Shown here: positions 1 to 64,000 of the stretch, piece by piece
How positions within the stretch are numbered: position 1 is the stretch's first letter
Layout: each line of letters begins with the position of its first letter
Source: an uncultured Pelagibacteraceae bacterium
GTDB lineage: Bacteria > Pseudomonadota > Alphaproteobacteria > Pelagibacterales > Pelagibacteraceae
Reading direction: 5' to 3'
NCBI GenBank assembly: GCA_902591755.1
Contig: CACJBX010000001.1
Span: forward strand, 35,001-99,000
Length of the DNA: 64,000 nt
Program-made: the position numbers and the translations under genes
Notes under the pieces: model-generated
Told to the model about the DNA's origin: nothing
Databases searched by the model: none
The model's input: only the letters and a program-made list of their open reading frames with translations

Positions 1-1312
<1,312 letters not shown>

Positions 1313-1367
1313 AAAAACGGCGCACACTAGCTTCTATATAAATCTAAGAATAAATTTATATAATGTT

Positions 1368-1412
1368 GAAGTGTGTACGACAAATTTTGGTAACCTTAAC
1401 CGTCCACACTTC
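1368..1412 (-). repeat. Inverted repeat in rRNA leader
   Basis: GAAGTGTGTACG at 1368-1379 can pair with CGTCCACACTTC at 1401-1412 over 12 positions with one mismatch and a 21-nt loop. It lies 56-100 nt upstream of mature 16S within the presumed leader. It could be a leader fold involved in processing or assembly; the usual 16S processing stem pairs with sequence 3' of 16S, which is outside the window. Confidence 0.5.
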
Positions 1413-1523
1413 TCTTCTTAATATCTTACTTTTTAAATAGCTAATTAGGTATAACCCTAATAAATAACAATTTTCATTGTTTGGAGAGATTGCTTATAGT
1501 ACAAATCATCAGTAAATCAAGGT

Positions 1524-1554
1524 ATTATCAAAGAAAATGATACAAAAAAGTCAA
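1524..1554 (-). promoter_or_regulatory. Candidate rRNA operon promoter
   Basis: On the minus strand a TTGACT hexamer (1549-1554) is followed by GATAAT (1524-1529) with a 19-bp gap, or TGATAA with 18 bp. This resembles -35 and -10 boxes and would give a leader of about 210 nt before 16S. The long spacer is a weakness, so the call rests on hexamer match and location. Confidence 0.4.
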
Positions 1555-1611
1555 TAAAAACCTTCACTTTTTGAGCTGGTTTTTTTTCAGACAATAAACT
1601 ATAGAAATCTC

Positions 1612-2919
1612 ATGAAATTTATTCAACTCAAGGTTACATCATTCATCAGGCGTAATACCGAGGTATTTCTCCTAATTCTCTTGCTGGTAATTTCTTCGCT
1701 GATAATTCAAATTTATAATTCCCAAAGTAAAAAAGTAGATAATGAATACATAAAGATTTTAAGAAACACTTACTTTAAAAAAACAGTAAATCACATTTTT
1801 TTTAATTTAACACCTAGATATGAACAAATAGATTATTCTGTAAAAAGTGGACAAACACTTAAAGACATTCTTAAAGAATTTTCAGTAAAAGATGAAGAGA
1901 TAAAAAAAATATTTGGGATTTTAAAAAAAAGTGAAACTAACAAAATTAGATCTAAACAAACTTTAAACATTATACTGGATAATACTGACAAAAATAACAA
2001 AAAAATATTGAGTCTTTTAATACCTATTTCAAAAACGAAAAAAATACAAATAGTAAAAAATTTAGAGACGGGACAACTTAAGAAAGAAGAAATTGTAACT
2101 AATCTTACGAAAAGACTTGTTTTGAAAGAAGGCGTAATAAAGTCGAGTCTATATAATTCGGCTACAAAACAGGATATTAATCCTAATGTTATAATAGAAT
2201 TTGCAAGACTCTATGGTTTTCAAGTAGATTTTCAAAGAGATATAAGAAAAAATGACTCCTATCAAATTATCTATGAAACATTTATAGACGAAAATAATGA
2301 AATATTTAGCACTGGAGAAATAATTTATGCTAACTTAGTTATGAGAGGGCAGACTAACCAATTATATTTTTACCCAGACAAAAAATTTTTTGGACACTAT
2401 GATGAAAATGGTAAGAGCATTAAAAAGGCTTTAATGAAAACTCCAATAAATGGAGCTAGGTTATCGTCTCCATTTGGAATGAGAAAACATCCTATTCTTG
2501 GTTTCAATAAGATGCACCGAGGTACTGATTTCGCTGCACCTTTAGGCACACCGATTATGGCATCAGGTGATGGTATTATTATAAAAGCAGGTTGGTGTGG
2601 TGGTGGTGGTAATTGCGTAAAGATAAAACATAACACAACTTATCAAACAATTTATGCACATATGTCTAAGTTTTCAAATCTCGCGATTCCTGGATCAAGA
2701 GTGAAACAAGGACAAATTATTGGTTATGTCGGGTCAACTGGAATGTCTACAGGTCCACATTTACATTATGAAGTAATTGAAAATGGAAAAAAAATAAATT
2801 CACAAACATTAAAGTTGCCTCCAGGAAAATCTCTTAAAGGGCCTGTGAGAGAAGATTTTGAAATTGTCAGAATTAAAACAGATGTGCTTAAGTCAGATCT
2901 GATAATTAAAATTAATTAA
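1612..2919 (+). CDS. M23-family murein endopeptidase, membrane anchored
   Basis: Likely a zinc-dependent D,D-endopeptidase that cuts peptidoglycan cross-links in the periplasm during wall growth. Residues about 17-36 form one N-terminal membrane segment. The middle (about 60-240) resembles the OapA/LysM-like region of MepM-type proteins, and the C-terminal third is a LytM/M23 domain. Visible zinc ligands are H302 and D306 (HRGTD) and H385 of the HLHYE motif (383-387). At 435 aa it has the size of MepM/YebA-like enzymes. It is transcribed away from the rRNA operon and ends 6 nt before the convergent DUF4167 gene. The exact bond cut is inferred from the family. Confidence 0.88.
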   Translation: MKFIQLKVTSFIRRNTEVFLLILLLVISSLIIQIYNSQSKKVDNEYIKILRNTYFKKTVNHIFFNLTPRYEQIDYSVKSGQTLKDILKEFSVKDEEIKKIFGILKKSETNKIRSKQTLNIILDNTDKNNKKILSLLIPISKTKKIQIVKNLETGQLKKEEIVTNLTKRLVLKEGVIKSSLYNSATKQDINPNVIIEFARLYGFQVDFQRDIRKNDSYQIIYETFIDENNEIFSTGEIIYANLVMRGQTNQLYFYPDKKFFGHYDENGKSIKKALMKTPINGARLSSPFGMRKHPILGFNKMHRGTDFAAPLGTPIMASGDGIIIKAGWCGGGGNCVKIKHNTTYQTIYAHMSKFSNLAIPGSRVKQGQIIGYVGSTGMSTGPHLHYEVIENGKKINSQTLKLPPGKSLKGPVREDFEIVRIKTDVLKSDLIIKIN

Positions 2920-2925
2920 TATTTT

Positions 2926-3222
2926 TTAGGAAATATCTTTTTCTTTTTGCTCTAATGAAACTCTTAAAAAATGATCAGCATACTGAAAATAATTTTCTGA
3001 TAATATTTTATCTCCATTAGATAGAGCTTCCCTGGCAAGATCATTGTATTTTGAAATTAATTTTTGAACATTTCCGTTGCTTCTATTTATTTTTCTTCTG
3101 AAAGAGTTATCATTGTTAGCAAAATTACCATTTAATCTATCTACATCAGAACTTCTTTTAAATGATCTGTCAGAGTGATTTCTTCCCCTATTTCTTTTTA
3201 AATTATTTTTAAATTGTCTCAT
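2926..3222 (-). CDS. DUF4167 domain protein
   Basis: A 98-residue, strongly basic protein. The N-terminal half is rich in Arg, Asn and Ser, as in low-complexity RNA-binding tails. The C-terminal half (about 50-95) has the helical pattern of DUF4167, with the run KYNDLAREALSNGD and a following YFQYADHF segment. In Alphaproteobacteria DUF4167 commonly sits next to prmC and prfA, as here, 7 nt downstream of prmC. The neighbours and the basic tail suggest a link to translation or RNA, but no function is established that I know of. Confidence 0.8.
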   Translation of the reverse strand: MRQFKNNLKRNRGRNHSDRSFKRSSDVDRLNGNFANNDNSFRRKINRSNGNVQKLISKYNDLAREALSNGDKILSENYFQYADHFLRVSLEQKEKDIS

Positions 3223-3229
3223 CTATTTT

Positions 3230-4069
3230 TTAATTTATTTTTGTAGATACTATACATCTGATATTTTTTCCATAGTCTTTGATAATTTTATTTATAAAAA
3301 AGTTTTTTTCCTGTAAGAATTTAGTCACTCTGTATTTTTGATCGTATCCTATTTCAAGGATAAGTTTACCGTTTGTTTTTAATAAATTTTTTGATTTTGA
3401 AATAACTTTTTTAATTACTTCTAAACCATCTAATCCACCATCTAAAGCAATTTTTGGTTCATAAACAATTGAGCCCAAATATTTTATTTTGTGTTTATTA
3501 ATATATGGAGGATTGCTAATTATTAAATCATATTTATCGTTGCAAAAATTGTCAACATCTCTTTTATAAAATTTAATTCTATCTGATAATTGATGTAAAT
3601 TTGCATTTATTTTTGCTAATTTTAGAGCATTTTTTGATAAATCTATTGCATCAAATTTACAATATGGTCTCTCTTTTAATATAGATATAGATAAGCATCC
3701 TGAGCCAACCCCCACATCAAGTATTCTTTTAGACTGATCTTTTTTAATAAATCTTAGGGTCTGCTCCACCAAATGTTCTGAATCAGGACGTGGAATTAGC
3801 ACATCTTTAACTGTAACGAACTTGTCTTTCCAAAAATATTTATTATTTGTTATATAGGCTATTGGTTCTTTTTTTTTTCTTCTATTAATTAAATTTAAAT
3901 ACTTTTCTCTTTCTTCTTCTTTTATCCCTTTATCTAAATTAAGAAGAACCTCTTCTCTTGAAATATTAAGGGTTTGAGACATTAAAATTTCACAATCGAG
4001 TTTATACGAAAATATATTATTTCCTTTAAGTATCTCGTAGCCATCTTTTAAATTGTCTTTTATTTTCAT
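3230..4069 (-). CDS. prmC: Release factor glutamine methyltransferase PrmC (HemK)
   Basis: Transfers a methyl group from S-adenosylmethionine to the glutamine of the GGQ motif in release factors, raising termination efficiency. The N-terminal helical domain is followed by a Rossmann methyltransferase with the SAM loop DVGVGSG (118-124) and the diagnostic NPPY motif (186-189) that positions the substrate glutamine. The length, 279 aa, is typical. Its start overlaps the stop of prfA by 4 bases (ATGA), so enzyme and substrate are made from one message. Confidence 0.95.
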
Positions 4070-5139
4070 AAAATTTTTTTTAATTCTTCCTCCTGGGCTT
4101 GTAGGCTCAAATTATCAATCATTTCATCAAAAATTTCTCCTTCCATAAATTCATCTAGTTTATGCAAAGTTAGATTGATTCTGTGATCTGTGACTCTACC
4201 TTGAGGAAAATTATATGTTCTTATTCTTTCAGATCTATCACCTGATCCAATTTTACTTTTTCGATCTTTTGCTCTTTCCTCATCTCTCTTATTTCTCTCA
4301 AACTCATATATTCTCGATCTTAAAATTTTAAGTCCCTTTTCCTTGTTTCTAATTTGAGATTTTTCATCTTGTTGGCTAACAACAATTCCTGTTGGAATGT
4401 GAGTGATTCTAACAGCTGAGTCTGTAGTATTGACACTTTGTCCTCCAGGACCGCTACTTCTAAACACATCAATTCTCAAATCTTTTTCTTCAATCTTTAT
4501 ATCAACCTCTTCTGCCTCAGGTAATACTGCAACTGTTGCAGCAGACGTATGGACTCTTCCTTGTGTTTCAGTGTCAGGAACACGCTGAACTCTATGAACA
4601 CCACTTTCGTATTTAAGGGAAGAATAAATATTTCTTCCACTTATTGTAGCAATCACCTCCTTCAATCCTCCCGCATCACTTTTAGAAATGCTAATTATTT
4701 CTAGAGTCCATTTCTTTTTTTGGCTTACTTTTTCATACATTTTGAAAAGATCTGATGCAAATAAACTTGCTTCTAATCCACCTGTTCCTGCGCGTATTTC
4801 TATAATTGCATTTTTGGTATCCGCCTCATCTTTTGGTAACAAAAATAATTTAAGCTTACCTTCATTTTTATCTTTCTTAATCTCAAGCTCATTAAGTTCA
4901 ATCTTTGCTAATTCTATCATTTCTTTGTCGTTATTTTCATCACCAATAATCTTTTTAAGATCATCACTTGTTTTATCAAATGTAAGATAATCTTTCGCGT
5001 AATTAATTACTGTATTTAATTCTGAATATTCTTTTGACTTAGATGCAAATAATTTTTTTTCGATTGCCCCAGACGATAGCTCTTTTTCAAGAATCTCATG
5101 TTTTTTAATTATCTCCCTCACCTTATCAAATGGTATCAT
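4066..5139 (-). CDS. prfA: Peptide chain release factor 1
   Basis: Recognises UAA and UAG stop codons and triggers peptide release at the ribosome. The catalytic GGQ motif lies at 232-234, and a P-x-T type codon-recognition tripeptide at 188-190 marks RF1 rather than RF2. Length (357 aa) and domain order are normal. It lies between ispG, whose stop shares one base with this start, and prmC, which overlaps its end, in a compact minus-strand operon lysC-ispG-prfA-prmC-DUF4167. Confidence 0.97.
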
Positions 5140-6239
5140 TAAATTTTATTTTTGATTTCTTTTTCTTTTTTTTCAACTAAAGCTACAACTTTGGAAATTA
5201 TCTCATTATTTTTTAATTTTTCGTTTTGAACACCATTTAAATATAACATATTGCTATCCTTACCCCCTCCTGTGATACCAATATCAGTTGAGGCTGCTTC
5301 TCCTGGACCATTAACAACACATCCAATTATAGATAAAGTAATTGGTGTTTTAATATGAGATAACCTTTCCTCTAGTTTTTTAACTACATCAATCACTTCA
5401 AAACCTTGACGTGCACACGATGGGCATGAGATAATTTTTACTCCTCGATTTCTCAAATTTAAAGATTTTAAAATCTCATTGCCTATTTTAACTTCTTCAA
5501 TAGGATCATCTGATAAAGAAACTCTGATAGTATCACCTATTCCTTGCATTAAAAGCGAGCCTAAACCTATTGAGGTTTTAACACTGCCTGGCACAAAACT
5601 ACCTGACTCGGTTACTCCTAAGTGCAAAGGATAATTTGTTTTGTTTGAGAGAAGTTTGTAAGATGCTATTGACAAAAATACATCAGATGATTTTACACTA
5701 ACCTTAAAGTTAAAAAAATCCTCATCCTCTATAAGCTTAATATTTCTCATCGCGCTTTCTACTAAAGCATCAGGACAAGGCCCTTTATATTTTTCTAAAA
5801 TATCTTTTTCCAAAGAACCAGCATTTACTCCAATCCTTAATGCACAATCATAATCTTTAGCTGCTGCTATTACTTGTTTAATTTTTTCTTTTTGACCAAT
5901 GTTTCCTGGATTTATCCTTAAACATTTTGCGCCACTTTTAGCTGCCTCTATAGCTCTTTTGTAATGAAAATGAATATCTGCAATAATAGGAACTTTACTG
6001 CCTTTTGTTATTTCTTTTAATGAATTTGTTGACTCCTCATCAGGACATGAAACTCTTACAAGTTCGGCACCTTCCTCAGCACAATCATTGATTTGTTTAA
6101 TAGTTTCTTTAACATTGGTAGTCAAAGTATTTGTCATTGTCTGGACTGTAATTGGGTTGTCTCCGCCAATTTTTACGTCTCCAACGTTTATCTCTTTTGT
6201 TTTTTTTCTTTTTATATTTCTAAATTCTTTATAACTCAT
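5139..6239 (-). CDS. ispG: 4-hydroxy-3-methylbut-2-enyl diphosphate synthase (flavodoxin)
   Basis: Catalyses the next-to-last step of the MEP isoprenoid pathway, converting the cyclic diphosphate MEcPP to HMBPP with a [4Fe-4S] cluster. Three cluster cysteines are visible: C272 and C275 (SCPSCARQ) and C307 ([10 protein letters not shown], with the nearby Glu as the fourth ligand of the family). The N-terminal TIM barrel begins with the conserved [10 protein letters not shown] segment. At 366 aa it is the short bacterial form without the plant-type insert. Its start overlaps the lysC stop by 4 bases. Confidence 0.96.
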
Positions 6240-7450
6240 CTATTTAAATTAAATTCTTCATGCAATAATTCAACTGATTTTTTTAAATTTTTTCTTTGAA
6301 TTAAAACAGATATTTTTATTTCAGAAGTAGAAATAACAAGAATGTTTATCTTTTTATTTGCTAATGCCTGGAACATTCGATAAGTAACCCCTGGTGTAGT
6401 GATCATTCCAACTCCAACAATAGAAACTTTTGCAACATTTTTATCTACAATCAGCTTTTTAAATTTTATCTTTTTATTTTTAGATATTAATTTTTTAGTT
6501 TTTAAGAGGTCATCAGACTTGATGGTAAACGTTAAATCTGTTTCTTTTCCATCTGAAGAAATATTTTGAACAACCATATCAACATTTATAGAATTTTTAT
6601 ATAGTGGCTCAAATATTGCTGCAGCTACCCCTGGTCTATCTTTAACACCAAGAAGACTTACTTTAGCATCATTTTTGGTAAAAGATAAGCCTCTAATTAT
6701 GTTCACATCATTAATCTTTTTTCTTCCGACTATTTGTGTACCTGGTTTATCTATAAATGATGATTTCACTTCAATTTTTACTTTATTTAATTTTGCATCC
6801 TGTATTGAAGCTGGCTGCATTACTTTAGCGCCAAGTGAGGACATTTCTAACATCTCCTCATAAGATAAAACTTTTAATTTCTTTGCTTTTTTTGTTAAAT
6901 TTGGATCAGTTGTATAAACTCCATCAACATCAGTATAAATTATACACCTTTTGGCTTTAAAAAACTTAGCAAGCATAATTGCACTTGCATCACTGCCACC
7001 TCTTTCAAAAGTGGTAATTCGATTTTCTTTATTTATACCTTGAAAACCCGTTATTATTGGAGTGCCACCCCTTTTTAAATATTTCTTAATCTGATTTGTT
7101 TCAATTTTTAAGATTCTTGCGGAACTATAGTTACCTCTTGTAATAATAGGAATCTGCCATGACAACCAAGATCTTGATTTAAAACCTAAGTCACATAACT
7201 TTCCAGATATTAATGCACTGGCCATTTGTTCGCCAACAGATAAAAGCACATCCCTTTCAGAATTTGGAAAATTTTTAGAAATTTTTGCTGCTTTTTTAAT
7301 GAGTTCATTTGTAACACCGCTCATTGCAGAAGTTACAACAACAACTTTATATTTTTTTTTAATATACGAAATGATTATTTTAGATATTTTTGCAATTCTA
7401 TCTAATGTACCAACAGATGTTCCACCAAATTTTAAAACAATTATTTTCAT
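6236..7450 (-). CDS. lysC: Aspartate kinase
   Basis: Phosphorylates aspartate as the first step toward lysine/DAP, threonine and methionine. The N-terminal amino-acid kinase domain starts with KFGGTSVG (7-14); the substrate segment with [10 protein letters not shown] lies near 150-160. Two ACT domains (about 265-400) are the usual site of feedback control by lysine or threonine. Length (404 aa) fits the monofunctional class. It is the first gene of the minus-strand operon running into ispG and prfA, a pairing of unrelated pathways that probably reflects genome compaction. Confidence 0.95.
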
Positions 7451-7515
7451 TGATATTTTATATTTAAATTTTTATATTTAGATAAAATACATCTTATTTG
7501 TAAAGTCAACAACCA

Positions 7516-8244
7516 ATGAAAAAAGATACTATTAATAAAAAGGAAATTGATAAGTTTTCAAAATTAGCTGATGAGTGGTGGGATCCTGAGGGTAAATTTA
7601 AACCATTGCATAATTTTAATCCAGTCAGAATTAAATATATTAAAGATACGATTACAAAAAAATTTGGGAATAAATCAGGAAATTTACCTCTAAAAGATAT
7701 CAAAATATTGGATATTGGATGTGGCGGAGGTCTTTTAAGTGAACCTCTTTCAAGACTGGGTGCAACAGTTACAGGTATAGATGCCTCAGATAGAAATATT
7801 AAAATTGCTAAAATGCATTTAGAAAAAAGTAAATTAAATATTGATTATTATTGTTCATCTCCAGAAAAATTTGTTGTAAAAGAAAAATTCGATGTAGTTT
7901 TAAATATGGAGATTGTTGAACACGTAGAAAATGTTGATTTTTTTTTATTAAAAAGCTCAGAGCTTTTAAGGAAAAATGGTCTAATGTTTATTGCAACTTT
8001 GAATAAAACATTAAAGTCTTATGTTTTTGCAATAATAGGTGCTGAATATATTTTAAAGTGGTTGCCGATAGGTACTCATGATTGGAATAAATTTTTAAAA
8101 CCTAACGATTTGATCAGTATTTGTGAAAAAAATTCACTAAATTTGAATAACTTGATTGGTGTAAAGTTTGATATTCTTAAAAATGAATGGATTGTATCTG
8201 AAGACAGCTCTGTAAATTATCTTGCACAATTTTCTAAGACTTAA
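7516..8244 (+). CDS. ubiG: Ubiquinone biosynthesis O-methyltransferase
   Basis: Carries out the two O-methylations of the ubiquinone head group using SAM. The SAM-binding loop DIGCGGG is at 66-72, and the ADEWWDPEGKFKPLH segment near residues 18-32 is characteristic of UbiG/COQ3. The 242-aa length is normal. The promoter lies in the 65-bp AT-rich gap shared with divergent lysC. The 3' end overlaps the convergent DUF1178 gene by 4 bases. Confidence 0.95.
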   Translation: MKKDTINKKEIDKFSKLADEWWDPEGKFKPLHNFNPVRIKYIKDTITKKFGNKSGNLPLKDIKILDIGCGGGLLSEPLSRLGATVTGIDASDRNIKIAKMHLEKSKLNIDYYCSSPEKFVVKEKFDVVLNMEIVEHVENVDFFLLKSSELLRKNGLMFIATLNKTLKSYVFAIIGAEYILKWLPIGTHDWNKFLKPNDLISICEKNSLNLNNLIGVKFDILKNEWIVSEDSSVNYLAQFSKT

Positions 8245-8663
8245 TTTTCTTTATCCTCAATCCAAGGAAACTCCTCAGTTTTAATGCCTTCTTGTTTGAG
8301 GTCCTCTATTTCCTCTCGTGAAGCTTTTCCATAAATTGCTTTGTTTTTCTTTTTTGGATCATAATGTATTGACCTTGCTTCATGAGCAAAGTTGTTTCCT
8401 ACGTATTTAAAGTTATCTTTTATAAACTTTTTAAATTCTCTTAGTTTTGACTTGATCTCCTTGATTTTATTTATATCTTTTCTGTTAAAACCAGGATTGT
8501 TTAATACATTTGGTGCCATAAGAGTTTTTTCTATTTTTTTAGAGTCGCAAAAATGGCAATTTAAATATTTTTTGTTCTTTAATTTTTCATATTCCTTAGA
8601 ATTGGAAAACCAACTATCAAAGATGTTGTTACAATCTTTACAAATAAGTTTATATTTTATCAT
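8241..8663 (-). CDS. DUF1178 family protein
   Basis: A 140-residue protein with two CxxC pairs near the N-terminus (C8/C11 and C36/C39), forming a probable small zinc ribbon, followed by a charged helical region ending in an EEFPW segment. This layout matches DUF1178, a family common in Alphaproteobacteria with no defined function. It stands alone on the minus strand, tail to tail with ubiG. Confidence 0.85.
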   Translation of the reverse strand: MIKYKLICKDCNNIFDSWFSNSKEYEKLKNKKYLNCHFCDSKKIEKTLMAPNVLNNPGFNRKDINKIKEIKSKLREFKKFIKDNFKYVGNNFAHEARSIHYDPKKKNKAIYGKASREEIEDLKQEGIKTEEFPWIEDKEN

Positions 8664-8700
8664 GTGATTTAAATAATAAGTATTTATTTTTTTTCAACCT

Positions 8701-10002
8701 TTAACTTCTATAATCCGAATTAATGGATATGTACTTTTGAGTAAAATCCATAGTGTAACAAGTAAAACTTTTGTTACCGTTATTAATCTCTATTGTGATT
8801 TCTAAGTTGTCTTGCTTCATATAATCCGCAACATCTTTTTCAATATAATTTTTATTTAGCTGTCCTTTTTCCAAAATTTTATAATCTCCTATAAATAAAT
8901 TTACTCGATCAATTTCAAACTCTACTCCTGCTTTTCCTGCAGCCATTAATATTCTCCCCCAATTTGGGTCCTCTCCTGAAATAGCTGTTTTTACTAATGG
9001 TGAATTAGCAATCGAAAATGATATTTTTTTTGCATCACTTTCGCATGAACACTTCAAAGTATTAATTTTTATAAATTTTGAGGCACCTTCGCCATCACTC
9101 ACAACTCTTTTTGCTAGATTTAATAAAACATTATTAAGAGCTAAATCAAAATCTTTAAGTTTAATATCATTTATGTTATTAACAGATTTGTTTTTTGCCT
9201 TTCCTGTTGAAAAGATCGTTACCATATCATTTGTACTTGTATCACCATCACAACTAATTGCATTAAAAGTGTTTTGTATATTTTTTTTCAAAACCTTTTT
9301 TAATATATTTGAAGAGAGATCTGCATCAGTAAAAATATAAGCTAAGGTTGTTCCCATATTTGGAAAAATCATACCAGATCCTTTTGCAAGACCATAAATT
9401 TTGACTTTTGTATTTCCAATATTACATTCTTCCATAGAAAGTTTTGGTTTTAAATCTGTCGTTAAAATGCCCATAGCAGCCTTTATCCATAAATATTTAT
9501 TTTGAGTGTACTTTATCTTGTCCACCAAGTTTTTAATGGAAGACTTAACTTTTTCTTTTGGGAAGACCTCTCCTATTGTGCCAGTGCAACCAAACAAAAC
9601 TTCGTTTGTTTTAATTTTTTTTGGATGATCTTCATCTTCTTTTTGTTTCTTTGTTAAATTTGTTGCTATCTCCTCAGAAATTTCTGCAAGGGCTTCATAC
9701 CCTTTTTTTCCTGTAAGCGCGTTAGCGTTTCTTGTATTTATTAATAGGGCACGAATCTTTTTTGTTTTTATTTTCTTATTCCATTTTATGTTTTCAGAAA
9801 CTACCTGGGACTGGGTGTAAACTGATGCATGTTCAGCTCCATGTCTAAAATAAAAAAGGACTAAGTCATCTCTATCATTATTATATAAATTAGCTGAAGT
9901 CGTAGATACTGATACACCATCAATATGGTCTAAGTCCTGGAAGTCAGCCATTTTTGACTTTTCTTTTTTAGATAACAAAAAATTGCTTAAATTAAGGGGC
10001 AT
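8701..10002 (-). CDS. argJ: Glutamate N-acetyltransferase / acetylglutamate synthase
   Basis: Moves the acetyl group from N-acetylornithine to glutamate, and in many species also makes N-acetylglutamate from acetyl-CoA, closing the cyclic arginine pathway. The precursor self-cleaves before a catalytic threonine, seen here as T218 in NMGTTLA (canonical NMATMLA). The 433-aa length and the terminal HGAEHASVYTQSQVV and EDPNWGRI segments fit. Other arginine genes in the window (argF, argD, argB) are not linked to it. It is divergent from secA. Confidence 0.93.
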   Translation of the reverse strand: MPLNLSNFLLSKKEKSKMADFQDLDHIDGVSVSTTSANLYNNDRDDLVLFYFRHGAEHASVYTQSQVVSENIKWNKKIKTKKIRALLINTRNANALTGKKGYEALAEISEEIATNLTKKQKEDEDHPKKIKTNEVLFGCTGTIGEVFPKEKVKSSIKNLVDKIKYTQNKYLWIKAAMGILTTDLKPKLSMEECNIGNTKVKIYGLAKGSGMIFPNMGTTLAYIFTDADLSSNILKKVLKKNIQNTFNAISCDGDTSTNDMVTIFSTGKAKNKSVNNINDIKLKDFDLALNNVLLNLAKRVVSDGEGASKFIKINTLKCSCESDAKKISFSIANSPLVKTAISGEDPNWGRILMAAGKAGVEFEIDRVNLFIGDYKILEKGQLNKNYIEKDVADYMKQDNLEITIEINNGNKSFTCYTMDFTQKYISINSDYRS

Positions 10003-10067
10003 ACTATTTAAAAAAATTAATTAATAACTATATAATCGATTAATAATTAATTATATATCAAAAATAA
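10003..10067. promoter_or_regulatory. Divergent argJ/secA promoter region
   Basis: This 65-bp spacer is almost pure A and T. A TATAAT at 10031-10036 lies 31 bases upstream of the secA start and could be its -10 box; I see no good -35 at the right distance. It is the only place for the argJ and secA promoters. Confidence 0.35.
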
Positions 10068-12476
10068 ATGTTAAATCCATTAAGCTTTATTAAGAAAATA
10101 TTTAAGAGTAGCAACGATATCGAGCTAGCTAAGTTTAGAAAAATTCTAGAAAAAATAAATTTTCTCGAAAATGATGTGGCCAAAATAAAAGATAGTGATT
10201 TTCCTAATAAAACTAATGAACTAAAAAATCAAATTAAAAATGGAAAAAGCCTTGATGAAGTTTTGCCAGAAGCATTTGCGTATGTAAGAGAAGCTTCTCA
10301 TAGATCAAGAAATGAGAGGCATTTTGATGTTCAGTTGTTAGGGGGTGTTGCATTACATCAGGGTAAAATAGCAGAAATGAGAACTGGGGAAGGAAAAACA
10401 ATCACAATTGCATTAGCAGCTTATTTAAATGCTCTTTCTGAAAAGGGTGTTCATGTTGTTACAGTCAACGATTACTTAGCAAAGAGAGATTGTGAAAATA
10501 TGTCAAAAATTTACAACTTTCTTGGTCTAAGCGCTGGTTATATTAACAATGATCAATCTGATGATGAGAGAAGAGAAAATTATTTGAAGGATATTACTTA
10601 CGCGACTAATAGTGAGCTCGGTTTCGATTATTTAAAAGATAATATGAAATTTTCATCGAACAAATTAGTTCAAAGAGAACATAGTTTTGCTATTGTAGAT
10701 GAAATCGACTCTTGTCTAATTGATGAGGCTAGAACGCCTTTAGTAATTTCTGGACAATCAGATGAAACGAGTAATCAATATAAAGCTATCAATAAACTTG
10801 TAACAAAATTAAAACCAAGAGATTACGAATTGGATGAAAAAGATAAAAATGTTACTTTAACTAATGAAGGAATAGACACTATAGAAAAATTATTAAATAA
10901 TATTGGAATACTTAAAAATAATAATTTTTATGATCCGGCAAATTTAAACCTTGTGCATCATGTTAATCAAGCCTTGAAAGCAAATCATCTTTTCTTAAAA
11001 GATAAAGACTATGTTGAAGTAGATGGCAAGATCAAAATTGTCGATGAGCTTACAGGAAGAATTCTTGAAGGTAGAAGGTATGGTGATGGACTACACCAGG
11101 CTTTAGAGGCTAAAGAAAATTTAAAAATCCAAATGGAAAATCAGACACTCGCGTCAATTACTTATCAAAATTACTTCAAATTATATAAAAAACTTGCGGG
11201 ATGTACTGGTACTGCTGTTACAGAAAGTCAGGAGTTTTATGAAATTTATAATCTCAATGTTGTTGTTATTCCAACTAATAAAGAAATGATTAGAAAAGAT
11301 TGGAACGATCAAATTTTCAGAACAGAAAAAGAAAAACAAGATGCAATTATTTCTAAAGTAAAAATGTTAAATTCAAAAGGGCAACCGTTACTTATTTTTA
11401 CATCCAGTGTTGACAAATCCGAGATCTATTCAGAATTATTTAGAAAAAATAAAATTACTCATACAGTTTTAAACGCTAAAAATCATGAAAAAGAGGCCGA
11501 GATAATTGCCAATGCAGGTAAATTAAATTCGGTAATAATTACAACAAGTATTTCAGGAAGAGGTGTTGATATAAAATTAGGTGGTAAAGACTCAGATAAT
11601 TTAAAAGATGATAAAGAAAAAATTAAATCCCTAGGTGGACTTTTTGTTATTGGTACAGAAAGAATGGAGTCTAGAAGAGTTGATAATCAAGCCAGAGGAA
11701 GAGCTGGGAGGCAGGGTGATGAAGGTAATTCAATTTTTTATGTAAGTTTAGAAGATGATTTAATGAGAATTTTTGGGTCAGAATCTATAAATAATATATT
11801 GGAAAAACTAGGACTAAAAGACGGAGAAAGTATTGACCATCCTTGGATAAACAAAGCTTTGGAAAGAGCACAACAAAAAGTTGAGGCTAGAAATTTTGAT
11901 ATAAGAAAAACATTATTAAAGTTTGATGATGTGCTTAATGACCAAAGACATGTAATATTTAGTCAAAGAAAAGAAGTCCTAGAAAAACAAAACATATTTG
12001 AGACTATTGATAACTTTTTACAAGACGAAATCGAAGATTTAATTCGACAAAAAGAAAAATCTCCATCAATTTTCAAAAATAAAGCTCAATTAAATAGGAT
12101 TAATACTCTTTTTGGTCAAAATGAGGAAAATTTAAATGAGAAATTAAGAAGTCTAAGTGACAAAGAAATATCGAGCTCCATAAATTCGAATTTTAAAAGA
12201 AAGAGAGAGGAGAGAAGTGCTTATTTAGGGGAGGAAAGTTCAAAAGAGGTAGAAAAGAAAATCTTTTTACAATTAATTGATTTAAATTGGAAGAATCATA
12301 TTCAGTATTTAGAACAGTTGCGTCAAGTTATAGGTTTAAGGTCTTACGGTCAAAGGGACCCCTTAGTTGAGTATAAAAAGGAGGCGTTTCATTCTTTTGA
12401 AACTCTGCTTAATAAAATTAGGCAAGATATAGTAATGATTTTGCTAAATTTAAAAATCGTAGAAAAAAGAAGATAA
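10068..12476 (+). CDS. secA: Preprotein translocase motor SecA, short C-terminus
   Basis: ATP-driven motor that pushes unfolded preproteins through SecYEG. Motor motifs are clear: Walker A MRTGEGKT at 104-111, the DEIDSCLIDEARTP helicase motif near 210, and the QARGRAGRQGD motif near 540. The C-terminal helical domain with QRDPLVEYKKEAF is intact. At 802 aa it is about 100 residues shorter than the E. coli protein and stops just after the helical scaffold, with no flexible linker and no zinc-binding SEC-C motif. The linker and SEC-C contact SecB and lipid in well-studied species, so this form may work without SecB. Confidence 0.97.
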   Translation: MLNPLSFIKKIFKSSNDIELAKFRKILEKINFLENDVAKIKDSDFPNKTNELKNQIKNGKSLDEVLPEAFAYVREASHRSRNERHFDVQLLGGVALHQGKIAEMRTGEGKTITIALAAYLNALSEKGVHVVTVNDYLAKRDCENMSKIYNFLGLSAGYINNDQSDDERRENYLKDITYATNSELGFDYLKDNMKFSSNKLVQREHSFAIVDEIDSCLIDEARTPLVISGQSDETSNQYKAINKLVTKLKPRDYELDEKDKNVTLTNEGIDTIEKLLNNIGILKNNNFYDPANLNLVHHVNQALKANHLFLKDKDYVEVDGKIKIVDELTGRILEGRRYGDGLHQALEAKENLKIQMENQTLASITYQNYFKLYKKLAGCTGTAVTESQEFYEIYNLNVVVIPTNKEMIRKDWNDQIFRTEKEKQDAIISKVKMLNSKGQPLLIFTSSVDKSEIYSELFRKNKITHTVLNAKNHEKEAEIIANAGKLNSVIITTSISGRGVDIKLGGKDSDNLKDDKEKIKSLGGLFVIGTERMESRRVDNQARGRAGRQGDEGNSIFYVSLEDDLMRIFGSESINNILEKLGLKDGESIDHPWINKALERAQQKVEARNFDIRKTLLKFDDVLNDQRHVIFSQRKEVLEKQNIFETIDNFLQDEIEDLIRQKEKSPSIFKNKAQLNRINTLFGQNEENLNEKLRSLSDKEISSSINSNFKRKREERSAYLGEESSKEVEKKIFLQLIDLNWKNHIQYLEQLRQVIGLRSYGQRDPLVEYKKEAFHSFETLLNKIRQDIVMILLNLKIVEKRR

Positions 12477-12496
12477 AATTCCAATTAGTTTAAGTA

Positions 12497-13597
12497 TTAT
12501 ATTAAGAGAAAAAGTAAAGCTGCTAAAAGAAATATCGATCCTATAAAAAAATATCTGTATTTAAATAAAACTTTTTTAAATTTACTTATATTTGTAAAAT
12601 TTATCGATAATTTATTAGAAATAGAAACTCCTTCTGTTAAACCTCTATCCCTACCGATTTCTAAAAATTTTTGTTTTTTAAGAGATATAATTTCAGCTTT
12701 AGAAAGATTGCTTAAATCATTTAAATTTTTATCAATAGACATTTTTACATTTTCTAAAATTAGGTTTTTATCTCTGTGAGCTCCTCCTGTTGGCTCAGGA
12801 ATTATTTCATCAATAATCTTTAAATTTAAAAGATCTTTAGAAGTAAGTTTCATTGCTTTTGCAGCTTCTAAAGTTTTTGTTGGATCTCTCCATAAAATAG
12901 ATGCACACCCTTCAGGTGAAATTACTGAATAAATTGCATTTTCTAACATTATAATTTTATTTGAAGATGCTAACGCTATTGCGCCACCAGATCCCCCCTC
13001 ACCAATAATAACTGAAATTGTTGGAACACCAATCAACATTGAGCATTCTATTGATCTTGCTATTGCTTCAGCTTGACCTCTCTCCTCTGCTCCAACTCCA
13101 GGATAGGCGCCAGGAGTGTCTATAAATAAAATAATTGGTAAGTTAAATTTATCAGCTAACTTCATCAGTCTAATTGATTTTCGATACCCCTCAGGTTTCA
13201 TCATTCCGAAATTTCTCTCAATTCTAGAGTCAAGATCCTCTCCTTTTTCTTGTCCAATAACCATTACAGATTTATTTTGAAAAGTTGCGAGTCCAGAAAT
13301 TAAAGATTTGTCTTCCCCAAATAATCGATCACCATGTATTGGGAAGAAATCCTCAAAAAGATTATCAATAAAAAATTTTGACTTGGGGCGGTCCTCATGA
13401 CGAGCAACCATTGTTGTTTGCCATGGATCAAGGTTTGAATAAATTTCATTTAATTTAGAACTTAAATCATTCTGAAGTTTTGCCAATTTCCCAGTTTCAA
13501 CTTGCGTAATACCATCTTTAGCAAATGGATCTTGAAGTTTTTCTATCTCGTTTTCTAAGGATTTTATATCTTTTTCAAAATTCAAATAATTTTTCAT
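12497..13597 (-). CDS. accA: Acetyl-CoA carboxylase carboxyltransferase subunit alpha, with C-terminal membrane segment
   Basis: Alpha half of the carboxyltransferase that makes malonyl-CoA for fatty-acid synthesis; the beta subunit accD is at 35.2 kb. The core is standard: PEGYRKSIRLMKLADKF, the FIDTPGAYPGVGAEERGQ oxyanion region and the GEGGSGGAIAL motif. I chose the second methionine (MKNYLNF) as start because the upstream 11 residues lack family similarity. The protein is 366 aa against about 317 usually. The extra ~45 C-terminal residues end in a hydrophobic stretch (YFFIGSIFLLAALLFLLI) that looks like a membrane anchor. Confidence 0.93.
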   Translation of the reverse strand: MKNYLNFEKDIKSLENEIEKLQDPFAKDGITQVETGKLAKLQNDLSSKLNEIYSNLDPWQTTMVARHEDRPKSKFFIDNLFEDFFPIHGDRLFGEDKSLISGLATFQNKSVMVIGQEKGEDLDSRIERNFGMMKPEGYRKSIRLMKLADKFNLPIILFIDTPGAYPGVGAEERGQAEAIARSIECSMLIGVPTISVIIGEGGSGGAIALASSNKIIMLENAIYSVISPEGCASILWRDPTKTLEAAKAMKLTSKDLLNLKIIDEIIPEPTGGAHRDKNLILENVKMSIDKNLNDLSNLSKAEIISLKKQKFLEIGRDRGLTEGVSISNKLSINFTNISKFKKVLFKYRYFFIGSIFLLAALLFLLI

Positions 13598-13703
13598 AAT
13601 TAAATATCCACTAATATTTAAAAATGGCAATAAAATGATTACTTTTATTAGTGTGTAACTATTATATATATTAATTTATTAATTTCTAAGATAATTTTTA
13701 ACT
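13598..13703. promoter_or_regulatory. Divergent accA/glcB spacer, no riboswitch seen
   Basis: The 106-bp region between the chosen accA start and glcB is AT-only in character. I looked for the G-rich cores of a glycine riboswitch aptamer, known upstream of malate synthase in other SAR11, and found none on the plus strand. It presumably holds simple promoters for both genes. Confidence 0.5.
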
Positions 13704-15878
13704 ATGAAAACTAAAAATTTAAAAGAATACACGAGTGTTGGAAGTCTTTATGTATCAAAAGAGCTTTTAAAGTTTGTTAACAACGAGGTTCTTAAGGGCA
13801 CAAAAATAAAGCCGAAAAATTTTTGGAGCGGGTTTGAAAAATCTTTACACATTTTAAAACCAAAAAATGAAAAGTTGATTGATATAAGAGAAAGTATTCA
13901 AAAAAAAATTGACGATTGGCACATACAAAACAAAGATAATGAGTTCAATTTAGCAGCATATAAAAAGTTTTTATATTCTATTAACTATCTAAAAAAAGAG
14001 GGGAAAAACTTCAAAATCCAAACAGAAAATGTTGATGAAGAAATATCAAAAACGCCAGGTCCCCAATTAGTTGTTCCAATCTCAAATGCAAGATACGCTT
14101 TAAATGCAGCAAATGCGAGATGGGGAAGTTTATATGATGCTTTATATGGAACAGATGCAATCGGCTCTGAAAAACTTGACAACAGATACAATCCTGTCCG
14201 TGGAGGAAAAGTTATAAATTATTGTAGAGACTTTCTAGATGAAATTTTTCCATTAAAAAATGCATCATGGAAAAAACTCAGTGAATTAAAAATTTTAAAA
14301 CATAAATTAATTTTAAAAATTGGTAAAAAAACTATATCTTTGAAAGATAAAAAGCAGTTTAAAGGATATCGACAAGATAAAAAAGGTCTTAAAGGTGTTT
14401 TGCTTATTAATAATGGGCTTCATGTAGAGTTAATTATTAATCCTTACGCTTTCCATGCAAACAACGATCCCATTGGGCTTAGTGATCTAGTAATAGAGTC
14501 AGCTGTCTCAACAATCATAGATCATGAAGATAGTGTTGCTGCAGTAGATGCAAGTGACAAAGTACTGGGCTATAGAAACTGGTTGGGTTTAATGAAAGGA
14601 AATTTGCAGGTCAAATTTGAAAAATTAGGAAAAAAATATAAAAGAGTTTTAAACTCAGATAGAAATTACATTTCTCAAAACGGAAAAAAATTTAAATTGC
14701 ATGGGAGAGCTCTTTTATTAAATAGGAATGTCGGGCACTTAATGAAAAACCCTTCAATTTTATTATCAGATAAATCAGAAGTTCCTGAAGGTATTATGGA
14801 CGCCTTTATAATTTCTGCAGCGTGTTTGCATGATTTTATTAAAAAAGGGAACTCAAGAAAAAATTCAATTTATATTGTTAAACCAAAGATGCATGGACCA
14901 GATGAAGTCGCATTTGCTGATGAAATTTTTACTCACGTTGAAAATGTTTTAAAAATGAAAAAGAATACAATTAAAATTGGAATAATGGATGAAGAAAGAC
15001 GAACAAGTGCAAATTTAAAAGAGTGCATTAGAAATGTAAAAAGAAGAGTTGTCTTTATTAATACTGGGTTTTTAGATCGAACTGGTGATGAGATACATAC
15101 ATCTATGGAATCGGGTCCAGTAATAAAGAAAGGTGATATAAAAAATTCTGATTGGATTAAAGCATATGAGAACAATAATGTTGTTGTTGGATTAGAATGT
15201 GGTTTTTCTGGTAAAGCACAAATTGGAAAAGGAATGTGGGCTGCCCCAGATAGAATGGCAGATATGTTAAGCGAAAAAATAGGACATCCTTCTTCTGGAG
15301 CGAATTGTGCGTGGACTCCTTCACCTACTGCAGCAACTTTACATGCAACTCATTATCACAAAGTGAACGTTTTCAAAGTTCATAAAAAACTATCTAATAA
15401 AAGAAAGTTCGACTTAGACAATCTTTTGAAATTACCAATTATTCGAGGTCCAAACTGGTCAATGGATGAAATTAAAACTGAACTTGAAAATAATTGCCAA
15501 GGGATATTGGGATACGTTGTAAGATGGATAGATAGTGGTGTAGGTTGTTCAAAAGTTCCAGACATAAACAATATCGGTCTCATGGAGGATCGTGCAACTT
15601 TAAGAATTTCTTCTCAGCACATTGCTAATTGGTTACACCATAATATATGTACTCCTAATCAGGTATTAGAAACATTAAAAAAGATGGCAAAAATCGTAGA
15701 TGATCAAAACAAAAATGATCCTGAATACAAAAACATGTCTGATAATTTTGATGAGTCTATTGCTTTTAAAACTGCTTGTGACTTAGTTTTTAAAGGAAAG
15801 GACCAATCATCAGGTTATACGGAACCTTTGTTACACTTAAACAGATCTATAAAAAAAAATTTAAGTCCCTCTAGATAG
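13704..15878 (+). CDS. glcB: Malate synthase G
   Basis: Condenses glyoxylate with acetyl-CoA to malate, allowing growth on glyoxylate, glycolate or two-carbon units. The 724-aa length is typical of the G isoform. Conserved blocks are visible: HGRALLLNRNVGHLM with the active-site arginine, the MDEERRTSANLKECI acidic/magnesium segment, and the C-terminal GVGCSKVPDI and MEDRATLRISSQH segments that carry the reactive cysteine and the catalytic aspartate of the family. Isocitrate lyase is not in the window. The stop overlaps convergent recR by 8 bases. Confidence 0.96.
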   Translation: MKTKNLKEYTSVGSLYVSKELLKFVNNEVLKGTKIKPKNFWSGFEKSLHILKPKNEKLIDIRESIQKKIDDWHIQNKDNEFNLAAYKKFLYSINYLKKEGKNFKIQTENVDEEISKTPGPQLVVPISNARYALNAANARWGSLYDALYGTDAIGSEKLDNRYNPVRGGKVINYCRDFLDEIFPLKNASWKKLSELKILKHKLILKIGKKTISLKDKKQFKGYRQDKKGLKGVLLINNGLHVELIINPYAFHANNDPIGLSDLVIESAVSTIIDHEDSVAAVDASDKVLGYRNWLGLMKGNLQVKFEKLGKKYKRVLNSDRNYISQNGKKFKLHGRALLLNRNVGHLMKNPSILLSDKSEVPEGIMDAFIISAACLHDFIKKGNSRKNSIYIVKPKMHGPDEVAFADEIFTHVENVLKMKKNTIKIGIMDEERRTSANLKECIRNVKRRVVFINTGFLDRTGDEIHTSMESGPVIKKGDIKNSDWIKAYENNNVVVGLECGFSGKAQIGKGMWAAPDRMADMLSEKIGHPSSGANCAWTPSPTAATLHATHYHKVNVFKVHKKLSNKRKFDLDNLLKLPIIRGPNWSMDEIKTELENNCQGILGYVVRWIDSGVGCSKVPDINNIGLMEDRATLRISSQHIANWLHHNICTPNQVLETLKKMAKIVDDQNKNDPEYKNMSDNFDESIAFKTACDLVFKGKDQSSGYTEPLLHLNRSIKKNLSPSR

Positions 15879-16473
15879 TTGTCCTATTTTTGAAGGCAGA
15901 ATTTAGGGTGCCATCATCTAAACTTTCTATTTCACCGCCCACAGGTAAACCTTGTGCCAGCTTAGTTATTTTAATATTTAAGTTTTTTAAACTGTCTTGA
16001 ATGTAATATGCGGTCGTTTGACCTTCCACAGTTGCACTTGTGGCTAAAATAACCTCTTTAATTTTATCTTTTTTTACCCTTTCCACTAAAGAGCTGACTA
16101 ATAAATCCTCTTTGTTTTGACCCGCTGAAGAAATTGTCCCCCCTAAAATGTGGAAATAACCCTTGTAAATATTTGAACTTTCAATACTCCATTGATCAGA
16201 AATATTCTCAACAACGCAAATTTTATCAAATTTATTATCAATAAAGTTACAATCACTGAAACTACATTCTATAGAGTTGCTTTTCAAAGTCCCACAAATT
16301 TTACAACGAGATACATTTTTATAAACCTCCGCCAATGTTTTCGCCATTGGCTTTATTAACTCCTCGCGATTATTAATTAATTTCAAAACTATTCTTTTTG
16401 CAGATTTTGGCCCAAGTCCTGGAAGTTTAGAAATTATTTTTATTAATTCCTCTATTTCATTTAGATTATTCAT
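15871..16473 (-). CDS. recR: Recombination protein RecR
   Basis: Works with RecF and RecO to load RecA on gapped DNA. Order of parts: helix-hairpin-helix KLPGLGPKSAKRI (about 15-27), a four-cysteine zinc finger (CKICG then ECSFSDC), and a Toprim domain beginning ICVVENISD. I use the ATG at 16473, 2 nt after the ybaB stop, rather than an upstream GTG inside ybaB, because it gives the normal RecR N-terminus. It lies in the classic dnaX-ybaB-recR order. Confidence 0.95.
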   Translation of the reverse strand: MNNLNEIEELIKIISKLPGLGPKSAKRIVLKLINNREELIKPMAKTLAEVYKNVSRCKICGTLKSNSIECSFSDCNFIDNKFDKICVVENISDQWSIESSNIYKGYFHILGGTISSAGQNKEDLLVSSLVERVKKDKIKEVILATSATVEGQTTAYYIQDSLKNLNIKITKLAQGLPVGGEIESLDDGTLNSAFKNRTTI

Positions 16474-16475
16474 GC

Positions 16476-16793
16476 TCAGAAAGGCCACTTAAAGCCTGGA
16501 ATCCCGAAATTACCAGTAGCTTTTGTTATTTCTTCAGTAGTTTTAGTTTTTAAATTTTTTTTTGCTTCATTATGAGCAGCTACAATTAAATCTTCTAACA
16601 TAGTCTTATCCTCGGAAAAGATTTTTTCAGAAATATCTATTTTTTCTATTTCACTATTACCGTTCAATATAACTTTGACTAAACCACCACCAGATGAACC
16701 TTCCGCTTTAATTTGTTTAATTTTTTCCTGGCTATCCTTTATCTTTTCTTCTATCTCCTTTGCCTTATCTAAAATTTTATTGAAATCAGTCAT
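16476..16793 (-). CDS. YbaB/EbfC nucleoid-associated protein
   Basis: A DNA-binding dimer of the YbaB family, often found between dnaX and recR as here. The 105-residue chain has the N-terminal coiled-coil helix (about 1-35), the SSGGGLVKVILNG strand region and the C-terminal segment ending GIPGFKWPF, all family signatures. The start at 16793 (MTDFNKIL) removes six residues of an upstream in-frame extension and leaves an 8-base overlap with dnaX. Thought to bind DNA near replication or repair sites; details differ by species. Confidence 0.92.
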   Translation of the reverse strand: MTDFNKILDKAKEIEEKIKDSQEKIKQIKAEGSSGGGLVKVILNGNSEIEKIDISEKIFSEDKTMLEDLIVAAHNEAKKNLKTKTTEEITKATGNFGIPGFKWPF

Positions 16794-18414
16794 CCTTACT
16801 ATCTTTAACATCTATCAATTCAGCGTCGGGAAATGATTTTTTAATATTATTAAATATATCTGTTTGTTCAAAATCTTTTAAATTATTTTTCTTCTCCCCT
16901 TCTGACGTTTTTTTAATTGATTCTTGTCCTTTATTTTGTGAAAGAGAAATAATCCATCTGGTGTTAGTCCACTCATAAAGCTTGGAAGACAATATTTTTA
17001 CAAAATCTTTTTTTAGATTTTCGTTAAAAGAAATTTCAATGTAACCGTTTTTAAAGTTTATTAAATTTACATTAGTTTCCAACTCATATTTTAATTCTAC
17101 TTCCTTTTTTGAATTGCATATATCAACTAAATCGTTGAAAGATTTTATTTCTAAATTATTTATGGATTTATTATCTTCTAAAATCTTTTTTTGTTTCTCT
17201 TGAGAAGAAGATTTTAGTTGGTTTATAGCTATTTTCTTTTTTTCAAAATTATTATCGATATTATTGTTTTGATTTGGCGCTAGATTATCAGTTTTTGTTT
17301 GATTACCTTTTAAGTAAAGCAAGCGTATCAAAAACATCTCTACAGATAAGTTTGGATCGTTTACAATACTAATTTCATCCATTGTTTCTATAGTAAATTG
17401 CCAAAAAAGAAGTAATGTGTGAGCATCTAATTTCTCAGACATTTCTTTGATTTTTGTAAAATTATTTTCAGTTAAATCGGTAGAAAAACTGACTCTTTCT
17501 AAGTTTTTAAAATTTTTTAAATAATAAATGATTTCCAAAAAACCATTTAAAAAAATTTTTGGTTCTATTCCTTTTTGATAAATCTGTCTGTATAGATCTA
17601 GAGTTTTATCTTCATCTCCATCAAATATTTTCTCTATTAGGTTTATGGTAAATTCTTTATCAAAATATCCAAATATTTCCCTTGCGCTTTCTAAGCTTAT
17701 AGTCCCTTTTTGGCTATCATCATTGGTTAGTGATATTCTATCTAATAATGACAATGCATCTCTAACTGAACCTTCTGAAATTTTTGAGATTAGATTTATA
17801 ACATCTAGATTGATATCTATTTTCTCCATTTCAGCAACCTTTGTTAAAAATTCACTTAATTCCTCAGACTTGATTCTTGATAAATCAAATCTTTGACATC
17901 TTGATAAGACTGTTATTGGGATTTTGTTAACCTCAGTTGTCGCAAAAATAAACTTTAAATACGCAGGTGGTTCCTCTAAAGTTTTTAGTAAGGCATTAAA
18001 AGCTTGCTTACTTAACATGTGGACTTCATCAATTATAAAAATTTTAAATTTTGAGGATGTAGGTCCATATCTTGAAAATTCTATTAAGTCCCTAACATCA
18101 TCAACACCAGTTTTGCTAGCCGCATCCATTTCCAGAACATCGATGTGTCTAGACTCGGATATTTCATCACAATTTTTACACTTATTTTTTAAACAATTAT
18201 TTTTTTCAGAATTTTCACAATTTAAAGATTTCGCTAAAATTCTTGCTATTGTCGTTTTGCCGACACCCCTAATTCCTGTAAATAAAAAAGCATTGGGAAT
18301 TTTATTTTGCGAAATAGATTTTTCAATTGTTTCTACAATGATGTTCTGACCTATTAAATCTTTAAAGACTTGAGGTCTGTATTTCAGTGCTAAAACTTTT
18401 GAATTATTGCTCAT
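16786..18414 (-). CDS. dnaX: DNA polymerase III subunit gamma/tau
   Basis: Clamp-loader ATPase subunit that organises the replisome. Walker A GIRGVGKTT (about 47-55), a four-cysteine zinc module just after it, the DEVHMLS Walker B and the SRCQRF arginine-finger segment are visible. The C-terminal tau part (about 380-540) is lysine- and asparagine-rich and divergent. I chose MSNNSKVLALKYRPQ at 18414; the upstream extension would run into the SRP RNA, which ends 8 nt before this ATG. I see no slippery A-run that would clearly make a separate gamma. Confidence 0.95.
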   Translation of the reverse strand: MSNNSKVLALKYRPQVFKDLIGQNIIVETIEKSISQNKIPNAFLFTGIRGVGKTTIARILAKSLNCENSEKNNCLKNKCKNCDEISESRHIDVLEMDAASKTGVDDVRDLIEFSRYGPTSSKFKIFIIDEVHMLSKQAFNALLKTLEEPPAYLKFIFATTEVNKIPITVLSRCQRFDLSRIKSEELSEFLTKVAEMEKIDINLDVINLISKISEGSVRDALSLLDRISLTNDDSQKGTISLESAREIFGYFDKEFTINLIEKIFDGDEDKTLDLYRQIYQKGIEPKIFLNGFLEIIYYLKNFKNLERVSFSTDLTENNFTKIKEMSEKLDAHTLLLFWQFTIETMDEISIVNDPNLSVEMFLIRLLYLKGNQTKTDNLAPNQNNNIDNNFEKKKIAINQLKSSSQEKQKKILEDNKSINNLEIKSFNDLVDICNSKKEVELKYELETNVNLINFKNGYIEISFNENLKKDFVKILSSKLYEWTNTRWIISLSQNKGQESIKKTSEGEKKNNLKDFEQTDIFNNIKKSFPDAELIDVKDSKDD

Positions 18415-18422
18415 TTTTATTA

Positions 18423-18509
18423 GGAGACCAATCAACCTGGAAAATACTCATTACCCTTGCTCTTTTTCAAGCCTGGGGGATTCGTGGTACCACCACCTGA
18501 TTGGCCCCC
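18423..18509 (-). ncRNA. ffs: Signal recognition particle RNA (4.5S, small bacterial type)
   Basis: On the minus strand an 87-nt RNA starts GGGGGCCAATCAGG and closes with GATTGGTCTCC, which pairs with its own start over 11 positions allowing G-U pairs. The apical domain CAGGCTTGAAAAAGAGCA (18455-18472) matches the SRP signature that binds Ffh: CAGG and AGCA internal-loop strands around a short stem capped by a GAAA tetraloop. The usual tetraloop is GGAA. A good promoter lies just upstream, and dnaX begins 8 nt downstream. Confidence 0.9.
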
Positions 18510-18513
18510 AGTT

Positions 18514-18543
18514 ATTATAACAGTTATATTTTCTAGTCTACAA
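18514..18543 (-). promoter_or_regulatory. Promoter of SRP RNA (and probably dnaX)
   Basis: On the minus strand TTGTAG (18538-18543) and a perfect TATAAT (18514-18519) are separated by 18 bp. The RNA's first G lies 4 nt after the -10 box. This is the strongest sigma-70-like match seen here and places the RNA start close to the structure-based 5' end. Confidence 0.65.
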
Positions 18544-18560
18544 CAAAACTTTGTAAATTA

Positions 18561-19391
18561 TTAGATTTTTCTATATTCGCTTGCTTCGTAAACTCCTAAA
18601 ATATCTAAACTAACAGTATGGAATCCGAGCTCTTCTAAAGATTTTTGGATTTTTGGATCTTCAATATGTCCATAAATATCGCATATAAATAAATATTGTT
18701 CAAAACTGTTTTGATCAGAGAAACTTTCTAATTTACTTAAATTAACATTATTGGTGGCAAAGCCGCCCAAACATTTGTAAAGAGCGGCAGGTTTATTTTT
18801 TACTTTAAAAATACAACTTGTAATATAATTTTTTTTCTTAAATTCTGGATGGGAAGCTTTGCTGCCCATAATTAAAAACCTCGTCACATTGCCTTTATTG
18901 TCTTCAATATTCTTTTTTACTATTTTCAGATTGTAAATTTCAGCAGCTAGCTCAGAAGCAATTGCAGCTTCATTTTTAATTTTGTTATCACTAATATATT
19001 TTGCACTACCTGCAGTATCTGCTGCAATTATAGGCTCAAGTTTATTTTCTGTGATAATTTTTTGACATTGTGAAATAGCTTGAGTGTGCGATCTTACTGA
19101 AGATATATTTTTCATACTTGAACTAGGCAGTATCATTAAATTATGGGTGATCGGTTGAAAATGTTCTGCATAAATCTGGAGCTTATATTTATTTATAAGA
19201 TATTGTATGTCTGCAACTCTTCCTGCAATTGAATTTTCTACAGGAATAATAGTTCTATAACTTTCATTTTTTAAGCAAAGATTAAAGCATTCTTCAAAAG
19301 TATTTTGCGAAATAGGTTCATAATCAGGATACATTTTTTTTGCCGCTAAGTGGGAATATGCTCCTGGTGAACCTTGGTATACAATTTTCAT
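18561..19391 (-). CDS. pheA: Prephenate dehydratase
   Basis: Converts prephenate to phenylpyruvate for phenylalanine. The catalytic domain starts YQGSPGAYSHLAA and carries the GNVTRFLIMG segment (about 170) with the conserved T-R-F. A C-terminal ACT domain (about 195-270) follows. No chorismate mutase domain is fused. The usual ACT ESRP motif reads ESFS here, which may change phenylalanine feedback; alphaproteobacterial enzymes often deviate at this place. The gene lies 4 nt downstream of kdsB. Confidence 0.94.
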   Translation of the reverse strand: MKIVYQGSPGAYSHLAAKKMYPDYEPISQNTFEECFNLCLKNESYRTIIPVENSIAGRVADIQYLINKYKLQIYAEHFQPITHNLMILPSSSMKNISSVRSHTQAISQCQKIITENKLEPIIAADTAGSAKYISDNKIKNEAAIASELAAEIYNLKIVKKNIEDNKGNVTRFLIMGSKASHPEFKKKNYITSCIFKVKNKPAALYKCLGGFATNNVNLSKLESFSDQNSFEQYLFICDIYGHIEDPKIQKSLEELGFHTVSLDILGVYEASEYRKI

Positions 19392-19395
19392 AAAT

Positions 19396-20142
19396 TTAAT
19401 CTTTTTTATATTCCATTATTTTTTTAATTTCCATAAAATCATCCATTGTATCTACGCCTATTGGAGAATTTTGTGTATAGATAACATCAATCGGTATATC
19501 ATTATCTAAAGCACGTAGCTGCTCCAATCTAAATTTTTTTTCATTTTCTGTCTGTTTTAAATTGATAAATTTCTTTAAAGTTGAGATTTCGTACTGATAA
19601 ATTCCAATGTGGTGATAGGTAATTTTTTCGTCAAAATCTTCTGCATTTCTAAAAAAAGTCAAAGCTGGTGAATAATTATTTTTTCGAAAAGTCTCATTTA
19701 CGGAGACTTTTACAATATTCTTATTACTAAATATTTTTTTGTCCTTAATATCTGTGCAAAGCGTACCAATTTTTGAATTTAGTTTTCTAACATTTTTATC
19801 AAGATTAATTATATCCTCTGTTGATATTTGAGGTTCGTCTCCCTGTAAATTAATAACATATTTAATATTTTGTATGTCTTTAATTTTTTCTACTGCCTCA
19901 AAAATTCTGTCAGTGCCTGTTTGATGATTTTTACTAGTCATTATCGAATTACCACCATTTTTTTCAATTTCAGTCTGAATTTCAGAATCCTCCGTTGCAA
20001 CATAAACTTTGCCCAAATTTGTCGCCTTAGCCTTATTGTATACGTGCTGAATAATGCTTATTCCATTTATTTTTAGTAAAGGTTTTCCAGGTAGCCTTGA
20101 TGCACTCATTCTAGACGGTATCAAGATAATTGTGTTATCCAT
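19396..20142 (-). CDS. kdsB: 3-deoxy-manno-octulosonate cytidylyltransferase
   Basis: Activates Kdo as CMP-Kdo for lipid A-core assembly. The nucleotidyltransferase N-terminus IPSRMSASRLPGKPL (about 8-22) with the conserved Arg and Lys, the INLQGDEP magnesium motif near 102, and the YHHIGIYQY and EQLRALDND segments are diagnostic. Length (248 aa) is normal. With kdsD, lptC and lptB in the window it indicates a complete LPS route. Co-transcribed with pheA. Confidence 0.95.
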   Translation of the reverse strand: MDNTIILIPSRMSASRLPGKPLLKINGISIIQHVYNKAKATNLGKVYVATEDSEIQTEIEKNGGNSIMTSKNHQTGTDRIFEAVEKIKDIQNIKYVINLQGDEPQISTEDIINLDKNVRKLNSKIGTLCTDIKDKKIFSNKNIVKVSVNETFRKNNYSPALTFFRNAEDFDEKITYHHIGIYQYEISTLKKFINLKQTENEKKFRLEQLRALDNDIPIDVIYTQNSPIGVDTMDDFMEIKKIMEYKKD

Positions 20143-20234
20143 TTTAAAGTTTAATGCGTCTTACAGACGCAAATAATTTTTTAATTAGTTTATTTTGATA
20201 TTAACATGTTATATGAGTTCTTAAGTAAAAAATA

Positions 20235-20774
20235 ATGGATTCTTTTGAAATAAATAAAATAGTTGCAGCTGTATTGTTAGTTGCGCTCTTGGTTATTGGT
20301 ATTGGAAAAATCTCAAATTTATTATTCAATGTAGAAAAGCCAGAAGTTTCTGGTTATAAAGTTGAGGTATCTGAAGAAGTTTCAAAAAAATCTGTGGCTC
20401 AAAAAGAGGAGAAGGTCGAAGTTGATATATCGGCTTTAATGGCCCAAGCTGATCTAGCACATGGCGAAAAAATCTTTAAAAAATGTTCGGCATGTCACTC
20501 GATACAAGCAGGTGGGGGAAATAAAATTGGACCAGCTTTATACAATGTTGTGGGAAGAAAAGTTGCTGCTATCGACGATTACAAATATTCAAAAGCACTT
20601 GTTGCTTACACAAAAAATTGGACTTTTGAGGAATTGAATGGTTATTTAATCAAACCTCAAGCTTGGATAAAAGGTACTAAAATGGCATTCGCTGGTTTAA
20701 GAAAAGAGAAAGATAGAGCATCAGTTATTTTATATTTAAACAAAAATTCGGATAGCCCTTTACCGTTACCTTAA
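20235..20774 (+). CDS. Membrane-anchored c-type cytochrome (CycM/c552-like)
   Basis: A class I cytochrome c that probably carries electrons between the bc1 complex and a terminal oxidase. Residues about 8-30 form a membrane anchor, followed by a charged linker rich in Val, Glu and Lys. Heme attachment is CSACH at C84, C87 and H88; the likely sixth ligand is M150 in the GTKMAF segment. The size of 179 aa and the tethered form match the alphaproteobacterial CycM family and eukaryote-like cytochrome c. It overlaps convergent argF by 9 bases. Confidence 0.93.
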   Translation: MDSFEINKIVAAVLLVALLVIGIGKISNLLFNVEKPEVSGYKVEVSEEVSKKSVAQKEEKVEVDISALMAQADLAHGEKIFKKCSACHSIQAGGGNKIGPALYNVVGRKVAAIDDYKYSKALVAYTKNWTFEELNGYLIKPQAWIKGTKMAFAGLRKEKDRASVILYLNKNSDSPLPLP

Positions 20775-21695
20775 TTTTCCAAAACAGTATAATAAAATAC
20801 TTTTTTGAACATGAACCCTATTAAGCGCTTGTTGCCAGACATGTGAGTTTTTACTCAAAAAAACGTCTTCCGAAACTTCATTTCCTCTTGGCAAACAATG
20901 TAAAAAAATAAAATCCTTTTTTGCTAATCTAGTCAACTTTTTGTCTATCTTAAAATTTTTAAACGCATAGATCTTTTTTTTCTTATTCACTTTATCGTTT
21001 AGTGAAATTACCTTATCTGAAAATATTACGTCAGCACCAGAAACCGCTTTTTTTGGATCATTATAAATATGAATTTTCTTATTATTTTTTTTGACCCAGT
21101 TTATAATTTCATCTCCAGGTTCGAATTTTTTTGGGCAACCAATGCTTAACTTAAATGAAAATTTCACTGAGGCAGCAATTAAACTATTCAAAACATTATT
21201 TGAGTCACCGATCCAACAAATATTCAATTTCGAAATAGATTTTTTTTTGATTTCTTCAACTGTGAAAATATCAGACAATACTTGTGTAGGATGAGATAAA
21301 GGGCTTAAACCATTTATTATAGGTATTGATAAATATTTTTTAAAGTCATCCATTTTTTTTTCGCTATCAGTTCTCAGCATAAAACCATCTCCATAAGTTG
21401 AGAGAACTTTGGCAGTATCGGTAATACTTTCACCTCCTTGGCCTAAATGCAGTTCATTGGATCTTAATGTTAGAGTTCCTCCTCCTAACTGCTTGATTGC
21501 CAAATAAAAACTTATTCTTGTTCTTGAACTTGGTTTTTCAAACATTTGTATCAATATTTTTCCTTTAAGTGGAGATCCTTTGTCAACTTCAAGAGTGCTA
21601 AGTTTTTTTCTTAATCTTTTTCTGTTTTTAGCATCGACGATAATCTTTCTGAGATCTTTTGAAGATATATCTTTTAAATTTATAAAATGTTTCAT
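20766..21695 (-). CDS. argF: Ornithine carbamoyltransferase
   Basis: Makes citrulline from ornithine and carbamoyl phosphate. The carbamoyl-phosphate loop appears as KPSSRTRISF (about 53-62; canonical S-T-R-T-R), and the ornithine-side HCLPRG motif is near residue 270. Length (309 aa) is typical. It follows argD by 4 nt, so the two arginine steps are co-expressed. Confidence 0.95.
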   Translation of the reverse strand: MKHFINLKDISSKDLRKIIVDAKNRKRLRKKLSTLEVDKGSPLKGKILIQMFEKPSSRTRISFYLAIKQLGGGTLTLRSNELHLGQGGESITDTAKVLSTYGDGFMLRTDSEKKMDDFKKYLSIPIINGLSPLSHPTQVLSDIFTVEEIKKKSISKLNICWIGDSNNVLNSLIAASVKFSFKLSIGCPKKFEPGDEIINWVKKNNKKIHIYNDPKKAVSGADVIFSDKVISLNDKVNKKKKIYAFKNFKIDKKLTRLAKKDFIFLHCLPRGNEVSEDVFLSKNSHVWQQALNRVHVQKSILLYCFGKLR

Positions 21696-21699
21696 TAAA

Positions 21700-22863
21700 C
21701 TAGTATTCTGAGCAAACTTTATTAATAATTTTTAATGCTACATCGATTTCATTTTTCTTCACATTTAAAGGTGGTAAAATACGAATAACATTTTCTGCGG
21801 CTTTAATGGTCAGCAATTTATTTTCCATTAGTTTTTTTATGAATAAAGTCTGATCTTTGTGTAATCGAATGCCTATTAATAAACCTTTTCCTCTAATTTG
21901 TTTAATTATATTTGGATATTTGTCTTTAATGTCATTTAAATTTTTTAAAAAATATTTAGAAAGATTTTTAATGTTATTCAAAAATTTTTTATTTGAAATT
22001 ATATCCATTACTTCATTTCCAACAGACATAGCTAAGGGATTGCCTCCAAATGTGGATCCATGAGTTCCAGGTACCATAGCTTTGCTAACCTTCTTGTTCA
22101 TAAGTACTGCACCAATTGGAAAACCTCCACCTATACCTTTTGCTATAGGAACAATATCTGGTTTTACTTTAGAGCTTTCAAAAGCAAAAAAATCTCCTGA
22201 TCTTCCAATTCCACACTGAACTTCATCAAGTATAAGTAATATTTTTTTCTTGTTACACAACTTTCTCAAATCTCGTAAACACCAGTCAGGTATTACTTTT
22301 ATTCCACCTTCACCCATAATTGTCTCAACCATAATGGCCGCTGTATTTTTGGTGATTTTTTTTTTTAAGGAATTGTGATCCCCAAAAACAAAATGATCAA
22401 AACCACTTACTTTCGGGCCAAAACCTTCGGTCATTTTTTTCGATCCACTGGCAAAAATTGCAGCTATAGTTCGACCATGAAATGAATTTTTTACACAAAG
22501 AATTCTATTTTTTTTTGGTTTTCCAATTGAATAAAAATATCGTCTAGCCACCTTTATAGCAACCTCTGTGGCTTCAGTCCCAGAGTTTTGAAATATTACT
22601 GAGTCTGCAAAAGTTTTTTTGACCAATTTTTTTGCTAACATCTCTCCCTCAGGAATAGTAAAAGCGTTTGAAACGTGCCAAACTTTTTTCGCTTGTTTAT
22701 ACAAAGCTTTTACTAATCTTGGATTGGCATGACCTAAACTATTGACTGCAATTCCCGAGCAAAAATCTAAATATTTCTTACCGTTTGTAGCAACTAAATA
22801 GCTTCCAATGCCTTTTTTGAAAGAAATTTTTCTTCTATTATAATTGTTCGCTAAAAATGTCAT
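21700..22863 (-). CDS. argD: Acetylornithine aminotransferase
   Basis: PLP-dependent class III aminotransferase of arginine synthesis; in many bacteria it also acts as succinyl-DAP aminotransferase for lysine, which would serve the dapD/dapE pathway present here. The LDEVQCGIGRSG segment holds the aspartate that contacts the PLP nitrogen, and the Schiff-base lysine is in IAKGIGGGFPIGAV. Length is 387 aa. It starts at the base next to the end of the upstream permease gene. Confidence 0.95.
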   Translation of the reverse strand: MTFLANNYNRRKISFKKGIGSYLVATNGKKYLDFCSGIAVNSLGHANPRLVKALYKQAKKVWHVSNAFTIPEGEMLAKKLVKKTFADSVIFQNSGTEATEVAIKVARRYFYSIGKPKKNRILCVKNSFHGRTIAAIFASGSKKMTEGFGPKVSGFDHFVFGDHNSLKKKITKNTAAIMVETIMGEGGIKVIPDWCLRDLRKLCNKKKILLILDEVQCGIGRSGDFFAFESSKVKPDIVPIAKGIGGGFPIGAVLMNKKVSKAMVPGTHGSTFGGNPLAMSVGNEVMDIISNKKFLNNIKNLSKYFLKNLNDIKDKYPNIIKQIRGKGLLIGIRLHKDQTLFIKKLMENKLLTIKAAENVIRILPPLNVKKNEIDVALKIINKVCSEY

Positions 22864-23676
22864 TTAATTTCTAATTTTGTATCCTTTTTTATAAAGGAGA
22901 AATGATAGGAACCATATAATCAAACTAAATAAAAATAAATATATAAGACCAAATTTAATTGAACCATCGCTACTTCCGATAAAGGAAAATCTCAATCCAT
23001 CAATCATATGAAAAAAAGGATTTATCAAACTTATTTTTTGTAAGATTTCGGGAAGTCTATTTATCGAGTAAAAAGTACCAGACAAAAAGGACATTGGAAC
23101 AATTATGAAGTTGGTTACTGTAGCCATATTTTCCCATTTATCTGACCACATACCTGCTATGAAACCCATTGCTCCCATAGAAAAAGATGACAGAAATAAG
23201 AAAATTAAGAAGAATAGAGCGTTTTCGAGACGGATATCTATAAAAATACTAAATACTAAAATTGATAAAAAACTTATCATTATAGACCTTGTAATTGAGG
23301 CAGAAATTACAGCGAGCGTTACCTCAAGTGCTGAAAGTGGACTTCCTACCAAATCCACTATATTTCCCATCATTTTTCCTGATAGTATTGAGGATGACGA
23401 ATGTGCAAAAGATTGTTGAATTATTTGCATGCTAATTAATCCAGGGGCCAAAAATTCGATAAAAGGAACGCCAAGAACCATTCCTCTATTTTCGCCTAAC
23501 GCAAGAGAAATGACCATTAAAAATAAAATTGCTGTAACGACTGGACCTAAGATTGTTTGACCAGATACAATTAAAAAACGAAGCGTCTCTTTTTTATACA
23601 ATGAGTAAAAACCTATCCAGTTTATAAAGCTGAATCTTCGTACTCCAATTTTGTATTTTTTATTAAGTTCAACCAT
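22864..23676 (-). CDS. ABC-2 type transporter permease
   Basis: A 270-residue integral membrane protein with about six hydrophobic segments (near 35-60, 70-90, 115-145, 150-170, 180-205 and 235-260), the layout of ABC-2 exporters such as YadH or NodJ. The FLAPGLISMQIIQ and MSFLSGTFYSINRLP segments are typical. No ATPase gene is adjacent, so the partner must be encoded elsewhere. Substrate is unknown; polysaccharide, lipid or drug export are all known for the family. It heads the permease-argD-argF minus-strand unit. Confidence 0.85.
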   Translation of the reverse strand: MVELNKKYKIGVRRFSFINWIGFYSLYKKETLRFLIVSGQTILGPVVTAILFLMVISLALGENRGMVLGVPFIEFLAPGLISMQIIQQSFAHSSSSILSGKMMGNIVDLVGSPLSALEVTLAVISASITRSIMISFLSILVFSIFIDIRLENALFFLIFLFLSSFSMGAMGFIAGMWSDKWENMATVTNFIIVPMSFLSGTFYSINRLPEILQKISLINPFFHMIDGLRFSFIGSSDGSIKFGLIYLFLFSLIIWFLSFLLYKKGYKIRN

Positions 23677-23753
23677 AAGTACTTATAATTTTCTTTTTAA
23701 AAAATTGTTAAGAAATTAAAGAAAATACTTGTTTTAGTAAGCATATTATGAAT

Positions 23754-23767
23754 TACTATATATAGTA
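23754..23767. promoter_or_regulatory. 14-bp palindrome upstream of gcrA
   Basis: TACTATATATAGTA is a perfect inverted repeat 30 bases before the gcrA start, in the 121-bp divergent spacer with the ABC permease gene. It could be an operator or part of the core promoter; in DNA this AT-rich, chance remains possible. Confidence 0.3.
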
Positions 23768-23797
23768 GTTTATATTTAATATTTACTAAATATTGTA

Positions 23798-24298
23798 ATG
23801 AGCTGGACGCAAGAAAAAGTAGAAAAACTTAAAGAATTATGGGGTAAAGGAAACACAGCTAGTGAAATTGCTCAGATACTCGGCGGTGTAACTAGAAATG
23901 CAGTTATTGGTAAAGCCCATAGATTGAATTTATCAGGAAAAATTCAAACAAAAAAAAGCTCATCTTTAACAAATAATAATAGTGATAATGAAAATAAAAT
24001 CTCTCGCAAAAATTTCAGAAGAGGTAAATTTAAATCTTTAATTATAGACAAAGATTTTGAACCCGAAAACCCTAAACAGCTTGAGGAATTAGATGAAAAT
24101 TCTTGTAAATGGCCAATTGGACACCCCAACGAGGATAATTTTTACTTTTGTGGCAGAACTTCATTAAAAGATTTTTCATATTGTAAGCTTCATTTATTAT
24201 ACGCTTTTCAACCAAAAAATAGAAAAGAAGATGTTTTGGATAAAGATAAAGACAATGAAGTTCCAAAATTTATTAAAAGAAAGATAAAGTCCGCTTAA
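23798..24298 (+). CDS. gcrA: Cell-cycle regulator GcrA
   Basis: Alphaproteobacterial transcription regulator that associates with sigma-70 RNA polymerase and senses GANTC methylation set by CcrM. The N-terminus (MSWTQEKVEKLKELWGKG) and the helix-turn-helix segment SEIAQILGGVTRNAVIGKAHRL (given here as two parts, residues about 21-42) are nearly canonical. The C-terminal sigma-binding part has CKWPIGHP and the YCKLH motif. Length 166 aa. Presence suggests a CcrM-GcrA layer even in this compact genome. Confidence 0.94.
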   Translation: MSWTQEKVEKLKELWGKGNTASEIAQILGGVTRNAVIGKAHRLNLSGKIQTKKSSSLTNNNSDNENKISRKNFRRGKFKSLIIDKDFEPENPKQLEELDENSCKWPIGHPNEDNFYFCGRTSLKDFSYCKLHLLYAFQPKNRKEDVLDKDKDNEVPKFIKRKIKSA

Positions 24299-24299
24299 A

Positions 24300-24551
24300 T
24301 TATTCGCCTAATATTTTCTTTTTAGCGGCAGCAAACTCCTCATCACTCAATATTTTTTTTTCGTGTAATTCTTTTAATTCGGTGAGTTTTTTAATAAGGT
24401 CCTCTTGATTATCCAAACTAGTATTATTAGAATTCTCTAAATCTTTATTGGCTTTTTTTGCTTCCATGCCAGTATTTATGGCTCTAAAAGCAATATATAA
24501 AACGAAGCACAATATTAAACCAATTAAAGTATATACTATAGATGTAACCAT
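24300..24551 (-). CDS. Small membrane protein with C-terminal SHOCT domain
   Basis: An 83-residue protein: one membrane helix at about 5-25, a charged linker, and a C-terminal SHOCT module (about 52-82) of the form LIKKLTELKELHEKKILSDE ending in EFAAAKKKIL. SHOCT modules are short helical elements at protein ends that are thought to mediate oligomerisation. Function is unknown. It is tail to tail with gcrA with one base between and follows the NDUFA9-like gene by 4 nt. Confidence 0.75.
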   Translation of the reverse strand: MVTSIVYTLIGLILCFVLYIAFRAINTGMEAKKANKDLENSNNTSLDNQEDLIKKLTELKELHEKKILSDEEFAAAKKKILGE

Positions 24552-24555
24552 AAAA

Positions 24556-25509
24556 TTAATTCACTTTTTTTTTAGAGTATTCTCCCTCATTCTTCCACAT
24601 ATATGAATACTTATTTACCTCATCTTCAAATCTTGATGAACAATCAAACTCAAAGTCATTATTGCTTTTGTATTTACCAGATAAAACGTTGTCATATTTT
24701 AACAATCTAAGCTGATCATTTGTGATGAGGGGCTTGGGTAAAAGTTCGAAAATATGTGCAGTCATTCCAGCTAGAGAGATTGGCATTGGAAGCAATACCC
24801 TTTTTTTTTCTATTAAAAAAAGAAGTTTTTCTAAAATTTCTTTAAAAGACATCTCTTCTGGGCCAGCAAATTCAATAATATTTTCCTTAACATCATCGAT
24901 TATTATTTTAGTTATAGAGTTTGTTAAATCTGAACAAAAAATAGGTCTAAACTTTGTTTTACCATTATAGTAAATTGGAAAAATAGGCAACAATCCCAAC
25001 AAAGTCATTAATTGAGTGGTAAAATTATCGTCTACAGAATACACTATTGAGGGTCTCACAATTACAGTATTGTTGAAATTATTTAAAATTTCTTTTTCAC
25101 CTTTTAATTTACTTTGAGCATAAATGGAGTCTTTTGCATTTTCAATACCAAGAGCAGATAAGTGTACAAATTTTTTTAATTTGTAAGACGATGCATATCT
25201 AGAAATCATTTTTGGAAATTCTGTGTGTATGTTATTAAAACTATTTTTACCCTTTTCAAATAATATACCAACTAAATTCACACACAAATCAGCATTGCTA
25301 AATAATTTTCCAACTAGTTCATGATCAAAAATGCTTCCCTCAACTATTTCAAGATATCCAGGGTTAGCTTGGGTTTTAAGTATATAGCCTTTTTGATGAA
25401 CATTTCTTGTTAATGCTGTTACTTTGATATTATTTTTAGTTAAAGTCCTAATCAAATTTCTGCCGATTTGACCAGAAGCGCCAAAAATTAGACAATTTTT
25501 TGGTTTCAT
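24556..25509 (-). CDS. NDUFA9-like SDR protein (atypical short-chain dehydrogenase)
   Basis: A Rossmann-fold protein with nucleotide-binding motif GASGQIGRN (about 9-17) and a Y-x3-K style segment (YAQSKLKGE near 145). The overall layout is that of the alphaproteobacterial NDUFA9 family, related to an accessory subunit of mitochondrial complex I; in bacteria such proteins are annotated as complex I NDUFA9 family or NAD(P)H-binding. No nuo gene is in the window. Length 317 aa. Role in respiration is inferred only from the family name. Confidence 0.75.
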   Translation of the reverse strand: MKPKNCLIFGASGQIGRNLIRTLTKNNIKVTALTRNVHQKGYILKTQANPGYLEIVEGSIFDHELVGKLFSNADLCVNLVGILFEKGKNSFNNIHTEFPKMISRYASSYKLKKFVHLSALGIENAKDSIYAQSKLKGEKEILNNFNNTVIVRPSIVYSVDDNFTTQLMTLLGLLPIFPIYYNGKTKFRPIFCSDLTNSITKIIIDDVKENIIEFAGPEEMSFKEILEKLLFLIEKKRVLLPMPISLAGMTAHIFELLPKPLITNDQLRLLKYDNVLSGKYKSNNDFEFDCSSRFEDEVNKYSYMWKNEGEYSKKKVN

Positions 25510-25529
25510 ATATAAATAATTAAAAGTTT

Positions 25530-26135
25530 ATGGATATAAAAGTTCACAAAACAGATTTACCAGAAGATCTTAATGTTGGCAATAGTATAGCTGTTGACTG
25601 CGAGTTTATGGGATTAAATTTCCAAAGAGATAAGTTATGCTTAGTTCAAATTTCATCAGGAAATTCTGATGCACATATAGTTCAACTTGATAGAAATGAA
25701 TATAAAGCTCCTGTTTTAAAAAAAATATTATCAGACAAATCAATTAAAAAAATTTTCCACTTTGCAAGAGCAGATCTCACTTTTATTAAGAAGTACCTTT
25801 TGGTAGATGTAGATAATATAGAGGATACAAAACTTCAATCAAAACTTGCAAGGTCTTACACCGATAGACATGGGTTGAAAGATTTAATTAAAGAATTTGT
25901 TGGTGTCGACATTAGTAAGCAGTTTCAAAGTTCTGATTTTGGAGGTGAACTATCCCAGGCTCAAATTAAATATTGTGCTAACGATGTCATATACTTGCAT
26001 AAAATTAATGATGCTTTAACGAAAATTCTTAAAAGGGAAAAAAGATTTCAATTATATGAAGACTGTTTAAAATTTATCAATACAAGAGTCAATTTAGATT
26101 TAGCATCATTTTCGGATGATATTTGGTCACATTAA
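25530..26135 (+). CDS. rnd: Ribonuclease D, short form
   Basis: A DEDD-family 3'-5' exoribonuclease that trims tRNA precursors. Motif I is VDCEFMGL (about 23-30), motif II the FHFARADLTFI segment, motif III YCANDVIYLH (Y-x3-D). At 201 aa it consists of the exonuclease domain alone, lacking both HRDC domains of E. coli RNase D; this short type is common in Alphaproteobacteria. Its stop overlaps the kdsD start by one base (TAATG), starting the operon rnd-kdsD-lptC-lptB-aroA. Confidence 0.9.
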   Translation: MDIKVHKTDLPEDLNVGNSIAVDCEFMGLNFQRDKLCLVQISSGNSDAHIVQLDRNEYKAPVLKKILSDKSIKKIFHFARADLTFIKKYLLVDVDNIEDTKLQSKLARSYTDRHGLKDLIKEFVGVDISKQFQSSDFGGELSQAQIKYCANDVIYLHKINDALTKILKREKRFQLYEDCLKFINTRVNLDLASFSDDIWSH

Positions 26136-27115
26136 TGAAAAAAGATATTTATAAAAAAATTGCAAAGGATGTTATTAACACTGAGATAGTCTCGTTAAAT
26201 AAGTTAAAAAATTCATTAGACATTAATTTTAAGAAAGCAGTTGAAAAAATATTGAATTGCAAAAAAGGTAAAGTTATTTTATCCGGGGTTGGTAAGTCAG
26301 GAATTATTGCAAAGAAAATTGCATCCACATTAGCGTCAGTCGGTACTCCATCTTTTTTTGTGGATGCAAGCTCTTGTTCTCACGGAGATCTTGGTCAAAT
26401 TAGTTCAAACGATATTTTAGTCTTAATAAGCAACAGTGGTGAATCTATTGAGTTAAAAAATATCATACAGTTTGCAAATAGAAATAGAAATATTACCTTA
26501 ATTGGAATAGTTTCAAAAAAAAATTCTCTTCTGTACAGGGCATCTGATATTAAAATTTTAACTCCTGAAGTCAAAGAAGCTGGGCCAGGAAGCATTGTTC
26601 CAACTTCCTCAACTATTGTACAGTTGGCTATTGGTGATGCAATTGCTATCGCTACAATGAAACAAAAAAAATTTGGCCAAAAAGATTTCAAAAGATTTCA
26701 TCCTTCAGGTAGTTTAGGGTCCAAACTAAAATCTGTGGAGGACTTAATGTTAACTGGTAAAAAAATACCATTTATTAATGAAAATTCTAATATGAAAAGT
26801 GCATTAAAGTTTATTTCTCAAAAAAAACTTGGAGTTTTAGTTGCTAGAAATAGTAAAAAAAAAACAACTGGGATTATTACCGATGGACAAGTAAGACGTA
26901 AAAGTGAAAAAAAAGGAAGCCTACAACAATTAAAAGTAAAAGACGTTATGACAAAAAATCCAATTTCAATTAATGCTGATGTTTTGGCAGCTAAAGCTTT
27001 ATCATTAATGAACTCAAAAAGAATTACCTTTTTATGTGTGCATAGAAACAACCAAAAAAATAAAACGATAGGCGTGCTACATATTCACAATATTTTGGAA
27101 AACAATATTCAATAA
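26135..27115 (+). CDS. kdsD: Arabinose-5-phosphate isomerase (KpsF/GutQ family)
   Basis: Interconverts ribulose-5-phosphate and arabinose-5-phosphate, the first Kdo precursor. An SIS domain (about 30-190) has the GVGKSG phosphate loop and CSHGDLGQIS segment; two CBS domains follow (about 205-325). I use the ATG at 26135 (MKKDIYKK), which overlaps the rnd stop; an in-frame ATG at 26123 lies inside rnd. Fits with downstream lptC/lptB in LPS synthesis and export. Confidence 0.94.
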   Translation: MKKDIYKKIAKDVINTEIVSLNKLKNSLDINFKKAVEKILNCKKGKVILSGVGKSGIIAKKIASTLASVGTPSFFVDASSCSHGDLGQISSNDILVLISNSGESIELKNIIQFANRNRNITLIGIVSKKNSLLYRASDIKILTPEVKEAGPGSIVPTSSTIVQLAIGDAIAIATMKQKKFGQKDFKRFHPSGSLGSKLKSVEDLMLTGKKIPFINENSNMKSALKFISQKKLGVLVARNSKKKTTGIITDGQVRRKSEKKGSLQQLKVKDVMTKNPISINADVLAAKALSLMNSKRITFLCVHRNNQKNKTIGVLHIHNILENNIQ

Positions 27116-27706
27116 ATGACAAAGAAAATATACATACAACTATTTTTAATATTCTTTTTAATTTTCATATCTTTTTTTATATTTTTCAAATATTTTAAAA
27201 AATCAAGTTTTGAGGAAAAAGCTAAAGCAAATTTAGAGCAGACCCCCAATGCAGGTGAAAGTTTAATAGAAGATCTTAAATACCTGTCTACTGATAAAAA
27301 GGGTAACAAATATGAAATTGAAGCAACAAAAGGAAATATAGACAAAAATAACCCTGACATTATTTATTTAGAAAACGTAAGAGCAATTATTTTTTTACAT
27401 AATTCTGATCTCATATCAATTAGGTCAAACTTCGCAAAATATAATACAAGGAGTTTTGATACATTATTTAACGACTCAATTTTAGTGAACTATGAAGAAC
27501 ATGTTTTAAAGAGTGATTTTTTAGATTTATCTTTTGAAAATAATCTCGTTTCTTTATATGAGAATGTACGTTATCTTAGTGGAATTTCATCCTTAAAAGC
27601 TGATAAAGCTGAGATAGACATATTGAATAAAAAAACAAAAATTTTTATGGAAGACCCGAGCAAGAAAGTTCAAATTAACAATATACCAACAGATGGCAAT
27701 AATTAA
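27116..27706 (+). CDS. lptC: LPS export protein LptC
   Basis: Bitopic inner-membrane component of the Lpt bridge that hands LPS from LptB2FG to LptA. One membrane helix at about 5-27 is followed by a periplasmic beta-strand-rich domain with the ISLRSNFAKYN-like strands and repeats of short hydrophobic strands. 196 aa, the normal size. Starts directly at the end of kdsD and overlaps lptB by 14 bases. The gene for the periplasmic LptA that usually follows is not here. Confidence 0.88.
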   Translation: MTKKIYIQLFLIFFLIFISFFIFFKYFKKSSFEEKAKANLEQTPNAGESLIEDLKYLSTDKKGNKYEIEATKGNIDKNNPDIIYLENVRAIIFLHNSDLISIRSNFAKYNTRSFDTLFNDSILVNYEEHVLKSDFLDLSFENNLVSLYENVRYLSGISSLKADKAEIDILNKKTKIFMEDPSKKVQINNIPTDGNN

Positions 27707-28469
27707 AAAATTTAGGATTAAAAGTTTTAAACAAAAAAAATCGATTTTGAAAATAGAAAATGTTTCATTGTCTTTTGGTAATAGGCAGATTTTAGAAAAC
27801 ATCAATTTTGAGATTAATAAAGGGGAGATTTTCGGTATGCTCGGACCAAATGGGGTTGGAAAATCCACAATTTTTAATTTAGTTACAGGTTTAATTTCAC
27901 CTGAAAAAGGATCAATTTTTATTGGAGGAGAAAAAGTGAACAATTATCCAATATACCTCCGTACTACAAAATTTAAAATTGGATACGTTCCCCAATATGG
28001 TGGGTATTTTTACGATTTAACTTTATTTGAAAATTTAAAAGCAGTAGGTGAAATTCTCATTAAAAATCCAAGAGATAGAATTGAAAAAATAAATTATCTA
28101 ACTTCTAAATTTGATCTAGAGTCAATTAGAGATATTAAAGCTAAATTTTTGTCAGGTGGTCAAAAGAAAAAATTAGTAATTGCTATGGCACTTCTTGGAA
28201 ATCCAGAATTACTTTTACTAGATGAATGTTTTGCAGCCTTAGATGTAATGACAATTAAAATGTTGCAACAAATCATAGTAAATCTTCAATCTGAAAATAG
28301 AATTACGATTTGTATATGCGATCATCAGGCAAGAGATCTTCTAACCTGTGTTGATGTAGCAGTAGTTTTATCAGATGGAAAAGTAATTGCGAAGGGAACC
28401 CCCTCGGAACTTGTAAAAAATCCAAGTGCTCAATCAGCTTATTTTGGTGATTCTTTCAAATTTAACTAG
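27693..28469 (+). CDS. lptB: LPS export ABC transporter ATP-binding protein LptB
   Basis: Cytoplasmic ATPase that drives extraction of LPS from the inner membrane with LptF and LptG. Walker A GPNGVGKST (about 51-59), the LSGGQKKK signature near 155 and Walker B LLLLDECFAALD near 172 are intact. The C-terminal CDHQARDLL switch-histidine region and the ending typical of LptB are present. 258 aa with a ~15-residue basic N-terminal extension that overlaps lptC. Confidence 0.94.
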   Translation: MAIIKKFRIKSFKQKKSILKIENVSLSFGNRQILENINFEINKGEIFGMLGPNGVGKSTIFNLVTGLISPEKGSIFIGGEKVNNYPIYLRTTKFKIGYVPQYGGYFYDLTLFENLKAVGEILIKNPRDRIEKINYLTSKFDLESIRDIKAKFLSGGQKKKLVIAMALLGNPELLLLDECFAALDVMTIKMLQQIIVNLQSENRITICICDHQARDLLTCVDVAVVLSDGKVIAKGTPSELVKNPSAQSAYFGDSFKFN

Positions 28470-28474
28470 GTCTA

Positions 28475-29812
28475 ATGGGAAAGAAATTATTTATTAATAA
28501 TAAAGATAATTCATTTAAAAAAACTATCTCGATTGATGGTGACAAAAGTATTTCTATTAGAACATTGTTACTTGGGTCTCAAGCTTTTGGTAAGACGTCA
28601 ATAGAAAATATACTGTTATCGGAAGATATAATTAATTCAATAAATTGTTTAAGAAAATTAGGTATAAATATCACCTTAAATAAAAAAAAATGTTCAATTT
28701 ATGGAAAGGGTTTAAATGGATTTAATTATAAAAAAAATATTGTTTTAAATGCTGGAAATTCAGGAACTTTTGCAAGATTGATTTTGGGGCTTTTGATAAA
28801 ATCACCTTACTACATTAAATTAATTGGAGATAAAAGTTTGTCGAAGAGAGATTTTGAAAGAGTCATATTACCATTGCAAAAGATAGGTGCAAATTTTAAG
28901 GTTAATGATAAAAAAACTTTACCTCTACAAATTATTGGGTCTACTTTTACAAATCCTATTAACTACTTTGAAAATAAGGGGTCTGCACAATGCAAAAGCA
29001 CTGTAATGCTAGCTGCATTAAATTCACCAGGCCAGACAATAATAAAAGCAAAAAAATCAAGGGATCATACAGAAAATATTTTTAAATACTTGGGCATACC
29101 TATTGTTGTAAAAAAGAATAAATACAACGATGAAATTAAAGTTAAAGGTCAAAAGTTGTTTAAGTCATTTAAATATAAAGTACCGTCTGATCCAAGTTCA
29201 TGTGCTTTCTTCATCGTACTTACACTTTTGTCAAAAAATTGTGAGTTAAAAATAAAAAATGTAAATGTTAATCAATCAAGAATTGGATATATAAAAGTTT
29301 TAAATAAAATGGGCGCTAAGATTAGAATAAAAAAAATAAGAACAAAATATGGAGAAAAACAAGCTGATATATACGTTAAAAGCCAATCAACTTTAAAAAA
29401 GATTAATTGTCCATCGAGTCTTAATAGTAATTTAATTGATGAATTTTTAATTATTTTTTTAGCTGCGGCAAAAGCAAACGGGGTATCAAGGTTTTCTGAT
29501 TTAGGTGAATTAAACAAAAAAGAAAGTCCAAGATTAAAATTAGGATCTCAAATATTAAACCAATTAGGAATAAAGACTAAACTAACAAAAGACTCAATTA
29601 AAATTTTTGGAAATCCTAAGATTGATTTAAATAAAACTATAAGTATCAAGAATTATTATAAAGACCATAGAATATTTATGACTTGTGTAATTGCAGCTTT
29701 TACATTTGGTGGTAAATGGAAAATAGATGACATGGACTCATATAAAAGCTCATTTCCCTCTTTTTTAGATATTATTAAAGGTTTGGGTTATAAGTTTAAG
29801 CATGTCCGATAA
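28475..29812 (+). CDS. aroA: 3-phosphoshikimate 1-carboxyvinyltransferase
   Basis: EPSP synthase of the shikimate pathway. Recognisable blocks are DGDKSISIRTLLLGS (about 20-34; the canonical S-x-S-H-R reads S-I-S-I-R), GNSGTFARLILG near 93-104, and SAQCKSTVMLAAL near 170. The catalytic Asp/Glu pair region IDEFLIIFLAAAKANG and the terminal DHRIFM are also seen. 445 aa, class II-like in spacing. Divergent but with key Lys, Arg and Asp residues in place. Last gene of the rnd-kdsD-lptC-lptB-aroA unit. Confidence 0.92.
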   Translation: MGKKLFINNKDNSFKKTISIDGDKSISIRTLLLGSQAFGKTSIENILLSEDIINSINCLRKLGINITLNKKKCSIYGKGLNGFNYKKNIVLNAGNSGTFARLILGLLIKSPYYIKLIGDKSLSKRDFERVILPLQKIGANFKVNDKKTLPLQIIGSTFTNPINYFENKGSAQCKSTVMLAALNSPGQTIIKAKKSRDHTENIFKYLGIPIVVKKNKYNDEIKVKGQKLFKSFKYKVPSDPSSCAFFIVLTLLSKNCELKIKNVNVNQSRIGYIKVLNKMGAKIRIKKIRTKYGEKQADIYVKSQSTLKKINCPSSLNSNLIDEFLIIFLAAAKANGVSRFSDLGELNKKESPRLKLGSQILNQLGIKTKLTKDSIKIFGNPKIDLNKTISIKNYYKDHRIFMTCVIAAFTFGGKWKIDDMDSYKSSFPSFLDIIKGLGYKFKHVR

Positions 29813-29918
29813 ATAATATATTGAACATGAAAAAAGCCTTAAATATCTACTATTGGTTTAATTAATTGTTACTTGATTAATTCTTAATTTTTATCTAAAA
29901 CATCGAAATTTTGAAATT
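29813..29918 (+). promoter_or_regulatory. Leader/promoter region of rpsA
   Basis: The 106 bases between aroA and rpsA are AT-rich and hold no tRNA or ORF. The cytidylate kinase gene found at this spot in many proteobacteria is absent. The spacer is long for this genome and probably carries the rpsA promoter and the 5' UTR region through which S1 commonly controls its own translation; no convincing hexamer pair is visible. Confidence 0.35.
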
Positions 29919-31646
29919 ATGGAAATATTTAAAAGCGTAAATACTGAAGCGTCTAAAGAATTCCAAAAACTATTAGACTCTCAATTCACAAAAACTCAAA
30001 GTCTTGTTGAAGGTAAAATAATCGAGGGAATTGTTACTAAAATAACTGAAAAATTTGTTTTTTTGGATTGTGGATTAAAATCTGAACCAATTTTAGATAT
30101 TAACGAGCTAAAAACCATTGGACTTGAAAAAAAAATTAAAGTTGGTGAAAAAATTCCTGTTCTTCTCGAACGCCTTGAAGATAAAGAGGGAAATGTTGTT
30201 GTTTCAGCAAGTAAAGCTCAAAAGATTAAAGGTTGGGATATTTTAGTTGAAGCATTTGAGAAAAATGAACCAATTATTGGAAAAATCACAAGTAAGTGTA
30301 AAGGTGGAGTCATTGTTGAACATGTGGATACAGGTTCTTTGATGTTTTGTCCTGGCTCACAAATTTCCGACACACCTTTGAAAGATATATCTCATTTAAT
30401 GAATGAACCTCAAAAATTTGCTTTGATCAAAATGGATAAGGTAAGAGGTAATGCATGTGTGTCGCGTCGACAAATAATATCTTCAAGCAAAAAAGAGGAT
30501 AAAGCAAAGATTGTAGAAAAGTATAAAGTCGGAGATATTATTAAAAATGCAATAGTGAAAGGTTATAGCTCTTTCGGATGTTTTTTTAATGTTAACAATG
30601 AAATTGATTGTCTTGTACATCTTCAAGAAATTAGTTATTCAAGAGTCAGTCACCCAGAGGAAATATTTACTATAGGTGACAAACATGATTTATTAGTGAT
30701 CTCTGTTGATAAAGAAAAGCTGCAAGTGGGGTGCTCAATTAAACAGCTGTCACCAGATCCGTTCGAAAAAATTTCTAATTATGAGCTCAATAAAAAGTAT
30801 GAAGTGAAAGTAATTAAACTAATGGATTTTGGTGCATTTTGTGAATTAGAGCCTGGACTTACTACTTTGCTACATTCAAGTGAAATCAGTTGGACAAGAA
30901 AAAATGTGTCTCCAAAAAAAGCATTTAAAGTAGGTGACAAAATTATGTGCGTTATAACTGAAATTGATAAAGAAAAAAGGAGAATTGCTATATCTCATAA
31001 ACTTACAATTGATAATCCTATTAAAGTGTTGAGTGAAAAGAGCCCCGTTGGCAGTATAATTGATGGAGTTGTAGATAGCTCTAATGACTATGCAATATAT
31101 GTTAAATTGGCAGGATATGATATTAGCGGATTTTTACATTGCAACGATCTTCACTACACGAATGATCCTGAAACTGAATTAAAAAAATATAAAATTGGTA
31201 ATAAAATAAAAGTAAAGATATTAGAGATTAAAGAAGATCAACAAAAAGTTAGGGTAGGATTAAAACAAACCCAAAAAGACCCATTCGATTACTTTAATGA
31301 TAAGAAAATTAATGAAACTATAACTGTAAAAATCATATCATCTGATAACAAAGGCTTGCTAGTGCAGCCGGAGGGATGTGAAATGAATATTTTGATCAAA
31401 AAATCTCAGATAGCTGTTAGTGCAAGCGATGCCAGGCCATCAAGGTTTGTTGGTGGAGAAAGAATAGACTGCGCCATAGCAGAACTTAACTTAGAAAAAA
31501 GAAAAGTATCTTTAAGTATAAAGCTTCTTGAGGAAATTCAAAATAAAGAAGCTGTAACAAAATTTAGCTCTCCGCTGTCAGGAAAAAACCTACCTTTTTC
31601 GACTTTATCTGATAAATTAAAAAAAAAAGATAAAGAAAAAAAATAG
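29919..31646 (+). CDS. rpsA: 30S ribosomal protein S1
   Basis: Binds mRNA and helps initiation on weak ribosome binding sites. At 575 aa it has six S1-type OB-fold repeats; repeats 3 to 6 are recognisable from recurring G-x-x-V...G-A-F-C-E / L-H-x-S-E-I-S patterns (for example DFGAFCELEPGLTTLLHSSE, about residues 303-322). The C-terminus is lysine-rich. It is followed 12 nt later by ihfB. The order rpsA-ihfB is conserved across proteobacteria. Confidence 0.96.
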   Translation: MEIFKSVNTEASKEFQKLLDSQFTKTQSLVEGKIIEGIVTKITEKFVFLDCGLKSEPILDINELKTIGLEKKIKVGEKIPVLLERLEDKEGNVVVSASKAQKIKGWDILVEAFEKNEPIIGKITSKCKGGVIVEHVDTGSLMFCPGSQISDTPLKDISHLMNEPQKFALIKMDKVRGNACVSRRQIISSSKKEDKAKIVEKYKVGDIIKNAIVKGYSSFGCFFNVNNEIDCLVHLQEISYSRVSHPEEIFTIGDKHDLLVISVDKEKLQVGCSIKQLSPDPFEKISNYELNKKYEVKVIKLMDFGAFCELEPGLTTLLHSSEISWTRKNVSPKKAFKVGDKIMCVITEIDKEKRRIAISHKLTIDNPIKVLSEKSPVGSIIDGVVDSSNDYAIYVKLAGYDISGFLHCNDLHYTNDPETELKKYKIGNKIKVKILEIKEDQQKVRVGLKQTQKDPFDYFNDKKINETITVKIISSDNKGLLVQPEGCEMNILIKKSQIAVSASDARPSRFVGGERIDCAIAELNLEKRKVSLSIKLLEEIQNKEAVTKFSSPLSGKNLPFSTLSDKLKKKDKEKK

Positions 31647-31658
31647 GTATAAAATAAA

Positions 31659-31946
31659 TTGCCGATAACTAAATCAGAATTGGTAAAACAGCTATCCAAA
31701 ACTTACCCGAATCTTTTAAAAAAAGATTTAGAAAAATTTTTTGATATCTTCATTAACGAGATCAAATTGGCTCTAAAAAATGACGAAAGGGTTGAGCTCC
31801 GTGGATGGGGGGTCTTCTCTACTAAAAATCAAAAAAGAAAAACTTCAAGGAACCCAAAAACTGGAGAAAAAATAATAGTTGATGAAAAAAAAAGTATAGG
31901 TTTTAAAATGTCAAAAGACCTATTTAGAGAGATAAATGATAAGTAA
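31659..31946 (+). CDS. ihfB: Integration host factor subunit beta (TTG start)
   Basis: DNA-bending protein of the HU/IHF family. The ELVKQLSKTYPNLLKKDLEK helix pair, the RVELRGWGVFSTKNQ strand and the beta-arm RKTSRNPKTGEKI are standard, with the Pro of the DNA-intercalating arm (NPKTG) present. 95 aa. No ATG fits the N-terminus, so translation probably starts at TTG (31659). It overlaps pyrF by 11 bases. Position after rpsA favours the beta subunit over HU. Confidence 0.9.
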   Translation: MPITKSELVKQLSKTYPNLLKKDLEKFFDIFINEIKLALKNDERVELRGWGVFSTKNQKRKTSRNPKTGEKIIVDEKKSIGFKMSKDLFREINDK

Positions 31947-32613
31947 AAAGAAAATATTTATTGCTGTTGATACAAATAATATCTTCAAAGCTAAAAAAAT
32001 AATTAGAAATACGCAAACAAAAAAAATTAAAGTAGGCTACAAGTTTGGTCTTGAATTTTTTTATTCCAAAGATGGTCGAAAATTCCTTTCTAATTTAAAA
32101 AATCAAATTATTTTCCTCGATCTGAAGCTTAATGATATCCCAAACACTTTAAAGTCAGCTATAAGGTCGCTAAAAAATTTGAAGATCTCTTATTTGACTG
32201 TTCATTTAAGCTCGGGATTAAGTGCCTTAAAATCTTTAAAAAAAGAGAGTAAAAATATTAAGATAGCCGGAGTAACTACTTTGACCTCGTTAAATAATAA
32301 AGACTTAAAAGAGATTGGATATAACAAGAAGGTGAATGAAGTGGTTAGACATCAAGCGAAGCTTGCTACAAAAGCGAAATTAGATGCAATAGTCTGTAGT
32401 GGACATGAAATAAGATTGGTAAAGAGAGTATTTAAAAAGGAGATAATAACGCCTGGAATTAAAATGCAGAATGTAAAAAATGACCAAAAAAGAGTTATGG
32501 GCCCTGCAGATGCTTTTGCTGCAGGTAGTAATTGGTTAGTAATCGGTAGATCTATTACAAATGGGAATATTAAAAATAATATGAAGAATTTATTAGAAAT
32601 TTTAGAGGACTGA
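31936..32613 (+). CDS. pyrF: Orotidine 5'-phosphate decarboxylase
   Basis: Final step of UMP synthesis. The N-terminal IFIAVDTNN strand, the catalytic segment FLDLKLNDIPNTL (about 58-70, with the D-x-K-x-x-D array) and the C-terminal TPGIKMQ and GRSITN phosphate loops are present. 225 aa, close to the family mean. Overlaps ihfB by 11 bases and shares one base with trpF. Confidence 0.93.
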   Translation: MISKKKIFIAVDTNNIFKAKKIIRNTQTKKIKVGYKFGLEFFYSKDGRKFLSNLKNQIIFLDLKLNDIPNTLKSAIRSLKNLKISYLTVHLSSGLSALKSLKKESKNIKIAGVTTLTSLNNKDLKEIGYNKKVNEVVRHQAKLATKAKLDAIVCSGHEIRLVKRVFKKEIITPGIKMQNVKNDQKRVMGPADAFAAGSNWLVIGRSITNGNIKNNMKNLLEILED

Positions 32614-33230
32614 TGCAATCTAAGATTTGTGGTGTCAAGGATAGCGAAACATTAAACTTTTTAATTAACTATAAATACCCTCCTGAATTAATCGGCTTTA
32701 TTTGTAATTATCCAAAATCAAAAAGATTTGTTGATATAAATTCTCTTCAGAAACTTCTTAAAGTTGATAATCAAAAATCTCAGTTTGTATCTGTTCTGGT
32801 GAAACCAGATGAATTTATATTAAATGAAATGCAAAAACTAAATTTTGAATATTTTCAAATTTACGATTGTACGCCAGATGAAATTAAATCAATAAAAAAG
32901 AAGTATAATAAAAAGATTATTTCCGCAATTACTGTTGAGACTAAGGAAGATATTCTCAAATTTAAGAAATATGAAAGTTGTTCTGATATAATATTATTTG
33001 ACAGCAAGGGATATGAAAAATCATTAGAATTTAACCACTCATTAATGGAGAATGTGCCGGTAAGTGTTAATAGTATGATTGCTGGAAATATTAAACACAA
33101 CGATAATCTTGATAAGTTTGTGAAAATTTGTAATTATATTGATATATCTGGCGGTGTAGAGACATCTGGATTAAAAGATATTTCTAAAGTAAAAATTTTC
33201 TTAGACAACATAAAAAAATTAAATGATTAA
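32613..33230 (+). CDS. trpF: Phosphoribosylanthranilate isomerase, divergent
   Basis: Amadori rearrangement step of tryptophan synthesis. The N-terminal SKICGVKD carries the catalytic Cys (C6), and ILFDSKG near 127-133 supplies the catalytic Asp. The C-terminal phosphate-loop segment DISGGVETSGLKD is close to the usual D-V-S-S-G-V-E. The middle departs from consensus: V-Q-L-H-G reads FQIYD, and the G-G-x-G-x-x-F-D-W segment is not recognisable. 205 aa. First gene of a compact trpF-trpB-trpA-accD-folC operon. Confidence 0.88.
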   Translation: MQSKICGVKDSETLNFLINYKYPPELIGFICNYPKSKRFVDINSLQKLLKVDNQKSQFVSVLVKPDEFILNEMQKLNFEYFQIYDCTPDEIKSIKKKYNKKIISAITVETKEDILKFKKYESCSDIILFDSKGYEKSLEFNHSLMENVPVSVNSMIAGNIKHNDNLDKFVKICNYIDISGGVETSGLKDISKVKIFLDNIKKLND

Positions 33231-34437
33231 ATTGAAGAAAAAAACCCCTCTTATTGATCAACACGATAGGTCTGGATTTTATGGTAATAAATTTGGTGGA
33301 AACTATTGTGCAGAAACAATGCGAAAACCAATTGAAGATTTATCTGTGCTTTTTGAAAAATTAAGAAAAGATAGAAAATTTCTTAAAAAAAGAGATCATT
33401 ATTTTAAACATTATCTTGGTGGGGAAACACCCTTTTTTAAATTAGAAAATTTAACCAGATATTTAGGTGGAGCACAAATATGGTGTAAAGACGTGTCAGC
33501 TATAAATGGTGACGCGCACAAAGCATATCATGCAACTGTGAACGCGTTAATTTGTAAAGAAAGTGGTAAACGCTACATAGCAGGAGATACCGGTGCTGGA
33601 ATGTTTGGAAAAAATCTTGCAATGGCAGCAAAAAAAATGAATCTCAAATGCAAAATTTTTATGGGAACAAAAGATATATCTAGACAAGCACCAAATGTAA
33701 AATTTATGCGTGACGCAGGTGCTGAAGTTGTGCCTGTTGACTCAGGTTCAAAGACTTTAGTAGATGCTGTTTCTGAGTGTATGCGCCACTATGTTGCAAA
33801 TTGTGATAATACACATCTAGCTGTAGGCTCAGCAATTGGGTGCAATATTTTTTTAAAAATTTGTGCGTGGTCAACTTCTCAAATATCAAGAGAATTAAAA
33901 AAACAATTAATAAAAGAGTTTGGTGAAATACCAAAACTTAAATTAATAAATGTCATAGGCGGTGGAAGTAGTGCACTAGGATTTTGGAATGAGTTCATTG
34001 ACTTCGATAAAAAACATGTTGAGCTAATTGGTGTTGAAGCAAAGTATGCTGCACCTTTATCTACAAATGCAAAAGTAGCTATTTTACATGGGGCTGCACA
34101 ATATTGTTTGACTGATAAAGAAGGTCAAATAGCAGAAACCCATTCATTGAGTGCGGGTTTAGATTATCCAGGTTCGAGCCCGTTACATGGATTATTAAAA
34201 GACTCTGGAAGAGCGCAATACACTAATGCTTCAGATAAAGAGGCATTAGCTGCTTTCAAGTTAATCACTAAATTAGAAGACATAAGACCAAGTTTGGAAC
34301 CAGCGCATGCATGGAGCGAATGTATTCGTTTAGCTCCAAAATTGAAAAAAAGTGATGTACTTGTAGTCAATAATTGTGGAAAAGGTTACAAAGATAAAAA
34401 AATCTATATTGAGCAATTAGGATATTATCCCAAATGA
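33223..34437 (+). CDS. trpB: Tryptophan synthase beta chain, atypical active site
   Basis: PLP enzyme expected to join indole and serine. The overall alignment to TrpB is clear, including the Schiff-base lysine K100 (K87 in Salmonella numbering), R154 (R141), D313 (D305), E359 (E350) and the GLDYP and LKDSGRA segments. Several textbook positions differ: E109 is D122, Q114-H115 are M127-F128, K167 is V180, N236 is S250, S377 is C385. The usual G-P-H-P-Y-P segment after the second glycine loop is replaced. 404 aa. It overlaps trpF by 8 bases and trpA by 4. The place in the operon says TrpB; altered kinetics or substrate range is inference. Confidence 0.85.
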   Translation: MIKLKKKTPLIDQHDRSGFYGNKFGGNYCAETMRKPIEDLSVLFEKLRKDRKFLKKRDHYFKHYLGGETPFFKLENLTRYLGGAQIWCKDVSAINGDAHKAYHATVNALICKESGKRYIAGDTGAGMFGKNLAMAAKKMNLKCKIFMGTKDISRQAPNVKFMRDAGAEVVPVDSGSKTLVDAVSECMRHYVANCDNTHLAVGSAIGCNIFLKICAWSTSQISRELKKQLIKEFGEIPKLKLINVIGGGSSALGFWNEFIDFDKKHVELIGVEAKYAAPLSTNAKVAILHGAAQYCLTDKEGQIAETHSLSAGLDYPGSSPLHGLLKDSGRAQYTNASDKEALAAFKLITKLEDIRPSLEPAHAWSECIRLAPKLKKSDVLVVNNCGKGYKDKKIYIEQLGYYPK

Positions 34438-35234
34438 AAAATTCTATTAACAATGCCTTTAAAATTGCAAAAAAAGAAAATAGACCTGCATTAATATCTT
34501 ATACGGTTTGCGGCGATAATACTAAGGACAAATCACTACAAATACTTAATTCAATATCAAAGGATTTAGATATCGCAGAGTGGGGAATACCTCACAATTG
34601 CCCAACTGCAGACGGTAAAGATATTCAAAATAGTTCTTATAGAGCTTTACAAAATGGTATTCGATTAAATGATATTTTTAAACTTGTAAAAAGATTTAAG
34701 AAAACAAAACCATCTAAACCAATGATATTAATGGGTTACTACCAAATGATATTTAATTATGGAGATAAAAAATTTATTCGAAAATGTAAAGAAACTGGTG
34801 TTGATGGGTTAATTGTTGTTGATTTATCATTTCCTGATAATAAAAATTTTGCCAAATTGTGTAAAAGAAATTCTATTTGTTTCGTTCAATTGATAGCTCC
34901 TACTACAACTTTGAAAAGAATGAAAGAAATAATAAAGAGTTCACATGAAATGATTTATATGATTTCAACTATATCAACTACTGGGTCTAAATTAAAATAT
35001 AGTATAAAAAGAATTGTTAAAAATTATAATGTTATAAAAAAAATCAAACCATCAAAAAATGTCGTTATAGGTTTTGGTATTACCGAAAAAACTATTTCGA
35101 ATCTGAGATCTGCTGACGGTCTAGTTGTTGGTAGTGCAATTTGTCGAGAAATAACAAGAAGTTTAAAAGATAGACAAAATCCCGTCACAAATGTAAGTAA
35201 ATTAGTAAGGAAACTAAAAAACAAAATTATATGA
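34434..35234 (+). CDS. trpA: Tryptophan synthase alpha chain, atypical
   Basis: Cleaves indole-3-glycerol phosphate and passes indole to the beta chain. The catalytic pair E49 and D60 sits at the same residue numbers as in Salmonella, as does G51, P53 and P57. Loop 2 between them is changed (HNCPT for F-S-D-P-L), so D56 becomes C56. Loop 6 reads STISTTG, keeping the T183 equivalent but not R179 or G181. The phosphate-binding GFGI and GSAI segments are present. 266 aa, usual length. Overlaps both neighbours by 4 bases. Confidence 0.87.
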   Translation: MKNSINNAFKIAKKENRPALISYTVCGDNTKDKSLQILNSISKDLDIAEWGIPHNCPTADGKDIQNSSYRALQNGIRLNDIFKLVKRFKKTKPSKPMILMGYYQMIFNYGDKKFIRKCKETGVDGLIVVDLSFPDNKNFAKLCKRNSICFVQLIAPTTTLKRMKEIIKSSHEMIYMISTISTTGSKLKYSIKRIVKNYNVIKKIKPSKNVVIGFGITEKTISNLRSADGLVVGSAICREITRSLKDRQNPVTNVSKLVRKLKNKII

Positions 35235-36163
35235 ATTGGTTAAAAAAAACTCTTAGATTTGGTGAAAAGATAAAGCAGTTATTAAAAAAAAGACCATCAA
35301 AGACTGATATAGAAAACAGTGATTGGGCATCTTGCTGTAAAGGTCCAATTTTAAAAAAAGATCTGGAGGATAATTTGTGGGTATGTCCGGGTCCATGTGG
35401 AAAACATTTTAGAATCAGTTCTAACCAAAGATTTGATCTTTTTTTTGGAAAAAATAATTATGAAATATTAAAAACCCCAATACCTGCCGATGATCCTTTA
35501 GAATTTGAAGACTCGTCTCCATATATTAAGAAATTAAATGCTGCCAGAAAAAAAACTAACCAAGATTGTGCAGTTATGATCGCTAAAGGTAAGATTGAGA
35601 ATGTAGATGTAATAGCTGGTGCAATCAATTTTGCTTTTATGGGTGGTTCGATAGCAACAAGTGAAGGTGAAGCAATTATTTTCGGTATTCAAAAAGCCGT
35701 AGAAGAAAAAAAACCTTTCATAATTTTTACTTGTGGTGGTGGTCAAAGAATGCATGAAAGTCCCTTAGCCCTTGCACAAATGACAAGAACAACCATGGCA
35801 ATTAATGAACTTAAAGAAAATAAGTTGCCTTATATAGTATGTCTTACAGATCCAACTGCCGGAGGGATCACTGCTTCTTTTGCGATGCTTGGAGACATTC
35901 AAATATCTGAGCCTGGAGCCTTGATCGCATTTGCAGGAAGAAGAGTTATAGAGGGAACGGTGAAAGAGGAATTACCTGAAAATTTTCAAAAAGCAGAACA
36001 TGTTCTCGATTGTGGTTTTGTAGACAACATAATACCTCGTAAAGATTTGTCTAAAAAAATTGGTAAGGTATTATCTATATTGCTAAAGAAAAATTCTGAA
36101 GTAAATTCAGAGAATAATGAACAAACTCCAGAATTTAATATCGGAACTAGAGAAGCATCATAA
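35231..36163 (+). CDS. accD: Acetyl-CoA carboxylase carboxyltransferase subunit beta, altered zinc knuckle
   Basis: Beta half of the carboxyltransferase; partner of accA at 12.5 kb. The crotonase-like core is evident (FAFMGGSIATSEGEA, CGGGQRMHES, LTDPTAGGITASFAMLGD, FAGRRVIEGTV). The N-terminal zinc ribbon still has four cysteines, C35, C36, C52 and C56, but spaced C-C and C-x3-C rather than C-x2-C twice. S-G-G-A-R-M reads C-G-G-G-Q-R-M. 310 aa. It overlaps trpA by 4 bases and folC by 47. Confidence 0.9.
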   Translation: MNWLKKTLRFGEKIKQLLKKRPSKTDIENSDWASCCKGPILKKDLEDNLWVCPGPCGKHFRISSNQRFDLFFGKNNYEILKTPIPADDPLEFEDSSPYIKKLNAARKKTNQDCAVMIAKGKIENVDVIAGAINFAFMGGSIATSEGEAIIFGIQKAVEEKKPFIIFTCGGGQRMHESPLALAQMTRTTMAINELKENKLPYIVCLTDPTAGGITASFAMLGDIQISEPGALIAFAGRRVIEGTVKEELPENFQKAEHVLDCGFVDNIIPRKDLSKKIGKVLSILLKKNSEVNSENNEQTPEFNIGTREAS

Positions 36164-37385
36164 GAAGAAATTAGACCTATCCCTAGGTCGAACTTTCAAT
36201 CTTTTAAAAAAACTTGGTAACCCTCAGGACAAACTTAATAATATAATTACAGTAGTAGGAACGAATGCTAAGGCAAGTATGTCATACAGTCTAAAGGCAA
36301 TTCTTAATCAAGCTGGATTAAAGTGTAATATGTACACCTCTCCACATCTTCAATCCTATACTGAACGTTTTGTATTTAATGATGCTGAAATTGATGAAGA
36401 AAATCTTTTTAAATTGTTAGAAGATACAGAAAAAGTCTTAGCAGATGATAATGCGACTGTGTTTGAAATACTTACATGTGCTTTTTTAAAATATGCGGAA
36501 AGCTTTAAAGATAATATTAATATTATTGAGGCTGGATTATTTCACCAATTCGATAGTACCAATGTTTTTAAAAAAAATTTAATGACATTAATTGGTGTAA
36601 TACATAACGATCATTTTCAATGGTTAGAAAATAAGAGTATTGATGGAGTTATACATGAAAAAACTTGTAAACTTTTAAACTCTAATATTTTTGTAAACAA
36701 ACAGGTGAATGATGAGATAGGTAAAAAAGTGGAACAATCTTTAAATCAAAATACATCAAATAAATATTTTTTTGGAAAAAACTTCAATATCTCAAGATCA
36801 GATAATAGCTTCATTCAATATCAAGATGATATTGGTGAATTGATATTACCAGAACCCAATATTCTAGGAGACCATCAACTTTATAATATTAGTACTTCAA
36901 TTGCAGCGTCTAGAAAAATATTTAACATTAAAGATCAAGATATCAAATCAGGTATTCAAAATATCCCCCTTAGAGGAAGATTACAGGAAATAAAGTCAGG
37001 AAAACTCAAAAAAATTGCAGGTAATAATAGATTGGTAGTTGATGGAGGCCACAATATTTCAAGCAGTTATGTTATTGCAAACTGGATTAAAAACCAAAAT
37101 CAAAAAGTTAATCTCGTTGTAGCTATGATGAAAGATAAAGAACATCAAAAATTTATGAAATCTTTTGAGGGTCTAGTTAATTCAGTTACTTTAATTGATA
37201 TTCCTAATCAGGATGGAGGGATTTCTAAAAATAAATTTAAAGAAAAGATAAGTAATCTCAATTTTAATTTAAAAATTTCAGATAGTATCGATGGTGCAAT
37301 CTATTTAAATTCAAAAGATATTAACACTATTACCTTAGTTACAGGATCACTTTATTTAATTGGGGAAGTTCTAAATTTAAATTAA
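36117..37385 (+). CDS. folC: Folylpolyglutamate / dihydrofolate synthase, atypical P-loop
   Basis: Mur-ligase-type enzyme expected to add glutamate to dihydropteroate and folates. The LDLSLGRTFNLLKKLGNP start, SPHLQSYTERF, the ILGDHQLYNIS segment, PLRGRLQ, VVDGGHN and the terminal TGSLYLIGEVL identify FolC. The ATP loop reads GTNAKAS (48-54) in place of GTNGKGS, and E-V-G-L-G-G-R-x-D-A-T-N reads EAGLFHQFDSTN. 422 aa. Start codon is inside accD (47-base overlap), the only position that gives the family N-terminus. Confidence 0.88.
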   Translation: MNKLQNLISELEKHHKKKLDLSLGRTFNLLKKLGNPQDKLNNIITVVGTNAKASMSYSLKAILNQAGLKCNMYTSPHLQSYTERFVFNDAEIDEENLFKLLEDTEKVLADDNATVFEILTCAFLKYAESFKDNINIIEAGLFHQFDSTNVFKKNLMTLIGVIHNDHFQWLENKSIDGVIHEKTCKLLNSNIFVNKQVNDEIGKKVEQSLNQNTSNKYFFGKNFNISRSDNSFIQYQDDIGELILPEPNILGDHQLYNISTSIAASRKIFNIKDQDIKSGIQNIPLRGRLQEIKSGKLKKIAGNNRLVVDGGHNISSSYVIANWIKNQNQKVNLVVAMMKDKEHQKFMKSFEGLVNSVTLIDIPNQDGGISKNKFKEKISNLNFNLKISDSIDGAIYLNSKDINTITLVTGSLYLIGEVLNLN

Positions 37386-37699
37386 GTATTTTCTTTAATC
37401 CAAGAAACAATATTAGATTTAGTGGTAGCTCCAACTTTTGTTGCTTTCAATTCTCCACCAGAAAATAAGAGCATAGTTGGTATACCTCTGATTCCGTATT
37501 TTGTTGGAGTGTTAGGTTCGTTATCAATATTATGTTTTGCAATTACAACATCAGACATCTCATTAGAAATTTCTTCTAAGATTGGTCCAATTTGTTTACA
37601 AGGTCCACACCACTCTGCCCAGAAGTCAACTATAACTGGTTTGCCAGCCTTAATAACTTCTGCTTCAAAGTTTTCATCTGTTACGTTTACAGTAGCCAT
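37382..37699 (-). CDS. trxA: Thioredoxin
   Basis: General protein disulfide reductase of the cytoplasm. The redox motif WAEWCGPCK (C31, C34 region) and the cis-proline segment GIRGIPTMLLF are canonical. 105 aa, start MATVNVTDENF. Stands alone on the minus strand, convergent with folC by a 4-base overlap. Confidence 0.97.
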   Translation of the reverse strand: MATVNVTDENFEAEVIKAGKPVIVDFWAEWCGPCKQIGPILEEISNEMSDVVIAKHNIDNEPNTPTKYGIRGIPTMLLFSGGELKATKVGATTKSNIVSWIKENT

Positions 37700-37765
37700 A
37701 GTATTTATATATAAAGATTAGATTTATATTCAAGCCCAAAATTTTTAAAATTTATTTTATCCACA

Positions 37766-39250
37766 TTAAACATTTTGATATTTCTTTTCAATGGACATTA
37801 CAAAATTATTTAGTTGGTCCAAAAATTTGAGATTTTTCTCATCATTTTCATTAGTAAATTTTTCCCTTAAATTGTCGCACTCGAAATAAAATTCTTTGCA
37901 AGTCCACCACTTCTCTTTTTTATCACTAAGAATTCTCTTAGCTATATCTCGTCTCACCTGTTTTAAAATAGATTCGGGCAGAACATGAGGAGCTTCTTGA
38001 AAGATAATTTTTTTGCCAAATCCAACAAGTCTTTCATCTTCAAACTTATCCAGCAATCTTAGTTTATCTGACCAAGATGCCTCGTGCCATTTTGAGAATA
38101 AATTTGTATCTTTATTTGGAGTGAACTTTTTATATATACTCTCTTCTGGAAGTATATCTTCTTGAGATTTTGATTGTTCTTTTTCTTCAGCAATTTCTCT
38201 TAAAGCAGTCAATATGTTCTCAGAAAACTTTTCGTCAGTGTTTACTAATTCAGCTCTTTTTATCAGTATATTTCTATCTATTACATTATAGGGTTCAACA
38301 TCCATACCAAATTTTTTATCCAAAATTATAGGTGCTTTATTTGATCTGATAGTTCTTAAAAATTTGGGTGATTTTTTCATCTCAGCTTTTAAATCGTTGA
38401 TCGACATTTTAAGAAGAGGTTCTACATCAACCCTTAGGTCGACCGCTTGACCCCACTGATATATCGGATGGGTACAAAATTTCGGGTGGAGAGGAGCACA
38501 AAGGTAAAGTCTTGATTTTCCATAGAAATACTCATTTAAAGTAATAATCTTTTCTTTTTTAATAATTGTTTCTGTGTCTAACTTATTTGCAGTTTTTAAA
38601 AAATCGTTCCAAGTTTCTGGCTGCTTTTTCTTAATTAAACCTAGTACTTTAAGTGTGAGCTCAGCATCAAAAATTGCACTATGAGCTCCGCCAGATTCAA
38701 AACCATTCATTCTTGCTAAAGACTCTAATTTCATCACTGCGTTACCCTTCTCGTTAATTTCAGTTTTTAATATTTTATTATCAATAGCAAAAGCACCTCT
38801 TGCTATATTTAGTCCATCGTGTCTTTTGTTTGGTGAGGCATTAGTAATGTAGGGGTATCTAATACCCTTAAAAAACTCTTTTCTAATCATTTCATCATCA
38901 AAACCTATGTTTGACCACCCCATGAAAATTGCCGGACTCCACTTTTTAAAAATTGCTTCAACTTGATTTAACATCTGATAATGGCTTAGGTTCGTTTTTG
39001 TTAGCAAATCTACGTTTGTTTTATTAACGAGCAGCGCCATACACTGAGGTATTTCACCTTCGGGTAGTCTACATCTTAGATTAAATCTGTCTTTTTCTTT
39101 AAAGTTTTCATCTACCAATATTCCTCCAATTTCAATTATGCTGCCAAAATCAGTAGAAGAACTTGATGACTCAATATCCCAAATAACAATATTCAATTTT
39201 TTTCCTTTTTTTATTTTAATGCTTTTTGTGAAGAGGATATGATCTCGCAT
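37766..39250 (-). CDS. Exonuclease I-like DEDDh 3'-5' exonuclease
   Basis: A 494-residue protein with an N-terminal DEDDh exonuclease domain: D25 and E27 (IWDIES), D118/D119 (NIGFDDEM), H190 and D195 (GAHSAIFDAE). The C-terminal two-thirds resemble the SH3-like and helical parts of SbcB/ExoI, with a KLRLLDKFEDERLVGFGKK segment near 400. ExoI degrades single-stranded DNA from 3' ends in mismatch repair and recombination. Compared with E. coli ExoI the DYETFG start is changed and a serine run follows. Downstream on the same strand from the MGME1-like gene by about 55 nt. Confidence 0.8.
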   Translation of the reverse strand: MRDHILFTKSIKIKKGKKLNIVIWDIESSSSSTDFGSIIEIGGILVDENFKEKDRFNLRCRLPEGEIPQCMALLVNKTNVDLLTKTNLSHYQMLNQVEAIFKKWSPAIFMGWSNIGFDDEMIRKEFFKGIRYPYITNASPNKRHDGLNIARGAFAIDNKILKTEINEKGNAVMKLESLARMNGFESGGAHSAIFDAELTLKVLGLIKKKQPETWNDFLKTANKLDTETIIKKEKIITLNEYFYGKSRLYLCAPLHPKFCTHPIYQWGQAVDLRVDVEPLLKMSINDLKAEMKKSPKFLRTIRSNKAPIILDKKFGMDVEPYNVIDRNILIKRAELVNTDEKFSENILTALREIAEEKEQSKSQEDILPEESIYKKFTPNKDTNLFSKWHEASWSDKLRLLDKFEDERLVGFGKKIIFQEAPHVLPESILKQVRRDIAKRILSDKKEKWWTCKEFYFECDNLREKFTNENDEKNLKFLDQLNNFVMSIEKKYQNV

Positions 39251-39304
39251 CTAAACAAGTAGCAAGTGAATTTGTTAGTATATTAATTTAATAATTTGTC
39301 AATT

Positions 39305-39988
39305 TTATTTGACAAAAAGGTTGTAAAATTTTTCAACTCTCTCAAGAAAATTGTTTTGATAATCTAAAAGTTCATTGCCTTCAATTTTAAAATCTTGAAA
39401 TAGTCTGTCTACTGTACACATCAAAACAACTCCCTGTGTGATGTTGGAGTTATAAACTGTGTTATGCGCTAATGAATATGCCCCTATTTGTAAAAAATAG
39501 TCTTCAATATACTCTTTCTTTTTTGGTTTATTACTTTGTTTAAAATCTAAAATTGTCTCTCTACCTTCATAAACACCTATACAGTCAGCTGTGCCAGCAT
39601 ATTTGTTAGGATAATATAGTGTTGCTTCAGCACCCCAAACTTCTGTTAGTTTATTTTTTAGACCATTATCTATAATTTCTTCTGCCATTTTTTTTGAGTT
39701 ATTGTTATCATCAATTAAATCTTGATTAAGCTTTCCATGTAGGAACTCTTCAATAAACTTGTGAATTGAGCTACCTCTACTTGACGCCTCTTTTTTGATT
39801 CTATCTGCCTCAAGCTTTCCGACTCTTTCCTTCCATGCAGCTAATGCAGCTTTGTCCTCTTCACTTTTTGTTGCTGAAAGTATGGTTGTAACAGAGGGTA
39901 AGTTATATCCATCTAAAGAGTAGTGCCTTTTTCCTTGAATTAATGCTCGAGTAGAACTTGGATAATTAAATTTTTTATTCCATTCCAT
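39305..39988 (-). CDS. MGME1-like PD-(D/E)XK exonuclease
   Basis: A 227-residue nuclease of the PD-(D/E)XK superfamily. Motifs: PSVTTILSAT with AAWKERVG (about 31-57), H76, E121, D135 in GTADCIG, D148-x-K150 in ILDFKQSNKPKK, and the Q167-x3-Y171 pair. This order and wording closely resemble mitochondrial MGME1, a single-strand DNA exonuclease, and related phage proteins. Located between an ExoI-like gene and rmuC, so a role in DNA-end processing is likely. A phage or host origin cannot be decided from sequence alone; composition matches the neighbourhood. Confidence 0.75.
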   Translation of the reverse strand: MEWNKKFNYPSSTRALIQGKRHYSLDGYNLPSVTTILSATKSEEDKAALAAWKERVGKLEADRIKKEASSRGSSIHKFIEEFLHGKLNQDLIDDNNNSKKMAEEIIDNGLKNKLTEVWGAEATLYYPNKYAGTADCIGVYEGRETILDFKQSNKPKKKEYIEDYFLQIGAYSLAHNTVYNSNITQGVVLMCTVDRLFQDFKIEGNELLDYQNNFLERVEKFYNLFVK

Positions 39989-40024
39989 TTGAGCTATTAT
40001 ATTTGTTTTTTAATTTGAAATGAA

Positions 40025-41080
40025 TTAGTTTTTAGCTTGTTTAGGTTGTTTACTTAACTTTTCTACATTCTCTGTATTGATAGCTCTTTCAATCTGCTCT
40101 GGATCTTTTATATTTTCTAGTGTCCGCGTAATAGATCTGGCATCTTTTCCAAAACTGTCGACGACTGTCATGGCCTCCTCTAATTTTTTTCTTAATTTAT
40201 AAATATTATCGAAATGAGTTGAAAATCTAGTGCTGATTGTTTTTAAATGATCATAGATTTCTGTTGCGTGCTTTTGAACTTTCAAAGTTTGAAATCCCAT
40301 ATGTAGAGATTGTAAATAAGCTGAGAGAGTATTAGGTCCTAAAATTACAACTTTATACTTTTTCATTATTTCTTGCGTCAACAGCTCTTTATTAACAGGA
40401 TCTTGGTAAGAGCTTAATTCTGAAAATAAACTTTCTGTTGGAGCATAAACAATTGCGAAGTCTGTAGTTTTAGGAGGATTTATATATTTATCATTAACTG
40501 ATTTTGCTTTATCCCTAAAAGCTTTTGCTAAATTTTTTCTTGCATCAGCAGCGGCCTTTTTATCCTCATCTTTAAATGCATCCTCTATGGCTTTAAATTT
40601 ATCTACAGGAAAATGACTATCTACTGGTACAAGCACATCCTCTTTAAGTTTGATAGCAAACTCAACATTTTCACTCGTATCTTCTTTCATTTTAACATTA
40701 GATAAATATTGTGAAGCTGGTAACAAATCCTCTAATAAAGATCCTAAACTGAATTCAGCTAATGTTCCAAATTTTTTCACCCCTGCAAGTATCTTATTTA
40801 TGCCTCTCTGGCTTTCATTTAAATCTTTTACCTGCATATTAAATGCTTCAACTTTTTGATTTACTGAAGTTAGTGTCTGAGTCATATCTCTTGTGACATC
40901 TTTAGATAAACTGTTAAAAGATGCACTCATTGTATTAAATGAACTATTAATACTATCCCTTAAATTATTAATTTCTTGAGAATTATCTTTTGGTTCTGAT
41001 TTATTTCTTCTCTGAGTAATTAATAGGTAAATTATTATTACCATTAAAACTAAAATTAAATATAATATCGAATCTTGCAT
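40025..41080 (-). CDS. rmuC: DNA recombination protein RmuC
   Basis: Proposed nuclease-related protein that limits DNA inversions. An N-terminal membrane helix (about 3-21) is followed by a coiled coil (about 27-100) and the conserved RmuC domain, with VPVDSHFPVDKF near 152-163, DFAIVYAPTESLF near 207 and ILGPNTLSAYLQSL near 247. 351 aa, usual length. Third in a row of DNA-processing genes on the minus strand. Confidence 0.92.
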   Translation of the reverse strand: MQDSILYLILVLMVIIIYLLITQRRNKSEPKDNSQEINNLRDSINSSFNTMSASFNSLSKDVTRDMTQTLTSVNQKVEAFNMQVKDLNESQRGINKILAGVKKFGTLAEFSLGSLLEDLLPASQYLSNVKMKEDTSENVEFAIKLKEDVLVPVDSHFPVDKFKAIEDAFKDEDKKAAADARKNLAKAFRDKAKSVNDKYINPPKTTDFAIVYAPTESLFSELSSYQDPVNKELLTQEIMKKYKVVILGPNTLSAYLQSLHMGFQTLKVQKHATEIYDHLKTISTRFSTHFDNIYKLRKKLEEAMTVVDSFGKDARSITRTLENIKDPEQIERAINTENVEKLSKQPKQAKN

Positions 41081-41171
41081 GCTATTAATTATGAATATTC
41101 CTATTTTATCAAAGTATACAAGTAAAAAAATTAAAAAAACAAATAAAATTGTAATATAATTAATTAAAATA

Positions 41172-41303
41172 ATGGAATTTCAATTAACCTTTAAAATAAT
41201 AATTATAGTAGGTGTTTTAATAGCTGTTTATGCAACTTTAAGAAATTTAGATGTAATTAAAATTATTCTTATCTATTTAAAGGACTTGTTACTAAGAAAA
41301 TAA
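41172..41303 (+). CDS. Candidate 43-residue single-pass membrane protein
   Basis: A short ORF with ATG at 41172 and TAA at 41301-41303, in the spacer between rmuC and hisG on the opposite strand. The product has a hydrophobic stretch KIIIIVGVLIAVYATL (about 8-23), then RNLDVIKIILIYLKDLLLRK, giving a basic C-terminus and a possible second amphipathic helix. It fills the spacer and overlaps the hisG end by 12 bases, like real gene pairs here. I do not recognise a family. Chance ORFs in AT-rich DNA are a real alternative. Confidence 0.45.
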   Translation: MEFQLTFKIIIIVGVLIAVYATLRNLDVIKIILIYLKDLLLRK

Positions 41304-41975
41304 CTTAATAATGTTTTTTAAACCTTTTTTTGAAAAACTTTTTTTTGATAAAAAAACACATGCTTGAGATTTAAGAATTTCACCGTCTTTAAGTATACGT
41401 AAATTGTTACTTTTAATTGTTTTCCCAGTCGAGCTTATGTCAGTAATTAAATTAGCTGAACCAGTAAAAGGATAAACTTCCGTAGCGCCCAAACTTTTGA
41501 TGATTTGAAATTGTGTTACACCTTTTGAAAATAAGAAGTCTCTAGTCAAATTGGGATATTTAGTTGCAACTCTAAGTCTTTTCTTTTTTTTATCTCTAAA
41601 TTCAAACGCAATTTCTTCTAAGTCTGCAACTGTTTGAACATCAATCCACGTATCAGGAATAGCAACAACCAGATTTGCTTTTCCGAAATCGTATTTTTTA
41701 ACAAGGTTTATTTTTTTTTGTGTATTAAATTCACTTTCTTTAAATAAGTCAAAACCAGAAAAACCTATATCTAGAGAACCATCCCCTAGTCTTTCTATAA
41801 TCTCTCTAGCATGTAAATATAATATTTTTAAATTTTGTTTATTTTTAATTGATCCAATGAGATCCCTTTCCCCTCTTTCTGAAATAAGTTTTAGTTTTTT
41901 TCTTTTAAAAGTCTTTAAAACGTCTTTCCTAAGTCTGCCTTTGCTTGGTATACCTATGTTAATTGTATTTTTCAT
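41292..41975 (-). CDS. hisG: ATP phosphoribosyltransferase, short form
   Basis: First step of histidine synthesis, joining ATP and PRPP. 227 aa with no C-terminal regulatory domain, so it is the HisG-S type that needs HisZ. The start GIPSKGRLRKDV, the DIGFSGFDL loop and the phosphoribosyl-type segment EVYPFTGSANLITDI are visible. HisZ is encoded directly upstream with a 3-nt gap. Confidence 0.94.
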   Translation of the reverse strand: MKNTINIGIPSKGRLRKDVLKTFKRKKLKLISERGERDLIGSIKNKQNLKILYLHAREIIERLGDGSLDIGFSGFDLFKESEFNTQKKINLVKKYDFGKANLVVAIPDTWIDVQTVADLEEIAFEFRDKKKKRLRVATKYPNLTRDFLFSKGVTQFQIIKSLGATEVYPFTGSANLITDISSTGKTIKSNNLRILKDGEILKSQACVFLSKKSFSKKGLKNIIKLFS

Positions 41976-41978
41976 AAT

Positions 41979-43028
41979 TCACTTTAAGTTTATTGCTGCC
42001 CCAACAGCTGGCACTTTTTTTTTCGATCCTAAATCAGAAATTAATTGATCATATCTTCCACCATTAAATATATTTTGAACTTTATTTTTTGATTTAATGT
42101 CAATTTTAAACACCATACCTGTATAGTATTCGAGTTGTCTTCCAAAGGCAGTTGAAAAAATTACATTAAGCTTTGAAACTTTTTTATTTGATAATGGAAA
42201 ATATTTTTGATCAACTGCTAGATTAATTTTATTTTTTTTAAAAAATTTATTTAATTCCTTTGCTGCTTTGTTGATTGGACATTTGATCTTTAAAAACCCT
42301 TTAATAATTTTAGAAACATTTCTACCCTTGCTTGGACGTCTTGGGTCTTTAATCTTTTTATCAAACCTCTTTAAAATTTCATCAATGGATCTACCAGCAA
42401 TTATTGATGACTTATTTTCTTTGATCATTTTTAGATAACGTTTTTTATCAACCTCTACAATTGTTGGATCAACATCTGAGTTTGTCTCTAATCTTTTCAG
42501 CAAGTCGTTGAAATAGCTTTCTCTCCAAAAATGTCTTGAAAGTCTCAATTTCCATCTCTTAGGGATATCCAATTTTGAGATTAAAAGATTAAATATTTCC
42601 ACATTTCCTATTGTCAATGTGCCTGTAGAATACTTTAAGTTTTTTATTGATTTAAGAGAAGTATCAATTATTTCTTTATCATCTTTTTTCTCATCTTTTG
42701 AACCAATTATTTCAAATCCAATTTGGTCTCTAATAATTGAGTCTTTTTTATTATTTGATTTTCTATATGCCTGACCGCTATAAAATATTTTTTCTTTAGT
42801 TTTAAGATTATTTTCAAGGTACCTAAGGCAAGAAACTATTGTTAAATCAGGTCTTAAACATAACTCGCTTCCATTTTGATCGATAAATGAAAAGATAAAC
42901 TTTCTAAAATTTTCGCCTGATCTTTGAACTATGTGATTAGCTTCAATTACAGATGGTAATTCAATGTATTTAAATCCTTTAGATTTTACAGATCTAAGAA
43001 TTTTTTCAGATAAATTTTTTGATTTCAT
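41979..43028 (-). CDS. hisZ: ATP phosphoribosyltransferase regulatory subunit HisZ
   Basis: Histidyl-tRNA-synthetase-like protein without charging activity that forms a hetero-octamer with short HisG and confers histidine feedback. The class II-like core shows CLRPDLTIVSCLRYL near 58-72 and QIGFEIIGSKD. The C-terminus has GGRYDQLI and AVGAAINL. 349 aa, no anticodon-binding domain. Its start overlaps hisS by 23 bases. Confidence 0.9.
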   Translation of the reverse strand: MKSKNLSEKILRSVKSKGFKYIELPSVIEANHIVQRSGENFRKFIFSFIDQNGSELCLRPDLTIVSCLRYLENNLKTKEKIFYSGQAYRKSNNKKDSIIRDQIGFEIIGSKDEKKDDKEIIDTSLKSIKNLKYSTGTLTIGNVEIFNLLISKLDIPKRWKLRLSRHFWRESYFNDLLKRLETNSDVDPTIVEVDKKRYLKMIKENKSSIIAGRSIDEILKRFDKKIKDPRRPSKGRNVSKIIKGFLKIKCPINKAAKELNKFFKKNKINLAVDQKYFPLSNKKVSKLNVIFSTAFGRQLEYYTGMVFKIDIKSKNKVQNIFNGGRYDQLISDLGSKKKVPAVGAAINLK

Positions 43029-44400
43029 TGATTAAATTTTCTTTTGGAAATGTAACTTGATTATTTTCTCCTTTAACCCCAAGAAGATTTTTCAAGGTGA
43101 TGTTGTTATCTTTAAATTCATTTTCCCCACAAATTACAGCGACCGGACACCCTCTTTTATTGGCATAAGTTAATTGTTTCCCGAGATTTTTTTTACTGTC
43201 TAAAAAGATTTCTGAATTAATATTATTTTTTCTCAAAGTTTCTAAAATTTCGTAATAATTTTTTAAATATTTTTCATCCATCACACAAATAATAACCGGC
43301 TTTTGTTCGTTGATTTCTGGGTTTAATTGGATCATCGCAAATAACAATCTATCAACACCAATACTTACACCTGTACCAGGTATATCTACTCCCTTAAATC
43401 TAGATATTAATTTATTGTATTGTCCTCCAGAGCAAATGCTTCCAATATCTACTTCTTTGCCTTTGTTATTTTTTGCTTTAAAACTAAGATTAGTTTCAAC
43501 ACAAAAGCCATCATAATATGCAAGACCTCTTACAATTGTAAAATTAGTTTTAATTTGACCAGAATAATTTCCAAATTTTAAAATTTCTAAAAGATCTTCT
43601 AATTCTTTAATTCCCTCTTGTGTTAAAGGATTTTTAAAATTTTGTTTAAGTTTACTCAAATCATTAATCTTTAAAAAATCTAAAATCTCAGATACTTGGT
43701 CATCACTTAGATTAGCACCTTTTGTAATTGCACCACTTTTATCTTTTCTCTCTTTTTTTAATAAATCCTCAACACCTCTTAATCCAAAACCAGGTTTATC
43801 AAGCTTGTCTATAGCTCTCATAACCTTGGTCTGTTTAGTGTCTGGAATCTTTAGATCTTTGATTATACCTTGAATTATTTTTCTGTTGCTGACGTTAATG
43901 ATAAATTGATCTGTTTTTAAACCACACTCCAATAACGTGCTTGCAATTAAATTACATAATTCTGCATTCGCTTGAGCTGGGTTAACATTTCCTACAATAT
44001 CACAATCTGCTTGCGTAAATTCCCTGTATCGCGCATTTCCAGCTTTCTCATTTCTAAAAACATTTTGGATTGCATATCTTTTATATATTGATGGAAGATC
44101 TTGATTGTTTAGAGCAACAAATCTCGCTAATGGACTTGATAAATCATAACGAAGGGTAATATCTTTAGTTCCGTCTTTAAAAGAAAATACATCAGACATA
44201 GGATTACTTTCGTCCTCTGCGAGAAAGGATCCAATATTTTCTGCAATTTCAAAAGATGGCGTTTCCAAAGGGTCAAACCCGTATTTTATAAAATTATTCT
44301 CTATAACTTTTAAAAGTTTCTTTTTAAGAAGTAATTTTTTATTCCACCTATCTTCAAATCCCTGAGGCAACCCAGGAGTTAATTTATTTTCTTTACTCAT
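43006..44400 (-). CDS. hisS: Histidyl-tRNA synthetase
   Basis: Charges tRNA-His. Class II motifs are present: TLRYDLSSPLARFVA (motif 2 region entry), QNVFRNEKAGNARYREFTQAD (as two parts, about residues 106-126), the histidine-binding GGQYNKLI and the GTGVSIGVDRL motif 3. A C-terminal anticodon domain follows. I chose the ATG at 44400 (MSKENKLTPGLPQGFEDR); the open frame continues upstream through the tRNA-His gene, whose CCA end is only 5 nt before this ATG. There is no room for a ribosome binding site outside the tRNA. Confidence 0.95.
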   Translation of the reverse strand: MSKENKLTPGLPQGFEDRWNKKLLLKKKLLKVIENNFIKYGFDPLETPSFEIAENIGSFLAEDESNPMSDVFSFKDGTKDITLRYDLSSPLARFVALNNQDLPSIYKRYAIQNVFRNEKAGNARYREFTQADCDIVGNVNPAQANAELCNLIASTLLECGLKTDQFIINVSNRKIIQGIIKDLKIPDTKQTKVMRAIDKLDKPGFGLRGVEDLLKKERKDKSGAITKGANLSDDQVSEILDFLKINDLSKLKQNFKNPLTQEGIKELEDLLEILKFGNYSGQIKTNFTIVRGLAYYDGFCVETNLSFKAKNNKGKEVDIGSICSGGQYNKLISRFKGVDIPGTGVSIGVDRLLFAMIQLNPEINEQKPVIICVMDEKYLKNYYEILETLRKNNINSEIFLDSKKNLGKQLTYANKRGCPVAVICGENEFKDNNITLKNLLGVKGENNQVTFPKENLINEIKKFI

Positions 44401-44405
44401 TTTTT

Positions 44406-44480
44406 TGGTACCCTGGCTTGGGATCGAACCAAAAACTGAAGTTCCACAAACTTCCGTGATAACCATTTCACCACCAGGGC
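44406..44480 (-). tRNA. tRNA-His (anticodon GTG)
   Basis: On the minus strand a 75-nt cloverleaf: acceptor GCCCTGG with CCAGGGT, D-stem GTGA/TCAC with normal G18-G19, anticodon stem GAAGT/ACTTC around loop TTGTGGA (anticodon GTG), T-arm TTTGG/CCAAG around TTCGATC, then A73 and an encoded CCA. A73 rather than C73 is the alphaproteobacterial tRNA-His pattern. The first pair is G1-U72; one further G precedes at 44481. It lies directly upstream of hisS. Confidence 0.95.
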
Positions 44481-44481
44481 C

Positions 44482-44706
44482 TATGTTTATTTTATATTAA
44501 TTGTTGTTAAATTTAAATTTATTAAATAATTAAATAGCTAGCGTGCAGCCAGCATGTGTATGATGTCTGTGAAGTGAATTGAACTTATTATTTAATATAG
44601 TCATAGAGCTTAAATAGCATTTAATTCTAGAAATACAAGAATGAATTGTATAGGAATAGCAAACCCAATGGGTTTTATACTCCTATACAATAATGATGAA
44701 TTAGAA
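44482..44706. other. 225-bp spacer between csp and tRNA-His, with a relatively GC-rich patch
   Basis: No gene is evident. The right part (44646-44690) is the csp downstream hairpin. Around 44535-44575 a patch with GCTAGCGTGCAGCCAGC is clearly richer in G and C than the surrounding DNA and can form a 6-bp stem (GCTAGC with GCCAGC, one G-U). It lies upstream of the tRNA-His/hisS unit and must contain that promoter. It might encode a small RNA; I cannot assign one. Confidence 0.4.
44646..44690 (-). terminator. Long hairpin downstream of csp
   Basis: A 45-nt near-complete stem-loop: TTGTATAGGA pairs perfectly with TCCTATACAA (10 bp), an internal loop of five bases on each side follows, then AAACCC/GGGTTT (6 bp) around AAT. 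It begins 17 nt after the csp stop. The minus-strand tail (TTCATTCTTGTATTTC) is only moderately T-rich, so it may terminate, or protect and process, the csp mRNA end. Confidence 0.55.
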
Positions 44707-44916
44707 TTAAGAGGTTTTTTGCAGTTTTACTGCGGCAGGACCTTTTTCTCCGTCTTCAACTTCAAATGTAATTTCGTCACCTTCGTTTAAGAATCTTAAA
44801 CCAGCTTCTCTAACAGCAGAAGCATGCACGAATACATCTTTTTCTTTATCTTCTCGTTCAATGAAACCATAACCTTTTTTTCCATTAAACCACTTTACTT
44901 TACCTTTTAGACTCAT
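44707..44916 (-). CDS. Cold-shock domain protein
   Basis: A 69-residue single cold-shock domain, an RNA/ssDNA-binding OB fold. RNP1 is KGYGFIER (about 14-21) and RNP2 is [10 protein letters not shown] (about 26-35). It starts [15 protein letters not shown], standard for CspA-type proteins. Flanked by a 5' UTR hairpin and the strong downstream hairpin; sits after tRNA-Phe. In a genome with few regulators such proteins are probably constitutive RNA chaperones. Confidence 0.95.
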
Positions 44917-44940
44917 TTTACTCTTTCTTTATTAGTTTAT

Positions 44941-44956
44941 CTTTGTTTATACAAAG
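44941..44956 (-). promoter_or_regulatory. Hairpin in csp 5' leader
   Basis: CTTTGT and ACAAAG form a 6-bp stem with a 4-base loop, 24 bases upstream of the csp start. Cold-shock mRNAs often carry structured leaders that influence translation; here the element is small and its role is inference. Confidence 0.35.
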
Positions 44957-45025
44957 AATGTGTTTTGTTATTAGATTTCTAAATTAGATGCAAGTGATTT
45001 AATTGTCTATTATTGATCTTTTTGG

Positions 45026-45100
45026 TGGTGGCCTTGGTAAGAATCGCACTTACGACACATACCTTTTCAGGGTACTGCTCTACTACTGAGCTACAAGGCC
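45026..45100 (-). tRNA. tRNA-Phe (anticodon GAA) with altered elbow
   Basis: On the minus strand: acceptor GGCCTTG/CAAGGCC, D-stem GCTC/GAGC, anticodon stem GTACC/GGTAT around CTGAAAA (anticodon GAA), T-stem GTAAG/CTTAC, A73 and an encoded CCA. The D-loop is AGTAGTA, one base shorter than usual with no G-G pair, and the T-loop is TGCGATT, so T55 is replaced by G. It starts one base after the infA stop codon and is followed by csp. Confidence 0.94.
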
Positions 45101-45101
45101 A

Positions 45102-45317
45102 TTAAAATCTAAATGTTATACGACCCTTTGTAAGATCATATGGAGTTACTTCTACAGTAACATTGTCTCCCTGCAAAACTCTAATTCTGTTTTTTCTTAA
45201 TTTTCCAGCTGTATGTGCTGTAACAATGTGATTATTTTCTAATTTGACCCTAAACATTGCATTGGGCAAAAGGTCTATTACCTTTCCTTTAAATTCTAAA
45301 GAGTCTTGTTTTGACAA
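45102..45317 (-). CDS. infA: Translation initiation factor IF-1
   Basis: Small OB-fold factor binding the 30S A site. The 71 residues match IF-1 throughout: [22 protein letters not shown] (about residues 8-29, quoted in essence), [17 protein letters not shown] and the terminal [11 protein letters not shown]. It lies 2 nt downstream of hisD and its stop is separated from tRNA-Phe by one base, so its mRNA 3' end must be made by tRNA processing or be read through into the tRNA. Confidence 0.97.
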
Positions 45318-45319
45318 AT

Positions 45320-46606
45320 TTATAATTCTCCTAATCTTTTTTTAATTGATTTAGCATGTCCATCTAAACCTTCGTTAGTTGCAAGAGTTATAACTGATGG
45401 ACCAAGAGTTTCAATACCCTTTTTTGATAAATTTATGTATGAAATTTTTTTAATGAACTCTGAAACACTTAATCCACTTGAGTATTTACTGGTCATATTA
45501 GTTGGAAGAACATGATTAGTGCCCGGTACCCCATAATCTGTCATTGCCATCACTGCATATTTTCCCAAGCAAATAGAACCAGCATTCTTAATTTTTGGAA
45601 TTAAAGAATTATAATTTTTTACATTAAGCTCCAAGTGCTCTGGGCCCACCTTATTAATTATTTCTGCAATTCTATTTTCTGAATTTTCGTAGATTAGTAT
45701 ACCATTCGTCATTAAACTTTTTTTTGCAATTGAGCTTCTTGAAATGCTTTTAAGTTGATTTGTTATTTCATTCTTAGTTTTTTTTAGAATGTTTTTGTCT
45801 TTTGAAATTAAAATACACTGGGCAAGAGAATCATGTTCAGCTTGAGCAATTAAATCACTTGCCAACCATTCTGGATTAGATTTGTTGTCACATACAATTA
45901 AGACCTCTGAAGGTCCAGCTGTCATTGACTCAATTCCTATATCCCCAAAGACCTCTTTTTTTGCTGAAGCAACATATGAATTTCCTGGTCCTACAATTTT
46001 ATTCACAGGTTTAATTGATTTAGTTCCATATGCAGCAGCTGCTATTGCTGAAGGGCCGCCAATTGAATAAATTTCTTTAATTTTGCATTTTCTTGCAGCG
46101 TACAAAACTGAAGCATTTTGCTTTCCTTTGTAACCAGGATTAATCATTACAATTCTTTTAACTCCCGCAACGATTGCAGGTATTGTGCTCATTAAAACAC
46201 TAGATGGATAAGAAACTTTTGAACCTGGAACGTAGATCGCAACTGACTCGAGTGGAACATATTTATATTTCACTTTATTTTGGTACTTATCAATATATGA
46301 AACATCTTTGAATTTTTGAAGTGAATGGAATTTATAAATTCTATTATAAGCTGCATCAATCGCTTTTTTTACTTTTTGGTCCAAGGATTTAATGGAGTCT
46401 TTAATTTTTTTTGAGGTTGGAATAATCGTTTTATTTTTATTAAATCTTTTCTCATATTTTACTAGGGCTTTATCTCCATTTTTTCTAACATCTTTAATTA
46501 TATTTTTTACTGATATATAATCTGATCGAAGCTTATTTTTTCTTTTAGAAAGAAGATTATCCAACAATTTATCAAAATTCTTGTTTTTGGCAGAAATTAC
46601 TTTCAT
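45320..46606 (-). CDS. hisD: Histidinol dehydrogenase
   Basis: Oxidises histidinol to histidine in two NAD-dependent steps with a zinc ion. Visible signatures: [31 protein letters not shown], the zinc-site segment [15 protein letters not shown], and GPEHLEL near 328. 428 aa, normal. It lies in the alphaproteobacterial order murA-DUF2948-hisD-infA and apart from hisG/hisZ. Confidence 0.95.
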
Positions 46607-46607
46607 T

Positions 46608-46997
46608 TTATTTCTTTTTTAAATCCTCCAATGTTACCTCTATAATTTCAGAATAAAGGGTTATAAAACGATTATCTGAAAATAACAAATTAATTTCGTA
46701 TTGTTTATCCATTTTCAATACATCTATTCCCATCAGCTTTAATTTCAGTTTACTATCTTTTTGATCTATATTTTTTGCTACTACATTTTCTATAAATTCA
46801 AATTTACAAACACTTATAATGTAACTTTTTTTGTTATCTTTCAGAGATTTTCGAGTTAGGGACATTAAAAATATTTTATTTTTTTTAAGATATTTAATCT
46901 CTGAAATGCTTGTGGTTGAGTCCTCACAGTATGTAGAAATTATATTTAAACCATTGAGATCTCTTGCTAATATTTTGGATAAAAAATTTTTTACCAT
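46608..46997 (-). CDS. DUF2948 family protein
   Basis: A 129-residue protein of unknown function between murA and hisD, the usual position of DUF2948 in Alphaproteobacteria. Predicted alternating strands (KIFLMSLTRKS, YIISVCKFEFIENV, KLKLMGIDVLKM, YEINLLFSDNRFITL) suggest a small beta-rich fold. Its start overlaps the murA stop by one base. The family assignment rests largely on synteny and on the ending SEIIEVTLEDL. Confidence 0.6.
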   Translation of the reverse strand: MVKNFLSKILARDLNGLNIISTYCEDSTTSISEIKYLKKNKIFLMSLTRKSLKDNKKSYIISVCKFEFIENVVAKNIDQKDSKLKLKLMGIDVLKMDKQYEINLLFSDNRFITLYSEIIEVTLEDLKKK

Positions 46998-48265
46998 TAT
47001 GTTTTCATTTTTACTTTAATACCAAGTTTTCTTAATTTAGGTTGAAGATTTGAGTACCCTCTTAATCCATGATAAATTCGTGATATTGTTGATGATCCCT
47101 TTGCTACAATTGCACCCAATATTATTGAGAAAGTAGTTCTAAGATCTGATGAAATACAATCAGCAGAGTTCAATTTTTTTTCTCCCTTAATTATTGCAAG
47201 GTTTTTTTTAATTTTTATATCTGCTCCCATTCTATTAAGTTCGGGTACAGCCATAAATCTATTTGTAAAAATCGTTTCCTTAATTTTACTTTGCCCGAAA
47301 ATTCTTGTTAAAACAGGTATTAAAATGGGCAAACAATCTGTTGCAAACCCAGGCCATGGTCCAGTTTTGATGTTTATAGGTTTTAATTTTTTAATTGTAT
47401 TTAATTTTATATAATTTTTACTTTCATCAATTTTAAAACCTATTTTTTTTAATATCTTTAATTCTGAAGGTAAAAATTTAGGATTTATATTCACCACCTT
47501 TACACTGCCCTTTGTAATTGCTCCTATGCATAAATAACTAAATGCTTCTATTCTATCACCAATAATTTTATGATTACCACTTAACAGCTCTTTAACTCCT
47601 TTAATTTTTAAAGATCTTTTGCCAATAAACTTTATATTTGCGCCTGAGTTATTTAGGAATTTTATAAGATCTGTTACTTCAGGTTCTAAAGATATATTTT
47701 TTAGAACATGGGAACCTCTTACAAAAACTGAAGACATGATTAAATTTGACGTGCCTGTAACTGTAATTTTTGGAAACTTATAGCTCTTACCTACCAAACC
47801 ATTCTTTGAAGATATTTTCACATATCCCTTTTCCAAAACATGTTCAGCACCTAAACTTTTGAAACCTTCGAGATGCCAAGACGTATCACGAATTCCTAAT
47901 GCACAACCTCCTCCTTGAGCAACTCTTATGTTTTTCTTTGGATATCTTCCAAGTAAGGAACCCATGGTTAGAACTCCTGCTCGCATTGTAGATACCAAGT
48001 TATAGGGAACAGTCAATTTATGATCCTTTTTATTTGTAATAATCATCATCTTTTTTTTCTCTAAAATTTTTACTTTAGAACCTAAGGAAATTAAAAGATC
48101 TTTCATTGTAAAAACGTCTTGAACCAAAGGAACATTTCTTAAAATTACTTCTTTTTTAAAAAGAATAGATGCCGCCATAAGAGGAAGGCATGAGTTTTTT
48201 GCACCACTTATATTTACCATTCCATTTACGGCTTTGCTTGGGCCAGTAATTATAAATTTTTTCAT
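46997..48265 (-). CDS. murA: UDP-N-acetylglucosamine 1-carboxyvinyltransferase
   Basis: First committed step of peptidoglycan synthesis, transferring enolpyruvate from PEP. The start FIITGPSKAVNGMVNISGAKN and the two-domain EPT fold are typical. The catalytic loop reads AQGGGCALGIRD with the reactive cysteine (C115 class), so fosfomycin sensitivity would be expected from the family. The FATDCLPILIPVL substrate segment and TNRFM are present. 422 aa. Confidence 0.95.
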   Translation of the reverse strand: MKKFIITGPSKAVNGMVNISGAKNSCLPLMAASILFKKEVILRNVPLVQDVFTMKDLLISLGSKVKILEKKKMMIITNKKDHKLTVPYNLVSTMRAGVLTMGSLLGRYPKKNIRVAQGGGCALGIRDTSWHLEGFKSLGAEHVLEKGYVKISSKNGLVGKSYKFPKITVTGTSNLIMSSVFVRGSHVLKNISLEPEVTDLIKFLNNSGANIKFIGKRSLKIKGVKELLSGNHKIIGDRIEAFSYLCIGAITKGSVKVVNINPKFLPSELKILKKIGFKIDESKNYIKLNTIKKLKPINIKTGPWPGFATDCLPILIPVLTRIFGQSKIKETIFTNRFMAVPELNRMGADIKIKKNLAIIKGEKKLNSADCISSDLRTTFSIILGAIVAKGSSTISRIYHGLRGYSNLQPKLRKLGIKVKMKT

Positions 48266-48266
48266 A

Positions 48267-48818
48267 CTATTTTGATTTTGCTAAAGTTATACCAACTTGA
48301 CCTTGATATTTTCCTTTTCTATCAGAATAGGATACCTCTGGCTGGTCTCCACTGAAGAACAAAATTTGCGCTGCTCCACTATTTGCATACAATTTTATGG
48401 AGTTGCTTGTGTGATTTGAAAATTCTAAAACTAAGTTGCCATGCCAACCTGCCTCTAAGACTGTGGGGGGAGTTCCAAGTCCACATCTTGCGTAAGTACT
48501 CTTGGCAGTTACCAATCCAGTTACGTTTCTTGGCATTTTAAAATACTCAAGACTACTTGCCAGTGCGAAAGAATTTGGAGGAATTAAAATAGACTCTTCA
48601 CCTTTAACAGTTATAAAATTGTCCTCACTAAAATTCTTTGGGTCAGCTGTAGCTCCTTTTATATTTGTAAAAATTTTAAATTCAGAGCCGCATCTTAAGT
48701 CATAACCAAATGAGTTAAGTCCATGACTAATGCCTTTAGATACGCTTTCACTCACAAATGGACTTATCATCTCCTCTTTTTCTGCAAGTTCTTTAATTTG
48801 TTTATCGTTTAGAATCAT
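48267..48818 (-). CDS. dcd: dCTP deaminase
   Basis: Converts dCTP to dUTP, feeding thymidylate synthesis. The ISHGLNSFGYDLRCG start region, the ALASSLEYFKMPRNVTGLVTAKSTYARCG-like core (residues about 85-113) and the catalytic glutamate segment VLEAGWHG near 120-127 are diagnostic. 183 aa. It may start inside the small basic ORF upstream, which overlaps it by 17 bases. Confidence 0.94.
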   Translation of the reverse strand: MILNDKQIKELAEKEEMISPFVSESVSKGISHGLNSFGYDLRCGSEFKIFTNIKGATADPKNFSEDNFITVKGEESILIPPNSFALASSLEYFKMPRNVTGLVTAKSTYARCGLGTPPTVLEAGWHGNLVLEFSNHTSNSIKLYANSGAAQILFFSGDQPEVSYSDRKGKYQGQVGITLAKSK

Positions 48819-48915
48819 TTTTTTGGTTTTTTCGTTTGTGAATTTTTCTTTTCCTTAAATTTTTTTTAAGTGCTTTCTCGAGATCAAGCTTAGAAGGCTT
48901 TCTTTTAGAATTCAT
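48802..48915 (-). CDS. Candidate 37-residue basic protein upstream of dcd
   Basis: A short ORF from ATG at 48915 to TAA at 48802-48804. The product starts MNSKRKPSKLDLEKALKKNL and is followed by an Arg/Lys-rich tail; 17 of 37 residues are Lys or Arg. The composition resembles ribosome-associated or RNA-binding micropeptides. It occupies the whole spacer and overlaps dcd by 17 bases. Family unknown to me; the helix-forming first half and compact fit favour a real gene. Confidence 0.5.
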   Translation of the reverse strand: MNSKRKPSKLDLEKALKKNLRKRKIHKRKNQKNDSKR

Positions 48916-48923
48916 TAAAAAGA

Positions 48924-49118
48924 TTATTTTTTCTCAGGATTGGTAAGATGCTCCAAAGTTACAACTTGATCAATTGGTATTGTCTTATCTTCAGATTTAT
49001 TTGTTCCCTGCTTAGATTGTTTTTTGGCTCTTCGCTCAGCTAATTTCTTTTCTCTTTTAGCTTGCTTCTCCATTGCTTTAGCGCCTCTTGTAGATTTATA
49101 ATCGTAGTGAATTCCCAT
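48924..49118 (-). CDS. Small basic DUF-type protein (64 residues)
   Basis: I take the ATG at 49118 (MGIHYDYKSTRGAKAMEKQA), because the longer frame would read through tRNA-Thr. Residues 12-38 form a highly charged helix rich in Lys, Arg, Ala and Glu; the C-terminus IPIDQVVTLEHLTNPEKK is hydrophilic. It looks like small alphaproteobacterial proteins of unknown function. It stops 8 bases before the start of the 37-residue basic ORF on the same strand. Confidence 0.6.
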   Translation of the reverse strand: MGIHYDYKSTRGAKAMEKQAKREKKLAERRAKKQSKQGTNKSEDKTIPIDQVVTLEHLTNPEKK

Positions 49119-49210
49119 AAAATTACCAAAAATTATTATAGACTTAATAAAATAAAAAATTAAGTCAAAAATTTGAATTTTATTGATTTTTACACTATTT
49201 TTATTTACTC

Positions 49211-49285
49211 GCCCTTGTAGTTTTAGTGTTAAAACAGGCCCTTGGTAAGGGTCAGTCATGAGTTAGATTCTCATCGAGGGCACCA
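49211..49285 (+). tRNA. tRNA-Thr (anticodon GGT) with unusual D- and T-loops
   Basis: A 75-nt plus-strand cloverleaf: acceptor GCCCTTG/CGAGGGC (one T-G), D-stem GTTT/AAAC, anticodon stem GGCCC/GGGTC around TTGGTAA (anticodon GGT), T-stem ATGAG/CTCAT, A73 and encoded CCA. The anticodon arm matches alphaproteobacterial tRNA-Thr(GGU). The D-loop TAGTGTTA gives U19 and U14, and the T-loop TTAGATT gives A56, replacing the near-universal G19-C56 and A14. All stems are intact, which argues against decay. Confidence 0.85.
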
Positions 49286-49999
49286 TTACTTTTTAAAGAA
49301 AAATTTTCTTAAAATAAATGTCAGAACAAACAAAAATATTATAGCTGATATTGGTAAATAAATTTCTTGAGTTTTTAAAAGATCGAATATTTTTGGTAAT
49401 TCATCATTTTCATATATTTTTTTTTCTAAAGCTGATCCTAACGAACAAACAATAAATGCTTGAATAATAACTCCAAGTAAGGTTCCAAAAAAATAGTTTT
49501 TTAATTTTACATCGAATAATACAGGTATTAAATTTTGTATCTGTGTCGGAATACCACCAAGAAATCTAAGGAGGCCGACCGCTAAAAGCTGATTGTTTCT
49601 TATTTTGTCATTAAGATATTGATACTTATTTTGTATTTTTTCAATGATGTAGTTTTTAAAAAAATAATTAGCTACTACAAAAGTTACACTAGATCCTAAA
49701 GCAAAAGTTAACGAAAAAATTAAAGTTCCTAAGTAAGGTCCGAAAATATATCCACAAATCAACCCTAATGGAGACCCAAATCCTTGAAGTAAAGAAATCC
49801 AAACAATTCCAAATATAATAAATACAAAAGACGAAAATATTATATTATTTTGTTTAAAATTAATCAGATACTCACTATTTGATTTGAGAAAACTATATGA
49901 TGTTAATTCCTCAATACTTACATAAGTTAACAAGAAGTATAAAAACAATCCCAGGAATATAATATAGGCTAAACCTAACCATATTTTTACGTTTTTCAT
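49286..49999 (-). CDS. VTT-domain (TVP38/TMEM64 family) membrane protein
   Basis: About 237 residues with six or so hydrophobic segments (near 8-28, 52-72, 78-100, 107-125, 165-190 and 215-235). The core GFGSPLGLICGYIFGPYLGT and LLRFLGGIPTQIQNLI-type re-entrant segments match the SNARE-associated/VTT (DedA-related) superfamily. These proteins are implicated in lipid scrambling or undecaprenyl-phosphate and ion homeostasis. Start chosen at MKNVKIW (49999), third codon of a slightly longer frame. Ends directly against the tRNA-Thr 3' end. Confidence 0.82.
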   Translation of the reverse strand: MKNVKIWLGLAYIIFLGLFLYFLLTYVSIEELTSYSFLKSNSEYLINFKQNNIIFSSFVFIIFGIVWISLLQGFGSPLGLICGYIFGPYLGTLIFSLTFALGSSVTFVVANYFFKNYIIEKIQNKYQYLNDKIRNNQLLAVGLLRFLGGIPTQIQNLIPVLFDVKLKNYFFGTLLGVIIQAFIVCSLGSALEKKIYENDELPKIFDLLKTQEIYLPISAIIFLFVLTFILRKFFFKK

Positions 50000-50065
50000 A
50001 GTTTGCATATTTTAGATTTTACATTATAAGTACTTAAATTTTTAATACTACATAATTAAAATCTT

Positions 50066-50200
50066 ATGAAAAGAACTTATCAGCCAAGTAAACTTGTCAG
50101 AAAAAGACGCCACGGATTTAGATCAAAAATGAAAACAAAAGGTGGAAAAAAACTTCTAGCCAGAAGAAGAAAAAAAGGTCGAAAAAAACTTACTGTTTAA
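50066..50200 (+). CDS. rpmH: 50S ribosomal protein L34
   Basis: A 44-residue, very basic protein: [20 protein letters not shown], then a lysine- and arginine-rich helix ending KLTV. This is L34, part of the peptide exit tunnel region. Its TAA overlaps the rnpA ATG by one base, starting the classic rpmH-rnpA-yidD-yidC cluster. Confidence 0.97.
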
Positions 50201-50541
50201 TGAATATTAAAATCAAAAGTCTCTCAAAGAATGAGGACTTTAAAAAACTTCTTAATGGAAGAAAAATTTCCAATTCTTATTTCACAATTTTTTTTAAAAA
50301 GATTCCTGATAAAAAAAATACATGTCTCAATATAAGTTTTGTGGCAAAAAAGAAAATGGGTAAAGCTGTTGATAGAAATAAGATAAAAAGAAGGCTCAAA
50401 AATATGACATATGCAATAACTAAAATAGCTAAATTAAATCTTAACTTTTCTTATTTAGTTCTTGCAAAAAAAAGTGTTTTAGAGGAAAAATACGATGAAA
50501 TTAAAGAGGCATTACAAAAAAGTTTTAAAAAAATAAGTTAA
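50200..50541 (+). CDS. rnpA: Ribonuclease P protein component
   Basis: Protein subunit of RNase P, which matures tRNA 5' ends. 113 aa with the family RNR-type motif region VDRNKIKRRLKNM (about 64-76) and the upstream FVAKKKMGKAV strand. Overlaps rpmH and yidD by one base each. Confidence 0.94.
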   Translation: MNIKIKSLSKNEDFKKLLNGRKISNSYFTIFFKKIPDKKNTCLNISFVAKKKMGKAVDRNKIKRRLKNMTYAITKIAKLNLNFSYLVLAKKSVLEEKYDEIKEALQKSFKKIS

Positions 50542-50783
50542 TGAAGATTTTAACCAAAATTATTATCAAGATAATAAAGTTTTATCAGTACCTAATCTCA
50601 CCTTTGCTGGGTAACAACTGTAGGTATTTACCAACTTGTTCAGAGTATTTTGTAGAGTGTTTAAAGGAGTATGGTTTGATTAAAGGTTTTTTCAAAGGTA
50701 CCAAAAGGGTTTTAAGTTGTCATCCTATAAAATTCCTTGGTGGTGGTGAAGGATTTGAACCAGTTAAAAAAAATAAAAATTAA
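50541..50783 (+). CDS. yidD: Membrane protein insertion efficiency factor YidD
   Basis: An 80-residue peripheral inner-membrane protein that assists YidC. The conserved FYQYLISPLLGNNCRYLPTC (about 14-33) with SEYFVECLKEYG, and the C-terminal SCHP region near 59-62, identify it. It ends two bases before yidC. Confidence 0.94.
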   Translation: MKILTKIIIKIIKFYQYLISPLLGNNCRYLPTCSEYFVECLKEYGLIKGFFKGTKRVLSCHPIKFLGGGEGFEPVKKNKN

Positions 50784-50785
50784 AA

Positions 50786-52471
50786 ATGGACTCTAATAAA
50801 AATATAATCGCAGCTATATCACTTAGTGCAGCAATAATTGTTTTATGGGCTTTATTTTTTTCACCTTCACCAGAAGATCGAGAAAAGATCAAACAAAAAA
50901 GAATAGACTCAGTTAAAAGTTTAGATGCTCCAGAAATAGAAAATTCTGAAACTAATAACCTTCTTTCAAGAAAAGAGGCTTTAAATAAAGATAAAAGAAT
51001 TATATTTGAAAACGATAACGTTAAGGGTTCAATTTCTTTAAAAGGTGCAATTATAGATGATTTACTTTTTAAAAATTACAATGAAAAACTTGAGGGTAAA
51101 AAAAAGGTAGTACTACTTAATCCAAGAAACGCTTCTGATACATATTACTTAGAAACAGGCTGGGTTAGTAACAATAAAAATATTGATTTACCAAATAATA
51201 AATCAAATTGGAAAGTAGAAGGAAACACAAAACTTTCCCCAGGAAATGACGTTAGATTAATATGGAAAAATACTCAAGGACTCACTTTTGAAAAAATTAT
51301 TAGCATTGATAAGAAATTTTTATTTACTGTTAACCAAAAAATAAAAAATAATACTAACAAAATATATAATTTTTATCCTTATAGCCAAATTATCCGAAAA
51401 AATATTCCTAGAGATATAGTAAATTTTTTTATTTTACATGAGGGACCACTCGGGGTTTTTGATGATCAGTTAGTGGAAAAAGATTATGATGATGTAATAG
51501 ATAAAAAATATTCTATAAATGCTGAAAAAGGTTTTCTAGGTATTACTGATAAATATTGGCTTACAAGCTTAATACCGGAAAAGAACAAAAATTTTAGAGC
51601 GGACTTTGAGTACAGTGAAAAATTTAAAATTAGTTATATAGAAACTGAGGCTTTAGAGGCACAACCTAACAAGCAAATTAGTAATAAAGTTGATATTGTT
51701 ATTGCTGCGAAAGAAGTAGATGTAATTGATGAATATAATGAGAAATTAGGATTATCAAAATTTGACCTTGTCATTGACTGGGGCTGGTTTTATTGGATTG
51801 TAAAACCTTTATTTTTTTTAAATGATTACTTTTTTAAACTTGCAGGAAATTATGGATTAGCAATTATATTAATAACTGTTTGTTTAAGATTATTGTTCTT
51901 TCCACTCAATAATTATGCTTTTAGATCGATGAGTCGTATGAAAATTTTACAACCCGAAATGGCTCGTCTTAAAGAAGTGCATAAAGATGATAAGATGAAA
52001 CTTCAGCAGGCAATTATGCAGCTTTATAAGAAAGAAGGAGTTAATCCTGTAAGTGGTTGTGTGCCAATTTTAATTTCTATACCATTTTTTTTCGCTATTT
52101 ATAAAATGTTGTTTGTAACAATTGAAATGAGACATCAGCCCTTTTTTGGATGGATAAAAGATCTTTCTGAAAAAGACCCCACATCAATTTTTAATTTATT
52201 TGGACTGATACCATGGTCACCCCCAGACTTTTTAATCATCGGTGCGCTACCCGTGCTAATGGGCCTAACAATGTGGGCGCAACAGAAACTTAATCCAGCT
52301 CCACAAGATGATATACAAAAGAAAATTTTTATGTTTTTTCCAGTTTTTTTAACTGTAATACTTGCACCTTTCCCTTCAGGATTAGTTCTGTATTGGACGG
52401 CTAACAATATTCTTACAATGGCTCAACAGTACGTTATTATGAAGAGAACTACTGTGAAAACCTCTCAATAA
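50786..52471 (+). CDS. yidC: Membrane protein insertase YidC
   Basis: Inserts and folds inner-membrane proteins alone or with SecYEG. It has an N-terminal membrane segment (about 7-26), a large periplasmic beta domain (about 60-330), then five conserved transmembrane segments (from about 350). The conserved groove arginine lies in the FRSMSRMKILQPEM region, and the conserved loop GCVPILISIPFFFAIYKML follows. 561 aa. Its last base is shared with the argB start; the GTPase gene engB/yihA usually found here is absent. Confidence 0.95.
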   Translation: MDSNKNIIAAISLSAAIIVLWALFFSPSPEDREKIKQKRIDSVKSLDAPEIENSETNNLLSRKEALNKDKRIIFENDNVKGSISLKGAIIDDLLFKNYNEKLEGKKKVVLLNPRNASDTYYLETGWVSNNKNIDLPNNKSNWKVEGNTKLSPGNDVRLIWKNTQGLTFEKIISIDKKFLFTVNQKIKNNTNKIYNFYPYSQIIRKNIPRDIVNFFILHEGPLGVFDDQLVEKDYDDVIDKKYSINAEKGFLGITDKYWLTSLIPEKNKNFRADFEYSEKFKISYIETEALEAQPNKQISNKVDIVIAAKEVDVIDEYNEKLGLSKFDLVIDWGWFYWIVKPLFFLNDYFFKLAGNYGLAIILITVCLRLLFFPLNNYAFRSMSRMKILQPEMARLKEVHKDDKMKLQQAIMQLYKKEGVNPVSGCVPILISIPFFFAIYKMLFVTIEMRHQPFFGWIKDLSEKDPTSIFNLFGLIPWSPPDFLIIGALPVLMGLTMWAQQKLNPAPQDDIQKKIFMFFPVFLTVILAPFPSGLVLYWTANNILTMAQQYVIMKRTTVKTSQ

Positions 52472-53319
52472 TGGATTTAAAAAAGATCTTACCTACAGAC
52501 GGACCGCCAGTCGAAGAAGTTTTGAAATATGTTGAGAAATACAAAAATGAAATAATAGTTATAAAGTATGGGGGCAATGTATTCATTGATAGAAAAATTT
52601 TTGATAATTTTATTAAAGATTTAAGTGTACTTAGCAAGCTTGGTTTGCAAGTGGTTGTTGTGCACGGAGGAGGACCAAGAATAAAAAGAGAGTTATCTAA
52701 ACAAAATATTGAGTCTAAATTTATAAGAGGTCTTAGGGTTACTGATAAAAAAATTATAAATATCGTTGAAACAGTACTTATTGACTTTAATGAAGATATC
52801 GTAAATTCTCTAAAAAAAATTGGGTCCCAGGCAGCCTCAATCCATACAAAAAAAGACAATGTTATAGAAATTATTCCTGAACAAAAGGAACTTGGTTTTG
52901 TAGGAACCCCCAATAAAATCAAAACAGAGACTATTTTTGAAAAATTAAAAAATAATATAATTCCTATTATTTCTCCATTGGGATTAGGGGAAAATAAACA
53001 GACCTATAATATTAATGGAGATCATGCGGCTGGAGCAGTTGCAAAGTCTCTTAAATCAAGAAGATTACTTTTAATGACAAATGTTGAGGGTGTTTTGAAC
53101 AGAGAGAAGAAACTAATTTCGGAAATCAATTCTTCAAAAATAATCGAAATGATAGATGATAAAACAATTACTGAAGGTATGATACCAAAAATTAATACCT
53201 GTCTTGATGCTGTGAAAAATGATGTAACTGCAGTTGGTATAATTGACGGTCGTAAACCTCGTTCAGTTTTATTTGAATTATTTTCCGATAAAGGATCAGG
53301 AACATTAATAAGAAAATGA
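52471..53319 (+). CDS. argB: Acetylglutamate kinase
   Basis: Phosphorylates N-acetylglutamate in arginine synthesis. The kinase fold shows VIKYGGNVF near 29-37, VVVVHGGGPRIKRELSK near 60, and the NINGDHAAGAVAKSL substrate segment near 172. The C-terminal EGMIPKINTCLDAV segment is diagnostic. 282 aa. Overlaps yidC by one base and the HAD gene by 4. Confidence 0.95.
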   Translation: MDLKKILPTDGPPVEEVLKYVEKYKNEIIVIKYGGNVFIDRKIFDNFIKDLSVLSKLGLQVVVVHGGGPRIKRELSKQNIESKFIRGLRVTDKKIINIVETVLIDFNEDIVNSLKKIGSQAASIHTKKDNVIEIIPEQKELGFVGTPNKIKTETIFEKLKNNIIPIISPLGLGENKQTYNINGDHAAGAVAKSLKSRRLLLMTNVEGVLNREKKLISEINSSKIIEMIDDKTITEGMIPKINTCLDAVKNDVTAVGIIDGRKPRSVLFELFSDKGSGTLIRK

Positions 53320-54008
53320 AAAGTTTAAAAGAAATGAAATACCTTCTTTTGGACCTTGATGGGGTTTGCTATGGTTCCCATAATGGTTATCCTTTAGAAA
53401 AAGTCTTTGGCCTTGTATCAAAAAGAATGACTCTTTTTATTCAGGAAAAACTTGGTTTAGATGAAAAAAAGGCAAAAGAACTTCAAACTAATTATTTTTA
53501 CAAATATAATACAAGTTTAAACGGTCTTATGTTGCACCATAATGTAATTGGGGATGAATTTCTTAAATATGTACATGATATTGACATTTCATTTATGAAA
53601 GAAGACAAAATATTGAGAAGTGAACTAGAGAATTTAGATATGGAAAAATTTATTTTTACAAATGGTAGCGCTGAACATGCTCAAAATATTTTAACACGAT
53701 TAGGTATTTACGATCTTTTTGGAAAAGAAAAAGTGTTCGATATAAAAGACGCTGGATATGTTCCTAAACCGGAAGCCCAGACCTTTGATTTAATGATCAA
53801 AAAATTTGGTATTAAACCCAAAGAAACAATTTATATTGAGGATATAGCTAAAAATTTAAGTACTGGCTTTGAAAAAGGCTGTACAACTGTTTGGTTAATC
53901 AATGATGAACATTTTGGAAAAATTGACTCTGATAAAGATTATATTTCTCATAAAATTGAAAATCTATCTTTATTTCTTAAAGAAATAAGGTTATTAAAAA
54001 GTAAATAA
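53316..54008 (+). CDS. HAD-superfamily pyrimidine 5'-nucleotidase-like hydrolase
   Basis: Haloacid-dehalogenase-like phosphatase. Motif I is LDLDGVCYG (D13 and D15 class), motif II FTNGS near 111, motif III KPEAQTF, motif IV YIEDIAKN. The arrangement with LYP-like start and helical cap (about 20-95) is that of the SDT1/PPM1-type pyrimidine 5'-nucleotidase subfamily, which commonly sits between argB and dapD in Alphaproteobacteria. Substrate not fixed by sequence. Confidence 0.82.
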   Translation: MKSLKEMKYLLLDLDGVCYGSHNGYPLEKVFGLVSKRMTLFIQEKLGLDEKKAKELQTNYFYKYNTSLNGLMLHHNVIGDEFLKYVHDIDISFMKEDKILRSELENLDMEKFIFTNGSAEHAQNILTRLGIYDLFGKEKVFDIKDAGYVPKPEAQTFDLMIKKFGIKPKETIYIEDIAKNLSTGFEKGCTTVWLINDEHFGKIDSDKDYISHKIENLSLFLKEIRLLKSK

Positions 54009-54011
54009 ATT

Positions 54012-54815
54012 ATGTCCTTAGAAAAAATAATTAATGACGCTTGGGAAAAAAAAGACCAAGTTAATCAAGATTCAGATCAATCTTTGAAGGATGCAATAAA
54101 CCAAGTAATTAAAGATTTAGATAGTGGTAAGTCTCGAGTAGCAGAAAAAATTAATGGGGAATGGAAAACTCACCAATATCTTAAAAAAGCTATCATGCTT
54201 AGCTTTAGAATTTACCCTATGGATAATTTAAGTGGCCCGTATAGTAGCTGGTACGATAAAGCTCACTTATTAAAAGGTAAAACAGCTAATTGGACAAAGG
54301 AACAACATGAGGCTGCTGGATTTCGAATGACACCAAACAGTCCAGTAAGACCAGGATCTTTCATTGGAAAAAATGCCGTGCTCATGCCTTGTTATGTAAA
54401 CATAGGAGCGTACATCGGTTCTGGAACAATGATGGATACTTTTAGTAGAGCTGGTAGCTGCTGTCAAATTGGAGAAAATTGTCATATATCTGCTGGTTCA
54501 GGAATTGGTGGAGTCTTAGAACCAGCTCAAGCACTCCCAACTATAATTGAGGATAACGTCTTTGTTGGAGCAATGTCAGAAGTTGTAGAGGGTGTTATAG
54601 TGGGAGAAGGAAGCGTGCTTTCAATGGGATGTTACATTGGTCAAAGTACAAAAATTGTAAATAGATCAAATGGCGAGGTTACAAAAGGGCATGTTCCACC
54701 TTATTCGGTCGTGGTGCCTGGCACTCATAAAGATCTTTATGCTGTTCATATAATAAAAACTGTAGACGCAAAAACGAGGTCAAAGACATCAATTAACGAT
54801 CTTTTAAGAGACTAA
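54012..54815 (+). CDS. dapD: Tetrahydrodipicolinate N-succinyltransferase
   Basis: Succinylates tetrahydrodipicolinate in the DAP/lysine pathway. The left-handed beta-helix hexapeptide repeats run from about residue 105 to 215 (for example SFIGKNAVLMPCYVNIGAYI and VFVGAMSEVVEGVIV). The alpha N-terminal domain precedes it and the PPYSVVVPG segment is standard. 267 aa. Next gene dapE starts 2 nt later. Confidence 0.95.
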   Translation: MSLEKIINDAWEKKDQVNQDSDQSLKDAINQVIKDLDSGKSRVAEKINGEWKTHQYLKKAIMLSFRIYPMDNLSGPYSSWYDKAHLLKGKTANWTKEQHEAAGFRMTPNSPVRPGSFIGKNAVLMPCYVNIGAYIGSGTMMDTFSRAGSCCQIGENCHISAGSGIGGVLEPAQALPTIIEDNVFVGAMSEVVEGVIVGEGSVLSMGCYIGQSTKIVNRSNGEVTKGHVPPYSVVVPGTHKDLYAVHIIKTVDAKTRSKTSINDLLRD

Positions 54816-54817
54816 TT

Positions 54818-55975
54818 ATGCAAAAAATAAATGAATTACAATTAGCCAAAGAGCTAATGAAGTTTCCATCAATAACACCTAGAGACGCTGGTGTAATGAA
54901 ATTTTTAGATAAAAAATTAAAGAAAATGGGTTTCAAAACTAAAATTTTAAATTTCAAAGAAAAAAATTTTCAACCGGTAAAAAATTTATATGCTAGACTA
55001 GGAAGCAAAGGGCCTAATTTTTGTTTTGCGGGCCACTTAGATGTTGTGCCCCCTGGAGATATTAAAGACTGGACAGTTAATCCTTTCAGACCTTCTGTTA
55101 AAAAAGGTCATTTAATTGGTAGAGGTGCGAATGATATGAAGGGCTCAGTAGCTGCTTTTGTTTCGGCCGTTAGTATTTTTTTGAATAATAATAAAAGTTT
55201 CAATGGATCAATTAGTCTATTAATAACAGGTGATGAAGAAGGAGATGCAGTAAACGGTACAAAAAAGGTTGTAGATTATTTAAAAAAGAAAAAGGAAAAA
55301 ATTAATTTTTGTTTGGTCGGTGAACCAACGAATCCAAATAAATTAGGAGAAATGATAAAAATTGGTCGAAGAGGAAGTTTAACTGGAAAAATAGAAATAA
55401 TTGGTATGCAAGGGCATGTTGCCTATCCTCATAGAGCAAATAATCCCTCAACGATAATTGTTAAAGTTTTAAATGAATTAAAAAATATAAAGTTTGATAA
55501 AGGTACCAAAAACTTTCAGCCAACAAATCTAGAGATTACGAGAATAAATATTGATAATAAAGCTGATAATGTTATCCCAAGAGTTGCTAATGCAACTTTT
55601 AATGTAAGATTTAATAACAAGCACTCATCAAGTTCTATAAAAAAAAAAATTAATAAAATTTTAAGTAAAATTAGCACAAAAAATAAATCAAAATTTAAAA
55701 TAGATTACAGAGTATCTGGTGAAGCATTTTTAACAAAACAAAATGCTACAACAAATATGATACAGAATGTTGTAAAAAAAATTACAAAAATTAAACCAAA
55801 ACTTTCGACTACTGGAGGAACATCCGACGCTAGATTTCTAAAAAATATTTCTCCATGTTTAGAATTTGGTCTTGTGGGTAAGACAATGCATAAAGTTGAT
55901 GAGGCAGTATCCCTAAATGATCTTAAAAAATTAGCAAAAATTTATGCTATTATTCTTAATAACTATTTTAAGTGA
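54818..55975 (+). CDS. dapE: Succinyl-diaminopimelate desuccinylase
   Basis: Zinc peptidase-like enzyme (M20 family) releasing succinate to give L,L-DAP. Metal-site segments: FAGHLDVVPPGD (about 69-80), RGANDMKGS, and TGDEEGDAVNG (about 144-154); the dimerisation domain lies at about 178-290. The GGTSDARF segment near 328 is typical of DapE. 385 aa. Its stop overlaps the GTG start of the deacetylase-like gene by 4 bases. Confidence 0.94.
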   Translation: MQKINELQLAKELMKFPSITPRDAGVMKFLDKKLKKMGFKTKILNFKEKNFQPVKNLYARLGSKGPNFCFAGHLDVVPPGDIKDWTVNPFRPSVKKGHLIGRGANDMKGSVAAFVSAVSIFLNNNKSFNGSISLLITGDEEGDAVNGTKKVVDYLKKKKEKINFCLVGEPTNPNKLGEMIKIGRRGSLTGKIEIIGMQGHVAYPHRANNPSTIIVKVLNELKNIKFDKGTKNFQPTNLEITRINIDNKADNVIPRVANATFNVRFNNKHSSSSIKKKINKILSKISTKNKSKFKIDYRVSGEAFLTKQNATTNMIQNVVKKITKIKPKLSTTGGTSDARFLKNISPCLEFGLVGKTMHKVDEAVSLNDLKKLAKIYAIILNNYFK

Positions 55976-56895
55976 AAACTGCGATAATATCTTCAAAAAC
56001 TTCAGTTAATCATATAACAGGTGATGGTCACCCTGAACAACCTAAAAGAGTTACTGTGATAACTGAAAGACTTAAAAAAAATAAAAGTTTAATTTGGGAT
56101 AAGCCAATCTCCTTTGATGAAAATATACTAAAAAAAGCACATGGTGAAGATTATGTTAGCATGGTAAAAAAAAGTTTTCCTAATCAAGGATTAAAATTTT
56201 TAGATGGCGACACTATTATTTCACCTGGAAGCAAAGATGCTACAATAGATGCGGTAGGATCAGTAATTAAAGCAGTAGATGGCGTTGAACAGAAAAAATT
56301 TAGAAATGCTTTTTGTGTAGTAAGACCTCCTGGACACCATGCAGAAAAAAATAAAGCGATGGGTTTTTGTATATATAATAATTGCGCAGTTGCCGCTCAT
56401 TATCTCATGGAAAAGTATAAATATAAAAAAATTGCAATATTCGATCCAGATGTTCATCATGGAAATGGTACACAAGATATTTTTTATGATAATAAAAACG
56501 TTTTATATTTATCTACTCACCAATATCCATTTTATCCAGGAACTGGAAGTGAAAAAGAAAAAGGTAAACACAATAACATTTTCAATGTGCCTCTTCCTGC
56601 TGGGACTACATCAGAAAAATATATGAATGCTTTGGATAGAGTTTTAGATAAACTAGTTGAATTTAAACCTGAATTTTTAATTTTAAGTATGGGTTTCGAT
56701 GCTAATATTGCTGATCCTCTAGCACAGTTTGAATTAAAATCTGAAGATTTTTATGAGATTACAAAAAGAACTCTTAAAGCAACAAACGAATTCACCAATG
56801 GAAAAGTTGTATCAGTGTTAGAAGGAGGGTACGACCTTAATGCCCTTGCAGATAGTGCATTTAATCATGTAAATGCTCTCTTAGAAAATAATTAA
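55972..56895 (+). CDS. Histone deacetylase-like amidohydrolase
   Basis: Arginase/deacetylase-fold zinc hydrolase of the HDAC/AcuC/acetylpolyamine amidohydrolase group. Catalytic histidines H122-H123 (RPPGHHAE), zinc ligands D160, H162 (FDPDVHHGNGT) and D243 (GFDAN), and the transition-state tyrosine Y287 (EGGYDL) are all present, so it should be active. 307 aa. Starts at GTG inside the dapE stop. Bacterial substrates can be acetyl-lysine or acetylated polyamines. The following gene, sharing one base, encodes a SET-domain protein. Confidence 0.9.
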   Translation: MKTAIISSKTSVNHITGDGHPEQPKRVTVITERLKKNKSLIWDKPISFDENILKKAHGEDYVSMVKKSFPNQGLKFLDGDTIISPGSKDATIDAVGSVIKAVDGVEQKKFRNAFCVVRPPGHHAEKNKAMGFCIYNNCAVAAHYLMEKYKYKKIAIFDPDVHHGNGTQDIFYDNKNVLYLSTHQYPFYPGTGSEKEKGKHNNIFNVPLPAGTTSEKYMNALDRVLDKLVEFKPEFLILSMGFDANIADPLAQFELKSEDFYEITKRTLKATNEFTNGKVVSVLEGGYDLNALADSAFNHVNALLENN

Positions 56896-57377
56896 TGAAA
56901 CTGTATAAGATCAAAAAGTCTAAAATAGACAACAAGCGAGGTTTATATGCAACAAAAGATATTAAAGAAGGCACAAAAATAATTAATTATGTTGGAAAAA
57001 TCATTACCAATAGAGAAGTCGAGGAGTCAGCAAAATTTGACAATAATAAACCAATCTATTTATTCACACTTAATAATAGATATACCTTAGATGGTGACTT
57101 TCATTGGAATACCGCAGGTTTGATTAATCATTCATGTAATAATAATTGTGACTATGAGGGAAAAGGTTTTAAGGTTTGGGTATCAGCTATAAGAGATATT
57201 AAAAAAGGAGAGGAACTTACTTGCGACTATGGTTTTGGATTTGATAAAGACTATAAACAGTTCCCTTGTAAATGTGGTGCAAAAAATTGTTGTGGATATA
57301 TTTTAAGAGCAGGTTCAAGGTTTAGAATAAATAAAAAATTCGCAATTAGTAAAAAAAGAACTAATAAATCACTTTAG
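56895..57377 (+). CDS. SET-domain protein methyltransferase with post-SET cysteines
   Basis: A 160-residue stand-alone SET domain. It begins KSKIDNKRGLYATKDIKEG with the R-G-x-Y/F-A start motif. The knot-forming INHSCNNNC segment (NHSC at 78-81) and LTCDYGFGF (about 109-116) provide the SAM and lysine channel residues. A post-SET-like CKCGAKNCCG cluster (C125, C127, C132) follows, which in eukaryotic enzymes binds zinc. The tail is basic. It should methylate a lysine on a protein; target unknown. Overlaps truA by 17 bases, convergent. Confidence 0.88.
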   Translation: MKLYKIKKSKIDNKRGLYATKDIKEGTKIINYVGKIITNREVEESAKFDNNKPIYLFTLNNRYTLDGDFHWNTAGLINHSCNNNCDYEGKGFKVWVSAIRDIKKGEELTCDYGFGFDKDYKQFPCKCGAKNCCGYILRAGSRFRINKKFAISKKRTNKSL

Positions 57378-58101
57378 TTAAATATAGTCCCTCTGCCGGA
57401 GCGGGGGGTGCACAATTAATTCTTTTTTTTGATTTGATTATCTTGTCGAATTTTTGAATGCTCCACTTGTCCTCACCCACATACTTCAAGCAACCGACCA
57501 TCGATCTTACCTGATTTTGAAGGAATGACTGGGCTTTTATCTCAATCTCAATAATGTCTTGTTTAGTCAAAAATTTTATTGATTTAATTGTTCTTACTGG
57601 AGTTTTTGCTGAACAGCTTGATGATCTAAATGTTGAAAAATCTTTTGTTCCAATTAATTTTTTTGCTCCTTTTTTCATCATTTCTAGATCAAGTTTTTTT
57701 ATTATGTGCCAACACCTTTTATTTTTTAACACTGAACCAGATTTACGATTTAAAATAACATATTTATATATTCTCGCTTTTGCAGAATATCGAGCGTGAA
57801 AAGTGAGTTTCCTTTTTTTTAGGTCTAAAATACTAATGCCATATCTGTATAAAAAATGATTAACTGATTTTAAAAATTTATAACTGTCTTTAATTTTTGT
57901 ATTTGTATCAAAATGAGCTGATTGTTCTAAAGCATGTACTCCAGAGTCTGTTCTGCCTGATCCTATTATATTTATCTTTTCTTTAAAAATTTTAGAAATA
58001 GCATTTTGAATTCTACCTTGAATTGTTTTCCCTTTTTTCTGTACCTGCCAACCATTATAATTAGTACCAACATACTCAATAAGAATTTGATATCTATTCA
58101 T
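57361..58101 (-). CDS. truA: tRNA pseudouridine synthase A
   Basis: Makes pseudouridine at positions 38-40 of tRNA anticodon arms. Catalytic aspartate in GSGRTDSGVHAL (about 47-58), the NYNGWQVQ start and the QNQVRSMVG C-terminal segment are standard. 246 aa. Downstream of fmt with an 8-base overlap, in a def-fmt-truA unit devoted to initiator and tRNA maturation. Confidence 0.95.
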   Translation of the reverse strand: MNRYQILIEYVGTNYNGWQVQKKGKTIQGRIQNAISKIFKEKINIIGSGRTDSGVHALEQSAHFDTNTKIKDSYKFLKSVNHFLYRYGISILDLKKRKLTFHARYSAKARIYKYVILNRKSGSVLKNKRCWHIIKKLDLEMMKKGAKKLIGTKDFSTFRSSSCSAKTPVRTIKSIKFLTKQDIIEIEIKAQSFLQNQVRSMVGCLKYVGEDKWSIQKFDKIIKSKKRINCAPPAPAEGLYLTKVIY

Positions 58102-59023
58102 TAAGGATGCAGCCTTTGCCTATTTTTGAACCATTCAAAAACTCATTTATTTCTTGAATTTTTTTTCCCTCTTTTTGAATTTCAATAACCTTTATGCTTT
58201 CATTATTTGAGCATGCTATCTCAAGTTTGTCATTAAGAACTTTACCGGAGGGTCCTGTCCCATTTCCAATTTCAGCTTTTAATATTTTGTATCTATCTCC
58301 TTTAAATATAAAATACGCTCCTGGATTAGGGTGCAAACCATTTATTTTTCCAATGATTTTCTTGGCACTATCATTCCAAAATATCTTCCCCTCTGCTTTA
58401 TTTATTTTTTTAGCATATGTTGCCTTGGAATGGTCTTGTTCTTTAAAATTCGCTTTACCACTTACAATACTATCTATGTTTTCAATAATTTTTAAAGCTG
58501 CTAGTTGAGATAATTTTTCTTGCAGCTCAGTTGCATTTAAATCTAAGTCAATTTTAATTTTATAAGTTTCAAGAACAGGACCAGCATCTAAATATTCATT
58601 AATTTTCATAAAACTAATTCCTGTTTCAATATCTTGGGACATGATTGCTCTCTGTATTGGTGCAGCGCCCCTAAATTTGGGCAAGATGGATGCATGAATA
58701 TTTAAAAAACCATTTTTGGAAAGGTCCAAAAATTCCTTTGGTATAATTTGACCGTATGAAATTACTACAACAATTGTGGGTTTAATTTTTTTTATAAAGC
58801 TGTGCTCATCAATATTATTTTTAAGACTATTTGGAGTTCTAATTGGTAAGCCAAGTAATTCAGATTTAACATGAATTGGAGTTTTTTGAATTCTCATTCC
58901 CCTACTAGATTTTTTTGGCGGTTGTGTGTAAACAGCAGAAATATTGAGTTTACTCTCACTAATCTTTTCAAGAATAGGTACAGCAAATTTTGAAGTACCC
59001 ATAAAAATAATATTATCTGACAT
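58094..59023 (-). CDS. fmt: Methionyl-tRNA formyltransferase
   Basis: Formylates initiator Met-tRNA. The N-terminal formyltransferase domain has IIFMGTSKFAVPIL (about 5-18), the catalytic NIHASILPKFRGAAPIQRAI segment (about 108-127, with the N-x-H and nearby Asp in ETGISFMKINEYLDAGP). The C-terminal OB-like domain follows. 309 aa. Starts directly after def. Confidence 0.95.
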   Translation of the reverse strand: MSDNIIFMGTSKFAVPILEKISESKLNISAVYTQPPKKSSRGMRIQKTPIHVKSELLGLPIRTPNSLKNNIDEHSFIKKIKPTIVVVISYGQIIPKEFLDLSKNGFLNIHASILPKFRGAAPIQRAIMSQDIETGISFMKINEYLDAGPVLETYKIKIDLDLNATELQEKLSQLAALKIIENIDSIVSGKANFKEQDHSKATYAKKINKAEGKIFWNDSAKKIIGKINGLHPNPGAYFIFKGDRYKILKAEIGNGTGPSGKVLNDKLEIACSNNESIKVIEIQKEGKKIQEINEFLNGSKIGKGCILNE

Positions 59024-59548
59024 TTACACAATAACTCTACTAGATGTATTTTTGTTTTTAGATAATTTTTTTATTAGAATATCTTTTTTTAGCTTTGACA
59101 AAAAATCAATGATCAACTTACCATCTAAGTGATTAATCTCATGTTGGACGCATGTAGATAGTAAACCATCGCATTCCATATTTTTTTTATTTCCTGAGAT
59201 ATCTATATATTCAACAATACAGGTCTTTGGTCTTTCAATTTCTATAAATGTTTCGGGTATTGATAAACAACCTTCTTCATATATCGATCTATCTTTACCA
59301 TATGATTTTATGACTGGATTTATTAGACAAAGAGGTTTTTTTTCCTCATCTTTCTTTGAAACATCAATTACAATCATTCTTCTTAAAACACCAACCTGAA
59401 CAGCAGCAAGACCTATGCCATTATTTTTATACATTGTTTCAAACAAATCATCTGCTAACTGTTTTTCTTTGTTGGTTAATTTTTCAATCTTTTCAGATTT
59501 TTTTTTAAGTATTTCATCAGGAACCAGTATGATTTTTCTTTTTGTCAT
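59024..59548 (-). CDS. def: Peptide deformylase
   Basis: Removes the N-formyl group from new proteins. Three family motifs are clear: GIGLAAVQVG (about 45-54), EEGCLSIP (cysteine zinc ligand, about 91-98) and QHEINHLDG (the H-E-x-x-H-type zinc motif, about 135-143). 174 aa, type 1 class. Directly abuts fmt and lies 8 nt downstream of the large unknown exported protein gene. Confidence 0.96.
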   Translation of the reverse strand: MTKRKIILVPDEILKKKSEKIEKLTNKEKQLADDLFETMYKNNGIGLAAVQVGVLRRMIVIDVSKKDEEKKPLCLINPVIKSYGKDRSIYEEGCLSIPETFIEIERPKTCIVEYIDISGNKKNMECDGLLSTCVQHEINHLDGKLIIDFLSKLKKDILIKKLSKNKNTSSRVIV

Positions 59549-59556
59549 AACAAAAA

Positions 59557-61290
59557 TTATACTCTAACTGGTAAGATTGCAGAAAGGATTTCATTTCTTA
59601 TTAGATCGATGTTCATTTGGTTTAGAGCATTTACCAAGAAATAAAGGGTTTCTGAGCCAAGATCTTTAAGTTCATCTTCACCAATTATTTCTATAATCCT
59701 TAACATTGCTAAACCAATTTCTCCGTCATTAATTAAAACCTGTATATCTATAGGCATAGTATTTTCATTAATTGTATAAAGATCACTGTAGTCTTCATTA
59801 ATTTCAATGCCATCAAATTTTAAAGACTCTATAACAATTACATCTTTAGTTATTAAATAATTTTTTTTGCTTTTTTTAATTTTTTTCAAAAAATTATTTA
59901 AATCTTTTTCTGTTTTTTTCTTAGAAGGTTTTTCTTGTATAAAATAATTAATAATTTTTGATTGATGCAAAATTTTATTGTTGTATTTTATTTTTTTGTT
60001 TGGATTTTCTACTTTAGAATTCAAAACATAAAAGTCTGTTAAATCTGAACTTAATTCACTTTCTTTAAATCTCTCTAAAATAAACCTTAATTCATCTTTA
60101 AAGGCGTCCTCTAAACCATCATTAGTAAAGGATGTTTTTAAATCTTTAGAAAGTTTTGTTACCTTGTTAGGGTCATCATTCAATAAAATACCTTGATACA
60201 TGAGGGCTCTGGCTTTTATGGTTGATAAATCCTCTTTTTCTCTCTCAATGTTAAGAAGTTGGTCAACAGAAAATTGAAATTTCTTGTAAATATTAAGTAA
60301 ATCTTTCTCATTATAGTTTCTCTCATGCGTAGCTTTTTCTAGTAATGAGATTTTTTCTTCATCAGCAGTATCGATATCACTAGTACTATCTAATAAGTTA
60401 TTAGATCTTAAATAAGTCCAAAATAGCTTTGAGGTTTTTTTTGTAGGTACATATTTAAAATCTTTAATTGTATTAAAAGAAAGATGTAAATTTAAAAGAT
60501 TTTTATCTGACGAAGAATTATCATCTTTTGAAAGTCCCATCAATGAATTAAATTTTTTCTCAAAAAAAGGATCTGAATAACCAGACTCCTTCTCTAAATC
60601 AAAACGCATCATGGCAAGATCATTTTGTTTACTATGTATCAAGCAATATATCGAAAAGTTTTTCAGATAATAATCATTAAAATTTTGATTTATTCTTTTA
60701 AATAAACTACATGCCTCTTTTATTTCTGCTTTAGATAAATATTCATTTAAAACAAATTTAATTAAATTTTCATTTGATATTATATCTAGATTTTTAGTTA
60801 CATACTCAATTATTAAATCGAGATCTCCATTTTTAATTAACCATTCTGCTTTTAAATCAAAAAATTTTTTTTTATCCAAATTGTCTTGTGGTGGAAAAGT
60901 GTTAGTAAGAAGAATTTTTTTATAGATATCGCTAGCATCGTTAGAAAGGTTCATAGAATTGATTTTCTTTTTAAGATTATATATTTTTTTTCCGTCTGAT
61001 TTTGACCACATATCTAATTCAAATCCATATTTTCCGGGGTCATATATCCCAACAACTAAATCATTTTTGTCAGCGAAAATTTCCTCTGAGACCTTAATGT
61101 CATCTGTAATGCCAGCATTAATTTTTATTTTCTTATTTTCTATTGCACTTGATGAATTATCAATTTTTATATTTTCTTCGCTGCTTTTTTCTTCTTTCTC
61201 AAGACTCCAAATATCCGTAGGCTCATTACCTAAAGCAATTTTAGTAAAAGATATTAAAATTAAAAAAATTATGAAAAAATTATTTAACAA
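59557..61290 (-). CDS. Large exported protein of unknown function
   Basis: 577 residues. A signal peptide or anchor (about 1-21, MLNNFFIIFLILISFTKIALG) is followed by an acidic, Ser/Lys/Asn-rich linker and a long mostly helical body (about 80-400) with repeated leucine-spaced helices, reminiscent of TPR-like or other alpha-solenoid scaffolds. No catalytic motif is evident. It probably sits in the periplasm. Located upstream of def-fmt-truA and overlapping a 61-residue membrane protein gene; the pair may act together. I do not recognise the family. Confidence 0.7.
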   Translation of the reverse strand: MLNNFFIIFLILISFTKIALGNEPTDIWSLEKEEKSSEENIKIDNSSSAIENKKIKINAGITDDIKVSEEIFADKNDLVVGIYDPGKYGFELDMWSKSDGKKIYNLKKKINSMNLSNDASDIYKKILLTNTFPPQDNLDKKKFFDLKAEWLIKNGDLDLIIEYVTKNLDIISNENLIKFVLNEYLSKAEIKEACSLFKRINQNFNDYYLKNFSIYCLIHSKQNDLAMMRFDLEKESGYSDPFFEKKFNSLMGLSKDDNSSSDKNLLNLHLSFNTIKDFKYVPTKKTSKLFWTYLRSNNLLDSTSDIDTADEEKISLLEKATHERNYNEKDLLNIYKKFQFSVDQLLNIEREKEDLSTIKARALMYQGILLNDDPNKVTKLSKDLKTSFTNDGLEDAFKDELRFILERFKESELSSDLTDFYVLNSKVENPNKKIKYNNKILHQSKIINYFIQEKPSKKKTEKDLNNFLKKIKKSKKNYLITKDVIVIESLKFDGIEINEDYSDLYTINENTMPIDIQVLINDGEIGLAMLRIIEIIGEDELKDLGSETLYFLVNALNQMNIDLIRNEILSAILPVRV

Positions 61291-61465
61291 TTTTCAAGTT
61301 TTCTTGTGGGATTTTTTTTTCAATTAGTTGATTTGGTGAAGGGAAATTTATTTTACTAACTAACACTAAAATTCCAAGTAGGATTACTAAAACCACAACT
61401 ACTTTAATTATGATTTTTAGTGGATTTATAGAACTGCCAATACTTGTCTTTTTATAAAATTGCAT
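61280..61465 (-). CDS. Small single-pass membrane protein
   Basis: 61 residues: a short polar N-terminus (MQFYKKTSIGSSINPLK), one hydrophobic helix at about 18-42 (IIIKVVVVLVILLGILVLVS), and a short basic tail ending NLKIVK. It overlaps the large exported protein gene by 11 bases on the same strand, so translation of the two is probably coupled. Function unknown. The positive residues before the helix favour an N-in topology. Confidence 0.65.
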   Translation of the reverse strand: MQFYKKTSIGSSINPLKIIIKVVVVLVILLGILVLVSKINFPSPNQLIEKKIPQENLKIVK

Positions 61466-61522
61466 ATACTTTTTATTAAATTCAAATTAAGACATATTTG
61501 TGTTTTTTCAACTTAGAAAATT

Positions 61523-62053
61523 ATGAAAATAAAAAAAAAAATTGTTTTAGTAGGCATGATGGGATCAGGAAAATCGACAATTGGTGCTTTATTATCAAAA
61601 AAGATGAATATGAAATTTATAGATCTAGATCAAAAAATCGAAACAATTGAAAAACAAACAATTAGCCAAATTTTTAAACTAAAAGGTGAAAAGTATTTTA
61701 GAACGATAGAAGTTAAAACAATTTTATCGCTTCTAGACTCTAAAGAAAAAGAATTGGTTTTATCTTTGGGAGGTGGTTCAATTCTAGACGAAAAAGTCAG
61801 AATGAATATCAAAAACAATTCATTATCATTTTGGTTAAATTGGAAACCTTTTACAATTATTAAGAGGATTAGGAAATCTTCAAAAAGACCACTTATTCAA
61901 GGATTAAACGATCAAGAAATTGAAAAAATGATGCTAGAGAGAAATAAATATTATTCTAAATCAAATTTCAAAATAGATTGTGATAATCATAAAAAAAACG
62001 AAATTGTGGATAGAATAGTTTCTATATTAAAAAAAAATGAAATTAAAAGTTAA
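61523..62053 (+). CDS. aroK: Shikimate kinase
   Basis: Phosphorylates shikimate. The P-loop is VGMMGSGKSTIG (about 10-21), the shikimate-binding FIDLDQKIE and FRTIE segments follow, and GGGS (about 80) and the lid region RPLIQG near 118 are present. 176 aa. Its end overlaps aroB by 17 bases, giving the common aroK-aroB pair. Confidence 0.95.
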   Translation: MKIKKKIVLVGMMGSGKSTIGALLSKKMNMKFIDLDQKIETIEKQTISQIFKLKGEKYFRTIEVKTILSLLDSKEKELVLSLGGGSILDEKVRMNIKNNSLSFWLNWKPFTIIKRIRKSSKRPLIQGLNDQEIEKMMLERNKYYSKSNFKIDCDNHKKNEIVDRIVSILKKNEIKS

Positions 62054-63128
62054 AACTAATAAAAGTGATTATAGTATAATTATTGGAAAAAATCTTTGCT
62101 CAAAGATATATAAAATAATTTTAAATGAAAGAATGTATTCTCAAAAATTTTTGCTTGTTTATGACAGTAAAGTGCCAACTCATATGATTAAATCTATAAT
62201 AGGTAGATTTAACAAAGATAAAATAGAAAAGAAAAAAATTGTTTTTAATGAAAAAAGTAAAAATTTAAAAACTGTTTCATCTATTGTAAAAATTCTTGAA
62301 AAAAATAATTTCAGCAGAAATGATAGTTTAATTTCTGTTGGAGGAGGAATTTGTGGAGATGTATGTGGGTTTGCATCGAGTATTTTTAAAAGAGGTTTGA
62401 ATTTTATTAATGTACCCACAACTTTACTGAGTCAGGTTGACTCAGCGATTGGCGGTAAGACAGGGATTAATTCTTTATCTGGAAAAAATATGATCGGATC
62501 TTTTTACCAACCCTCATTAGTCATTTCTGATATAGATTTTTTAAAGAGTTTACCAAAAAGAGAAATGATATGTGGATATGCTGAAATTCTTAAACATTCT
62601 CTTATAAAAGATAAAATATTTTTCAAATTTTTAAAAAAAAATTTTATCAAAATTTTGAGCCATAATCACAAATTTTTAGAAAAAACAATTTATAAAAGTT
62701 GTTTAATCAAAAAGGAAATAGTTGAGAAAGATGAGAAGGAAAAAAATATTAGAAAAGTTCTTAATCTAGGTCATACTTTTGCTCACGCCTATGAGGCAAC
62801 AGTTGGGTATAATAGAGGTCTAAATCACGGCGAGGCTGTTTTATTAGGAATTATGTCAGCTGTTGAATTTAGTAGAAAAAAAAATATTTTAAAAAAGAAT
62901 GATTTTGGACAAGTTGCTGGGCACTTAAGAAAATTAAATTATGATAATTTAAATAAATATTTCAAACTTAAAGATATATCAAAAATTATTTTTTATATGA
63001 AACAAGATAAAAAAAATAAAGATGATAAAATAAATTTGATACTCCTTAAAGGCATCGGAAAACCCATACTTAATAAATCATTTAGAGAAAACAATATTAG
63101 ATCATTTTTAAAAACTTTAATTTATTGA
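62037..63128 (+). CDS. aroB: 3-dehydroquinate synthase
   Basis: Second step of the shikimate pathway, NAD- and metal-dependent. Seen: ISVGGGICGDVCGFASSIFK (about 99-118), the PTTLLSQVDSAIGGKTGIN segment (about 127-145), metal-binding LNLGHTFAHAYE (about 242-253) and HGEAV (about 264-268). 363 aa, normal. Convergent overlap of 12 bases with bolA. Confidence 0.95.
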   Translation: MKLKVKTNKSDYSIIIGKNLCSKIYKIILNERMYSQKFLLVYDSKVPTHMIKSIIGRFNKDKIEKKKIVFNEKSKNLKTVSSIVKILEKNNFSRNDSLISVGGGICGDVCGFASSIFKRGLNFINVPTTLLSQVDSAIGGKTGINSLSGKNMIGSFYQPSLVISDIDFLKSLPKREMICGYAEILKHSLIKDKIFFKFLKKNFIKILSHNHKFLEKTIYKSCLIKKEIVEKDEKEKNIRKVLNLGHTFAHAYEATVGYNRGLNHGEAVLLGIMSAVEFSRKKNILKKNDFGQVAGHLRKLNYDNLNKYFKLKDISKIIFYMKQDKKNKDDKINLILLKGIGKPILNKSFRENNIRSFLKTLIY

Positions 63129-63377
63129 TAATTGAATAGAGTGAATATGGTTTTTTAACTCATTTTCTAAAATTTTGTAAATTATTTTAGTAGTTTCAAT
63201 TTTTTTTTTAGGCCTAAGCTCATCAGAGATAATTGAAATCTTGATGTGAAATTTGTTTGGAGAATTATTTTTATGATCTTTATGCAAAAATGATTTGTCC
63301 TCTACATTTATTTCTTGTAGAATAATTTCTTTTGAAATTTTTTCTTTTACTATTTCAATTAATTTATTTATTTCCAT
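63117..63377 (-). CDS. BolA family protein
   Basis: An 86-residue BolA/YrbA-like protein; such proteins pair with monothiol glutaredoxins in Fe-S cluster handling or act in stress responses. The family pattern S-x-x-H-x-x-H is degenerate but a KFHIKISIISDE strand (about 42-53) and the terminal helix KIIYKILENELKNHIHSI match. Located divergent from a J-domain protein and cobS, an order frequent in Alphaproteobacteria. Confidence 0.78.
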   Translation of the reverse strand: MEINKLIEIVKEKISKEIILQEINVEDKSFLHKDHKNNSPNKFHIKISIISDELRPKKKIETTKIIYKILENELKNHIHSIQLSIN

Positions 63378-63401
63378 AAAATGTATTATAATAATACTAT
63401 A

Positions 63402-63920
63402 ATGAAAATTATATGCGACTGGAATAACTGTAATAAAATTGGTGAGTACAAAGCTCCAATTGAAAAAGATAATAGTAAAGAATTTAGGTATCTTTGTTTA
63501 GAGCATATAAGAGAATTTAACAAAAATTGGAATTACTTTGCAAACATGACTGATAGTCAAGTTAATGAGTTTATTAAATCTGACATGACTTGGCATAAAC
63601 CAACTCAAAATTTTAGTGGGCAAGACAACTTTTTTAAAATTTTATGGAATAATACTCTTAAGGAGAATTTAGACGGAATTAATAACGACGATATTAGAGC
63701 TTTCAAATTGCGACAATTCAACTTTTCGGATGATGATATAAAAGCTTTCAACATTTTGAGTTTAAATATAGGGGCAGAATGGACCATTATAAGAGACAAG
63801 TTTAAAAAACTTGTCAAACGATTTCACCCTGATAAAAACTCTGGGAATAAGAAATACGAAGAAAAATTAAAGATAATAACATTGGCTTATACACAATTAA
63901 AAAGGTCTTATAAAAAATGA
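63402..63920 (+). CDS. J-domain protein (DnaJ C-terminal position)
   Basis: I take the ATG at 63402 (MKIICDWNNC), giving 172 residues. The N-terminal part has a possible metal-binding cysteine set (C5, C10, C32) and the WNYFANMTDSQV segment. The J domain lies at the C-terminus (about 115-172), with the HPDK tripeptide-plus motif in KRFHPDKNSG, so it can stimulate Hsp70. This is the alphaproteobacterial J protein that precedes cobS. Its stop overlaps the cobS start (ATGA). Confidence 0.85.
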   Translation: MKIICDWNNCNKIGEYKAPIEKDNSKEFRYLCLEHIREFNKNWNYFANMTDSQVNEFIKSDMTWHKPTQNFSGQDNFFKILWNNTLKENLDGINNDDIRAFKLRQFNFSDDDIKAFNILSLNIGAEWTIIRDKFKKLVKRFHPDKNSGNKKYEEKLKIITLAYTQLKRSYKK

Positions 63921-64000
63921 ATGAAAGCATAAATATTGTACCAGACATAAAAATTTCTGTAAAACAAACTTTTGGAATTGATTCAAATCTTGAGGTAGAT
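63917..64000 (+). CDS. cobS: CobS-like AAA+ ATPase, N-terminus only (cut by window end)
   Basis: Twenty-eight codons are visible, starting MNESINIVPDIKISVKQTFG and continuing IDSNLEVD. This matches the N-terminus of the alphaproteobacterial protein annotated as aerobic cobaltochelatase subunit CobS (D-I-x-I-S-V-R-Q-x-F-G-I-D). In such genomes CobS/CobT-like pairs may be general MoxR-type chaperone ATPases rather than part of a B12 pathway; nothing here decides this. Confidence 0.75.
   Translation, partial: MNESINIVPDIKISVKQTFGIDSNLEVD

Follow-up and report, generated by a model that had tools for sequence, protein, structure and literature searches.

A tRNA-His gene adjoining hisS

The locus studied here raises the question of how hisS, encoding histidyl-tRNA synthetase (HisRS), is expressed and controlled when the gene for its own tRNA lies immediately before its start codon. 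Within the 64,000-nucleotide stretch of DNA that we analysed (the window), a tRNA-His gene with anticodon gtg occupies 44406..44480 on the minus strand; it has an encoded CCA and a U72-A73 end, and was detected by ARAGORN and by RF00005 (57.3 bits). Its CCA ends at 44406, a spacer of five A residues follows (44401..44405, minus strand), and the hisS ATG is at 44400-44398. hisS itself (43006..44400, minus strand; TIGR00442, 342.9 bits against a cutoff of 286.75; PF13393) overlaps by 23 nt with hisZ (41979..43028, minus strand; NF008953, 404.7 bits against a cutoff of 384), beyond which lies hisG, encoding ATP phosphoribosyltransferase (41292..41975, minus strand; TIGR00070, 176.3 bits). The order on the minus strand is thus tRNA-His, hisS, hisZ, hisG, and on the 5' side of this region lie a cold-shock protein gene, a tRNA-Phe gene and infA.

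A sequence-only reading of the window had described the succession of tRNA-His CCA, five A's and hisS ATG at 44400, and had added that a Shine-Dalgarno (SD) sequence cannot fit outside the tRNA. The sequence and ARAGORN confirm the first point, and the second holds as well. The observation is correct, and it is stronger than first stated.

Conservation of the joint and of the hisS start

We looked for the same arrangement in relatives. Of the 297 genomes of the order, 271 gave a hisS match at an E value no higher than 1e-60, and we examined 170 of them (the window's own genome, 29 others, and chosen sets of 60 and 80), 158 from the window's family, Pelagibacteraceae, and 12 from its sister family. 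A further set of 80 loci overlaps the examined genomes in species and is not counted as independent. Our finder, which by design accepts only sequences with a His anticodon loop and CCA, placed tRNA-His immediately upstream of hisS in 155 of the 158 Pelagibacteraceae genomes, which span seven genus labels; the joint is therefore conserved beyond the window. Two of the three exceptions are contig ends, one contig starting in the tRNA (L119) and one within hisS (L153). In the third (locus L247, genome G177) a tRNA-His was seen by eye before hisS with its CCA not encoded, the sole CCA-less tRNA-His among family genomes with a readable upstream region.

The spacer measured 3 nt in 4 genomes, 4 nt in 108, 5 nt in 28, 6 nt in 4 and 7 nt in 1, so that 145 of 155 genomes fall between 3 and 7 nt; among these 145 it reads AAAA in 99 and AAAAA in 16. 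The hisS start codon is ATG in all 155 genomes. The other 10 spacers are 23-47 nt long (loci L142, L144, L152, L154, L155, L171, L238, L239, L243 and L246). A perfect inverted repeat of at least 5 pairs is present in 8 of these ten long spacers, and of at least 6 pairs in 7, as might result from a tRNA cassette arriving with a trailer of its own.

A conserved downstream hisS start with its own ribosome binding site would have contradicted the sequence-only reading. None was found in the 155 genomes: codons 2-25 hold no in-frame ATG, GTG or TTG in 130 of them and an in-frame ATG in one, and no SD-like 4-mer precedes any in-frame start in these codons in any of the 155. On the upstream side, a 486-aa open frame exists in the window from an in-frame ATG in the D-loop of the tRNA (44466), from which hisS could be translated as a longer protein. 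Such an open in-frame ATG inside the tRNA is present in only 8 of 155 genomes, the window included, whereas in 107 of 155 an in-frame stop lies somewhere in the stretch from the tRNA start to the hisS ATG, with a TTG or GTG still present after the stop in some of the 107. As a conserved mechanism a D-loop start is already unlikely; we rejected tRNA-internal in-frame initiation as not conserved and give translation from 44466 almost no credence.

Predicted transcription of hisS

Two promoter-like elements were identified in the window by consensus match only: P1 (44624..44652, minus strand), which precedes the leader ORF described below, and P2 (44489..44517, minus strand), a TTTAAA-17-TAAAAT element with a similar counterpart in relatives, which ends 8 nt before tRNA-His. 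The scan, also by consensus match, found no site between the tRNA-His 5' end and the hisS ATG. These two sites compare with 3.0 expected in shuffled sequence, the DNA being AT-rich and the matches weak. A TTTAAA/TATAAA pair reached the full score of 12/12 in 53 of 172 distinct upstream sequences versus 1 of 860 single-base shuffles; since the consensus was taken from the scored sequences themselves and the rows are related, this enrichment is weak support for a promoter.

Because the P2-like site ends just before the tRNA, the hisS mRNA probably carries tRNA-His at its 5' end. Together, the lack of room for an SD sequence, the lack of a promoter-like site after the tRNA and the lack of a downstream start suggest that the hisS message is most likely a tRNA fusion, which would most likely have to be cut, or be initiated beside a folded tRNA. 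We also considered whether the hisS start is hidden by folding and rejected this: in the joint's minimum-energy fold the A-run is paired with a U-run of the tRNA, but the z score is only -0.97. By eye, this U-run is missing from other tRNA types.

Replacement of tRNA-His bodies at the joint

While the position of the tRNA is fixed, its sequence is not, and the 155 genomes contain 39 distinct tRNA-His sequences. We compared these with a tree built quickly from the 136 distinct HisRS proteins of 156 loci, the further set of 80 being drawn on as well; 61 of its 133 inner branches are weakly supported and some branches are long. Eleven tRNA-His groups placed on this tree require 20 parsimony changes against a least possible 10, and on its starred branches alone two of the tRNA groups must each have changed at least 5 times. 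Close relatives with near-identical flanks and similar hisS genes can likewise carry very different tRNA-His genes. These different tRNAs amid like flanks, together with the excess of changes on the tree, indicate that tRNA-His has been replaced without its synthetase.

This variability is not confined to tRNA-His, and we rejected the idea that it is the only variable tRNA: tRNA-Phe at the same locus varies too, with 18 distinct sequences for each of the two across 176 loci. Of 28 isoacceptors compared pairwise among three genomes, 18 never drop below 90% similarity, while those for His, Phe, Thr(ggt), Gln and Arg(acg) reach only 56-73% in one or more of the pairs. The tRNA-Phe of the window (45026-45100), which lies one nucleotide from the infA stop codon, has the T-loop TGCGATT and an AG D-loop and is highly variable among relatives.

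Some features of tRNA-His persist through these replacements. A73 is kept in 38 of the 39 distinct sequences, and the base before position 1 is variable (T in 69, A in 53, G in 26 and C in 7 of 155 genomes); A73 without a conserved templated G-1 is the alphaproteobacterial type of tRNA-His. In genome G003, a single contig, ARAGORN reported 31 tRNAs for 19 amino acids and missed tRNA-His, and the sole candidate is the body before hisS (L028, 205065-205138), which has the D-loop AATAGTA and the T-loop AGCGTAA and is without the TpsiC motif. Elbow-variant tRNA-His genes were also noted at loci L010, L232, L241 and L246.

For the elbow residues we use positions 18 and 55, which are assigned by geometry and by conventional tRNA numbering. 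In the D-loop, GG accompanies T55 in all 25 of the tRNA-His sequences that have it, and AG accompanies G55 in 13 of 14, the exception (L152) having neither AG nor GG. The elbow-variant sequences keep the cloverleaf. The same two elbow states occur in tRNA-Phe, and tRNA-Val(gac) has an AGCGTAA elbow in G003 and G011. This pattern, in which positions 18 and 55 covary, suggests that some essential tRNAs have an A18-G55 elbow, and such divergent tRNA-His bodies would widen the range of working elbow sequences for an essential bacterial tRNA.

A second tRNA-His elsewhere would make the copy before hisS a decoy. We rejected this for G003, which is 99% complete by estimate, as neither ARAGORN nor a scan requiring the anticodon loop, paired stems and CCA found one. 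No second tRNA-His was found in the window's own genome (one among 25 tRNAs; 84.7% complete) or in G011 (one among 29 tRNAs). A phage or viral source of the odd tRNA-His genes was also tried and set aside: 50,697 phage records gave no match to the window's tRNA or to type C, and viral contigs contained no exact match to a core sequence of type C, nor to a single degenerate pattern covering types A and B. These searches covered the window's tRNA, type C and types A/B, and donors outside the sample are possible.

A histidine leader peptide and hairpin upstream of tRNA-His

Upstream of tRNA-His we found a short ORF followed by a hairpin, neither of which the sequence-only reading had reported. 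The ORF (44530..44604, minus strand) encodes a histidine leader peptide, MTILNNKFNSLHRHHTHAGCTLAI, and a His-rich ORF lies at the same place in relatives. Counting His in the last 12 residues of ORFs of 9-45 aa that end 30-150 nt before the tRNA, we found a leader ORF with three or more His in 110 of 155 genomes versus 0-1 in five rounds of dinucleotide shuffling; two or more were present in 152 of 155 versus 5-10 in the five rounds. A His leader ORF also precedes hisS in all 12 sister-family genomes. A short ORF with clustered His codons thus lies upstream of his genes, as in an attenuator.

Directly after the last His codon comes a terminator-like hairpin (44537..44553, minus strand) followed by TATTTAATTA, a poor U-run. 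It is the one terminator-like site in the scanned stretch, against 0.2 expected, and the leader folds better than its shuffles (z -2.60). Covariation was assessed in 72 of 74 representative leaders, which are related rows, with L115 and L124 left out. Six hairpin pairs are standard in 78.5% of cells versus 68.3 in shuffles and 20.6-55.0 when the positions are slid, and the covariation score is 0.328 versus 0.168 shuffled and 0.018-0.123 slid. Cells changed on both sides number 39 versus 12.2 in shuffles, while a slide of -3 gives 40; pairs with two-sided changes (3 versus 3.0 shuffled) and pair types (7 versus 8.1) are not raised. In the register of the window's hairpin, 22-23 of the 72 leaders are unpaired at inner positions, and many of these, by eye, form a variant hairpin in a shifted register (ATAGCC/GGCTAT and the like).

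A stalled ribosome would be able to cover the stem only from the final His codons. No antiterminator is evident; one single-sequence fold puts the hairpin inside an AU helix, and a search for Rfam leader families such as the his leader across 40000-50000 returned only tRNAs above threshold. On its anatomy, the histidine leader is a better candidate for feedback than the tRNA-hisS joint itself.

Between the cold-shock gene and the leader, at 44646-44690, a long inverted repeat TTGTATAGGA...TCCTATACAA was seen by eye; it is perhaps the terminator of the cold-shock gene. Its CTATACAATT arm, which overlaps the P1-like site, is also present in relatives, again by eye.

Tight joints between tRNAs and ORFs elsewhere

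We also asked how ordinary such a joint is in SAR11 genomes, a baseline that the sequence-only reading had not given. Counting ORFs of at least 35 aa that start within 12 nt of a tRNA, we found tight joints at 7 of 25, 8 of 32 and 6 of 29 tRNAs in three genomes (tRNA-His included; the window's own genome gave 7/25). By crude ORF calls in one SAR11 genome, the median gap between coding neighbours on the same strand is 2 nt, and 67% of such pairs lie within 12 nt of each other, overlaps included. An SD-like 4-mer precedes 168 of 1138 first-ATG starts.

In G003, for instance, tRNA-Leu(tag), tRNA-Leu(taa) and tRNA-Leu(caa) are followed in this way by genes for trigger factor, NAD kinase and an AMP-binding enzyme, respectively, tRNA-Pro by one for an NDUS4-like protein, tRNA-Glu by one for a GIY-YIG protein, and tRNA-Gln by one for a protein of the tRNA nucleotidyltransferase type that has a poly(A) polymerase head domain. 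In all three genomes the distance from tRNA-Gln to a similar ORF is exactly 3 nt (L305:416-1690 on the minus strand, G000 and G011), the domains having been checked in G003. The partner gene is possibly a CCA-adding enzyme, and this case is a second joint with a gene of tRNA function.

Since other tRNAs adjoin ORFs as tightly and the median coding gap is 2 nt, the form of the joint is ordinary for SAR11, and a tight tRNA-ORF joint need not itself be a sensor. What is unusual about the tRNA-His/hisS joint is its cognate pairing and its fixity. The sequence-only reading had gone further and proposed the joint as a feedback design. As stated, this is unsupported: equally tight joints (2-11 nt) occur before genes that have no relation to the adjacent tRNA, and the repeated replacement of the tRNA body and the 23-47 nt insert in 10 of 155 genomes also speak against it. 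Dedicated HisRS feedback is no more than a possibility.

Origin of the arrangement

Within 260 nt before hisS, no tRNA-His was found in any of the 12 sister-family genomes. The gene was found 1.4-2.4 kb upstream of hisS on the same strand in 9 of 10 that were searched, and in 7 of those 9 it lies 5 nt after tRNA-Phe; an SD-like 4-mer is present at 6 of the 12 hisS starts. Across the class, hisS matched at 1e-20 in 22 of 58 genomes, the window's own included. ARAGORN found no tRNA-His within the approximately 1.5 kb fetched around 22 loci from the 21 other genomes, some of these flanks being cut by contig ends and the weaker matches perhaps representing other HisRS-family members. The simplest reading of these gene orders is that tRNA-His moved next to hisS in an ancestor of Pelagibacteraceae.

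A model for the front of the histidine operon

The reading that we favour, and consider somewhat better than an even bet, is that this locus is the front of a histidine operon in which a leader attenuator, excision of tRNA-His and a leaderless hisS mRNA are combined, in the order P1, histidine leader peptide with hairpin, P2, tRNA-His, hisS, hisZ, hisG. The hisS message would be transcribed with tRNA-His at its 5' end or close to it, and the tRNA would be released by RNase P together with a 3' endonuclease that cuts within the A-rich spacer of 4-5 nt. From what is generally known of tRNA maturation, 3'-trimming exonucleases act on free ends, so that for a single transcript to yield both the tRNA and an intact message the endonuclease would have to cut within the spacer; a cut inside hisS would sacrifice the message. 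A leaderless or nearly leaderless hisS mRNA starting at its ATG would be left over, and excision with this outcome is our best reading of the joint. The leader peptide, going by its anatomy, would sense charged tRNA-His: on stalling at the final His codons, a ribosome would mask the hairpin, and transcription would continue. Starvation would in this way raise the tRNA, the synthetase and the first enzyme of histidine synthesis together.

Plain compaction offers an explanation with no regulatory meaning, in which tRNA-His moved before hisS, the gap shrank, and hisS is translated by the route used by other SAR11 genes that lack an SD sequence. The 2-nt median coding gap, the frequency of ORFs within 12 nt of tRNAs and the scarcity of SD-like starts speak for it; against it, a cognate pair has been kept in nearly all family genomes and seven genus labels despite many replacements of the tRNA body, and a leader peptide for the same amino acid precedes the pair. 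We regard compaction as quite conceivable but not probable. Autogenous control, in which HisRS would bind unprocessed tRNA-His 4-5 nt upstream of its start and block initiation or cutting, agrees with the nearly constant spacing and with A73 in 38 of the 39 tRNA bodies (the anticodon loop, required by the finder, is no evidence). A73 and the anticodon are, however, needed by any tRNA-His of this type, similar joints precede genes unlinked to their tRNA, and 10 genomes tolerate the long insert; we judge such control improbable.

A fuller version of the excision model, which we put forward tentatively and think rather unlikely as a whole, would have one cut produce both mature tRNA-His and the leaderless hisS mRNA, with uncut precursor, HisRS binding or charging setting synthetase output; the leader peptide would control the tRNA gene, and divergent tRNA cassettes, some with the A18-G55 elbow, would be exchanged at the joint while leaving it intact. 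If the leader does control the unit, the level of a tRNA would be set by its own charging, along with its synthetase and the synthesis of its amino acid, and this control, if true, would operate in a very abundant marine lineage.

Comparison with known systems

Most SAR11 strains studied carry A73 and no templated G-1, a feature common to a large alphaproteobacterial clade (PMC3937112). Our finding of A73 in 38 of 39 sequences with an unfixed base before position 1 agrees with this; the joint, the leader and the diversity of tRNA bodies are unmentioned in the available portion of that paper, which cites Wang et al. 2007 for discussion of a co-transfer of tRNA-His and HisRS into SAR11. In bacilli, a histidine leader peptide precedes hisZ and a hisS paralogue (PMC2965389), so that His codons lie before HisRS-family genes there as they do here; that case belongs to a different phylum, and the portion of the report at hand mentions no tRNA gene in the unit. 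Rhodobacterales have a cysteine uORF attenuator before cysS (PMC8632094). The main text of a 2009 survey of Pelagibacter RNAs, as far as available, contains neither hisS nor words beginning with histid- (PMC2704228). Among the open-licence papers listed, no title or opening of an abstract treats the tRNA-His/hisS joint, and earlier notice is possible.

Ribosome-mediated his attenuators consist of a His-rich short ORF followed by a hairpin before the his genes. The locus described here resembles them in having a His-rich ORF end with a hairpin right after it, upstream of hisS-hisZ-hisG, and differs in its one short hairpin, weak U-run and lack of an evident antiterminator, and in the tRNA gene that SAR11 places between leader and hisS. 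The ThrRS of E. coli binds a tRNA-like operator before the start codon of its own gene, thrS, and represses initiation. At hisS, too, a tRNA fold lies directly upstream of a synthetase start codon, but it is a real tRNA-His gene, the only copy found in G003 and in the window's own genome, and not a mimic, and binding by HisRS is hypothetical.

A further parallel in form is mitochondrial tRNA punctuation, where tRNA genes adjoin coding genes with few nucleotides between them. The joint likewise has no room for a leader, and excision of the tRNA would give a leaderless mRNA. Unlike mitochondria, SAR11 is a free-living bacterium in which the CCA is encoded and only some genes are so arranged. The tRNA-His/hisS joint would provide a clean test of whether tRNA excision makes leaderless messages in bacteria as it does in mitochondria.
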